This document shows positions 1 to 38,579 of a stretch of DNA of 38,579 bases, one piece after another (the stretch's first letter is position 1; each line of letters opens with the position of its first letter). Under the pieces are notes generated by a model that saw nothing but the letters and a program-made list of their open reading frames with translations, was not told the DNA's origin and searched no databases. The DNA is from an uncultured Lachnospiraceae bacterium. GTDB taxonomy: Bacteria; Bacillota; Clostridia; Lachnospirales; Lachnospiraceae. Location: NCBI GenBank assembly GCA_946536155.1, contig CAMNEB010000006.1:1-38579 (forward strand), given 5' to 3'. Made by a program: the position numbers and the translations under genes.

Positions 1-351
1 CGAAGCATCCGTATTTGTGCCGTCAGTTATTTCTGCCCCGTCTGTATCTGTACCGGGATTTCCTTCAGCTGCATCTATTGAATTGTTTTCGACATCTGCG
101 GCCGTGCTTCCGTTTTCACCGTTTTCATCGTCCACGGGAGCTGTATTGCCGTCATCATCCGTATTAAGCGAAGATGCCTCGCGAAGGCTGATGGAATCCG
201 CTTCTATCATTCCGAGAGCCCTGGCCCTGGAGATTATCTCTTCATCGGATATGGCGGCAGGAGTGTTCATCCTTGATACGGTAAGTATCAGAGCACAGAT
301 GATAACTCCGAAACCGAGTCCTCTCATATAAAACTTATGTTTCTTACTCAT
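1..351 (-). CDS. Single-pass membrane protein, C-terminus cut by window edge
   Basis: The reading frame stays open from an ATG at 351 to base 1, so only the first 117 residues are visible. After a basic start (MSKKHKFYMRG) there is one hydrophobic segment at about residues 11-26. Next comes a short segment (SDEEIISRARALGMIEAD) that resembles the start of small LysM/MltG(YceG)-like anchored proteins found in Lachnospiraceae. The visible remainder is an acidic, Asn/Asp/Gly/Thr-rich linker with no fold I can recognise. An AGGTGA ribosome site lies inside the end of the upstream DUF6115 gene, whose stop is only 6 bp away, so the two are probably co-transcribed. The MltG-like assignment is inference from the N-terminal pattern; no catalytic part is visible. 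It may instead be an unrelated cell-wall-facing protein. Confidence 0.6.
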   Translation of the reverse strand, partial: MSKKHKFYMRGLGFGVIICALILTVSRMNTPAAISDEEIISRARALGMIEADSISLREASSLNTDDDGNTAPVDDENGENGSTAADVENNSIDAAEGNPGTDTDGAEITDGTNTDAS

Positions 352-357
352 ATGTCA

Positions 358-1197
358 TCACCTGTTACGAAGTCCCAAAATCAGACCGACTTCTCCAACT
401 CCCATCTTAAGGCGTCTTGCTATCTCCACATCATCCAGACCGGATTCCGCAAGCTCAATGACTTCCCTGTTGATCCTGTCCCTGGGATTCTCGATAGCCT
501 TTTCGGACTCTCTTCCCTCTTTGAGTGCTTCCTTCTGCTCAGCTGCATTGGCCTCACTGACCGCAAGTTCGGCCCAGTTGAGGGTACGTACGGTCTTGGT
601 CTCTTCCGGAGCCTCAGCAGGGGCGGGAACGGGAACCGTGGCCGCCGCTTCCTGTGCCTCTAATCCGGCAAAGAAACTGACCGCCTTCTCCGAAGTATGT
701 CTGACGGTCCTGTTGTCATACTTGGGGATGGGAACGGGCATCTCTGTGAGCTCTTCGGTTTCCTTTACGGGTTCGGACTTGAGTTCTACGGTGCTCTTCT
801 GCGCATTCTTGACAGCTTCGTTAACCTCGTTGACCGATTCCTTGAGATATTTCTGCTTGTCGTTGAGCATGTCATAGAGGAACATGACTTCCTTGTGATT
901 CTTGTTGATCTCTTCAAGGACCGAATCCGCATACTCATTGACCGCCATGATCTTCTCGTTGGTCAGTCTCTCGAGAGCGCGCTCTGTTTTCTCCTCGGCA
1001 TATGTGACTGTCTCATCAACGACACCTTCAACATGCTTGCGGATATTATCCGTCTCGCTCTCCATTACTTTCTTTACTTCTTCCCTTACGAGAGCATTCA
1101 TATCTGTCTCGTTTTCCGCATCCTTCTCGGGAATAAAAAAGCTTGCCGCTATAAGAAACGCCCCTGCGGCAAGCAGGATGATCTCCAATGCTGTCAT
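358..1197 (-). CDS. DUF6115-type membrane-anchored protein, SwrB-like in position
   Basis: This 279-residue protein starts with one membrane helix (about residues 3-22). A long charged, probably coiled-coil region follows (about 30-140), then a Pro/Glu/Thr-rich linker. A compact C-terminal motif (about 240-279, with EIARRLKMGVGEVGLILGL) looks like a small helix-turn-helix. This architecture, and a place near the end of a fla/che operon after the flagellar sigma gene, match B. subtilis SwrB (YlxL), which promotes flagellar assembly and sigma-D activity. The link to SwrB rests on layout and context only; DUF6115 is the family I would expect in Lachnospiraceae. The ATG at 1197 has a GAGGATAT ribosome site and lies 13 bp after the preceding gene. 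Confidence 0.72.
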   Translation of the reverse strand: MTALEIILLAAGAFLIAASFFIPEKDAENETDMNALVREEVKKVMESETDNIRKHVEGVVDETVTYAEEKTERALERLTNEKIMAVNEYADSVLEEINKNHKEVMFLYDMLNDKQKYLKESVNEVNEAVKNAQKSTVELKSEPVKETEELTEMPVPIPKYDNRTVRHTSEKAVSFFAGLEAQEAAATVPVPAPAEAPEETKTVRTLNWAELAVSEANAAEQKEALKEGRESEKAIENPRDRINREVIELAESGLDDVEIARRLKMGVGEVGLILGLRNR

Positions 1198-1210
1198 CTG
1201 TAATATCCTC

Positions 1211-1516
1211 TCAAACTTTTATATCAAACGAAGATGAACTTCCTTTGATCACTACTCTGTCTTTGTTTTCTTCCTTCTTTTCTCTTCTGTTACTGCCGCC
1301 GTCACCTGCATAGCCTCCGGACGAATGGTCCAGATCCTCACCTGCTTTCATCTCAGCCTTCTCGGCAGCCGAAACCTGCGAATGCGCAAGATCGTTTTTC
1401 TTCGCTGCTTCGGCACCCATATGGCTCTGCACAAGGGAGGCATGCATATCTTCATTCTGTTTTAAAGTTGCATATTCCAGTGACGCCGGTATCTGAGCTA
1501 TCTCTATTCCTGCCAT
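1211..1516 (-). CDS. Small uncharacterised flagellar-operon protein (101 aa)
   Basis: I do not recognise this family. The protein is hydrophilic and lacks membrane segments. Its N-terminal half (MAGIEIAQIPASLEYATLKQ) looks helical. The middle is rich in Ala, Lys, Glu and Gly, and the C-terminus is basic and Ser-rich, ending in FDIKV. The ATG at 1516 has a GAGGTGA ribosome site that lies in the 9-bp gap after the fapA stop, so translation is clearly tied to the operon. It sits between the DUF342 gene and the DUF6115 gene, in the uncharacterised tail of the cluster. A role in flagellar assembly or regulation is inferred from position only. Confidence 0.65.
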   Translation of the reverse strand: MAGIEIAQIPASLEYATLKQNEDMHASLVQSHMGAEAAKKNDLAHSQVSAAEKAEMKAGEDLDHSSGGYAGDGGSNRREKKEENKDRVVIKGSSSSFDIKV

Positions 1517-1525
1517 CCGGTCACC

Positions 1526-3115
1526 TCACAGTGGCGCTATCTTAACTTCGCCTTTTTCACGTACAAATTTACAGTATTTATAGCTTTCCTTCACATTCAT
1601 CGAAACATCACCGATGATCACTGTGGTTCCGGGGTAAACATCTCCGTTCACGATCACGGCTGAAGGACGGTCGGGATCGAACATTGCGGAAAGTTCCTTC
1701 ATACGGGCATTCATCTGTTCAAGTTCTTTTTTCTTCTCCTCAAGACCCGCCGCAGTTGCCCTGACATATGCCAGCTGTTCCGCAGTCATCTGAACGCCCC
1801 TGGCTTTCTTTGCCATGAAGTTCTGTATGACGGGCTGGGCCTCTTTGATACTGCGTACAAGAAGAGCTATCTCTCTCTGAAGCCTGTTGTATTCAAGCTT
1901 AAGAACAGGATCGGCACCCACTTCAACTATCGTCTGGGACCCCATGGTCGCTCCGAGGTTCTTTACCTCAACCTTTGAATCGGCAGAGATATGTCCGCCC
2001 GTTATGAATCCGTGCTTTCCTGTCACGGTGACTTCGGTGCCTGCCATCACTTCGCTGTGGAGAATGGATTCGGTATTTACATACCCGCCGGCCTTAACAA
2101 AGCTGTTTTCGATGAACTTCGCAACAACGTTGTTGCCCGCTTCCAGCACACCCTTGCCCATTCCCTTCATGCCTCTGGCGATTATTATACTGCCTCCGGC
2201 AACAACATGAGCACCTTCCACAACACCGTATACTATCACATCTCCGGTCGCTCTGACTTCAAAATTTGCGGCAATATTTCCGTTAACCTGTACGGTTCCC
2301 GTAAAATCGATATTTCCGGTAGAAGGATCCACATTCTCGACCTCATACGTATCGGAAACGCAGACCGTCTCTCCGTCCAAAGTGATCATGCCGTCGACTT
2401 CGCTGGTGATGGTCAGCTTATCATCGGACAGCTTTATATTCTTACCGAAATTGTGCCTTATCCTCTTTACTTCCCCGGGCTTTATCACAGTCCCCTGGAC
2501 CGTCATACCCGGTTCACCGGGATCTTCGGGAGTGATGCGGGCGAGCAGGTCTCCCGCTTTTACCTGATTGAGTATGCCAAGGTCAAAATAATCAACGGTA
2601 CCGTCCGGATTCATCTTGGGCTTTGCGGTATTATCCGTATTGAAAAAATATTCGATCTCGGCATCCTTGCCCTGCCTGGGCTTTTTTCCCTCGGCAACCA
2701 CAAAATCCGTGCAGTATACGCCGGGACCGGAGAAAAATTTTTTTATCCGTTCCTCGTCAAGTCCGTATTTAACATTTCTGGCGGCAAGTTCCCTGACAAA
2801 CTCACCTGCGGTCATCCTTTCGCCCGTATCGGATCTGGGTGTGAACCTTGCGACCGCTCTCATATTGTCACCGGATACAGACAAAGTAAAAGCCTCCCTG
2901 ACGGAAGGACAGTCTCCCTCTCCAAGCTCAACCACATTATCAAACTTGGAAAGAGTCGCCTTTTTTATCTTGTCTATGTCATAAGGGATCTTGTTGCTTT
3001 CGAGATATGTAAGAAGTTCCTGCGCGACAACAGGCTCTCCGCCGTCCCTGGCAACATAGACAGAGACGCCGTAGCCGGATGATGTCTTTATGAGCTTGAA
3101 ATATCCGTTTCTCAT
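1526..3115 (-). CDS. fapA: DUF342 / FapA-type flagellar assembly protein A
   Basis: This is a 529-residue DUF342 (FapA) protein. Residues up to about 160 form the N-terminal domain. A long beta-helix-like region at about 180-400 has the repetitive hydrophobic/Gly pattern typical of the family (stretches such as GNIDFTGTVQVNGNI and GDVIVYGVVEGA). A coiled coil follows at about 405-475, then a short beta segment containing VIVNGDVYPGTTVIIGD. DUF342 proteins are polymer-forming, bactofilin-like. FapA is linked to flagellar assembly or polarity in Vibrio, but no biochemical role is established in Firmicutes. The ATG at 3115 is preceded by GGGAGC. The gene follows fliA by 45 bp, in the late, regulatory end of the cluster. 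Confidence 0.85.
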   Translation of the reverse strand: MRNGYFKLIKTSSGYGVSVYVARDGGEPVVAQELLTYLESNKIPYDIDKIKKATLSKFDNVVELGEGDCPSVREAFTLSVSGDNMRAVARFTPRSDTGERMTAGEFVRELAARNVKYGLDEERIKKFFSGPGVYCTDFVVAEGKKPRQGKDAEIEYFFNTDNTAKPKMNPDGTVDYFDLGILNQVKAGDLLARITPEDPGEPGMTVQGTVIKPGEVKRIRHNFGKNIKLSDDKLTITSEVDGMITLDGETVCVSDTYEVENVDPSTGNIDFTGTVQVNGNIAANFEVRATGDVIVYGVVEGAHVVAGGSIIIARGMKGMGKGVLEAGNNVVAKFIENSFVKAGGYVNTESILHSEVMAGTEVTVTGKHGFITGGHISADSKVEVKNLGATMGSQTIVEVGADPVLKLEYNRLQREIALLVRSIKEAQPVIQNFMAKKARGVQMTAEQLAYVRATAAGLEEKKKELEQMNARMKELSAMFDPDRPSAVIVNGDVYPGTTVIIGDVSMNVKESYKYCKFVREKGEVKIAPL

Positions 3116-3160
3116 TTAAAGCTCCCTCATAAGCTTAAGAGCGGATCATTGATATAAAGA

Positions 3161-3934
3161 TCAGGTGGCCGTAAGGAAATTCATATAAGGTCCCATCTTT
3201 TCCTTCATCTTGCCCAGAGCTCTTGTATGGAGCTGGGAGACTCTGGATTCCGAAACCTCAAGAACACTTGCGATCTCCTTGAGAGTCATTTCTTCGTAGT
3301 AGTAGAAAGTGATTATCTGACGTTCTTTTTCGGTAAGGGCTTGAAGTGCTTCCGAAAGTTTCTCGGTAAGTTCCTTCTTGTCGATATTTTCCTCGGGACT
3401 TAAGAAATGAGTCGTGGTGCGTGATGAAGGCGATGAAGCGACATCAGCTCCGGTCTCCATGAACTCATCCAGACTGACAAGGCCGGTGATCTTCATCTGG
3501 GACTGCCATTCGGAATATTCGTCATCCGTGATCCCAAGTGCCTGCGCTATCTCTTCGTCGGTAGCAACATGACCCTTTGTCATCTCTATCTCATGCATGA
3601 CCGCGTCAATCTTCTTCTGTCTCTGCCTGATGGTCCTGGGGATCCAGTCCATCTTGCGGATCTGGTCCAGTATGGAGCCCCTGATACGAAGGGATGCATA
3701 TGTCTCGAACTTTACATCCTTCATATTGTCGAATTTATCGATGGCGTCTATGAGACCGAAGATCCCGTAACTGCAGAGATCCTCAAATTCGACGTTGTAT
3801 CCGAGGTACATCGACAGCCTGCCGGCAACTACCTTTACAAGAGGGGCGAACTCTATTATAAGTTTCTCCCGGATGTCGGCGCTGCGGTTTTTCGCATATT
3901 CATCTAATAATTTTTTTCTTGAAGCTTCATCCAT
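3161..3934 (-). CDS. fliA: Flagellar RNA polymerase sigma factor (sigma-28/sigma-D)
   Basis: This is a 257-residue FliA/WhiG-family sigma factor. Region 2 (about residues 45-115) has the core-binding and -10 recognition pattern, including EDLCSYGIFGLIDAIDKF and FETYASLRIRGSILDQIR, the latter a hallmark of flagellar sigma factors. Region 3 lies near 130-165. Region 4 (about 205-245) has the -35-binding helix-turn-helix in TLKEIASVLEVSESRVSQLH. It directs RNA polymerase to late flagellar and chemotaxis promoters and is normally held by FlgM, which is not in this window. It lies near the operon end, as sigD does in B. subtilis. A matching promoter is visible in front of fliK (27491-27517), suggesting feedback on its own cluster. 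The ATG at 3934 has GGTGATC upstream. Confidence 0.96.
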   Translation of the reverse strand: MDEASRKKLLDEYAKNRSADIREKLIIEFAPLVKVVAGRLSMYLGYNVEFEDLCSYGIFGLIDAIDKFDNMKDVKFETYASLRIRGSILDQIRKMDWIPRTIRQRQKKIDAVMHEIEMTKGHVATDEEIAQALGITDDEYSEWQSQMKITGLVSLDEFMETGADVASSPSSRTTTHFLSPEENIDKKELTEKLSEALQALTEKERQIITFYYYEEMTLKEIASVLEVSESRVSQLHTRALGKMKEKMGPYMNFLTAT

Positions 3935-3971
3935 AGTCTGATCACCGGTATTAATCCGTTAAACCAAAGGC

Positions 3972-4235
3972 TTAGTTTTCTTCTTCGGTATTTTCTTCGG
4001 CGGCTTCTTCCGCAAGTCTTGCCGCCTCCGCTTCTTCAAGTTCTTTCTGTCTGTTCACTTTGTCGAAATGGTCCAGACACATCACTATGACACTTCCGAT
4101 GATGTAAAAGACCACAAATACTATCAGCAGACTGACCAGCTTGTAAACGATAGTGGTCTTCTGTATAAAGGTGATGACCGCTGTGACCAGTCCGGCAATA
4201 AGCATCAGGGTCAGAGGAAGTAATTTTCTCTTCAT
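3972..4235 (-). CDS. Small two-helix membrane protein (87 aa)
   Basis: I do not recognise the family. After a basic start (MKRKLLPL) there are two hydrophobic segments, about residues 5-24 and 32-54, followed by a highly acidic Glu/Ala-rich tail (about 62-87) that should lie in the cytoplasm. The start codon overlaps the cheD stop as TGATG, so its translation is probably coupled to cheD. It stands between cheD and fliA. Position suggests a flagellar or chemotaxis accessory role, perhaps as a membrane-associated adaptor with an acidic docking tail, but nothing in the sequence demonstrates this. Confidence 0.72.
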   Translation of the reverse strand: MKRKLLPLTLMLIAGLVTAVITFIQKTTIVYKLVSLLIVFVVFYIIGSVIVMCLDHFDKVNRQKELEEAEAARLAEEAAEENTEEEN

Positions 4236-4717
4236 CAGATCGTCTTTTCAGGTTTACCCACGGCTCTTATGACGTAATCACCGGTTTCCGGATAAAAGAT
4301 GACCGTTCGACCGAAATTCAGTCCGGTATCTTCCGCAAGAATGGGTATTCCTTTCTCCTTCAATACTTTTTTTACAGCCTCAACATTTTTTTCGCCCACA
4401 TTCAGGCTGGCCCTTGAGGATACCGCGAACATCGTGGCTCCTCCCGCGATCTTGGCGACCATATTGCGCCTTGACGCACCCAGTGCCTCCATCTGCCTGA
4501 TGAGCTCATCTATGCCGGTATCGGCAAACTTGGCGCGATTGGTGTTGTTCGAAATGACCGTGGAATCGGGAAGCATGATATGGACCAATCCGCCGACTTT
4601 ATTAAATTTATCCCTTAGCGCGATACCGACGCAGGACCCCAGGCCCAGAGTCGTTACCCCGTTTGGCGGAAGGCATGTCTTAAGATCAGCCATCCCGACC
4701 TTGATCAGTTCACCCAT
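4235..4717 (-). CDS. cheD: Chemoreceptor glutamine deamidase CheD
   Basis: CheD hydrolyses specific glutamines of methyl-accepting chemotaxis proteins to glutamate, and also partners CheC. The 160-residue length is typical. The catalytic Cys/His pair is visible as C29 in LGLGSCVGIALRD and H46 in GGLVHIMLPDS. T23, six residues before the cysteine, fits the third catalytic position known from Thermotoga CheD. The ATG at 4717 has GAGGT upstream. It follows cheC by 36 bp and overlaps the next small gene by 1 bp. The CheC-CheD pair indicates the B. subtilis-style three-part adaptation system. Confidence 0.96.
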   Translation of the reverse strand: MGELIKVGMADLKTCLPPNGVTTLGLGSCVGIALRDKFNKVGGLVHIMLPDSTVISNNTNRAKFADTGIDELIRQMEALGASRRNMVAKIAGGATMFAVSSRASLNVGEKNVEAVKKVLKEKGIPILAEDTGLNFGRTVIFYPETGDYVIRAVGKPEKTI

Positions 4718-4753
4718 CTAAAATACCTCGGATAAAAAAACAAAAAACAAAAG

Positions 4754-5374
4754 CTATACAGGCATTCCGAGCGAAGAAAGTATTTTACGGTACGAGTCCA
4801 TATCGGGAACAAGTATGAAATATCCGTCAATCTGGACTTCATGGAAAAATCTGGACTGGATCATAAGGATCTGATCTCCGTAGACACCGAATTCTATCGC
4901 AGGCACCGACAGTATCGCACCCGCCATATCAACCGTCAGATCCGGAGGAGAAGGATATATCCTGAGTCCCGTCAGTGTCGAAAGGGAGTTGAGATATGCT
5001 CCGGTGATGATATTTCCGACTTCCTGCATGGCGGATAATTCCATTTCCGAGAAGTCTTCACCGGGCTGCCCCATTCCCATCATGACCTTGCTTATAAGGG
5101 TCTTGGCGCTCTGCTTTTCAACAAGGAAAAGCATGGAACCGGTGACATCTCCCTCAACACCGAGGAACACCCCGACCATTATCTGTTCCTCACCGCCGAT
5201 GGCGCTTCCGACTTCGGAGAACTCCAAAAGATCTACCTTCGGGACCTCCATGTCGATCTTGCAGCCCAGCATCTGCGACAGAGCAGTCATGGCATTTCCG
5301 GATCCTATATTTCCTATTTCCTTGAGAACATCATAGTAATTTTGCGTTACTTCATTCAGGTTCAGTTCGCTCAT
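4754..5374 (-). CDS. cheC: CheY-phosphate phosphatase CheC
   Basis: This is a 206-residue CheC of the CheC/CheX/FliY family, which removes phosphate from CheY-P and binds CheD. Both family active-site helices are intact: E19 and N22 in KEIGNIGSGNAMTAL, and E118 and N121 in QEVGNIITGAYLNS. Two working sites suggest an active phosphatase; B. subtilis CheC is similar but weak without CheD. The FliY encoded at 18006-19298 has the same paired motif, so this cell has two CheY-P phosphatases, one free and one at the motor. The ATG at 5374 has GGAG upstream. Confidence 0.96.
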   Translation of the reverse strand: MSELNLNEVTQNYYDVLKEIGNIGSGNAMTALSQMLGCKIDMEVPKVDLLEFSEVGSAIGGEEQIMVGVFLGVEGDVTGSMLFLVEKQSAKTLISKVMMGMGQPGEDFSEMELSAMQEVGNIITGAYLNSLSTLTGLRIYPSPPDLTVDMAGAILSVPAIEFGVYGDQILMIQSRFFHEVQIDGYFILVPDMDSYRKILSSLGMPV

Positions 5375-5409
5375 TGTTTTCTCCGTAAAATGAACCGGAC
5401 TCCCTTGAC

Positions 5410-5901
5410 TTAATTGTCGTCCAGATTTATCGTCGCGATGTCGAGTATGGAGATAAGCTGATCCCCGTTCATACCGACGGCACTGACAAATCTTCCCGCT
5501 TCGGGACCCTTGCCCTCATCCGTGGGTTCAAGCTGATCCTCGGTAAGAGTGACGACCTCCCTGACCTCATCTACGATAACTCCGACGCTTCCTTCGGATT
5601 CGATCTTGAGGATGATTATCCTGGTGTTTCTCCCGATCTCATCTTCCGGAAGTCCCATTTTCAGGCGAAGGCTCATAACAGGTATAACGTCGCCCCTGAG
5701 GTTTATCACGCCCTTAAGGTACGCAGGAACCCTGGGAACCCTTGTTATCTGCTGCATGCGGAGGATATTGTCGATATAATTGATATCTATTCCGAAATCC
5801 TCCGAGCCAAGCTTGATTACAATATACTGAAAGGTCTCTTTTGTTTTTTTGGTCTCACTGCCTGCAGAAGGAAGATTTCCGAGATCGTTGCTTAATTCCA
5901 T
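5410..5901 (-). CDS. cheW: Chemotaxis coupling protein CheW
   Basis: CheW links chemoreceptors to the CheA kinase in the signalling array. The single CheW domain starts at about residue 25 (FQYIVIKLGSEDFGIDINYI). It contains the typical LKGVINLRGDVIPVM segment and a conserved EVVTLTEDQLEP region. I chose the ATG at 5901, giving 163 residues, because AGGCAGGA lies directly upstream. An upstream in-frame TTG at 5925 would add eight residues and overlap the cheA stop by 4 bp, but it lacks a clear ribosome site. The gene lies between cheA and cheC. Confidence 0.95.
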   Translation of the reverse strand: MELSNDLGNLPSAGSETKKTKETFQYIVIKLGSEDFGIDINYIDNILRMQQITRVPRVPAYLKGVINLRGDVIPVMSLRLKMGLPEDEIGRNTRIIILKIESEGSVGVIVDEVREVVTLTEDQLEPTDEGKGPEAGRFVSAVGMNGDQLISILDIATINLDDN

Positions 5902-5921
5902 ATTATCCTGCCTTTCTGAAC

Positions 5922-8039
5922 TCAAAGAAGTGCGTTGGTATCGATGATGAGTGCAACCTCTCCGTCTCCGAGTATCGTGGCGCCGCTGATGAATTTGACC
6001 TGTTTGATGTACCTGCCGAGTGACTTGATGACTATCTCCTGCTGTCCGATGAGTTCATCAACGACTATGCCGGCCATCTTATCGCCCTTCTTTACTATGA
6101 CTACGATCAGGTTTCCGTCTGCGGGAGGCTTGGATTCGATCTCTATGAGCTCATTGAGCCTGATGAGAGGAAGCACCTGGCCTCTGAGATTGATGACCTC
6201 TTTGTTCTCGACATGCTTGATATCATTCTCGGGTATGGTCTCGATGGTCTCAATGGATCCGAGTGATATCGCATATTTCTCTCCTCCCACAACGACCATG
6301 AGAGTCTGGATGATGGCGAGGGTAAGAGGAAGTCTGATAGTCCAGGTGGAGCCTTCTCCGAGAACCGATTTGACGCTGACTTCACCGCTGAGGGCTTCTA
6401 TCTTGGACTTTACGACATCAAGTCCGACGCCTCTTCCGGAGATATCGGTAACCTCCTTGGCAGTTGAAAATCCTGCGCTGAAGAGAAGGTTTATTATGTC
6501 CTTGTCAGCCATTGCGGCACCCTGCTCGGCAGTTATGATACCGCGGCTTATGGCCTTTTCCCTGACCGCATCCACATCTATTCCGTTACCGTCATCGCGG
6601 ACTTCGATGATGACGCTGTTTCCTTCCTGGTATGCGTCGAGGAAAATGGATCCCGTCTCGGGCTTTCCGCGGCTGATACGGACATCAGCGGGTTCGATGC
6701 CGTGGTCTGCGGAATTTCTCAGAAGGTGCATGAGAGGATCTCCGATCTCATCCACAACGGTCCTGTCGAGCTCGGTATCTTCACCGGTCATATACAGTTC
6801 CATCTTCTTGCCCAGCTTTTTGTTCAGATCCCTGATCATCCTCGGGAACTTCTGAACGGTATTCTCAATGGGCACCATTCGAACCTTCATGACGGATTCG
6901 TGAAGATTGGTCGTGACGCTCTCAAGATATTCTATCTTCTCGTTAAAATCGGAATTGAGTCCCGATGCGGATTCACCCGATGCGGATACGAGGCTGTTCT
7001 TTGCTATGATGAGCTCGGAAACAAGATTCATCAGAGAATCCAGTTTCTCAATATCGACTCTTATGGTCCTGTTGACTATGGGCTTTGCGGGTTTTCTCTC
7101 CCCGGGCTTTGCATTTGAGGCTGTGGGTGAAACTGCCTGTCTTGCGGGAGCCTGAGCCTCTGTCTGAGCGGGCTGTGCGGGAACGGGTCCTGCCGCAGCA
7201 CTCTCCTCCGCAGATTCTGCGGGCTCTTCATCGTCAAGCCTGATCGCATCAACATCGATCGCAGCTCCGACTACCTTGTCAATCTCAGATACATCCGCAG
7301 CTGCCTTGATAAGGTCGTTTACGCTGCCTTCGGATAATACGATGAGCGTGAAGTCAAGGTCGAACTTCTCATCCTCGATATCCTGTGAGGGAGGATCCGA
7401 AATGATGATCTCACCGCCCTTTTCCTCGATCGCCTTGAGGACGAGGAAAGCTCTTGCGGCCTTGAGGATACAGGATTCCTTGACTTTTATGTTGAGACCG
7501 TAAACGCCGAGACCGGATTTGACGGCTTCCTTCATGACCTTGATCTGGGAATCGTTGAATTTGATGCTGTTCCATTTATCAGCGGCATCGCCGGATCCGG
7601 AATCTTTGCTCTTTTCTTCTTTTGCCTTTGAAGGCTCAGGGGTTTTAGCGGCCGAATCGCCGTTAAGATAATTATTGAGAAGCTTAATGAGGGGTTCATT
7701 GTCGTTGGTTCCCTCATCAGAAGTATTCTTGATATTGTCGGTATATTCCTGGATGGCATCGAGGCACTGGAAAAGTGTATCGATCATATCGGGGCCGACT
7801 TTAATATTTCCGGCTCTTACCTCGGAAAATACATTCTCCATATCATGGGTGAGGTTCTGCATCCTCTTGTATCCCATGGTTCCCGCCATTCCCTTTAAGG
7901 AATGGGCAGCACGGAAAATCTCGTTTATGGTGTCCGAATCCTCGGGATTCTGTTCGAGGTTCAGGATCTGAGTGTTCAGATTCTGAATGTGTTCATTAGT
8001 CTCGTCAAGAAATATTTCCAGATATTGACTGACATCCAT
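5922..8039 (-). CDS. cheA: Chemotaxis histidine kinase CheA
   Basis: This 705-residue kinase autophosphorylates and passes phosphate to CheY and CheB. In order it shows: the P1 Hpt domain with phospho-acceptor H46 (AAHSLKGMAGTMGYKRM); a P2-like response-regulator docking region near 170-280; an Ala/Pro-rich linker; the P3 dimerisation helices from about 325 (IRVDIEKLDSLMNLVSEL); the P4 ATPase with N box (LLRNSADHGIEP), G1 (VRDDGNGID) and G2 (GRGVGLDVV); and a C-terminal P5 CheW-like domain from about 570. All key motifs are intact. The ATG at 8039 has GGAGG upstream, and the gene follows cheB by 19 bp. Confidence 0.98.
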   Translation of the reverse strand: MDVSQYLEIFLDETNEHIQNLNTQILNLEQNPEDSDTINEIFRAAHSLKGMAGTMGYKRMQNLTHDMENVFSEVRAGNIKVGPDMIDTLFQCLDAIQEYTDNIKNTSDEGTNDNEPLIKLLNNYLNGDSAAKTPEPSKAKEEKSKDSGSGDAADKWNSIKFNDSQIKVMKEAVKSGLGVYGLNIKVKESCILKAARAFLVLKAIEEKGGEIIISDPPSQDIEDEKFDLDFTLIVLSEGSVNDLIKAAADVSEIDKVVGAAIDVDAIRLDDEEPAESAEESAAAGPVPAQPAQTEAQAPARQAVSPTASNAKPGERKPAKPIVNRTIRVDIEKLDSLMNLVSELIIAKNSLVSASGESASGLNSDFNEKIEYLESVTTNLHESVMKVRMVPIENTVQKFPRMIRDLNKKLGKKMELYMTGEDTELDRTVVDEIGDPLMHLLRNSADHGIEPADVRISRGKPETGSIFLDAYQEGNSVIIEVRDDGNGIDVDAVREKAISRGIITAEQGAAMADKDIINLLFSAGFSTAKEVTDISGRGVGLDVVKSKIEALSGEVSVKSVLGEGSTWTIRLPLTLAIIQTLMVVVGGEKYAISLGSIETIETIPENDIKHVENKEVINLRGQVLPLIRLNELIEIESKPPADGNLIVVIVKKGDKMAGIVVDELIGQQEIVIKSLGRYIKQVKFISGATILGDGEVALIIDTNALL

Positions 8040-8058
8040 ATACCGTTCCTCCGTTTAG

Positions 8059-9150
8059 TCATTTAAGACCGATCCTTATAGATATCTCCTCTGCGATCCT
8101 GTCAAGGCTGACGACCTCATCGGACAATCCCGCCTTGAATACCGCTTTGGGCATACCGTAGACAGTGGATGATTCCTCATCCTGGGAAATGACATATGCA
8201 TTTTTCTTAGCTTTGAGATTTTTTATTCCTTCGGTGCCGTCGGCTCCCATTCCGGTGAGCACGCAGCAGACTATCGTGTCAAATCCCGAATCGGAAAGGG
8301 ATTCATACATGTAATTGGCGCAGGGCTTGACTCCTTCTCTTACGGGATCGTCCGTATAATGGATGACCGCAGATCCTCCGGGCGCGCTCTTAACAGTCAT
8401 ATGCAGGCCGCCTGCGGAGATATAAACATGTCCCTTTTCAAGGACCTGTCCTTCCGCCGCCTCACAGACAGATACGTCCGACGTCTGATCGAGCCTCTGG
8501 GCAAGAGTCGCGGTAAAGCCTTTGGGCATGTGCTGCACCAGTATGACAGGTGCATCGAGATTCGCGGGAAGATAGGGAATGACACCCTGTAATGCTCTGG
8601 GTCCGCCGGTGGAACTGGCGATGGCGACGATCTTGTTACCCCTCACACGACTGGCGGATCTTGAAAGGAGATTTACGAACTGCCTGTTCTCATCCTTTCT
8701 GACGGTCTCTCTGACAGTTTCTTCCGCTCTGTCTCTGAATACGGGAAGTTTGGATGATGCCACGCCTCTTAGAGTACGCAGGAATTCAAGCTGGAATACT
8801 CCGTCCCTGCAGCTGAAGGCCTGATCCGGTTTGTGGACGAAATCAAGAGCTCCGAGATCAAGTGCTTCAAGGGTCGTCTTCGCGCCCTCCCTGGTATCGG
8901 TGCTGGCCATCATGACTCTCTGGGGAAGATTCTCTTTCTTCAGCTCAGCGAGGAATTCCAGCCCCGTCATCTTGGGCATGTTCACATCGAGCACTATCGC
9001 ATCGTATGAATTTTTCCTGACAAAATCCAATGCTTCGAGACCGTTTATAGCACGTCCCGAAACTTCGAATTCTTCGTCGCTTTCAATTATATCACAGAGC
9101 ACTCTTCTCATGAGTGCAGAGTCGTCTACTACCAGAATTTTTTTCTTCAT
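8059..9150 (-). CDS. cheB: Chemotaxis response regulator methylesterase CheB
   Basis: CheB removes methyl groups from receptor glutamates and resets sensitivity. Its N-terminal receiver has the acidic pair D9/D10 and phospho-acceptor D55 in VLDVNMPKM, with the conserved lysine in DFVHKP. The C-terminal esterase domain (about 165-363) has the Ser-His-Asp catalytic set in ASSTGGP, VQHMPKGF and LTGMGADG. The 363-residue length is normal. It follows the PilZ gene by 19 bp, with GGAG before the ATG. Its partner methyltransferase gene cheR is not in this window. Confidence 0.98.
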   Translation of the reverse strand: MKKKILVVDDSALMRRVLCDIIESDEEFEVSGRAINGLEALDFVRKNSYDAIVLDVNMPKMTGLEFLAELKKENLPQRVMMASTDTREGAKTTLEALDLGALDFVHKPDQAFSCRDGVFQLEFLRTLRGVASSKLPVFRDRAEETVRETVRKDENRQFVNLLSRSASRVRGNKIVAIASSTGGPRALQGVIPYLPANLDAPVILVQHMPKGFTATLAQRLDQTSDVSVCEAAEGQVLEKGHVYISAGGLHMTVKSAPGGSAVIHYTDDPVREGVKPCANYMYESLSDSGFDTIVCCVLTGMGADGTEGIKNLKAKKNAYVISQDEESSTVYGMPKAVFKAGLSDEVVSLDRIAEEISIRIGLK

Positions 9151-9169
9151 TTACGCAAACTCCGAAAAA

Positions 9170-9889
9170 TCATCTCTTAAGGCTCTTTCTTTCCTCCTCG
9201 AAAATGAACCTTATGATCTCTTCTCTGGCTCCGCGTTCCATGTTGACATACTGGACTCTGTGCTCGAATGTGCCGGGCCTGTTCTCAAGCTCCTTGACAA
9301 CGAGCACCTTTCCGATAAGCTCATACTTCTTGCGTTCTCCGCCTATCAGCAGATTGTAGCTGATGTAGAGCATGCTTCCGGGTTCGTACTTCTGATTGGA
9401 CATGAATCTGAGTCCGCCTCCGGAGATGTCAACGATGACGCTTCTCTTAATGGGAAGGTTGGGCTGTAGATAAAGAGGACTTTTATTTGCTACCGCATTT
9501 ACTTCCTCTTCCACAAGATTTCTTGAACACATCTCAAGAGCGCAGCTGAATCTGTAATATTCTCTGCGCTGATATTTCCTCAGGTTGCTGGTAAGCTCCA
9601 GAACCAGGACATAAATATTGTTGGATTTATATCTGTCAATGACCCTGACAAAACACTGATATAATCCCGCACCGGTATAGACGATCATGTTGAATTCGGC
9701 ATCTACCGGGAGCAGGATCAGTTTGGTCTGCTCCAGAGGCATCTGCACCTCGATCGAATCCTCGGAAACTATATCAACTATCTTGGTCTCGTAATTTCTT
9801 GAACTTTCGCTGCTCTCGCTTCCGTCAAGTTTGCGGTCAACAGCCGTAAGTTCAACTCTGTCTCCCGGAGATATAAAATTACTGAGCAT
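9170..9889 (-). CDS. PilZ-domain c-di-GMP receptor, YcgR/MotI-like flagellar brake
   Basis: This 239-residue protein has an N-terminal YcgR-type beta domain (about 1-105) and a C-terminal PilZ domain (about 106-235). Both c-di-GMP contact motifs are present: RRxxxR at 108-113 (RREYYR) and DxSxxG at 154-159 (DISGGG). Known relatives (E. coli YcgR, B. subtilis YpfA/MotI) bind c-di-GMP and then slow or disengage the motor. Its place between flhG and cheB, with only 12-19 bp gaps, implies that the receptor is made together with the motor it probably controls. In B. subtilis the gene lies outside the operon. The ATG at 9889 has GGAGG upstream. The motor partner cannot be told from sequence. Confidence 0.88.
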   Translation of the reverse strand: MLSNFISPGDRVELTAVDRKLDGSESSESSRNYETKIVDIVSEDSIEVQMPLEQTKLILLPVDAEFNMIVYTGAGLYQCFVRVIDRYKSNNIYVLVLELTSNLRKYQRREYYRFSCALEMCSRNLVEEEVNAVANKSPLYLQPNLPIKRSVIVDISGGGLRFMSNQKYEPGSMLYISYNLLIGGERKKYELIGKVLVVKELENRPGTFEHRVQYVNMERGAREEIIRFIFEEERKSLKR

Positions 9890-9901
9890 AATGATCCTCC
9901 G

Positions 9902-10771
9902 TCATCTTCTTGAAACAATATGTGAAAAGAATGCGGCCATTCCTCTTGCGGGACGACCGGTATCACCGTTTTCGTTGAGCAACTGCCTTGCTATCTTCTC
10001 ATAGGCAAGAGACGATCTCGCACCGGGATTCTTAAGGGATACAGGCATCTGCTGCATCACGGCATCCGAAAGCTGTGCATCATAGGGAACGCTGCCGAGG
10101 TAGTACAGAGGAAGCTTTAAGAATCTCTGCACCACGGAATTGAGCTTCCTGTAGAGCGTCTGCCCATCGTCTTCTTTGGCCACCCTGTTTGCTATCATCC
10201 TCACCACAGTCTCCGAAGGATTGTATCTGGGATGCCTTGCAAGCGCTTTCAAAAGTGAATATGAATCGGTGATGCTGGTGGGCTCATGGGTAGTTATGAG
10301 AAGTATCTCCCCGCTTGCAACCAGAAATTCCAGTACCGCATCCGATATTCCAGCGCCGGTGTCAACGATGATCATATCCGCGATGGAATCCAGCTCCGAC
10401 AGATTCTGGATTATATAATTCAGATAGTCGTTACTGAGATTGGACATGCCCGCTATACCGCTTCCGCCGGATATGAATCCGACTCCGCCGGGTCCCCAGG
10501 TGATGATATCCTTGATATTCTTGCCCTGGTAGATAAGATCGCAGAGATTATGTCTGGGAACGGTCCCGAACATTATCTCGATATTCGCAAGTCCGAAATC
10601 CGCATCGAGTATGATCACTCTCTTGCCAAGCTTTTTGAGCCAGATGGCAAGATTTATCGCGGTATTTGATTTTCCTACTCCGCCTTTTCCGCTGGTCACG
10701 GTAATGACTCTGGCAAGAGGTCTTGCCTGCTGGGAAGCTTTGATTATACGGAGTGATTCAGCCTGATCCAT
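9902..10771 (-). CDS. flhG: MinD/ParA-like ATPase FlhG (YlxH)
   Basis: FlhG is a membrane-cycling ATPase that limits flagellar number and acts with FlhF. The deviant Walker A motif KGGVGKS lies at residues 29-35 and the Walker B-like segment is IIVDTGAGISD. Residues 2-8 read DQAESLR, an exact DQAxxLR motif, which in the FlhG family activates the FlhF GTPase. The length of 289 residues is normal. The ATG at 10771 has GGAGGATAAG upstream, within the end of flhF, and the gap is 3 bp, so translation is likely coupled. Confidence 0.95.
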   Translation of the reverse strand: MDQAESLRIIKASQQARPLARVITVTSGKGGVGKSNTAINLAIWLKKLGKRVIILDADFGLANIEIMFGTVPRHNLCDLIYQGKNIKDIITWGPGGVGFISGGSGIAGMSNLSNDYLNYIIQNLSELDSIADMIIVDTGAGISDAVLEFLVASGEILLITTHEPTSITDSYSLLKALARHPRYNPSETVVRMIANRVAKEDDGQTLYRKLNSVVQRFLKLPLYYLGSVPYDAQLSDAVMQQMPVSLKNPGARSSLAYEKIARQLLNENGDTGRPARGMAAFFSHIVSRR

Positions 10772-10774
10772 AGC

Positions 10775-12073
10775 TTATCCTCCTCCCAGCAGCTGCTTTA
10801 CGATTTTCTGTGCGTTGAAGGTCTCTATATCATCCGGCACATTCTGCCCGCAGGTGACAAATGCGATGGCGGAATCCGAATAACATCTTATATTATACAG
10901 GCTTCCCAGTGTCGATGTCTCATCAAGTTTTGTGAAAATAAGTTGAAAATCGGACACTGTCTTGTAATTGTCGACGATCTTTTTAAGATCCTTGTACTTG
11001 GTAGTGGCGCTGAGTACCAGAAAACACTGCTTTTCGATGGTTTCCGGCAGACACTCCATGTACTCCTTCTGTTTTGCGAGAAGCTCCTCGCTCTTGTGGG
11101 AATGACCCGCGGTATCTACAAGGATATAGTCATAATCTCTGAAGTCCTCACCCGCTATCAGCAACTCGTCCACGGAATAAATGACCCTGAAAGGTACCTC
11201 GAGTATGCTGGCATATGTACGGAGCTGGTCCGCTGCCGCGATCCTGTAGGTATCCGTAGTAAGAAGGGCGACCTTCTTCTTGTCATTGACGGAAAGCGAG
11301 CTGGCAACCTTTGCGATGGTGGTAGTCTTGCCTACGCCTGTGGGTCCTATGAAAAATATCATGACAGGGCCGGCACTGCGGGCCTCGGCTATGCCTTCGG
11401 CTTTTCCGAAACGAAGTATCATCTTCTGGTATACGGCGCTCAGATAATGATCCAGTTTGGCACCGGGCTTTGCGATGCTTCCGGCATCCCCCATGAGATC
11501 GTTGACAAGCTTTTCGTCGATGTCATTATCGATCATGGTATTGTACAGAAGTCTCAGGAATCTTGAAGTCTCACGGTCCGGTTCCTGAACATAAGCCGAA
11601 CTTTCAGCTTCTCTGCGGGGCGCAGTGCGCACGGGACCTGCGGGGGCTGCTGTTTCACGTTTCTCCTCTTCCTCCGAGCTTCCGAGTTTTTTCTCAAGGA
11701 TGTTCTGAAGATTGTCGAGCTTTTCTTCGATTATGCGGCTCTTGTCATTACCGGTAAGAACGGGAGGCGTACTCTCTGCGGGAGAATCTATGCTCCTTGA
11801 CGAAGGAGCTTCAGCGGGATTTCTCCTCTGAGCAGGTGCGGGCTGTTCCGTATTTTTGGTCTGCGCCCTTGCAATGCGCCTTAACTGCTCCATTGTGGGA
11901 TCTTCCTCCTCAACGGCTGCAGTGACCTCAACGCGCTTTCTCTTTAAGAATGCGAAAGGGGGCCTGGCCTTTACTTTTCTCACGTTCATTATGACCAGGT
12001 TCTCACCAAGGTCCTTTTTCGCAAGAGCGGTAGCCTCTTCTTCATTTTTTCCGACAAATTTTTTTATTATCAT
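10775..12073 (-). CDS. flhF: SRP-type GTPase FlhF
   Basis: FlhF sets where flagella are built. The protein has 432 residues: a basic/charged B domain (about 1-155) with a low-complexity Pro/Ala/Glu linker, an N domain (about 165-230) and the SRP-like G domain. GTPase motifs are complete: P-loop GPTGVGKT at 243-250, DTYR near 274, DTAGHS at 320-325 and TKLDE at 381-385. It lies between flhA (1-bp gap) and flhG, the universal arrangement. The ATG at 12073 has only a weak ribosome site inside the flhA end, so coupling to flhA is probable. Confidence 0.97.
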   Translation of the reverse strand: MIIKKFVGKNEEEATALAKKDLGENLVIMNVRKVKARPPFAFLKRKRVEVTAAVEEEDPTMEQLRRIARAQTKNTEQPAPAQRRNPAEAPSSRSIDSPAESTPPVLTGNDKSRIIEEKLDNLQNILEKKLGSSEEEEKRETAAPAGPVRTAPRREAESSAYVQEPDRETSRFLRLLYNTMIDNDIDEKLVNDLMGDAGSIAKPGAKLDHYLSAVYQKMILRFGKAEGIAEARSAGPVMIFFIGPTGVGKTTTIAKVASSLSVNDKKKVALLTTDTYRIAAADQLRTYASILEVPFRVIYSVDELLIAGEDFRDYDYILVDTAGHSHKSEELLAKQKEYMECLPETIEKQCFLVLSATTKYKDLKKIVDNYKTVSDFQLIFTKLDETSTLGSLYNIRCYSDSAIAFVTCGQNVPDDIETFNAQKIVKQLLGGG

Positions 12074-12074
12074 C

Positions 12075-14120
12075 TTATGCGGTGACCATTCCGACCGATG
12101 TCAGATTGACCGATGAGTCAACCTCGTTGTATGAAACAACGATCAGGTCTTTATAGTAATCCTCCGTAAGTTTTCTGAAATAGATCCTTACTATAGGCGA
12201 TGTGACTATTATCGGGGCTTTGCCCAGGTTCTCGAGCTTCTGGACTTCCTTGCCGACTGCTTCAAGTATCGCATGAGTCCTTGTCGGATCCATATTGATG
12301 AAGGATCCGTTCTCCGTCTGCTTCACACAAGACATTATCTCCTGTTCGATCTTGGGATCGAGAGTGACCACGGAATTAGTATCATTGGTGGCAAAGTATC
12401 TGGCTGAGATGGCCCGCTTCAAAGCCTGTCTCACATATTCCGTCAGGATATCGGTATCCCTTGTGGTGGTGGCGTAATCCGCCAGTGTCTCCAGGATCGT
12501 AAGGAGGTCTCTTATGGATACGCCTTCTCTCAGGAGATTCTGAAGCACCTTCTGGATATCTCCCAGCCCCAAGAGCTTTGGAACAAGTTCTTCCACCAGA
12601 TTCGGGTTGCCCTCTTTTACGTTGTTTATAAGGTTCTGCACATCCTGCCTTGTCAGGAGTTCATCGATATGCTGCCTTATTATCTCCGTAAGGTGAGTTG
12701 CGATGATGGAAGGCGGATCTACGACCGTATAACCAAGGGTCTCTGCCTTTTCCCTCTGTCCCTCGGTTATCCATATGGCGGGAAGATGGAAGGAAGGTTC
12801 AAAGGTGGGGATTCCCGTTATCTCCTCCTGTACATAACCGGGATTCATGGCCATATAGTGATCGAAGAGGATCTCTCCTTCGCTTATCTGTATGCCCTTG
12901 ATCTTGATGATGTACTGGTTGGGGTTTAACTGTATATTGTCCCTTAATCTTATGATTGGAACCACGGTACCGAGTTCAAGCGCTATCTGACGCCTGATCA
13001 TAACGACTCGGTCAAGCAGGTCTCCGCCCTGGTTGACATCCGCAAGCGGTATGATGCCGTATCCGAACTCAAGCTCAATGGGATCCACCTGCAGGAGCGA
13101 ATTGACATTCTCGGGCTGTCTTATCTCTTCCGCTTCCGTCTCCTCCCTGCTGACATCCGACTCGATGCTGGCGGTCTGGAGGCTCTTTCCCACTCTGCTT
13201 CCCGATATGATGAAGGTCAGTCCGAGTCCCACGAACAGTATCGTATTGAGGTCAGTCAGGACACCGAGGATTGCCATCATGGCTCCTACGATGAACAGGA
13301 CCTTGGGCAGTCCGAAGAGCTGCTTTATGATGGTCTCACCGAGATCGTTGTCGGAGGATCCCTTGGTGACCAGAATACCTGTTGACAGAGAGATCATCAG
13401 CGAAGGGATCTGCGAAACGAGTCCGTCACCTATCGTAAGTATCGCATATGAATTGAGCGCATCGCCTATGCTCATTCCTCTTCTGAGGACCGCAAGTGCG
13501 ATACCGCCTATAAGATTTACTCCGGTTATCAGAAGACCCGCTACGGCATCTCCCTTTACGTACTTGACGGCACCGTCCATGGAACCGTAAAAGGCCGATT
13601 CCTTCTGGATCTTCTCTCTTCTTCTCTTGGCCTCGGCATCGTCAATGGCGCCTGTATTAAGATCCGCATCGATAGCCATCTGTTTTCCGGGCATGGCATC
13701 GAGGGTGAATCTTGCTGTAACCTCGGATACTCTCTCGGATCCTTTGTTGATGACCATGAACTGTATGATCAGCAGGATCACGAAGATGATCGCACCGATT
13801 ATAAGGTCACCGCCTCCGACGAAATTACCGAATGTGGCAACGACATTTCCTGCATATCCGTCACGGAGGATGAGCCTCGTGGAGGAAGTGTTCATGGCGA
13901 TCCTGAAGACCGTCGTGAACAGGAGCAGTGTCGGAAAAAAGCTCATATCCAGGACTTCCTTGCAAAAGAGTGCCCCGAACATTATGGTCATGGCAAGCGA
14001 GATATTGAAAGCAAGCAGCACATCCAGCAGTCCCGAAGGAATGGGGATGATGAAGAGGACGATCGCAATCGCAAGGTAAAGTGCCACAAATACATCAAAT
14101 TTACCTATGTGTTTGAACAC
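12075..14120 (-). CDS. flhA: Flagellar export gate protein FlhA
   Basis: FlhA forms the nonameric ring of the type III export gate and docks substrate-chaperone complexes. The 681-residue protein has about eight membrane helices in its first 320 residues, including the conserved cytoplasmic FHIPEP-family loop (RFTLDAMPGKQMAIDADLNTG). The C-terminal cytoplasmic domain follows, with GYTVVDPPSIIATHLTEII and PIVRIYFRKL. The start at 14120 is GTG, placed after a strong GGAGG; the sequence MFKHIGKFD fits the family. It follows flhB by 18 bp. Confidence 0.98.
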   Translation of the reverse strand: MFKHIGKFDVFVALYLAIAIVLFIIPIPSGLLDVLLAFNISLAMTIMFGALFCKEVLDMSFFPTLLLFTTVFRIAMNTSSTRLILRDGYAGNVVATFGNFVGGGDLIIGAIIFVILLIIQFMVINKGSERVSEVTARFTLDAMPGKQMAIDADLNTGAIDDAEAKRRREKIQKESAFYGSMDGAVKYVKGDAVAGLLITGVNLIGGIALAVLRRGMSIGDALNSYAILTIGDGLVSQIPSLMISLSTGILVTKGSSDNDLGETIIKQLFGLPKVLFIVGAMMAILGVLTDLNTILFVGLGLTFIISGSRVGKSLQTASIESDVSREETEAEEIRQPENVNSLLQVDPIELEFGYGIIPLADVNQGGDLLDRVVMIRRQIALELGTVVPIIRLRDNIQLNPNQYIIKIKGIQISEGEILFDHYMAMNPGYVQEEITGIPTFEPSFHLPAIWITEGQREKAETLGYTVVDPPSIIATHLTEIIRQHIDELLTRQDVQNLINNVKEGNPNLVEELVPKLLGLGDIQKVLQNLLREGVSIRDLLTILETLADYATTTRDTDILTEYVRQALKRAISARYFATNDTNSVVTLDPKIEQEIMSCVKQTENGSFINMDPTRTHAILEAVGKEVQKLENLGKAPIIVTSPIVRIYFRKLTEDYYKDLIVVSYNEVDSSVNLTSVGMVTA

Positions 14121-14138
14121 GGCGTCCTCCTTTCCGCT

Positions 14139-15239
14139 TTATATTTTTCCCTGAAGGTGGTATACGAACGCAAGTATCTCCGCAACAACCTGATACAGCT
14201 CGGGAGGTATCGATTCGCCTATTTCAACATTGTGGTAGAGTGTCCTCGCCACAGGCTTGTTCTCAACGATCTTTATGTCATGCTCTCCCGCGATCTCCTT
14301 TATCTTCTGGGCAAGGAAGCCTTCGCCCTTGGCCACGACATACGGAGCTTCTCTCTCCGCGGGATCGTATTTGATCGCAACTGCGTAATGGGTCGGGTTT
14401 GTGATGACGACGTCCGCCTGGGGAAGGGACTGCATCATCCTCCGTCTTGAAGCCTCCCTCATCCTGGCCTTTATCTGGCCCTTGACCTGAGGGTCTCCTT
14501 CGGAGTTCTTGTACTCATCCTTGACTTCCTGCTTGGACATCATCATGTCCTTGTGGAACTTCCATTTCTGATAGCCGAAATCAGCTGCGGCAAGCACTAT
14601 ATACACAGCCGATATGCGTATACCAAGATCGATTATCGTATTCCCTATGAGGGCGATGGCCTGCATCATGGGAAGGTCGTACAGGCTGAACAGCAAAAAC
14701 ACCTTATCCCGCATATAAGAATAGCACATCAGTATTATGAGCCCGATCTTGAGCAGCGATTTCACCAGCTCTATAAGGGAGTTCATGGAAAAGATCCTCT
14801 TGAATCCCTTTATAGGATCGAGCTTGGAAAACTTGGGCTTTAACGGCTTGCCCGTCGGCTTCCACTTTACCTGTGCCACATCTCCGAGAAATGCGACAAC
14901 CACACCGAACAGCATGATGGGGAGCACTATCATCAGGATGCTGTAGAGACCGTTCCTGAACAGTATCTCCGTCTCCTTGACAGGCATGTTCCCGCCGGGA
15001 TAGACCGTCACTCTCGGTATGAACTGATAAACGCTCTCGAACAGATCGATTATCCTGTTGCCGATATTCCCCGCCATGAACCTTAAGACAAGGAAAAAAA
15101 CAAACAGTCCGAGACAGTTGCCTATCTCCCTGCTCTTGGCTACCTGGCCTTCCTCTCTGGCATCTGTCAGTTTTTTGTCGGTAGGCTCTTCGGTCTTGTC
15201 TGAATTGTCGGCAAAAAATTGCAGGTTAAATTCAAGCAT
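14139..15239 (-). CDS. flhB: Export substrate-specificity switch protein FlhB
   Basis: FlhB switches the export apparatus from rod/hook to filament substrates. The protein has 366 residues with an N-terminal segment (DKTEEPTDKKLTDAREEGQVAKS) typical of the family, four membrane helices and a cytoplasmic domain. The self-cleavage motif NPTH is intact at 281-284. FliK, encoded at 26064-27428, is its expected hook-length partner. The ATG at 15239 lacks a strong ribosome site (only AAAAAGA close by), so efficient expression may depend on coupling to fliR, 31 bp upstream. Confidence 0.98.
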   Translation of the reverse strand: MLEFNLQFFADNSDKTEEPTDKKLTDAREEGQVAKSREIGNCLGLFVFFLVLRFMAGNIGNRIIDLFESVYQFIPRVTVYPGGNMPVKETEILFRNGLYSILMIVLPIMLFGVVVAFLGDVAQVKWKPTGKPLKPKFSKLDPIKGFKRIFSMNSLIELVKSLLKIGLIILMCYSYMRDKVFLLFSLYDLPMMQAIALIGNTIIDLGIRISAVYIVLAAADFGYQKWKFHKDMMMSKQEVKDEYKNSEGDPQVKGQIKARMREASRRRMMQSLPQADVVITNPTHYAVAIKYDPAEREAPYVVAKGEGFLAQKIKEIAGEHDIKIVENKPVARTLYHNVEIGESIPPELYQVVAEILAFVYHLQGKI

Positions 15240-15270
15240 ATCTTTTTATGGTCCGGCTAAAAGCCTGCGG

Positions 15271-16053
15271 CTACATCAGGTTCGTAACGACCGATACCAT
15301 GAGTTTTTTCATCTCAGCAAATATCATATCCGAAGCTGCGGGCATGAGTCCCACCGTCAGGAACAGGATCGTAAGTCCGGTCAGGACTTTGAGCTGTATA
15401 CCTATGGCAAACATGTTCATCTGCGGGGATACCTTGGCCATGACTCCGAGTATGGCGTTTAGCATCATCATCGTCGCAAATATGGGAAGGATTATCCTGA
15501 ATCCGATCAGTATATAGTCCGTAAGAAACATCACCGTAGCTCTCATAAGGCCTTCCATGTTGAAATTCACATGGTTTACCGGTATCAGGGTGTAGGTATC
15601 GACCAGCGCTCCCAGAAGATATCTGTACATCCCGCTTCCGATCAGGATCATGGAGTATGCGTAATTGTACAGTCCTCCGGTTATACTGATCTGCTCCCTT
15701 GAAGAGGGATCCATCAGTGTGACCATAGAAAGGCCCGTTTCCATATCCGCAACAGACCCGGCAAATGTGAATATGGTCGAACATATATTGGCGGACAGCC
15801 CGATAAGGAGCCCCGCAGCCGCTTCCTTCATCACTATGATGGCGTAGGAAACGACGGATCTGTATATGACCGCATCGGCCGGTGTGACTGAATTATAAAT
15901 GAGCGCCGATACAAAAACGCTGAATACGATCCTGACCCTGTTAGGGGTATTTTTCATGCTGAAAAAAGGACATATAAAAATAAAAGTCGAAACCCTGACC
16001 AGTATCAGCAGGAAATATTCAAGATCGTATATTGAAAACGAATAATTGATCAT
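15271..16053 (-). CDS. fliR: Export gate membrane protein FliR
   Basis: FliR joins FliP and FliQ in the core of the export gate. The 260-residue protein is strongly hydrophobic with about six membrane helices. It carries the family-typical MKNTPNRVRIVFSVFVSALI region near residue 32 and GIQLKVLTGLTILFLTVGLMP near the C-terminus. The ATG at 16053 is 9 bp after the fliQ stop and lacks an obvious ribosome site, so translational coupling to fliQ is likely. Length and order (fliP-fliQ-fliR-flhB-flhA) are standard. Confidence 0.96.
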   Translation of the reverse strand: MINYSFSIYDLEYFLLILVRVSTFIFICPFFSMKNTPNRVRIVFSVFVSALIYNSVTPADAVIYRSVVSYAIIVMKEAAAGLLIGLSANICSTIFTFAGSVADMETGLSMVTLMDPSSREQISITGGLYNYAYSMILIGSGMYRYLLGALVDTYTLIPVNHVNFNMEGLMRATVMFLTDYILIGFRIILPIFATMMMLNAILGVMAKVSPQMNMFAIGIQLKVLTGLTILFLTVGLMPAASDMIFAEMKKLMVSVVTNLM

Positions 16054-16062
16054 CGGGCCGCA

Positions 16063-16335
16063 TCATTTGTGAACATAATATGCAAAATTGCTCCACAGGT
16101 CGGTGGTAAAGCTCACGATATTGTTCATGATCCATGTCCCCAGGAACATAAGGGTGAGGAAAATGCCCAGAACCTTGGGAACAAATGTGAGGGTCTGCTC
16201 CTGTATCGACGTGACCGTCTGGAAGATACTGATGACAAGTCCTATCAGCATCGATACCAGCAGCACGGGAAGTGCACACTTAAGGATCAGATACAATCCG
16301 GCACGTATCATTTCGGAAGCCGCTTCTGGTGTCAT
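16063..16335 (-). CDS. fliQ: Export gate membrane protein FliQ
   Basis: FliQ is a 90-residue protein with two membrane helices (about 14-38 and 52-75). It carries the typical GLVISIFQTVTSIQEQTLTFVPK segment between and around them. Several copies surround the FliP-FliR core of the type III export gate. The ATG at 16335 has GGGGTAGGAT upstream and follows fliP by 15 bp. Length is exactly in the family range. Confidence 0.96.
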   Translation of the reverse strand: MTPEAASEMIRAGLYLILKCALPVLLVSMLIGLVISIFQTVTSIQEQTLTFVPKVLGIFLTLMFLGTWIMNNIVSFTTDLWSNFAYYVHK

Positions 16336-16350
16336 ATCCTACCCCTTTTG

Positions 16351-17220
16351 TCAGTAAAACGTCCGGACGAGCTGTCCGATTATAAGTGACCATCCGTCAG
16401 CAAGAACAAACAGCAGTATCTTGAACGGCATCGATATCGTGGTGGGCGGCAGCATCATCATACCCATACTCATGAGCACCGATGCGACTACCATATCGAT
16501 GACTATAAACGGTATATAGATCATAAAGCCTATCCAGAACGCAAGCCGCAGTTCGGATATCATAAAGGCGGGAATGAGGATCGAATTGGGGATGGACTCG
16601 ATGGTACCGTCCCATTCCATGCCCGCTATATCATAAAAAAGCCGCACATCCTTAACCTGTGTCTGCGGCTCCATGAAATTCCTGAGAGGAGTCATTACAT
16701 TCTCAAGGAATTCATCCTGATCGATGACTCCCGCTTCAAAGGGGATAACCGCATTGGCATTTATCTCCTGAAAAGTCGGCTGCATTATAAAAAAGGTTAG
16801 AATGAGCGACAGAGCTATCAAGACCTGATTGGGCGGTGCGGTCTGAGTATTCAGAGCAGCCCTTGTAAAATGCAAAACGATGATGATCCTGGTAAAGGAG
16901 GTCATCACCATCAAAAGCAGCGGCGCTATGGCGATGATCGTCAGAGTGATCAGGATCCTGAGGGAGGCGTTCAAAGATCCGTTATCGCCGTTATATGTGA
17001 TCGTAAGTCTGTTGACCGTATTCAGTGTGTTCAGATCCTGCGGATCGGTATATGTTCCCGGAGGATCGATGGTGGTACTGACATCCGTCTCTCCGGTTGA
17101 GGGACCGATATTACCCGCAGCATGGGCCCTTAAAGAAAAAGGCAGGCTGAGGATCGCAACAAGTGCCGCAAAGCACAGAACTTTTATAATATTTTTTCCG
17201 GCAGATAAAAGAACCTGCAT
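16351..17220 (-). CDS. fliP: Export gate membrane protein FliP
   Basis: This 289-residue protein has a cleavable signal peptide (about residues 1-35, ending near RAHAAG), as FliP has in other bacteria. A short extracytoplasmic stretch and four membrane helices follow. Family signatures seen are MVMTSFTRIIIVLHFTR, GFMIYIPFIVIDMVVASVLMSMGMMMLPP and FKILLFVLADGW. FliP pentamers form the export channel core. The ATG at 17220 lies 24 bp after the fliO stop, with GGAGG somewhat far upstream and GGTCACC closer. Confidence 0.97.
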   Translation of the reverse strand: MQVLLSAGKNIIKVLCFAALVAILSLPFSLRAHAAGNIGPSTGETDVSTTIDPPGTYTDPQDLNTLNTVNRLTITYNGDNGSLNASLRILITLTIIAIAPLLLMVMTSFTRIIIVLHFTRAALNTQTAPPNQVLIALSLILTFFIMQPTFQEINANAVIPFEAGVIDQDEFLENVMTPLRNFMEPQTQVKDVRLFYDIAGMEWDGTIESIPNSILIPAFMISELRLAFWIGFMIYIPFIVIDMVVASVLMSMGMMMLPPTTISMPFKILLFVLADGWSLIIGQLVRTFY

Positions 17221-17244
17221 AGGTGACCCAGTTTCCTCCGGATG

Positions 17245-17595
17245 TCATTCTTTCTTGTCAGAAAATGCTTTTGTGAGTATCTCGGAAAATGGCCTGTTCT
17301 CTCCGGGACTTTTCACGGTAATTTCTTTCTCATCTACGTCTCCGAGATAAGTGACGGTATCCTTACACACGGCAATGACCTTGTACACGGATCCCACTCT
17401 TATTATCTCCACCCATTTTCCGGGAGCGATGCGTATGGTCTCTATGACCTCGGCATTTCCGGATGAAGCCTGGGCCTTCTGATAATTGCCCATCCATTTG
17501 GTGCAGAGCATAGTTATCGCAAGAACGGCGATAAATACGATCAGCACCGTCAGAAATTGAGCGATATCGGATACTGAAGATGATAACAGGGTCAT
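17245..17595 (-). CDS. fliO: Export gate accessory protein FliO
   Basis: FliO is a 116-residue, single-helix membrane protein (about residues 10-32) with a small cytoplasmic beta-rich domain that includes ETIRIAPGKWVEIIRVGSVYKVIAV. It helps assemble or stabilise the FliP ring. Sequence conservation is always low in this family, so the call rests on length, the helix, the beta domain and its place directly before fliP. The gene starts 1 bp after the cheY stop, so coupling to cheY is probable. Confidence 0.9.
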   Translation of the reverse strand: MTLLSSSVSDIAQFLTVLIVFIAVLAITMLCTKWMGNYQKAQASSGNAEVIETIRIAPGKWVEIIRVGSVYKVIAVCKDTVTYLGDVDEKEITVKSPGENRPFSEILTKAFSDKKE

Positions 17596-17596
17596 A

Positions 17597-17959
17597 TCAG
17601 CCTATAACCTTCTTGACCGCCTCGAGTACTCTGTCAGCCTGGAAAGGCTTAACTATGAAATCCTTAGCTCCGGCCTGGATAGATTCGATGACCATTGCCT
17701 GCTGACCCATAGCAGAGCACATAATGACCTTGGCGCCGGCATCTGCTGCCTTTATAGCCTTGAGAGCCTGAATACCATCCATTTCAGGCATGGTGATATC
17801 CATGAGCACAAGATCGGGATTGACTTCCTTGTACTTCTCCACAGCCTTAACACCGTTCTCCGCTTCTCCTGCGACGTTGTATCCATTTTTGCTGAGGATA
17901 TCCTTGATCATCATCCTCATGAATGCTGCGTCGTCACAGATCAGGATGTTCTTTGCCAT
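17597..17959 (-). CDS. cheY: Chemotaxis response regulator CheY
   Basis: This 120-residue stand-alone receiver domain carries the acidic pair D9/D10, phospho-acceptor D54 in LMDITMPEM, S82 in the switch position and K104 in FIVKPF. Phosphorylated by CheA, it binds the motor switch (FliM/FliY N-termini) to change rotation. In Bacillus-type systems CheY-P promotes smooth swimming, but that is not testable here. The ATG at 17959 has a strong GGAGG upstream. Its place between fliY and fliO matches B. subtilis. Confidence 0.97.
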   Translation of the reverse strand: MAKNILICDDAAFMRMMIKDILSKNGYNVAGEAENGVKAVEKYKEVNPDLVLMDITMPEMDGIQALKAIKAADAGAKVIMCSAMGQQAMVIESIQAGAKDFIVKPFQADRVLEAVKKVIG

Positions 17960-18005
17960 AACTCAAAACCTCCGATAGTAGTGTATATAAAACAGAAAAT
18001 GTCGA

Positions 18006-19298
18006 TTATTTAATGATCTCCGTTACCCTGACACCGAAATTCTCTTCGATGACAACAACCTCGCCCTTTGCGACAAACTTGCCGTTGACGAGCACATCGA
18101 TGGGCTCTCCCGCGATCCTGTCAAGCTCGATGATGGTGCCGGGAGCAAAATTCAGGATATCCGAGATAGATTTCGATGTCCGTCCGAGTTCCACGGTCAC
18201 TTCCAGAGGAACGTCCTTGATCAGGCCGATGTTCTCTCCTCCCTGAAGTGCGCCCATATCACCGCTGAAATTTTGAAATGTGGCTGTTTGTATATTCATA
18301 GGTTGAACCGGTCCCGAATAACCCGGCTGAGTAAATCCAGGCATTCCCATCTGCGGCATGCCGTATCCCATCTGTGGCATTCCCATCTGCGGCATACCCA
18401 TAGGACTCTGTCCGAATCCGCCCTGAGGCATTGAGGGCTGTCCGAAAGGTCCGGGCTGGGGCATTCCCTGGCCCTGTCCGAATCCGGCGTTCATATCCGG
18501 GGCGGGTGCGGGAGCCGGCTGGGGCTTTGGCTCTGCGGACTGCTGCGATGAAATAAATGTCTCAACGATCTTCTTGGCAAAATCTATGGGATACAACTGC
18601 ATTATTGTTGAATCCACAAGTCCTTCGCCTATCTGCATCCTGAAATCGATCCTGCAGAACGTACCGCCGAGAAAAGGTGAGAACTCGGATCCGGCTTCAA
18701 AGCTGCCGAGATCTACAAGTGAACTCTCCGGCGGTGAGATATCGATCACGGTACCCAGCATGGTAGAGAGTGAAGTGGCCGAGGAACCTATCATCTGGTT
18801 CATCGCCTCGGATATAGCCGAAAGATGAAGCTCGCCGAGCTCACCGTCAACAGCCGATCCGTCCCCTCCCATCATCAGGTCTGTGATCACCTTTACATCC
18901 TTCTCTTTGAGGACCAGGATGTCCGATCCGTCAAGTCCCTTGGTGTACTTGATCCTGATGAAGACGCAGGGCTTTTCAAAATCCGTCATCAGCTGGTCCC
19001 AGGTACACAGCGAGACAACAGGTGTTGTAATGCTTACCTTTCTGTTTACAAGGGAGTAAAGCGTCGTTGCCGAAGACCCCATGGAGATATTCGCGACTTC
19101 ACCTATGGCATCCTTCTCAACATCATTGAGAAGCTCATCCCCGCCGGTAACCGGCTGGGCATTTTCCAGATAGGGCTCGGTCAGAGGTTTTTCCTCCGAC
19201 GACATCTGGATACCGCTCATATCCGGAGCTCCGTCCCCAGACAGATCCATACCGCTAAGGAGAGCGTTGATCTCGTCCTGTGACAGCATTCCGTCCAT
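18006..19298 (-). CDS. fliY: Flagellar motor switch phosphatase FliY
   Basis: FliY combines a CheC-type CheY-P phosphatase with a FliN-like switch domain in the C ring. The 430 residues comprise an N-terminal CheY-binding peptide (MLSQDEINALLSGMD), a CheC-like domain with two intact sites (E67/N70 and E164/N167) and a long Gly/Pro/Met/Gln linker (about 255-335). A C-terminal SpoA/FliN domain (about 345-430) contains LEVTVELGRTSKSISDIL. The linker carries repeated MPQMG units. The ATG at 19298 has GAGGAG upstream and lies 3 bp after fliM. It replaces a separate FliN, as in Bacillus. Confidence 0.97.
   Translation of the reverse strand: MDGMLSQDEINALLSGMDLSGDGAPDMSGIQMSSEEKPLTEPYLENAQPVTGGDELLNDVEKDAIGEVANISMGSSATTLYSLVNRKVSITTPVVSLCTWDQLMTDFEKPCVFIRIKYTKGLDGSDILVLKEKDVKVITDLMMGGDGSAVDGELGELHLSAISEAMNQMIGSSATSLSTMLGTVIDISPPESSLVDLGSFEAGSEFSPFLGGTFCRIDFRMQIGEGLVDSTIMQLYPIDFAKKIVETFISSQQSAEPKPQPAPAPAPDMNAGFGQGQGMPQPGPFGQPSMPQGGFGQSPMGMPQMGMPQMGYGMPQMGMPGFTQPGYSGPVQPMNIQTATFQNFSGDMGALQGGENIGLIKDVPLEVTVELGRTSKSISDILNFAPGTIIELDRIAGEPIDVLVNGKFVAKGEVVVIEENFGVRVTEIIK
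18340..18412. repeat. Imperfect short repeats encoding the FliY MPQMG linker
   Basis: Within fliY, the plus-strand unit cattcccatctgcgg and close variants recur at about 18341-18412. They encode Met-Pro-Gln-Met-Gly repeats in the flexible linker between the phosphatase and FliN domains. Such short direct repeats can change copy number by slippage. Confidence 0.75.
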
Positions 19299-19301
19299 CT
19301 G

Positions 19302-20282
19302 TTACTCCTCCTCTCTGATCACCGATGTTATCCTTACCGCGTAACTGTCATTGCTGGCTCCCGGCAACGCGGTGAACTTTTTGATATTTCCGACATAGAT
19401 ATTCATATCGGAGTCAACCTTCGCATCAAGCCGTATACAATCTCCGACCTGAAGGTTCATAAAATCGTTTACTGTTATCCGGCTCGTTCCAAGCACGGCC
19501 TTCACCGGAATATCCACTCTCTTGAGCATGGACTCGATATTGTTCATCGAATCCTCATCCTTGTTCTCCTGCATAGTGGAGAACCAGAACTTGGTATTGA
19601 GTTTATCCATTACCTCTTCGAGGGTTATGAACGGGAGACATATGTTCATAAAGCCTTCGACACTTCCGACCTTGATGTTCAGTGTGACAAGTGCGATCAT
19701 CTCGCCGGGTGCGATTATCTGAGCAAACTGAGGATTCGTCTCAAGCCTGGACAGTACAGGCGATATATCGACCACATTCTTCCAGGGATCCCTGAGCAGC
19801 TGAGTAAAGAGGACCATGATCTTACGGATGATGGAGAGCTCTATATCCGAAAAATCGCGGATCTTCTCAAGCGTATCTCCCTCTCCTCCCAGCATTCTGT
19901 CGATCATCGCATACGCTAGATTGGTGGAAAGCTCGATGATCACATTGCCGTTAAGAGGTTCCAGAACATCTATCGCGAGTATGCTCGGTGCAGACAGGGC
20001 ATTTGTGAATTCGCTGAAGGTGATGGTCTCAGAACTCGCCACATTGACCTGGGCATTTCTCCTGAGCAGAACAGGCAGGTTCGTGGAGATGAGTCTTCCG
20101 TAGTGCTCAAATATTATCTCCAGAGTACGAAGATGCTCCTTGGAGAATTTCGTAGGTCTGCTGAAGTCATAATCTCTTACGGGCGCCTCTTCGGCATTCG
20201 ATATGGAATCAACATCAAATTCTCCGGAAGAGAGCTGATTGAGCAGGGCGTCTATTTCATTTTGCGAAAGGATCTCGCCCAA
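19302..20282 (-). CDS. fliM: Flagellar motor switch protein FliM
   Basis: FliM links CheY-P binding to switching of the C ring. The 326 residues start with the CheY-P-binding peptide (ILSQNEIDALLNQL). A central CheC-like domain without phosphatase residues follows (about 45-230), with the family-typical GGEGDTLEKIRDFSDIELSII, and a SpoA domain lies at the C-terminus (about 245-326). The start at 20282 is TTG, preceded by GGAGG at good distance, and the protein sequence from there matches the family N-terminus exactly. It follows fliL by 20 bp. Confidence 0.97.
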   Translation of the reverse strand: MGEILSQNEIDALLNQLSSGEFDVDSISNAEEAPVRDYDFSRPTKFSKEHLRTLEIIFEHYGRLISTNLPVLLRRNAQVNVASSETITFSEFTNALSAPSILAIDVLEPLNGNVIIELSTNLAYAMIDRMLGGEGDTLEKIRDFSDIELSIIRKIMVLFTQLLRDPWKNVVDISPVLSRLETNPQFAQIIAPGEMIALVTLNIKVGSVEGFMNICLPFITLEEVMDKLNTKFWFSTMQENKDEDSMNNIESMLKRVDIPVKAVLGTSRITVNDFMNLQVGDCIRLDAKVDSDMNIYVGNIKKFTALPGASNDSYAVRITSVIREEE

Positions 20283-20302
20283 TTGTTAAACCTCCGTAAA
20301 GA

Positions 20303-20818
20303 TCATCCGAACTTCACATCACTGATGGAGATGTCATATATGACTTTCGATCCCATCCAGTCCTGAACAGCCTTCAGGATCTCCTGCTTAAGTTCGTCAC
20401 GGTTATTCACACAGTATTCCTGATCGTAGGAACTTACGACTCCTTCGATGGCCTGCTTGATGTAAGGCTCGAAAGTACTGATGTTATCGGCATTGTATTT
20501 CTTGTAATCTTCATCCTTGGAATTGAGGGAAAGTGCGATACGGCAGACCATATATACCTGCTTCTCATCGCCCTCGACCTTAAGAGGGATGGTCATCGAA
20601 TCTGCGATCGTATAAAAGACCGTATCTGAAAGATCAACCGCAGGACCTGTTTCTTCTTCGTCGGTAACCACCTCGAGATTGAGGATCGTAGCTATCGTAT
20701 CGACAAGAGCAGCGGTCTTTTTGTTCGTGCCCGTAACGGAGATCATGGTTATCACCGTAAGGGCAACATTTACGATCATCAGTGCAAGTATGAGTACTGT
20801 GAGCAGATTCTTCTTCAT
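20303..20818 (-). CDS. fliL: Flagellar basal body-associated protein FliL
   Basis: FliL is a 171-residue single-pass membrane protein: a short basic N-terminus, one helix (about 5-27) and an extracytoplasmic stomatin-like domain. The C-terminal pattern (NRDELKQEILKAVQDWMGS...ISDVKFG) is typical. FliL surrounds and supports the stator units. It lies between motB and fliM, fitting its stator role. The ATG at 20818 has GAGGT upstream. Confidence 0.93.
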   Translation of the reverse strand: MKKNLLTVLILALMIVNVALTVITMISVTGTNKKTAALVDTIATILNLEVVTDEEETGPAVDLSDTVFYTIADSMTIPLKVEGDEKQVYMVCRIALSLNSKDEDYKKYNADNISTFEPYIKQAIEGVVSSYDQEYCVNNRDELKQEILKAVQDWMGSKVIYDISISDVKFG

Positions 20819-20844
20819 GAGAAAACCTCTTTATCTTCAGAGCC

Positions 20845-21714
20845 TTAATTGTTGTTATATATCCTTATCTCGACACGTCTGTTCCTGGCTCTTCCGGCTT
20901 CGGTGGAGTTGTCTGCGATGGGCATCCTCTCGCCGTATCCCGAGTGCTTCATATGAGCAGGATCAAGACTGCTGTTTTCGACCAGATAATAAAAAACCGA
21001 AAGTGCTCTGGCGCTGGAAAGTTCTTCGTTGGACGGATACTTTGCGGAATTCATCGGGACATTGTCCGTATGACCGTTTATCTCGATCTCGCCCTTTGCA
21101 TATCTCTCAAGGATCGTTGCAACCCTGTCGAGAACAGGCTCGCACTCCGCGTTAAGATTGGCGGAGCCGGGTGCGAACAGTATTGAGCCCTTCATGGTGA
21201 GCATTACGTACTGTGATGTGAAGCTGACATCGATCTGATCCGAGAGCTGGCTCTCAGAGACCGCTTCGCTTACCATCTCGGCAAGCTCTTCATTGGATCT
21301 GAGATTGGCATTTTCGATCTGCTCAAGAGCCTCTTCATAAGTCTGTCCCTGAGTTTCCTCGGTGGCTTCGGTATTCTCCTTGCCGCCCGAGTCGGTGTTG
21401 TACACCTGGATCTGAGTGTCATCCGTTTCCGAATCGGCTGCTCTTCCGGTACTGCTTATATAATTTGACAATTCGTTAAGCTGACTTACCCCGTTGCTGA
21501 TGAGGATGCCTTCTCCGATGGATGTTGCACCGCCGCTGAAAACGCTGAAGGAACTGTTCATCGATGCGATGATCTCGTTCAGCTTGGCTTCATCGATGGT
21601 CGACATCGAGAACAGAAGCACGAAGAAACACAGCAGCAGGTTCATCAGATCGGAAAATGTGGCCATCCACGCGGGCGAACCCGCCGGTGGGGCGTCTTCT
21701 TTCTTTTTGCCCAT
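20845..21714 (-). CDS. motB: Flagellar motor stator protein MotB
   Basis: MotB anchors the stator to peptidoglycan and carries the ion-binding acid. The 289 residues show one membrane helix (about 20-40) preceded by WMATFSDLMNLLLCFF. D22 is the conserved ion-binding aspartate. A linker/plug region follows, then a C-terminal OmpA-like peptidoglycan-binding domain (about 160-289) with NGHTDNVPMNS and SSARALSVFYYL. The ATG at 21714 has AGGTTG upstream. The ion (H+ or Na+) cannot be decided from sequence. Confidence 0.96.
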   Translation of the reverse strand: MGKKKEDAPPAGSPAWMATFSDLMNLLLCFFVLLFSMSTIDEAKLNEIIASMNSSFSVFSGGATSIGEGILISNGVSQLNELSNYISSTGRAADSETDDTQIQVYNTDSGGKENTEATEETQGQTYEEALEQIENANLRSNEELAEMVSEAVSESQLSDQIDVSFTSQYVMLTMKGSILFAPGSANLNAECEPVLDRVATILERYAKGEIEINGHTDNVPMNSAKYPSNEELSSARALSVFYYLVENSSLDPAHMKHSGYGERMPIADNSTEAGRARNRRVEIRIYNNN

Positions 21715-21748
21715 TTTTCAACCTATGAATGAATATATTGATATATCA

Positions 21749-22540
21749 TCATTCCTCGCCGCCGCTCTCGGAGGAAGCGCTGTCCCTGTCCTTGGGCGAA
21801 AGGAATGATTTAAGTTTCTCTTCAATGACTCTGGGGTTCTCACCCGCCTGAATGGATAACAGGCCTTCGATCATGACCTGCTTCTGCATCATCTCAACGG
21901 CATTGTCCGCCTTAAGCTTCGCAGCAGTGGGTGCACAGATCCAGTTTGCGAGGAGTGAACCGTAAAGTGTGGTAATAAGAGCGACTGCCATGGAAGGTCC
22001 GATGGATGATGCATCTTCCATGTTGTTGAGCATGTTAACGAGTCCGACGAGGGTTCCGATCATCCCCCATGCAGGTCCCATGGAACCGAGGGTCTCCCAG
22101 AATCCGGCGGTCGCCTTGTGTCTGGAATCGATACAGTCCATCTCAGTCTCCAGGATCCCTCTTACAAGATCGGGATCGGTACCGTCGACAACAAGCAGAA
22201 CGCCCTTTTTCAAAAAGGGCTCATCCATATCGGATGCCGATTCTTCAAGCGAAAGAAGGCCCTCTTTACGAGCCACGTTTGAAAGGTCTATTATCTTCTT
22301 GATCAGATCGGGGGTATTTACGGAAGGAGCCTTGAATATAAGACCGATACTCTTCAATCCGGCGAGGTAATCAGCCATGCTGTAGGATGTCATAACAGCT
22401 GCCAGAGCACCTCCGAAAGTGATGATGGCGGAAGGAACATCGACATAGTTCATGACACCAGAAAGCCCGGCAGCCTGGATTATACCGAATGCGAGCATGC
22501 CGAAACACATTATAAATCCTATCAGCGACGCTATATCCAC
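21749..22540 (-). CDS. motA: Flagellar motor stator protein MotA
   Basis: MotA forms the pentameric ion channel around MotB. The 263 residues hold four membrane helices (about 4-24, 30-52, 148-170 and 180-205). They carry the characteristic GSMGPAWGMIGTLVGLVNML, whose proline is the conserved channel residue, and a charged cytoplasmic loop between helices 2 and 3 that contacts FliG. The start at 22540 is GTG with GAGGT upstream; MDIASLIGF fits the family. It follows flbD by 33 bp. Confidence 0.97.
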   Translation of the reverse strand: MDIASLIGFIMCFGMLAFGIIQAAGLSGVMNYVDVPSAIITFGGALAAVMTSYSMADYLAGLKSIGLIFKAPSVNTPDLIKKIIDLSNVARKEGLLSLEESASDMDEPFLKKGVLLVVDGTDPDLVRGILETEMDCIDSRHKATAGFWETLGSMGPAWGMIGTLVGLVNMLNNMEDASSIGPSMAVALITTLYGSLLANWICAPTAAKLKADNAVEMMQKQVMIEGLLSIQAGENPRVIEEKLKSFLSPKDRDSASSESGGEE

Positions 22541-22573
22541 CTGTATTTTACCTCAACAAAAATCCGGCTAACG

Positions 22574-22762
22574 TCACTCGTCAGCCATGATACCTTTTCT
22601 ATAAGATTTTACAAGATTTTTAATATCCTGTCTACTTTCTTTTACTATGATCTTCCGCCCTGTGGTGAGGGTTAAGACGGTGTCGGGAGTCTCTTCCACC
22701 ATCTCCAGCAGGTGGGGATTTATGAGCAGTTTCGATCCGTTGAGTCTGGTCACTTCGATCAT
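22574..22762 (-). CDS. flbD: FlbD family flagellar protein
   Basis: This 62-residue FlbD-family (YlzI) protein starts with the typical MIEVTRLNGSKLLINPHLLEMVE and continues with TPDTVLTLTTGRKIIVKES. Its exact job is unknown, though it is nearly always found beside motA or flgE. I start it at 22762, where an AGGGAGGAG ribosome site lies 8 bp upstream. An open frame continues 24 codons further upstream, but those residues are unlike the family and run into the predicted promoter. This small gene begins the second transcription block. Confidence 0.92.
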   Translation of the reverse strand: MIEVTRLNGSKLLINPHLLEMVEETPDTVLTLTTGRKIIVKESRQDIKNLVKSYRKGIMADE

Positions 22763-22802
22763 AAAATATACTCCTCCCTTCTTCCTACATATAGACCTAT
22801 GT

Positions 22803-22831
22803 ATTATACCACAAACACAACATATTGTGGC
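22803..22831 (-). promoter_or_regulatory. Predicted extended -10 sigma-A promoter for flbD-motA block
   Basis: On the minus strand the sequence TGGTATAAT gives a perfect TATAAT (22803-22808) with an extended TGn element. A weak -35 (GCCACA, 3 of 6) lies 17 bp upstream at 22826-22831. It is about 40 bp before the flbD start and directly downstream of a terminator, so it probably begins a separate transcript. Confidence 0.68.
22809..22830. promoter_or_regulatory. Inverted repeat inside the flbD promoter spacer
   Basis: The arms ccacaa (22809-22814) and ttgtgg (22825-22830) flank 10 bp, with a second nested pair cacaa/ttgtg at 22816-22829. The repeat fills the space between the -10 and -35 elements, where a repressor would block polymerase. 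The binding protein is unknown. Confidence 0.4.
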
Positions 22832-22870
22832 CATATTTTTTCCGCCTTACAGGCATAAAAACAGATCAAA

Positions 22871-22918
22871 AGAGCCTTCGCAGGCCGCCCTTTTGAGGCA
22901 TACCGCAGCGAAGGCTCT
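22871..22918 (-). terminator. Rho-independent terminator after flgE
   Basis: An 11-bp perfect stem (agagccttcgc at 22871-22881 with gcgaaggctct at 22908-22918) lies 29 bp after the flgE stop. On the minus strand it is followed by CTTTTGATCTGTTTTT. The 26-nt loop can itself fold. It should end the flgB-flgE transcript, at least partly. Confidence 0.75.
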
Positions 22919-22946
22919 GAAGTTTATGGATAAGGATGATGCACTA

Positions 22947-24656
22947 TCATCTCTTGAGATTCGTGAGTTCCTCAAGGAGTGTATCTGATACGGTGATGAT
23001 ACGGGAGTTAGCCTGGAATCCGCGCTGTGTGGTGATCATCTCGGTAAACTCAGCCGAAAGGTCAACGTTACTCATCTCGAGAACACCGGTGGACATATAT
23101 CCGCCCGATGCGGTGACATCCACTCCGATACCGTCGAAGGATCCGGAGTTCATGGTAGCCTCATAGAGGTTGTCTCCGTGCTTCTCAAGACCTGAGGCAT
23201 TGGGGAAGCTTGCCGTAGCGATCTGTCCGAGGAGCTTGGTCATTCCGTTATCATAGCTTGCATAGATGCATCCGTCTCTCTGGATGGATACTCCGATCAT
23301 ATCGCCGAGCCTGCGGCCGGTACCGAGGCCGTCCTTGTCTCCGTAGGTTGCGGTAACTGTCGAAGTTCCGTTATTGTTGAACATCGAGATGCCGGACCAG
23401 TTAAGAGCTATATCCTCAAAGTTCGAAGTCTTCTTCTCTTCATCGGAGATGAGCTTTGATGTGCCGAGAACCGTATCTCCCTTGACCGATCCGTCAATGG
23501 ATTCAAAAAGACCGGTGTCGGTATTGAACTTGAGCACGGAGCCGGTGAAGAATCTTCCGGCAGCGGTAAAATTGTTTGTAGTGGTCGCAGCATCATTATC
23601 GGGATCAAAGATGCTCGGGCTCGATCCGTTCTTTGCATTATTGAGCAGATTGGAAACCTTAACCTTATTTTCACCGTCCATAACATACAGGTTCAGGAAT
23701 GAATCGGTGGATCCGTCAAAACCGTAAGCTTTTGCTATCGCATCAAGTGCCGCCTGATCATCTGCGGTCGTGGGAGGTATGTTGATAGCGTTAAGATCGG
23801 CCACAACAGTTGTTCCGTCTGCATTTGTCAGTGTCTTTGCGGTGGTATCCCACGCATAGGCATTGGAATTGAATACTACGGATTCCTGATCTTGCACGGA
23901 AGTCTGGCTTCCGAACAGATCCTGAGCTTCCGAGAGATCGAGCTCTTTTCCTTTGCTGTCCATGATCTTGTTGAGTTCAACCGAGAACTCGCCCTCGACA
24001 TCCGTAGACTTTATCGCAAATCTTGCGGTGTACTCATATCCGAGCGAATCGTAGAAATTCAGGTTTACATATTTTCCGGACTCGCTGTTGACATCTGTGT
24101 CATTCTTATCAAGGATACCCTCAACAAGGCCCTTTGTGGTAGCTTCGGGGGGATAGGTGAGATTGTCGGAGCTCATTATCCTGAGAGACTGCACGGAATC
24201 CTTCTTGATGGAGAGGGTCTCGGGATCTACGCCCCATCCCTTTACGTTGTATCCGGTAGAGGTCATGCAGAGATTTCCGACACCGTCAACATAGAAGGAG
24301 CCGTCTCTTGTAAAGTAATTGGAAAGTCCGTCGGAAACGACGAAGAAATTATCACCGGTGATCATTATGTCAAAAGGATTTCCGGTGGACTGGGCAGAAC
24401 CCTGGGAGGTTATATTTACGTTGATCGCACCGGACTTAACGCCGAGACCGATCTGACGTGCATTTACGCCGCCGACACCGGTGGACTGGTTTGCGCCGGA
24501 TGCAGACTGGGTTGTCTGGCTCATCAGGTCCGCGAAAGTGACGGAACTTGATTTGTACGCGGTGGTATTGACGTTAGCGATGTTGTTACCGATAACGTCC
24601 ATCTTGGTCTGGTGTGTCTTAAGACCGGCAACACCCGAATAAAGAGATCTCATCAT
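22947..24656 (-). CDS. flgE: Flagellar hook protein FlgE
   Basis: FlgE polymerises into the hook. The protein has 569 residues with the conserved rod/hook N-terminus (SLYSGVAGLKTHQTKMDVIGNNIANVNT), a large variable middle and a conserved C-terminus (MITTQRGFQANSRIITVSDTLLEELTNL). The middle (about 100-470) holds extra Asp/Asn/Thr-rich domains, making it longer than the roughly 400 residues of enteric FlgE; such insertions are surface-exposed in hooks. The ATG at 24656 has GGAGG 10 bp upstream. A terminator follows the gene and a structured leader precedes it. Confidence 0.96.
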   Translation of the reverse strand: MMRSLYSGVAGLKTHQTKMDVIGNNIANVNTTAYKSSSVTFADLMSQTTQSASGANQSTGVGGVNARQIGLGVKSGAINVNITSQGSAQSTGNPFDIMITGDNFFVVSDGLSNYFTRDGSFYVDGVGNLCMTSTGYNVKGWGVDPETLSIKKDSVQSLRIMSSDNLTYPPEATTKGLVEGILDKNDTDVNSESGKYVNLNFYDSLGYEYTARFAIKSTDVEGEFSVELNKIMDSKGKELDLSEAQDLFGSQTSVQDQESVVFNSNAYAWDTTAKTLTNADGTTVVADLNAINIPPTTADDQAALDAIAKAYGFDGSTDSFLNLYVMDGENKVKVSNLLNNAKNGSSPSIFDPDNDAATTTNNFTAAGRFFTGSVLKFNTDTGLFESIDGSVKGDTVLGTSKLISDEEKKTSNFEDIALNWSGISMFNNNGTSTVTATYGDKDGLGTGRRLGDMIGVSIQRDGCIYASYDNGMTKLLGQIATASFPNASGLEKHGDNLYEATMNSGSFDGIGVDVTASGGYMSTGVLEMSNVDLSAEFTEMITTQRGFQANSRIITVSDTLLEELTNLKR

Positions 24657-24786
24657 AAGGCAGTTTCCTCCGTTTTGATAATTAGGAGAATGCGGAGATT
24701 TTTCCGCGCGAAGCGAACGCTTCCGGTTATCACAAGAGGGGGTCTTCTGTCATTCGGATCCCCCGGCCTCCATCCAGGTCCGGCCT
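24657..24786 (-). other. Structured leader between flagellar operon protein gene and flgE
   Basis: This 130-bp gap has three consecutive small inverted repeats: ggggg/ccccc (24738-24742 with 24760-24764), aagcg/cgctt (24711-24722) and gcgga/tccgc (24692-24707). None is followed by a T tract on the minus strand, so I do not call a terminator. It may shape flgE mRNA stability or translation. I see no clear promoter in it. Confidence 0.4.
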
Positions 24787-25176
24787 TTAAGCTATAACCG
24801 CTCCGTTGATATTTGTAAAGACATTGGTATCACTTCCTGCTTCCAAAGCCGTGATCACGGTTCTGGACGGGACATTTACGATAAATGCCAGGTCATCGAC
24901 CATAACAAGCGAATCGTTTATCCCTTTGTCAGCCGCCATATCCGTACCGCTCGATAATCTTCCGAGCTGTTCGCTTGTGATTTCGAGCCCCCGGTCCTGC
25001 ATCCTTAAGTGTGCATGCTTGGAGAATTTAACTCCTCCGGCCTCTTTGCCTTTCTCCTCGAGGATACGGGCAAACGAAGGTTTGTCATCAGCTCCCGGAG
25101 CTGCACCGGTCTTGACGGCAGAGGTAAGTGATCTGGAAAGATTTGCTGCGTATAAAGCCTGTACGTTCATTTCCAT
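24787..25176 (-). CDS. TIGR02530-family flagellar operon protein
   Basis: This 129-residue protein belongs to the 'flagellar operon protein' family (TIGR02530), always found between flgD and flgE in Gram-positive clusters. Recognisable parts are KFSKHAHLRMQDRGLEIT (about 49-66) and a C-terminal half with VMVDDLAFIVNVPSRTVITAL, ending in FTNINGAVIA. Its molecular role is unknown; a helper of hook assembly is inferred from its constant neighbours. The ATG at 25176 has AGGAGG upstream. Confidence 0.9.
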   Translation of the reverse strand: MEMNVQALYAANLSRSLTSAVKTGAAPGADDKPSFARILEEKGKEAGGVKFSKHAHLRMQDRGLEITSEQLGRLSSGTDMAADKGINDSLVMVDDLAFIVNVPSRTVITALEAGSDTNVFTNINGAVIA

Positions 25177-25214
25177 AACTCTTCCTCCTTCAATTACTTA
25201 TATCGGCAGGAAGA

Positions 25215-26009
25215 TCAGTTTTCTTCAGTGGCAGATGTATTTTCTCCGCCCTCTTCAGCGGAATCCTCTTCCGCTGCTTCTTTTCCGGCAACTGCAGAGA
25301 CGATGGGCTCTCCGGCTTCATCATTTCCGGACGTTTTTTCCGCCTCTTTTGCCGCAGCATTTGCAGCAGCCACAAGAAGTTCGTTGAGCTTCTCGACATA
25401 TTTGTTCATATCCGAAACATCGTCATCATCGAGGAATCCCTTCTGATAATCGGACAGGGAATTGTAGAGATTCAGAAGTCCGGTGATCGTATTGCCGTGA
25501 TCCTTGATATTTACGGAATCGATCGAAGGAAGATCCTTTATCTCTTTTGCAAAATCCTTTGCGATGCTCTCCGCATTTGAATATTCGCTGCTGATGGCAG
25601 TGACCATATCCTTTGCGGCGTAGAGATTTCCGTCTATTGAAAAATATGCCTTGCCATCCTCGAATGTGACAAAATCCACGAATCCGCGGACTTCCGAGGT
25701 CTTGCCGCCGGAATCGGTACTCTCTATGATGACCTCCTTGCCGACAAAGGAACTGTATCTTGAAAGTTCCATCGTGGTGGACATGTTGTTGAGAGCTTCT
25801 ACCTGTGAGAACTGGGCATACTGAGAGATATACTCGGTATTTGAAGTGGGTTCAAGCGGATCCTGGTATTTCATCTGAGCGACGAGCAGCTGCAGGAACG
25901 CATCCTTATCCATGCCGGAATTAGACTGCGTATTTTCCGAAGAAAGCGAATTCTGGGAAGCTGATGTCACTATCTCACCGTTTTTGACGGTTGCTGAAAC
26001 AGACGCCAT
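25215..26009 (-). CDS. flgD: Hook-capping protein FlgD with long acidic tail
   Basis: FlgD caps the growing hook so that FlgE can add. I start it at 26009 (264 residues), where AAAGGAG lies 5-6 bp upstream; an upstream in-frame codon at 26054 would add 15 unlike residues. The N-terminal half is classic FlgD: MDKDAFLQLLVAQMKYQDP and NTEYISQYAQFSQVEALNNM, then a beta-rich segment to about residue 130. The C-terminal half is unusual: a predicted helical stretch (about 130-205) and a Glu/Ala/Gly-rich acidic tail. The usual Ig-like/tudor cap domains are not evident. Confidence 0.92.
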   Translation of the reverse strand: MASVSATVKNGEIVTSASQNSLSSENTQSNSGMDKDAFLQLLVAQMKYQDPLEPTSNTEYISQYAQFSQVEALNNMSTTMELSRYSSFVGKEVIIESTDSGGKTSEVRGFVDFVTFEDGKAYFSIDGNLYAAKDMVTAISSEYSNAESIAKDFAKEIKDLPSIDSVNIKDHGNTITGLLNLYNSLSDYQKGFLDDDDVSDMNKYVEKLNELLVAAANAAAKEAEKTSGNDEAGEPIVSAVAGKEAAEEDSAEEGGENTSATEEN

Positions 26010-26024
26010 ATATACTCCTTTCTG

Positions 26025-26043
26025 ATGCCGGCTCATCCGGCAT
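26025..26043. other. GCCGG-N5-CCGGC stem-loop before flgD
   Basis: A perfect 7-bp stem (atgccgg, loop ctcat, ccggcat) lies in the 54-bp fliK-flgD gap, ending just before the flgD ribosome site. No T tract follows on the minus strand. It shares the GCCGG-N5-CCGGC core with the hairpin at 30378-30398. It may affect mRNA stability or flgD translation. Confidence 0.5.
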
Positions 26044-26063
26044 ATCAGTTTCAAAAGCCCCGG

Positions 26064-27428
26064 TCAGGCCATGTAGTCAACCTTGTTTCCGTTTGCGGCC
26101 ATCATCTCCGCCGCAATACGCTCATCCTCTTCCATATCCGAGGTATCGAGTTCATCTATTCCTTCAAGATCGATCCTTCTGCTCCTTCTCGAGCTGCCGG
26201 GATTTCTCTCTTCTCCGGCTCCGGAACCCGAATCCAGATTACCTTCGAAGCTGTGTGAAGCAACCGTCACCTCAACCGCATCAACTCTTATGCCCTGGGC
26301 TTCGAGCTGCTCGTTAAGTCTTACCATCTGGCTCTCAACAGCCGCTCTGACCGCTTCGTTTTCGGTAACAAAGCTTGCGGTTATGACACCGGAATTGTTG
26401 GTGACGTGGATCTGAAGAGTTCCGAGTGATGCGGGATGCAGCTGCATCTCGACATCCGAAAGATCACCGTCCGTAAAAACCTTCATCTGATCGAGTATCT
26501 GATCGGCTATCTCTCTGGGATCCGGAGTGTAGAAGGTCTGAGGCGCTTCTGCAGCGATTTCCTGAGTACCGTTAAATGTTCCGGGAGCAAAACTATTTGC
26601 ATCAAAAGCATTTTCGGTACCATGTTCTCCGTTATCGGAGCCCTTTTGCTTTGCAGATTCCTGTGCGGAGGAAAGAACTACGCTCTCTCCGCTCCTTGTT
26701 CCTTCGGCATTTTCGGAAACCTTTTCAAGTTCTCCTTCGGAATTTCTCACAAATCTCGTAACGGATTCTTCCGAAGCCTTTCCATTGCCTGCAGACTCTT
26801 CAAGGAGAGCCTTCAGTTCAGACATGCTAAGACCGCCATCTTCGCTTTCTGCCGACAGGATATCCGACAGTGCCTCCATTCCGTCTCTGAAGATCCCGTA
26901 ATTCTCTTCATTCGTAAGAAGAGTCACACCGGATTCTTCACCGAGAACGGACATAAGGAACGCACTTAAGGTATCTCTGTCCAGAAGACCCATGGCGTCA
27001 AGTCCGGAAGCTTCGAGCATATCCTCAAGCTCTCCGGGACTTATGTTCAGTATATCCGCAAGTCTGTTTTCCAGTTCCATGGCTGCGGCGGAAAGTGTTT
27101 CCTGTGCGGATACTATTTCCTCATCCGTGAGCATCTTGCCTTTATCGGAAATCTTTTCGTTTCTTTCCGAGGCTGTTTCGGAGCTTTCCCTGCTCCTCAC
27201 ATCTGTCTTAGTGCCATCGGATCTTTTATAAGCGATATCACCGGTTTCAGGCTTCCGGTCAGCGCCGGTGTTCTCCGGGGGATTCGTGCCCGCGGAAATG
27301 CCCTTTGCCTGATCGTTCCATATGCTCCTGAAGTCGCTTCCCTGATCGGTATTTACTCTGGAAGATGCGGCAGACGGAATGATCTGTTCGCTCAGACCCA
27401 TGGCATCAGTGATAGGTGTGATGCCCAT
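26064..27428 (-). CDS. fliK: Hook-length control protein FliK
   Basis: FliK measures the hook and triggers FlhB to change export specificity. The 454-residue protein has a long Ser/Glu/Gly-rich disordered region with helical patches (about 1-300). The conserved C-terminal domain (about 320-405) includes VEMQLHPASLGTLQIHV and VRAAVESQMVRLNEQLEAQGI. An Arg/Ser-rich and acidic tail follows. The N-terminal part is variable in all FliK proteins, so the call rests on the C-terminal domain and the place before flgD. AAAGGA precedes the ATG at 27428, and a sigma-D promoter lies about 65 bp upstream. Confidence 0.93.
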   Translation of the reverse strand: MGITPITDAMGLSEQIIPSAASSRVNTDQGSDFRSIWNDQAKGISAGTNPPENTGADRKPETGDIAYKRSDGTKTDVRSRESSETASERNEKISDKGKMLTDEEIVSAQETLSAAAMELENRLADILNISPGELEDMLEASGLDAMGLLDRDTLSAFLMSVLGEESGVTLLTNEENYGIFRDGMEALSDILSAESEDGGLSMSELKALLEESAGNGKASEESVTRFVRNSEGELEKVSENAEGTRSGESVVLSSAQESAKQKGSDNGEHGTENAFDANSFAPGTFNGTQEIAAEAPQTFYTPDPREIADQILDQMKVFTDGDLSDVEMQLHPASLGTLQIHVTNNSGVITASFVTENEAVRAAVESQMVRLNEQLEAQGIRVDAVEVTVASHSFEGNLDSGSGAGEERNPGSSRRSRRIDLEGIDELDTSDMEEDERIAAEMMAANGNKVDYMA

Positions 27429-27490
27429 ATATTTATCGTCCTTTCTCCCTTGCGGGGGTAATTGTGGCAGGACAGACCCTGCTGGAAAAT

Positions 27491-27517
27491 ATATCGGCAG
27501 CCCGCCCGAAAATCTTA
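27491..27517 (-). promoter_or_regulatory. Sigma-28 (sigma-D) promoter for fliK and downstream hook genes
   Basis: On the minus strand, TAAG (27514-27517) is followed by a 15-bp spacer and a perfect GCCGATAT (27491-27498). The known sigma-D consensus in B. subtilis is TAAA-N15-GCCGATAT, so only one base differs. The extended -35 reads TAAGATTT, close to TAAAGTTT of enteric sigma-28. It lies in the fliK leader and points at fliK. Confidence 0.8.
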
Positions 27518-27556
27518 ACCTGCAAGTCAGGCTGTGTTTATGCGTATGTGATCAAG

Positions 27557-27599
27557 TGCCTCACACTGTAAAAGACCCGTAAAAAGATTATGTGAGGCA
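27557..27599. other. Nine-bp stem-loop after the MotE/YlxF-like gene
   Basis: The arms tgcctcaca (27557-27565) and tgtgaggca (27591-27599) enclose 25 bases. It starts 9 bp after the stop of the MotE/YlxF-like gene. No T tract follows on the minus strand, so it may be a partial terminator or an mRNA end-protecting structure rather than a full terminator. The sigma-D promoter lies just beyond it. Confidence 0.5.
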
Positions 27600-27607
27600 G
27601 CTAAGAT

Positions 27608-28489
27608 TTAATTCATGGGATCCAGTATCTTTGTGATCCTTGCGGCGACATCCTTGTCCATCTGGTTAAAAATGGCCGCTCTGTCTTCTGCATTCATGGC
27701 TCCCAGAATCCTCGCGGCAAGCTGGATTCCCTCGGTATCTGTCATCTTTTCAAAAAGAGCTGCAGCCTCCTTGGGCTTCATGTTCGAATATGCATTGACA
27801 TAATCCTGGATCTCTTTGGAGACCTGAAGTTCCTCAACGACCTGTTTGTAAAGGAATTCAGCCGTCGTAGGGTCCATGGATTCATAATATTTTGCGTATG
27901 CTTCGGCTCCGGGTCCCTTTTCGGAATAAATGACTTCTTCGTAGAACTCGTTACGGATCCTCTGGAAATCAACCTGCATGGTCTCAAACTCGGAAAGTCT
28001 GGTGACCTCGGCTTCAAGTGCCGCTATCCTCTCATCCTTGGTGGATGATGCTCCCTTTATCGCATCAAGTTCCGTCTCGAGGGCATAGATCCTGTTCACG
28101 GCATCCTTGAGATTGGTATAGCCGCCGTACATCTCGGTATCTAATGTCTCCGAGACTGCGGAGGAGGGAAGGATCTTGTTGATCACGGGAACATCTCGGA
28201 GCACGGGAGCAAGAACATTGCTTCCGAATCCGCCAACATCAAGCTTTATGACGACGACGATCACAGCAAGCCACAGGAGCACTATGAAGACAGTCGCTAT
28301 AAAGGTGACAAATCCTCCGCCTTCTTCATCCCCTTCAAGTTCCTCTTCCTGTTTAGCTATTTCCCTGGCACGCTGTTTTGCCTCTTTTTTCCTGTCTGCC
28401 TGTTCTTTCTTCAGTTTTTTCTTTTCTTCCTGAAGACGCTTTTTCTCTTCTTTGGCAGCCTTCTCTTCCGGTGTAAGTTCTTTAGCCAT
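27608..28489 (-). CDS. MotE/YlxF-like membrane protein with MgtE_N-type domain
   Basis: This 293-residue protein has a highly charged Lys/Glu-rich N-terminus (about 1-55, probably coiled coil) and one membrane helix (about 60-82). A second coiled coil follows (about 128-175), then a C-terminal helical repeat domain like MgtE_N/MotE (MKPKEAAALFEKMTD, ARILGAMNAEDRAAIF, ITKILDPMN). B. subtilis ylxF holds the same place between fliJ and fliK, and MotE of alpha-proteobacteria is a periplasmic motor/stator chaperone of similar build. The function here is inferred. The start overlaps the fliJ end by 8 bp. Confidence 0.8.
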   Translation of the reverse strand: MAKELTPEEKAAKEEKKRLQEEKKKLKKEQADRKKEAKQRAREIAKQEEELEGDEEGGGFVTFIATVFIVLLWLAVIVVVIKLDVGGFGSNVLAPVLRDVPVINKILPSSAVSETLDTEMYGGYTNLKDAVNRIYALETELDAIKGASSTKDERIAALEAEVTRLSEFETMQVDFQRIRNEFYEEVIYSEKGPGAEAYAKYYESMDPTTAEFLYKQVVEELQVSKEIQDYVNAYSNMKPKEAAALFEKMTDTEGIQLAARILGAMNAEDRAAIFNQMDKDVAARITKILDPMN

Positions 28490-28937
28490 TATCCGTTACC
28501 TTCTGTCCGTAAGTATATGTGGTAAGTTCATCGATGGATTTGCTCTCGGATCTGTTCTCCTCGCGCACAAATTCATCAAATTGCTTTTCTTTCAGTTTTT
28601 CGTGTGTCTTTCTTTCCTTTACAGCATCCTCGAGTTCGGATCTTGCTGCCTCAAGTGCCTCTTGAGCCTTTCTGACCCTGACCTTCTGCGCAGCGATCTG
28701 CTCGTTGCAGATGATCCGGGACATCTGTGAGTCCTCAATATCATGCATGTTCAGGTTGCCCTTTAAGACCTCCACAGCATGTCTTTCGATCTCATCAAGC
28801 TTTACATAAAGAGCATCAAGCTCCGCCTGCTTTTCATCAAGGTTTCTCTTGGCATCGCCGAATGCCTGTCTGGCCTGAGTCTCCATCTTCTCCTTGATGC
28901 TCAGGATATTCTGCATTTTATATCTGAATCTGGCCAT
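28482..28937 (-). CDS. fliJ: Flagellar export chaperone/stalk protein FliJ
   Basis: This 151-residue protein is almost wholly coiled coil (pattern such as KRNLDEKQAELDALYVKLDEIERH), beginning with FRYKMQNILSIKEKMETQ, the typical FliJ start. FliJ is the central stalk of the FliI ATPase ring and recycles export chaperones. Sequence alone is weakly diagnostic, but length, coiled coil and the place right after fliI make the call firm. The ATG at 28937 has GGAGG upstream. Confidence 0.93.
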   Translation of the reverse strand: MARFRYKMQNILSIKEKMETQARQAFGDAKRNLDEKQAELDALYVKLDEIERHAVEVLKGNLNMHDIEDSQMSRIICNEQIAAQKVRVRKAQEALEAARSELEDAVKERKTHEKLKEKQFDEFVREENRSESKSIDELTTYTYGQKVTDNG

Positions 28938-28968
28938 AAGACCTCCCGGCCGGAACGGTCAAGAGAAA

Positions 28969-30315
28969 TTATCCGGTCTGTTTATCCGTAAAAAGATCTT
29001 CCAAAAGCGCAACACTCTCTTCGAATGTGTACTTTGCATCGGTATCCTGGCAGAGGAATCCGTTGACGGCATCGATCTTGCTGATGGCATAGTCGATGTT
29101 CGGGTTGGATCCGCTCTTGTAAGCACCGATATTGATAAGGTCCTCCGCCTCGTTGTATGTGGCGAGGACGGTCTTGAGCCTGCTGGCAGCGGCCTTATGC
29201 TTCTTGTCGCATATAGATCCCATACATCTGGAAATGCTCATGAGAACATCGATGGCGGGATAATGGTTCTTGTGACCCAGCTTTCTGTCAAGCATTATAT
29301 GTCCGTCCAATATGCTTCGTGCGGTATCGGTGATGGGTTCGTTGAAATCATCTCCGTCCACGAGAACCGTATACAGTCCGGTTATGGAGCCTTTATCGCT
29401 TCTGCCGGCTCTTTCAAGGAGCTTGGGCATCTCTGAATAAACGCTGGGCGGATATCCTCTTGTTACGGGAGGCTCACCGCTCGCAAGTCCTATCTCACGC
29501 TGTGCCATGGAAAATCTCGTAAGGGAGTCCATCATAAGGAGAACATCCTCCCCTTGGTCCCTGAAATATTCGGCAATGGCAGTTGCCGTAAGAGCCGCTT
29601 TTTTCCTCTCGAGTGCGGGGCGGTCCGAGGTTGCCACAACCACGACGCTCCTCTTCATACCCTCTTCACCCAGGTCTCTTTCTATGAACTCTCTGACCTC
29701 TCTGCCTCGCTCTCCGATGAGTGCGATGACGTTTATGTCGGCTTTGGTATTTCTTGCGAACATACCCATAAGGGTGGATTTACCGACGCCGGAACCGGCA
29801 AAGATTCCGATACGCTGGCCCTTGCCGAGGGTGATCATACCGTCAACGGCCTTGACGCCCAGCGGCAGCACTTCATCGATTATGGCTCTGTGCATGGGAT
29901 CCGGAGGCGTGTTCTCGACAGAATATTTCTCACCTTCGATAACGGTCCCGTCAGTGGGCTGTCCGAGGGCATTCAGGGTCTTTCCAAGAAGCTCTCCGGA
30001 AACATTTACCATCAGCGGATAGCCGGTATTTATGACCATGCTCCCGAGTCCGATACCGTCGGTAACACCGTAGGGCATCAGAAGGGTCTTCTTATCCTTG
30101 AATCCTACCACTTCAGCGAGTATCACCTCATCGCTTTCGGCATCAACATCATCCCCCTTGGGAACGATCCTGCAGAGGTCTCCGAGTCTGGCATCGGGAC
30201 CCGCCGATTCGATGGTCAGGCCGACGATATTTATGACCTTTCCCATCTTTTTGAAAAAAGTATAATTAACGGCTTTATTGTATTTTGAATAGTCGATCTC
30301 TTTCAGATTGATCAT
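28969..30315 (-). CDS. fliI: Flagellum-specific export ATPase FliI
   Basis: FliI is the hexameric ATPase that unfolds and delivers export substrates. It has 448 residues: an N-terminal beta barrel (VINIVGLTIESAGPDARLGDLC), then the catalytic core with Walker A GSGVGKS (174-180). GERGREVREFIERDLG and LLMMDSLTRFSMAQREI (Walker B region) follow, with a C-terminal helical domain. The ATG at 30315 has a weak ribosome site and follows an 88-bp gap with a strong hairpin, unlike most tightly packed neighbours. Confidence 0.98.
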   Translation of the reverse strand: MINLKEIDYSKYNKAVNYTFFKKMGKVINIVGLTIESAGPDARLGDLCRIVPKGDDVDAESDEVILAEVVGFKDKKTLLMPYGVTDGIGLGSMVINTGYPLMVNVSGELLGKTLNALGQPTDGTVIEGEKYSVENTPPDPMHRAIIDEVLPLGVKAVDGMITLGKGQRIGIFAGSGVGKSTLMGMFARNTKADINVIALIGERGREVREFIERDLGEEGMKRSVVVVATSDRPALERKKAALTATAIAEYFRDQGEDVLLMMDSLTRFSMAQREIGLASGEPPVTRGYPPSVYSEMPKLLERAGRSDKGSITGLYTVLVDGDDFNEPITDTARSILDGHIMLDRKLGHKNHYPAIDVLMSISRCMGSICDKKHKAAASRLKTVLATYNEAEDLINIGAYKSGSNPNIDYAISKIDAVNGFLCQDTDAKYTFEESVALLEDLFTDKQTG

Positions 30316-30377
30316 CGTAAGCTCTGCCCGGATGCATAAAGATATTTTGCCGGTATGATATTTGGCCGATATATTTT

Positions 30378-30398
30378 AAGGCCGGTAAAGCCGGCCTT
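30378..30398. other. GC-rich stem-loop between fliH and fliI
   Basis: A perfect 8-bp stem (aaggccgg, loop taaag, ccggcctt) lies 6 bp after the fliH stop. On the minus strand the following bases are AAAATATAT rather than a T tract, so full termination is doubtful. It may serve as an attenuator, or as an mRNA processing or protection site between the two genes. Confidence 0.6.
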
Positions 30399-30403
30399 AT
30401 AAC

Positions 30404-31264
30404 CTACTCTTCTTTGCCGGAATAGGACAGCATCTTTAATCTTGTTGAAAGCTCCGAAAGTTCGGTTCCGAGGCTGCAGTCAAATATGCCGCCGTCGGTC
30501 TCGATCATGCAGGAATCGGGAGGAAGGGAGATATCCTCCATTATCTCTATCACGCTTCCCGGAGTCTTGACAGCCTCTTCAAGCTGATTCTTGCGGGAAT
30601 TGACATAATCGTAATTGTCCTTGCTGATATGGATCAGGAAGCTCCTTGAACCCTCGATATTCCTCAGTGCATCGGCAACAAGGTGTCCGGCTATGGTCTT
30701 GTGGATCTTAAGATCGGTCTTGAGCACATGCTCGTATACGTCGGTTATCCTGTCCACAAGCTCGGGCTCCATATCGTTGAATCTCTTCTGATAAAGGTCC
30801 TCGAGTCTGTCCTTTTCTTCATCAAGAGCATCCATCTTGCTCTTATACTCAGCTTCGGCTTTGACCGTACCTTCTTTGAAGCCTTCGCGGTATCCCTTTG
30901 CTTTGGCTTCGTCAAACATCCTGACGGATTCATCCCTTGCGGCTTTTTCCGTCTGTTCCGCTTCTTTTCTTGCTTCCTCTATGATCCTGGCAGCCTCTGC
31001 GCGTGCCGAAGATATGATGGTATCGGGATCGCCGGGTTCCTCCGTAGGGAGATCCGGAACAAAATCGGGAGGAGCGGTCACTCCCTCAACAAGCTCATCG
31101 ACACCGGCGGTATCGGCATTTATGCCTTCAACGAAACCGGAATTCTCGGGTCTCTGCATCTTCAGAGCCAGAGCATCAATGCGCTTTTTGACAAGCTCGT
31201 TCATATCTATGACGCGCCTGTCATTTCCCATGTTCATATAAGAAGTTTTATACAGATTAGACAA
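30404..31264 (-). CDS. fliH: Flagellar assembly protein FliH
   Basis: FliH binds and regulates the FliI ATPase and tethers it to the C ring. The 286-residue protein has a variable N-terminal region, a long helical segment (about 85-165) rich in Glu, Ala and Lys and containing the typical AKAKGYREGFKEG, and a C-terminal V-ATPase E-like domain (about 175-286). The start is TTG at 31264, overlapping the fliG stop by 8 bp, with GGGGATGAG upstream. ATG codons at 31237 and 31231 are alternatives but lack ribosome sites. Confidence 0.92.
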   Translation of the reverse strand: MSNLYKTSYMNMGNDRRVIDMNELVKKRIDALALKMQRPENSGFVEGINADTAGVDELVEGVTAPPDFVPDLPTEEPGDPDTIISSARAEAARIIEEARKEAEQTEKAARDESVRMFDEAKAKGYREGFKEGTVKAEAEYKSKMDALDEEKDRLEDLYQKRFNDMEPELVDRITDVYEHVLKTDLKIHKTIAGHLVADALRNIEGSRSFLIHISKDNYDYVNSRKNQLEEAVKTPGSVIEIMEDISLPPDSCMIETDGGIFDCSLGTELSELSTRLKMLSYSGKEE

Positions 31265-32273
31265 CTATCTCATCCCCACCGCCTCTGGAGATGATTATCT
31301 CGCCCGAATCCTCCAGTTTACGGATTATTGTAACTATCTTCTGCTGAGCTTCCTCAACATCCTTCATACGCACAGGTCCCATGAATTCCATATCCTCTTT
31401 GATCATGGTTGCAAGACGCTTGGAAAGGTTGTTGAAAATAGCATTCTGGACCTGTTCATTGGCTGCTTTGAGAGCAATGCCGAGATCGTTGTTGTCGACA
31501 TCACGCAGCACTCTCTGTATGGATCTGTCGTCCAGAAGAAGGATATCTTCGAAGACGAACATCTTCTTCCTGATCTCCTCCGCAAGTTCGGGCTCCTCGA
31601 TCTCCAGAGATTCCATGATATGCTTCTCTGTTCCGCGGTCCACGGAATTGAGTATCTCGACGACGGAATCGACTCCGCCGATGATGGTGTAATCCTGATT
31701 GACCAGTGAGGCGAGCTTCTGCTCCAGGATGGATTCGACTTCTTTAATGACATCGGGACTGGTCCTGTCCATGACCGCGATCCTTCTCGCAACGTCAGCC
31801 TGTCTGTCCGGTGCAAGTCCGGAAATGATCTGGGCTGCCTGGTTGGGTGCAAGGTAGGAAAGGATAAGTGCGATGGTCTGAGGATGCTCATCCTGAATAA
31901 AGTTGATGAGCTGTGAAGCATCGGTCTTGCGGACGAATTCGAAGGGCTTGACCTGAAGTGATGCGGTAAGTCTTCCGATGACATCCATGGCTTTTTCGGA
32001 ACCCAGGGATTTCTCCAGGAGCTCTCTGGCATAGCCTATACCGCCTTCGGCGATATACTGCTGGGCAAGGCAGACTCCGTAGAATTCCTCGAGGACCGCT
32101 TCCTTGACATCCGGCGCGACAGTCCTGGTATTTGCAATCTCAAGCGTGAGCTCTTCTATCTCCTCTTCCTTGAGGTGCTTAAATATCCCGGCACTCCTCT
32201 CGGGGCCGAGTGTGATCAAAAGGATCGCAGCCTTCTGAACACCGCTTATTTCATTTGATGATGAAACCGCCAT
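31257..32273 (-). CDS. fliG: Flagellar motor switch protein FliG
   Basis: FliG couples the stator to rotation. The 338 residues show the N-terminal domain binding FliF (QKAAILLITLGPERSAGIFKHL), the middle domain with the EHPQTIALILSYL signature, and the C-terminal torque domain with alternating charges (FEDILLLDDRSIQRVLRDVD). All three domains are intact and the length is standard. The ATG at 32273 has AAGGAGATAG upstream, and the gene follows fliF by 21 bp. Confidence 0.98.
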   Translation of the reverse strand: MAVSSSNEISGVQKAAILLITLGPERSAGIFKHLKEEEIEELTLEIANTRTVAPDVKEAVLEEFYGVCLAQQYIAEGGIGYARELLEKSLGSEKAMDVIGRLTASLQVKPFEFVRKTDASQLINFIQDEHPQTIALILSYLAPNQAAQIISGLAPDRQADVARRIAVMDRTSPDVIKEVESILEQKLASLVNQDYTIIGGVDSVVEILNSVDRGTEKHIMESLEIEEPELAEEIRKKMFVFEDILLLDDRSIQRVLRDVDNNDLGIALKAANEQVQNAIFNNLSKRLATMIKEDMEFMGPVRMKDVEEAQQKIVTIIRKLEDSGEIIISRGGGDEIVV

Positions 32274-32294
32274 ATTAAAGCTATCTCCTTATGA

Positions 32295-33896
32295 TCAGCC
32301 CCATTCGTCGGCCAGCCAGTTCCTGAGCAGAGCAGCTGCGGCTTCGGGGTTCTCATCAACGAATTTCTCTATCATCCTTCTGGTTTCGGATTTATTCTCA
32401 AGATCGATATTCTCGATCTGCGGTTCGGGTGTGGACTGGAGGAGATCGTCCAGTGAAAGTTCGGGAGTCGTCTCCTCTTCGGGCTTTCTCGAACCCATGC
32501 TCCTGATTATGACAAATGCAAGGAGTCCGAGTATGAGTATTATCAGGAATGCAGAAAGCACTGTGGTCCAGTTGACCTGAAGGCTTTCCTTGTCATAGAA
32601 GATCGGGGATTCGTAAGCGACTATCGTGATATTGGAAGCCGGTATGCCGGTCGCATTGGATGCGACAAGTATCAGGTCAGGATCCACCTCGATCTTACGG
32701 TCCGATGAATTGTTGATCTTGTATTCTTCCCATGTGACTCCGTCAAGAAGTCCCTGGGTCTCCACGTCCTCCTCACGGATCTCTTTATATGAGATCGCGG
32801 TTATGGACATCGATGAAGTCGAATAATTGATAGCGCCGGCAGGAGTCACTTTGTATTCGGAGGATTCGTTGGGCAGATAATCCCTCTCGCTTTCCGTGCT
32901 GGCGGTGGAACTGTTTCCGTAATCACTGGTGACATAGGTCTGGTACTCTCCGTTGGAATCGGTTCCGGGGATTCCGCCCACTCCGTTCTCGGACGAGGAT
33001 TCATAATTCTCCTCATGCGCCAGCATGCCTTCGGTACGACCTTCGTTTGCGTAATATTCCTTAACGGTCTTCTCGTAATTGGAATAATCCATATCGAGAT
33101 GACTGGTGACTTCGACGTTATTGTATGCGGGTGTTCCGAGAAGGACTCTCTTGACCTGGTTGGCTATCATGGCTTCAGCCTGGTTTCTGAGTTCCTGCAT
33201 TGAATTTGCTATGCCGGATGACGAATAATCGTCTCCGCCCGCAAAAAGGAGCATTCCGTCGGTATCGAGAATGGTGATATTGGCGGTATTGCTGTTTCCG
33301 AGGAATGTCTGGATGCTCTTGGCAAGGTTTGCCGCCTTTGCCGCGGTAAAGCTTCCGTCATGTGAGAGCTGAATGTAAGCTGATGCCTCCTGGGCATTTG
33401 AGATCAGAGTTCCCGTATCTTCGGGGATGTTGAGATTGACCTTGCAGTCCTTTACTCCTTCGATATCAAGGATGGACTTCTTCAGTTTGTTCTCAAGATA
33501 GAACTGCCATTTCTTGGCCTGGTCGGAAGCCGTGGTGGACAGGGAACTTCCCAGTGCATCTTCGATGCTGTATTCTTCGGGAACATAACCCGAAGAACCC
33601 AGTGCAAGCTCGGCAGCGGTATATTTGGACATCTCAACGCTTATGGTGAGAGCATCCTGTGATTCGATATGCCCGATGGCATTTTCGTCAAGTATCTGGA
33701 TTATCTCGGAAGCATCCTGGGTATTGGGAGCAGTGATGAGGACCTTGTACTTGGGCCTTGAAACAAAATAGATGATAAGTGCAAAGATAACAACGGTAAA
33801 AACCGCAAGAAAGACGATTATGCCCTTCTGTCTTGCGGTAAATTTGTTCCACCATTCCTTGATACGGTCTAAGATTTGCCTTAATCTCTCAGGCAT
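32295..33896 (-). CDS. fliF: Flagellar MS-ring protein FliF
   Basis: FliF forms the membrane MS ring, the base of the flagellum. It has 533 residues with two membrane helices (about 25-48 and 453-478) flanking a large extracytoplasmic region. That region holds the ring-building motifs seen in LENKLKKSILDIEGVKDCKVNLNIPED. The C-terminal cytoplasmic tail (ARRMIEKFVDENPEAAAALLRNWLADEW-type segment at the end) binds FliG. GGAGG precedes the ATG at 33896. It follows fliE by 30 bp. Confidence 0.98.
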   Translation of the reverse strand: MPERLRQILDRIKEWWNKFTARQKGIIVFLAVFTVVIFALIIYFVSRPKYKVLITAPNTQDASEIIQILDENAIGHIESQDALTISVEMSKYTAAELALGSSGYVPEEYSIEDALGSSLSTTASDQAKKWQFYLENKLKKSILDIEGVKDCKVNLNIPEDTGTLISNAQEASAYIQLSHDGSFTAAKAANLAKSIQTFLGNSNTANITILDTDGMLLFAGGDDYSSSGIANSMQELRNQAEAMIANQVKRVLLGTPAYNNVEVTSHLDMDYSNYEKTVKEYYANEGRTEGMLAHEENYESSSENGVGGIPGTDSNGEYQTYVTSDYGNSSTASTESERDYLPNESSEYKVTPAGAINYSTSSMSITAISYKEIREEDVETQGLLDGVTWEEYKINNSSDRKIEVDPDLILVASNATGIPASNITIVAYESPIFYDKESLQVNWTTVLSAFLIILILGLLAFVIIRSMGSRKPEEETTPELSLDDLLQSTPEPQIENIDLENKSETRRMIEKFVDENPEAAAALLRNWLADEWG

Positions 33897-33926
33897 TTTA
33901 CAGCCTCCGAATCTAAAAGTTTAAGA

Positions 33927-34259
33927 TCAGATCTGCATCTGCATCAGTTCCTTGTATGCTTCAAGGAGTCTGTCCCTTACAGCCACAGTATACTGGAGGG
34001 CTGTCTGGGCCTTTTCGAGGGCGATGGTCAGATCATGTGTCGAATCGGACTCACCGAGAGCAAAGAGTATCTCCTGGTTCTCCGCATCCGACAGATAAGC
34101 ATTTGTTGTCTTTATATTCTGTACCGCGGTATTGAAAACGGATGAAAACAGCGTACCGTCCGATGTCTCTCCTTCAAGAGACCTGATACCGTTTGTTCCG
34201 TTAGTGGTCTTGTAAAGATTCGCGGCACCCGTAAGTTCATGTATAAGTGATGGATTCAT
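33927..34259 (-). CDS. fliE: Flagellar rod-MS ring junction protein FliE
   Basis: FliE joins the MS ring to the rod. It is a 110-residue protein with the family pattern in its C-terminal half (THDLTIALEKAQTALQYTVAVRDRLLEAYKELMQMQI). The N-terminal half is variable. Length and position between flgC and fliF are standard. The ATG at 34259 has an upstream AGGAGGTGAG. Confidence 0.95.
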   Translation of the reverse strand: MNPSLIHELTGAANLYKTTNGTNGIRSLEGETSDGTLFSSVFNTAVQNIKTTNAYLSDAENQEILFALGESDSTHDLTIALEKAQTALQYTVAVRDRLLEAYKELMQMQI

Positions 34260-34281
34260 AAACCGGACTCACCTCCTGTCA

Positions 34282-34737
34282 TCAGCTGCCCTGTCCTATC
34301 TGAAGTCCCTGCTGGGCCATGGCCTTGGCCGCATCAAATGCGGTAGCGTTCGCTTCATAGGAGCGGCTTGCGTCGATAAGATTGGTCATCTCGGTGATGA
34401 TGTTAACGTTGGGATACATTACATATCCGTTCTCGTCGGCATCGGGGTGTGAAGGATCGTATACCATGTTCTGCGGGGTTACGTGATCTTCAAGGACCTT
34501 GGCTACCTTAACACCCTTTCCCGCATAATTCTTGCTGACGGAATGAAGGACGTGACTGAAGGAATCGCTGCCCCTTACGCCCTTTTCCTCAAAATAGACG
34601 ACCTTCCTGACGTAAGGATCCCCGTCCTTAGTCCTGGTGGTATTGGCGTTGGCCACATTCTCGGAGATTATATCCATGCGGTAACGCTGCGCAGTCAGTC
34701 CGGATGCACTTATGTCAAATGCCGTAAACATTCCCAT
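34282..34737 (-). CDS. flgC: Flagellar proximal rod protein FlgC
   Basis: This 151-residue rod protein has the conserved N-terminus FDISASGLTAQRYRMDIISENVANANTT and C-terminal MTNLIDASRSYEANATAFDAAKAM, both helical segments that pack in the rod core. Length is in the family range. GAGGAG lies 12 bp after the flgB stop and directs the ATG at 34737. Confidence 0.97.
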   Translation of the reverse strand: MGMFTAFDISASGLTAQRYRMDIISENVANANTTRTKDGDPYVRKVVYFEEKGVRGSDSFSHVLHSVSKNYAGKGVKVAKVLEDHVTPQNMVYDPSHPDADENGYVMYPNVNIITEMTNLIDASRSYEANATAFDAAKAMAQQGLQIGQGS

Positions 34738-34749
34738 GGCTTACTCCTC

Positions 34750-35139
34750 TCACTTCATGACTCTCTGAAGATTCTCGAATTCCGAAGATACCCCTCTGAG
34801 GATACCCTGGTATTTAAGCTGGTTCTGCGCCAGCAGTACGTTCTCGTTCTCGATGTCCACATTGTTGCGGTCCGTTCTGTACGAATAGGCTGCGGCATCC
34901 GTGTAGGATGTGACATTAAGTCTCGACAGGACCACATCCGAAACCTTCTCATCCATGGACTCGCCCCTGCGGTGTCCGAGTTCTCTGGCAAGAACGGATT
35001 CAAAATCCACATCCTGTCTCTTATATCCCGGAGTATCGACGTTTGCGATGTTGTTCGCAATGCACTGGTCGCGAAGCCATGCGGCATCCGCAGCCTTCTC
35101 CAAGACGTTAATGTAATCGAATGCATTTGTGTTGACCAT
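34750..35139 (-). CDS. flgB: Flagellar proximal rod protein FlgB
   Basis: This 129-residue rod protein is the first gene of the flagellar run. It has the conserved QCIANNIANVDTPGYKRQDVDFESVL near residues 26-52 and a C-terminal helical segment (ENVLLAQNQLKYQGILRGV). The ATG at 35139 has a strong GGGAGGTGAG. A sigma-A-type promoter lies about 40 bp upstream at 35180-35207, so flgB probably heads the main operon. Confidence 0.97.
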   Translation of the reverse strand: MVNTNAFDYINVLEKAADAAWLRDQCIANNIANVDTPGYKRQDVDFESVLARELGHRRGESMDEKVSDVVLSRLNVTSYTDAAAYSYRTDRNNVDIENENVLLAQNQLKYQGILRGVSSEFENLQRVMK

Positions 35140-35179
35140 GCCTCACCTCCCGGCAGGAATGCCACGTATCCAAATATCT

Positions 35180-35207
35180 ATTATAGCTGAAATGAGCGAA
35201 AACACAA
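35180..35207 (-). promoter_or_regulatory. Predicted sigma-A promoter for the flgB operon
   Basis: A perfect TATAAT (35180-35185 on the minus strand) lies 16 bp downstream of TTGTGT (35202-35207, 3 of 6 to TTGACA). The start point would be about 35 bp before the flgB ATG. It is the only strong promoter-like element in the 243-bp codY-flgB gap. No c-di-GMP riboswitch is visible in this leader. Confidence 0.65.
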
Positions 35208-35233
35208 TATATTTTTAGGAAAAGACGCTCTCA

Positions 35234-35270
35234 CCACAAAATCTTGTGGAAACCCTTAAAGGGCTTTTTT
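35234..35270 (+). other. Tandem small hairpins with T tract facing away from flgB
   Basis: Two short inverted repeats, ccacaa/ttgtgg (35234-35249) and ccctt/aaggg (35253-35263), are followed on the plus strand by six T's (35265-35270). They resemble a weak terminator for transcripts running rightwards, antisense to the operon. They lie upstream of the flgB promoter, so they are not part of its leader. Confidence 0.35.
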
Positions 35271-35281
35271 CCTGTAAACAA

Positions 35282-35311
35282 AAAAGGATCCACTCGAAAG
35301 CAAATCCTTTT
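35282..35311 (-). terminator. Rho-independent terminator after codY
   Basis: On the minus strand AAAAGGAT (35304-35311) pairs with ATCCTTTT (35282-35289) across a 14-base loop, and the stem runs into a T-rich stretch (TTTTTTGTTT). It is about 70 bp after the codY stop and separates codY from flgB. Confidence 0.65.
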
Positions 35312-35382
35312 AGAAAACCGCAATCCTTTATATTTGATTAAAATCATTATACATCCGAAAGCCCGCACAGTACAGCAAAAGA

Positions 35383-36171
35383 TCACCTGATACCCTGTGA
35401 AACCCGCATGGATTCTATCTCGTCAAAAACATATTCGTTGAGGATCTTGATATATGTGCCCTTCATACCGGAGGACCTTGACTCTATTATGCCTGCGCTC
35501 TCGAATTTTCTGAGGGCGTTAACGATAACGCTCCTGGTGATGCCCACGCGGTCTGCGATCTTGCTCGCAACAAGTATGCCTTCGTTGCCGCTCAGCTCGT
35601 CAAATATGTGAACTATGGCTTCCATCTCGGAGAAGGAAAGTGTGCTGATAGCGGACTTTACGACGCCGACCTTTCTGGTCTCCTCGGCGCTCTCCTCGCT
35701 GACGGAACGGAGCATCTCAAGACCGACGACGGTGGTGCCGTACTCAAGGAGGATGATATCGTCTATATCGTAATCCCTGTCGGTACGGTACACGAAAAGA
35801 GTTCCCAGCCTTTCGCCTGCGATCTCTATCGGTGTGACTATTGCCTTGTAGAGGTGGGTATCTGTTTTCTCAAAACCGAGAGTATCGAGATTGACATTTT
35901 CCTTGGTGGAAAGAACTGCCAGAAATCTCTCGTTGAGCATCTTATCGATAAATTCTCCGACATTGCCGCCGATGAGTTCGCTTATGGGCTCTTCTCCGGG
36001 CAGAAGGCCCTGACCCAGAAGCTTGCCCTTGCGGCTGATGACGATAACAGATGAGGAAAGGATCTCCCTCATAACAGAGCAGATATCATTGAAAACAACT
36101 TTACTGGAATTGTTGTTGTGAAGCAGTCTGCCGATCTTTCTTGTCTTGTCAAGAAGCTGAACGCTACTCAT
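35383..36171 (-). CDS. codY: Global nutrient-sensing transcription regulator CodY
   Basis: CodY is the GTP- and branched-chain-amino-acid-sensing regulator of Firmicutes. I start it at 36171 (262 residues), where GGAGGCGAT precedes the ATG and MSSVQLLDKTRKIGRLL matches the family. An upstream in-frame ATG at 36195 is less likely. The N-terminal GAF domain spans about 1-155. The DNA-binding winged helix (ADRVGITRSVIVNALRKFESAGIIESRSSGMKGTYI) is in the last 70 residues. CodY represses the fla/che operon in B. subtilis, and the gene there also directly precedes flgB. Its own promoter has a close CodY-box match. Confidence 0.97.
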   Translation of the reverse strand: MSSVQLLDKTRKIGRLLHNNNSSKVVFNDICSVMREILSSSVIVISRKGKLLGQGLLPGEEPISELIGGNVGEFIDKMLNERFLAVLSTKENVNLDTLGFEKTDTHLYKAIVTPIEIAGERLGTLFVYRTDRDYDIDDIILLEYGTTVVGLEMLRSVSEESAEETRKVGVVKSAISTLSFSEMEAIVHIFDELSGNEGILVASKIADRVGITRSVIVNALRKFESAGIIESRSSGMKGTYIKILNEYVFDEIESMRVSQGIR

Positions 36172-36212
36172 ATCGCCTCCGCAGAATTTACGCAAAATAC
36201 ACCTACAAAGGG

Positions 36213-36241
36213 ATTGTATCAGAAGAGTTCAGCCATTTCAA
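36213..36241 (-). promoter_or_regulatory. Sigma-A promoter of codY
   Basis: TTGAAA (36236-36241, minus strand) and TACAAT (36213-36218) are separated by exactly 17 bp. This is the best sigma-A promoter in the window, with 5 of 6 matches in the -10 and 4 of 6 in the -35. It starts about 40 bp before the codY ATG, so codY need not depend on topA transcription. Confidence 0.8.
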
Positions 36242-36245
36242 TTCA

Positions 36246-36260
36246 AATTTTCAGAAATCT
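36246..36260 (+). promoter_or_regulatory. CodY box upstream of codY (autoregulation)
   Basis: The plus strand reads aattttcagaaatct, matching 13 of 15 positions of the known CodY box AATTTTCWGAAAATT. It ends 4 bp from the codY -35 element. CodY autoregulation through such sites is known in other Firmicutes; here it is predicted only. Confidence 0.68.
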
Positions 36261-36304
36261 TTTAATTATCGATTAAGATTTTAAAAAATTAAGTGAATTT
36301 TCTA

Positions 36305-38380
36305 TCACTCTTCTTTTTCGTCAAGATTTTCCGAATAACCGCATGTCTTATCGGAGCACACGCTTTTTTTGCCCTTGACGACCATGAACTTGCCGCACTT
36401 GGGGCATGCCTTTCCCGCGGGCTTATCCCAGCTCATGAAGTCACACTCGGGATATCCGAGGCATCCGTAGTATTTTCTGCCCTTCCTGGTTATCTTGACA
36501 ACGACCTCATTTTTGCAGAGAGGACATTCAATTCCGGTCTTCTCATAATAAGGCTTGGTATTCTTGCAGTCGGGATAACCGGGGCATGCAAGGAATTTTC
36601 CTGAGGGGCCGTACTTGATGACCATCCTGCGTCCGCACTTTTCGCAGACTTCATCGGACTCTTCCTCGCGTATCTCAACCTTTTCGAGTTCGGCGTTTGC
36701 CTTATCAACGGACTCCTTAAGATCGGGATAGAAATTCCTGATGATGGTCTTCCACTTCACCTCGCCCTCTTCGACGCCGTCAAGAAGACTCTCGATATTG
36801 GCGGTGAACTTTGCATTGACGATCGAAGGGAACGCCTGGTCCATAAGATCGTCGACAGCATGTCCGATATCGGTGACATACAGATTCTTCTGTTCCTTGG
36901 TGACATAACGCCTCTTTATAAGAGTCGTGATGGTGGGAGCATAGGTACTGGGCCTTCCTATACCCTGCTCTTCAAGTGCCCTGACCAGAGAGCTTTCGGT
37001 ATAATGTGCGGGAGGCTGTGTAAAATGCTGTCTGGGATCGAATTCCCTGACGCTGAGCACTGATTTTTCGGTTATCGCAGACTCAAGTGCCTTCTCGTCC
37101 TCCACATCATCGGACTGGACATATACCTTGCGGTATCCGTCGAAAGTAAGTCTTCCCGATGATACTGTAAAGACATGATCTCCGGCGGAGATCCTGACGG
37201 ACATGGTCTCGTATGAAGCAGGGGTCATGCGGGATGCAAGGAACCTCTGCCAAATGAGCTTATAGAGCCTGTACTGGTCTCTTGAAAGCTGGCTCTTGAT
37301 GGACTCGGGATCTCTTTCGAGGAGAGTCGGTCTGATGGCCTCATGGGCATCCTGGATCCTCTTTCCCGTATCCTTGTTTTCAGGTCTTTCTGCAACGTAT
37401 TCGGGTGAAAAATGATCGGTGAGATATTTTTCTGCCTGAGCAAGCGCCTCGTCCGATATACGTGTGGAATCGGTCCTCAGATAGGTGATGATACCTACGG
37501 TCCCCTCTCCCTTGATCTCAACTCCTTCATAGAGCTGCTGAGCGACGCTCATGGTCTTGGAGGTCGAGAAGTTAAGGAGCTTTCCTGCTTCCTGCTGAAG
37601 CGTTGAAGTGATGAACGGAAGCGGTGCTTTCTTGATCCTTGTTCCGGTGGTGATATCGGTAACGGTGAACTTCTTTCCCTTTACTTCCGAAAGAACCTTA
37701 TCGACGTCTGCTTTGGAGGTAAGCTTTGCCTTCTCTCCGCCGCGTCCGTAGTATTTTGCGATGATGGGCTTCTTCTCGCCCTTTATTCCCAGCTCCGCCT
37801 CAAGGGTCCAGTACTCCTCGGGTATGAAAGCATCTATTTCATTCTCGCGCTCGCATACCATATGAAGAGCTGCGGACTGGACACGTCCCGCGGAGAGGCC
37901 TCTTTTGACCTTGGCCCACATGACCGGGGATATGCTGTAGCCCACGACTCTGTCGATGACACGCCTTGCCTGCTGTGCATCCACCAGGTTCATATCAATC
38001 TCCCTGGGATGCTTGAAGGATTCCTTGACGGCATTCTTGGTGATCTCATTGAATGTGATCCTGTAGCATTTCTTGTTCTGCAGATTGAGAGCCGAATACA
38101 AATGCCAGCTTATAGCCTCGCCTTCACGGTCAGGGTCCGTTGCCAGATATATATTGTCGGCCTTCTTGACTTCCTTCCTGAGGGAAGCAAGTATCTCGCC
38201 CTTACCTCTAATGGTTATATACCTGGGTTCAAAATCGTTGTCGATATCAATACCCATAGAGCTCTTGGGAAGGTCTCTGACATGTCCCTGTGAAGCGGTG
38301 ACTTCATATCCCGAGCCCAGGAATTTCTTTATGGTCTTAACCTTTGCAGGCGACTCAACTATAACAAGATTCTTAGCCAT
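36305..38380 (-). CDS. topA: DNA topoisomerase I (type IA)
   Basis: TopA relaxes negative supercoils. It has 691 residues from the ATG at 38380, which is better spaced from GAGGAG than the ATG at 38383. The TOPRIM domain starts with VESPAKVKTIKKFLG and has ATDPDREGEA. The catalytic tyrosine is in GIITYLRTDSTRIS at residue 300. Three C-terminal zinc-ribbon units each have a Cys-x2-Cys and a second Cys pair (CEKCGRR...CPGYPDC, CPLCKNE...CLGYPEC, CPKCGKF...CSDKTC). It precedes codY in the same order as B. subtilis, though trmFO, xerC and hslVU, which lie between them there, are absent. Confidence 0.98.
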   Translation of the reverse strand: MAKNLVIVESPAKVKTIKKFLGSGYEVTASQGHVRDLPKSSMGIDIDNDFEPRYITIRGKGEILASLRKEVKKADNIYLATDPDREGEAISWHLYSALNLQNKKCYRITFNEITKNAVKESFKHPREIDMNLVDAQQARRVIDRVVGYSISPVMWAKVKRGLSAGRVQSAALHMVCERENEIDAFIPEEYWTLEAELGIKGEKKPIIAKYYGRGGEKAKLTSKADVDKVLSEVKGKKFTVTDITTGTRIKKAPLPFITSTLQQEAGKLLNFSTSKTMSVAQQLYEGVEIKGEGTVGIITYLRTDSTRISDEALAQAEKYLTDHFSPEYVAERPENKDTGKRIQDAHEAIRPTLLERDPESIKSQLSRDQYRLYKLIWQRFLASRMTPASYETMSVRISAGDHVFTVSSGRLTFDGYRKVYVQSDDVEDEKALESAITEKSVLSVREFDPRQHFTQPPAHYTESSLVRALEEQGIGRPSTYAPTITTLIKRRYVTKEQKNLYVTDIGHAVDDLMDQAFPSIVNAKFTANIESLLDGVEEGEVKWKTIIRNFYPDLKESVDKANAELEKVEIREEESDEVCEKCGRRMVIKYGPSGKFLACPGYPDCKNTKPYYEKTGIECPLCKNEVVVKITRKGRKYYGCLGYPECDFMSWDKPAGKACPKCGKFMVVKGKKSVCSDKTCGYSENLDEKEE

Positions 38381-38419
38381 CATATCTCCTCATGGTACTT
38401 TACAAACCAAACGTTAAGA

Positions 38420-38448
38420 TATATACAACAAAAAAAATAAAAATGCAA
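38420..38448 (-). promoter_or_regulatory. Candidate sigma-A promoter of topA
   Basis: TTGCAT (38443-38448) and TATATA (38420-38425) on the minus strand are spaced 17 bp apart, about 40 bp before topA. The spacer is T-rich. Both hexamers match 4 of 6 positions, so it is plausible but not strong. Confidence 0.5.
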
Positions 38449-38463
38449 ATACATATATTTGGA

Positions 38464-38499
38464 AACAAAAAAATACGGGACACATCAGGTGTGTCCCGT
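38464..38499 (-). terminator. Rho-independent terminator after tRNA-Glu
   Basis: A perfect 10-bp stem (acgggacaca at 38475-38484 with tgtgtcccgt at 38490-38499, loop tcagg) is followed on the minus strand by ATTTTTTTG. It begins 6 bp after the tRNA 3' end. Confidence 0.9.
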
Positions 38500-38505
38500 T
38501 AAGTG

Positions 38506-38577
38506 CAGCTGGTAGGGGAATCGAACCCCTGTTTCCGCCGTGAGAGGGCGGCGTCTTAACCGCTTGACCAACCAGCC
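38506..38577 (-). tRNA. tRNA-Glu (anticodon CTC)
   Basis: The minus strand folds into a full cloverleaf of 72 bases: acceptor GGCTGGT/ACCAGCT (with a G1-T72 wobble), D arm GTC/GAC, anticodon stem CCGCC/GGCGG with loop CTCTCAC and T arm AGGGG/CCCCT with TTCGATT. The anticodon CTC reads GAG. The CCA end is not encoded. It is followed by a strong terminator, so it is separate from topA. Confidence 0.93.
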
Positions 38578-38579
38578 AT

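Follow-up and report, generated by a model that had tools for sequence, protein, structure and literature searches.

A candidate sigma-D promoter ahead of fliK inside the early flagellar operon of an uncultured Lachnospiraceae bacterium

Does the sigma-D-like motif that lies ahead of the hook-length control gene fliK, within a long early flagellar operon of an uncultured Lachnospiraceae bacterium, act as a promoter, and which genes would such a promoter serve? We examined this question in the window, meaning the whole 38,579-nucleotide stretch of DNA that was analysed, which corresponds to contig 6 in a draft genome of 2.2 Mb (83% complete). The features on which the argument draws are given below; the gene at 27608..28489 encodes an MgtE_N domain, and ylxF/MotE-like is the name that we have assumed for it.

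27491..27517, minus strand: P_fliK, putative sigma-D promoter (motif, conservation, enrichment, matrix)
27517..27514, minus strand: -35 box of P_fliK, TAAG, one mismatch to TAAA
27498..27491, minus strand: -10 box of P_fliK, GCCGATAT, matching GCCGATAW
27467..27482, minus strand: predicted 5'-terminal hairpin of the P_fliK transcript, GCAGG-GTCTGT-CCTGC (folding prediction)
27608..28489, minus strand: ylxF/MotE-like gene, upstream of fliK (MgtE_N PF03448, 26.7 bits against a cut-off of 25.9)
26064..27428, minus strand: fliK, hook-length control (Flg_hook PF02120, E 1.4e-16)
25215..26018, minus strand: flgD, hook assembly (NF007197, E 5.6e-24, below the equivalog cut-off); its start is uncertain, the listed open reading frame beginning at 26054
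25200..25226, minus strand: second, weaker sigma-D-like site, GAAG-N15-GCCGATAT (20.5 bits with the genus matrix)
24787..25176, minus strand: TIGR02530 flagellar gene (97.4 bits against a cut-off of 83.2)
22947..24656, minus strand: flgE, hook protein (NF004241, E 3.6e-88, below the equivalog cut-off)
3161..3934, minus strand: fliA, sigma-D (TIGR02479, 260.5 bits against a cut-off of 189.6)

On the minus strand, positions 27517 to 27491 read TAAG-ATTTTCGGGCGGGCT-GCCGATAT, within the 179-nt gap between the ylxF/MotE-like gene and fliK. The SigD consensus of Bacillus subtilis is TAAA-N13-16-GCCGATAW (PMC3865298; this and the other papers cited are represented here by excerpts). Against it P_fliK carries a single mismatch, at the fourth base of the -35 box, while the 15 nt between TAAG and GCCGATAT fall within the usual spacing of about 13-16 nt and the -10 box agrees with GCCGATAW. 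The first-pass annotation had described a motif of this spacing and with this one mismatch at 27491..27517, facing fliK; the minus-strand sequence agrees exactly, and the ATG of fliK (26064..27428, minus strand) lies 62 nt downstream. The departure from TAAA weighs against the promoter reading; both TAAG and TAAA are seen at the same place within the genus, and TAAG also occurs upstream of a DUF6033 gene in a relative (L129). A matrix trained on 26 same-genus fliK leaders, with the window excluded, ranked P_fliK best in the window on both strands at 27.4 bits, whereas 6 Mb of simulated sequence, scanned on one strand, did not exceed 20.2 bits. Transcription would be expected to start near 27484.

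Two structures close to these boxes were also considered. A palindrome, GCCTCACA...TGTGAGGC, lies at 27558-27598 between the ylxF-like gene and P_fliK; it was rejected as a repeat or a terminator, being present as a single copy in the genome and having no T-run after it on the minus strand. An inverted repeat between the -35 and -10 boxes, as a general operator or hairpin, was rejected as well: although present at fliK in a few relatives (e.g. L171, L188), it did not exceed shuffles overall, reaching p <= 0.05 at 0/27 genus sites and 4/51 others.

Related fliK leaders were scanned for the same motif, as the first-pass annotation had proposed. Among 114 genomes searched for FlgD, 83 gave a match (the window's own included) and 31 did not, four of the latter belonging to the same genus among those listed; 60 of the 82 other matching genomes were examined, comprising 26 from the genus, 14 from the family and 20 from the order. 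All 26 same-genus genomes carry the motif in the fliK leader, 24 exactly (TAAR-N14-16-KCCGATAW) and two with one mismatch (L044, L064), the fliK start in L049 having been set by hand. The distance between the boxes is nearly fixed in all 26 (14-16 nt), and when the window is aligned with six close relatives, hardly any change appears in the boxes, the spacer being variable. Four of the 14 other genera sampled from the family have a version within one mismatch (L060, L072, L073, L080), with L078 not evaluable. The expected spread to other families of the order was not borne out: the fliI-flgD interval contained an exact site in 0/20 genomes from 13 such families, one of which (L236) has a one-mismatch version shortly past its MotE-like gene. 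In a genome where the fliK leader lacks the site (G041, L076, around 3931, with flgD on the plus strand), an exact sigma-D site was seen inside the ylxF/MotE-like gene, a position closer to the one that the name of the B. subtilis promoter PylxF3 would suggest.

We also assembled a further sample from the best 80 of 579 relatives, in records mostly titled Lachnospiraceae, a selection that favours close kin. The fliK leader was evaluable in 73 of these 80 loci; 10 loci were set apart as genus members, leaving 63 further leaders, of which 28 matched exactly (any first base of the -10 box, spacer 14-16), 23 had one mismatch, 10 had two and 2 had three. The motif is therefore within one mismatch in 51/63 further fliK leaders, compared with 2/65 flgD-TIGR02530 gaps of the same loci, the two kinds of stretch being unequal in length. 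With a spacer of exactly 15, the perfect motif occurs 24 times in the fliK leaders (10.6 kb), once elsewhere in the sense direction and never antisense (685 kb) across the 70 further loci, which remain after the 10 genus members are removed from the best 80 of 579, may include some members of the same genus and are in many cases interrelated, and so do not count as 70 separate occurrences. What is directly observed, then, is the motif together with its conservation and enrichment; by this comparison only part of the Lachnospiraceae carries the site, and it is not a family-wide rule. On the DNA evidence, we read P_fliK as a working sigma-D promoter, and the best explanation, which we hold to be very probable, is a genuine sigma-D (FliA, sigma-28) promoter situated in the early flgB-to-fliA operon upstream of fliK.

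A second, weaker sigma-D-like site, at 25226..25200, precedes the TIGR02530 gene; its -35 box overlaps the 3' end of flgD. The site before fliK had been called the only one of its kind in any gap of the window, a claim that this second site overturns; the accompanying proposal of a sigma-D promoter facing fliK is supported by the 26/26 relatives, by the sites at flgM and flagellin genes and by FliA (see below). Within 26 genus genomes, the window included, the second site is exact in 13, has one mismatch in five (among them the window), two in four and more in four, giving 18/26 within one mismatch; L022 has no TIGR02530 gene to score. In the further loci, by contrast with the fliK leaders, none of 65 flgD-TIGR02530 gaps contained an exact version, two contained one with a single mismatch, and the other 63 had at least two mismatches. 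A matrix built from late-gene sites (described below) gave the window's copy 9.1 bits with a spacer of 15 and 13.3 bits with a spacer of 16, and its -35 box is weak. On these comparisons the second site is a probable promoter in the genus and a doubtful one in the window's own genome. In eight loci of a second branch of the genus (L023, L024, L025, L027, L029, L031, L032 and L037) an inverted repeat, for instance GGGGTAAAG...TTTACCCC, spans the promoter-like site in the flgD-TIGR02530 gap; its stems vary from species to species and yet remain able to pair. It could form a hairpin in read-through RNA or act as an operator.

How far would transcription from P_fliK reach? Extra transcription had been proposed for fliK to flgE. 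That range is too narrow, because the genes continue in the same direction as far as fliA, all on the minus strand, with no gap above about 185 nt (flgE-flbD, a length that depends on the start chosen), and the effect need not end at flgE. The motor, export and chemotaxis genes of this interval were named from their translations. Gene order and strand place P_fliK within the early operon and direct it towards fliA, which sits near the downstream end of the run about 23.5 kb away. Weak terminator-like matches on the minus strand, in the flgE-flbD gap (22886-22873), at the end of flbD (22587-22565) and at the end of fliP (16379-16363), could limit read-through, and such matches are no commoner than in shuffles (18 against 16.6, and 17 against 17.5).

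Because the co-directional genes reach fliA, feedback on sigma-D is likely, by analogy with reports on the sigD promoters inside the fla/che operon of B. subtilis. A rival reading goes further and makes this feedback the main purpose of the promoter, as for those B. subtilis promoters, with extra hook protein as a side effect. The uninterrupted direction of the genes from fliK to fliA speaks for it, as does the finding that sigD expression in B. subtilis is partly governed by PylxF3 (PMC3865298). However, fliA is about 23.5 kb distant, with the weak terminator-like matches in between, and the genus has kept an exact site before fliK together with a second one before TIGR02530-flgE, a pattern that suggests a role for the hook genes in their own right. 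We regard feedback as the main purpose as possible, though not as the reading to be preferred over a promoter that also serves the hook genes.

A sigma-D promoter needs its sigma factor, and only one of the five FliA/WhiG-type matches in the draft genome exceeds the family cut-off; this match is FliA. Its anti-sigma factor FlgM is encoded in the same genome. Late genes carry the expected sites: TAAA-N16-TCCGATAA lies upstream of flgM in the window's genome (L232) and three relatives (4/4 genomes), and TAAA-N15-TCCGATAT upstream of one flagellin gene of the window's genome (L126); flagellin genes with the motif upstream were found in G000 and G011. At equal distance from the -10 box, the -35 regions of fliK and flgM in the same genome, TTAAG and TAAAG, differ by one change. 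Genome-wide, TAAR-N15-GCCGATAW has eight matches against one for a backwards control. Several of the eight fall inside reading frames, so that a lone match proves nothing and conservation must decide. The late-gene matrix was built from 10 genus sites, with no fliK site among them, that lie upstream of flgM, of flagellin genes and of further genes that are late or unnamed, and it placed P_fliK first in the window on both strands at 19.9 bits, the next different site scoring 14.1 on the plus strand; this test is not fully blind, because most training sites were found with a similar pattern.

The surroundings of the motif matches were inspected in G000, G011, G027 and, for part of the matches, G013, and several other sites came to light. 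TAAA-N15-GCCGATAT, the only such match with a perfect -35 box in the window's genome, lies at L006:1501-1527 (G000:C77:3101-3127), about 80 nt upstream of a tmRNA gene (1606-1978). Sigma-D-like sites in L007 and L008 (the window's genome), L088 (G027) and L117 (G011) fall within the 3' end of the open reading frame directly preceding flagellin genes, 173-197 nt upstream of the flagellin start, and may be promoters within coding sequence. A homologous gene in L122 (G011) and L129 (G027) has a TAAAG-type and a TTAAG-type site upstream, respectively; its G027 copy matches DUF6033, making it a candidate new late gene with two -35 forms at one gene. Finally, a TTAAG...GCCGATAT site at L131:1491-1542 (G027) lies just upstream of what we take, from its N-terminus, to be a type IV pilin-like gene, which suggests that a pilin may be under flagellar sigma control in this relative.

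Recognition of P_fliK by another sigma factor, for example sigma-A using GATATATT as a weak -10 box, would also explain a promoter here. There are four further sigma-type matches below the FliA cut-off, in a draft that is 83% complete. A sigma-70-type promoter over P_fliK was nevertheless rejected, as a consensus scan gave no such site at 27491-27517; the part that is kept, the CCGATA core, is the one shared with the flgM and flagellin sites, and FliA is the single FliA/WhiG-type match above the cut-off. We therefore consider another sigma factor very unlikely.

Downstream of P_fliK the leader RNA is predicted to be structured. The 45 nt from the expected start, compared with dinucleotide shuffles, gave median z scores of -1.23 for 27 genus leaders (window included) and -1.02 for 51 others, whereas controls (45 nt upstream of the -35 box, and a stretch inside fliK) had medians near 0; the group test overstates significance because the sequences are related. 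Individually, 6/27 leaders were significant at p 0.05, and the window's own was not (p 0.22). In close relatives the hairpin is mostly of the type GCAGGG...CTCTGC, beginning about 4 nt past the expected start. A 5'-terminal hairpin can slow the decay of a bacterial mRNA, and it is a reasonable guess that this one does so for the P_fliK transcript. The structure of the leaders past the -10 box as a group would also suit a conserved element of the fliK RNA or leader that is not a promoter. However, what has been kept is two short boxes at a near-fixed spacing around a variable spacer, with identical boxes upstream of flgM and flagellin genes, and Rfam has no match in 25000-28600 up to E 1; an RNA element is accordingly a shade more remote than another sigma factor. 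Least credible of all is a chance match without function, since, despite one match to TAAG-N14-16-GCCGATAW in the 38.6 kb window being rare but possible by chance (shuffle mean 0.01, a match in 1/100 shuffles) and despite the matches inside reading frames of the same genome, the motif lies within one mismatch in 26/26 genus and 51/63 further leaders against 2/65 flgD-TIGR02530 gaps, and on this comparison P_fliK is not a chance match.

With a genuine sigma-D promoter as the favoured reading, we infer the sigma factor used, the start point, the read-through and the timing as follows. Once a hook-basal body is finished, FlgM would leave the cell, and its export would allow FliA-RNA polymerase to start at about 27484, upstream of fliK. 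The transcript would consist of a short hairpin leader followed by fliK, flgD, TIGR02530 and flgE, helped by a weaker start at 25226..25200, with some read-through along the co-directional run to fliA. The likely net effect would be twofold: an increased supply of hook proteins for additional flagella, and positive feedback on FliA. Since many related bacteria of the gut and rumen have retained the site, the genes of the hook region, from fliK on, probably receive a second boost once the hook is complete, and the view that hook genes are partly late genes is plausible and fits P_fliK. More speculatively, and with considerable doubt, this rumen genus may possess a self-reinforcing two-stage hook module, in which paired sigma-D promoters (at fliK and at TIGR02530-flgE) re-supply ruler, cap and hook protein only after the first hook and a protective 5' hairpin stands on each late fliK transcript. 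If so, one finished hook would speed the next and amplify FliA, creating a self-reinforcing switch in flagellar number.

Internal SigD promoters have precedents. The B. subtilis fla-che unit has two, PylxF3 and PsigD, although the activity of PsigD is described as not clearly shown (PMC3865298); ylxF is the ninth gene of the operon (PMC2245950). Like P_fliK, PylxF3 lies inside a long early flagellar operon upstream of the sigma factor gene (sigD/fliA; PMC3865298), and the ylxF region is itself comparable, a ylxF/MotE-like gene directly preceding fliK here. Going by its name, PylxF3 should belong to ylxF, whereas P_fliK is located one gene further on, ahead of fliK; it follows the ylxF-like gene instead of preceding it, and we therefore claim a similar way of working and not the same promoter. 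The second site before TIGR02530-flgE is a further difference. The function of PylxF3 has been tested in B. subtilis, whereas that of P_fliK is predicted from sequence, and the comparison draws on gene order and promoter name.

In Clostridioides difficile, internal SigD sites are predicted in the early operon before motA and fliQ, genes other than fliK, a word that does not occur in the excerpted text (PMC3865298), and start mapping placed three SigD promoters at flagellar genes, again with no fliK in the main text as excerpted (PMC7438776). Closer to the window, flagellin genes of Roseburia, Eubacterium and Butyrivibrio, of the same family, have sigma-28 promoters with TAAA and MCGATAa boxes, and Roseburia and Eubacterium have a similar flgB-fliA locus with fliA at the end (PMC3720852); the promoter analysis there concerned flagellin genes, and the excerpted text does not contain the word fliK. 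The open-access literature searched yielded no account of a sigma-D promoter upstream of fliK in the Lachnospiraceae. While internal SigD promoters as such are already known, the one at fliK in part of the Lachnospiraceae thus appears to be new and is well supported by comparison.

In summary, P_fliK is a point at which feedback in the flagellar programme could be tested, in an abundant and largely uncultured family of the gut and rumen where a previous search for sigma-28 promoters centred, in its excerpted text, on flagellin genes (PMC3720852). Its conservation suggests that the division between early and late flagellar genes is blurred at fliK across a bacterial group, beyond the operon of B. 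subtilis.
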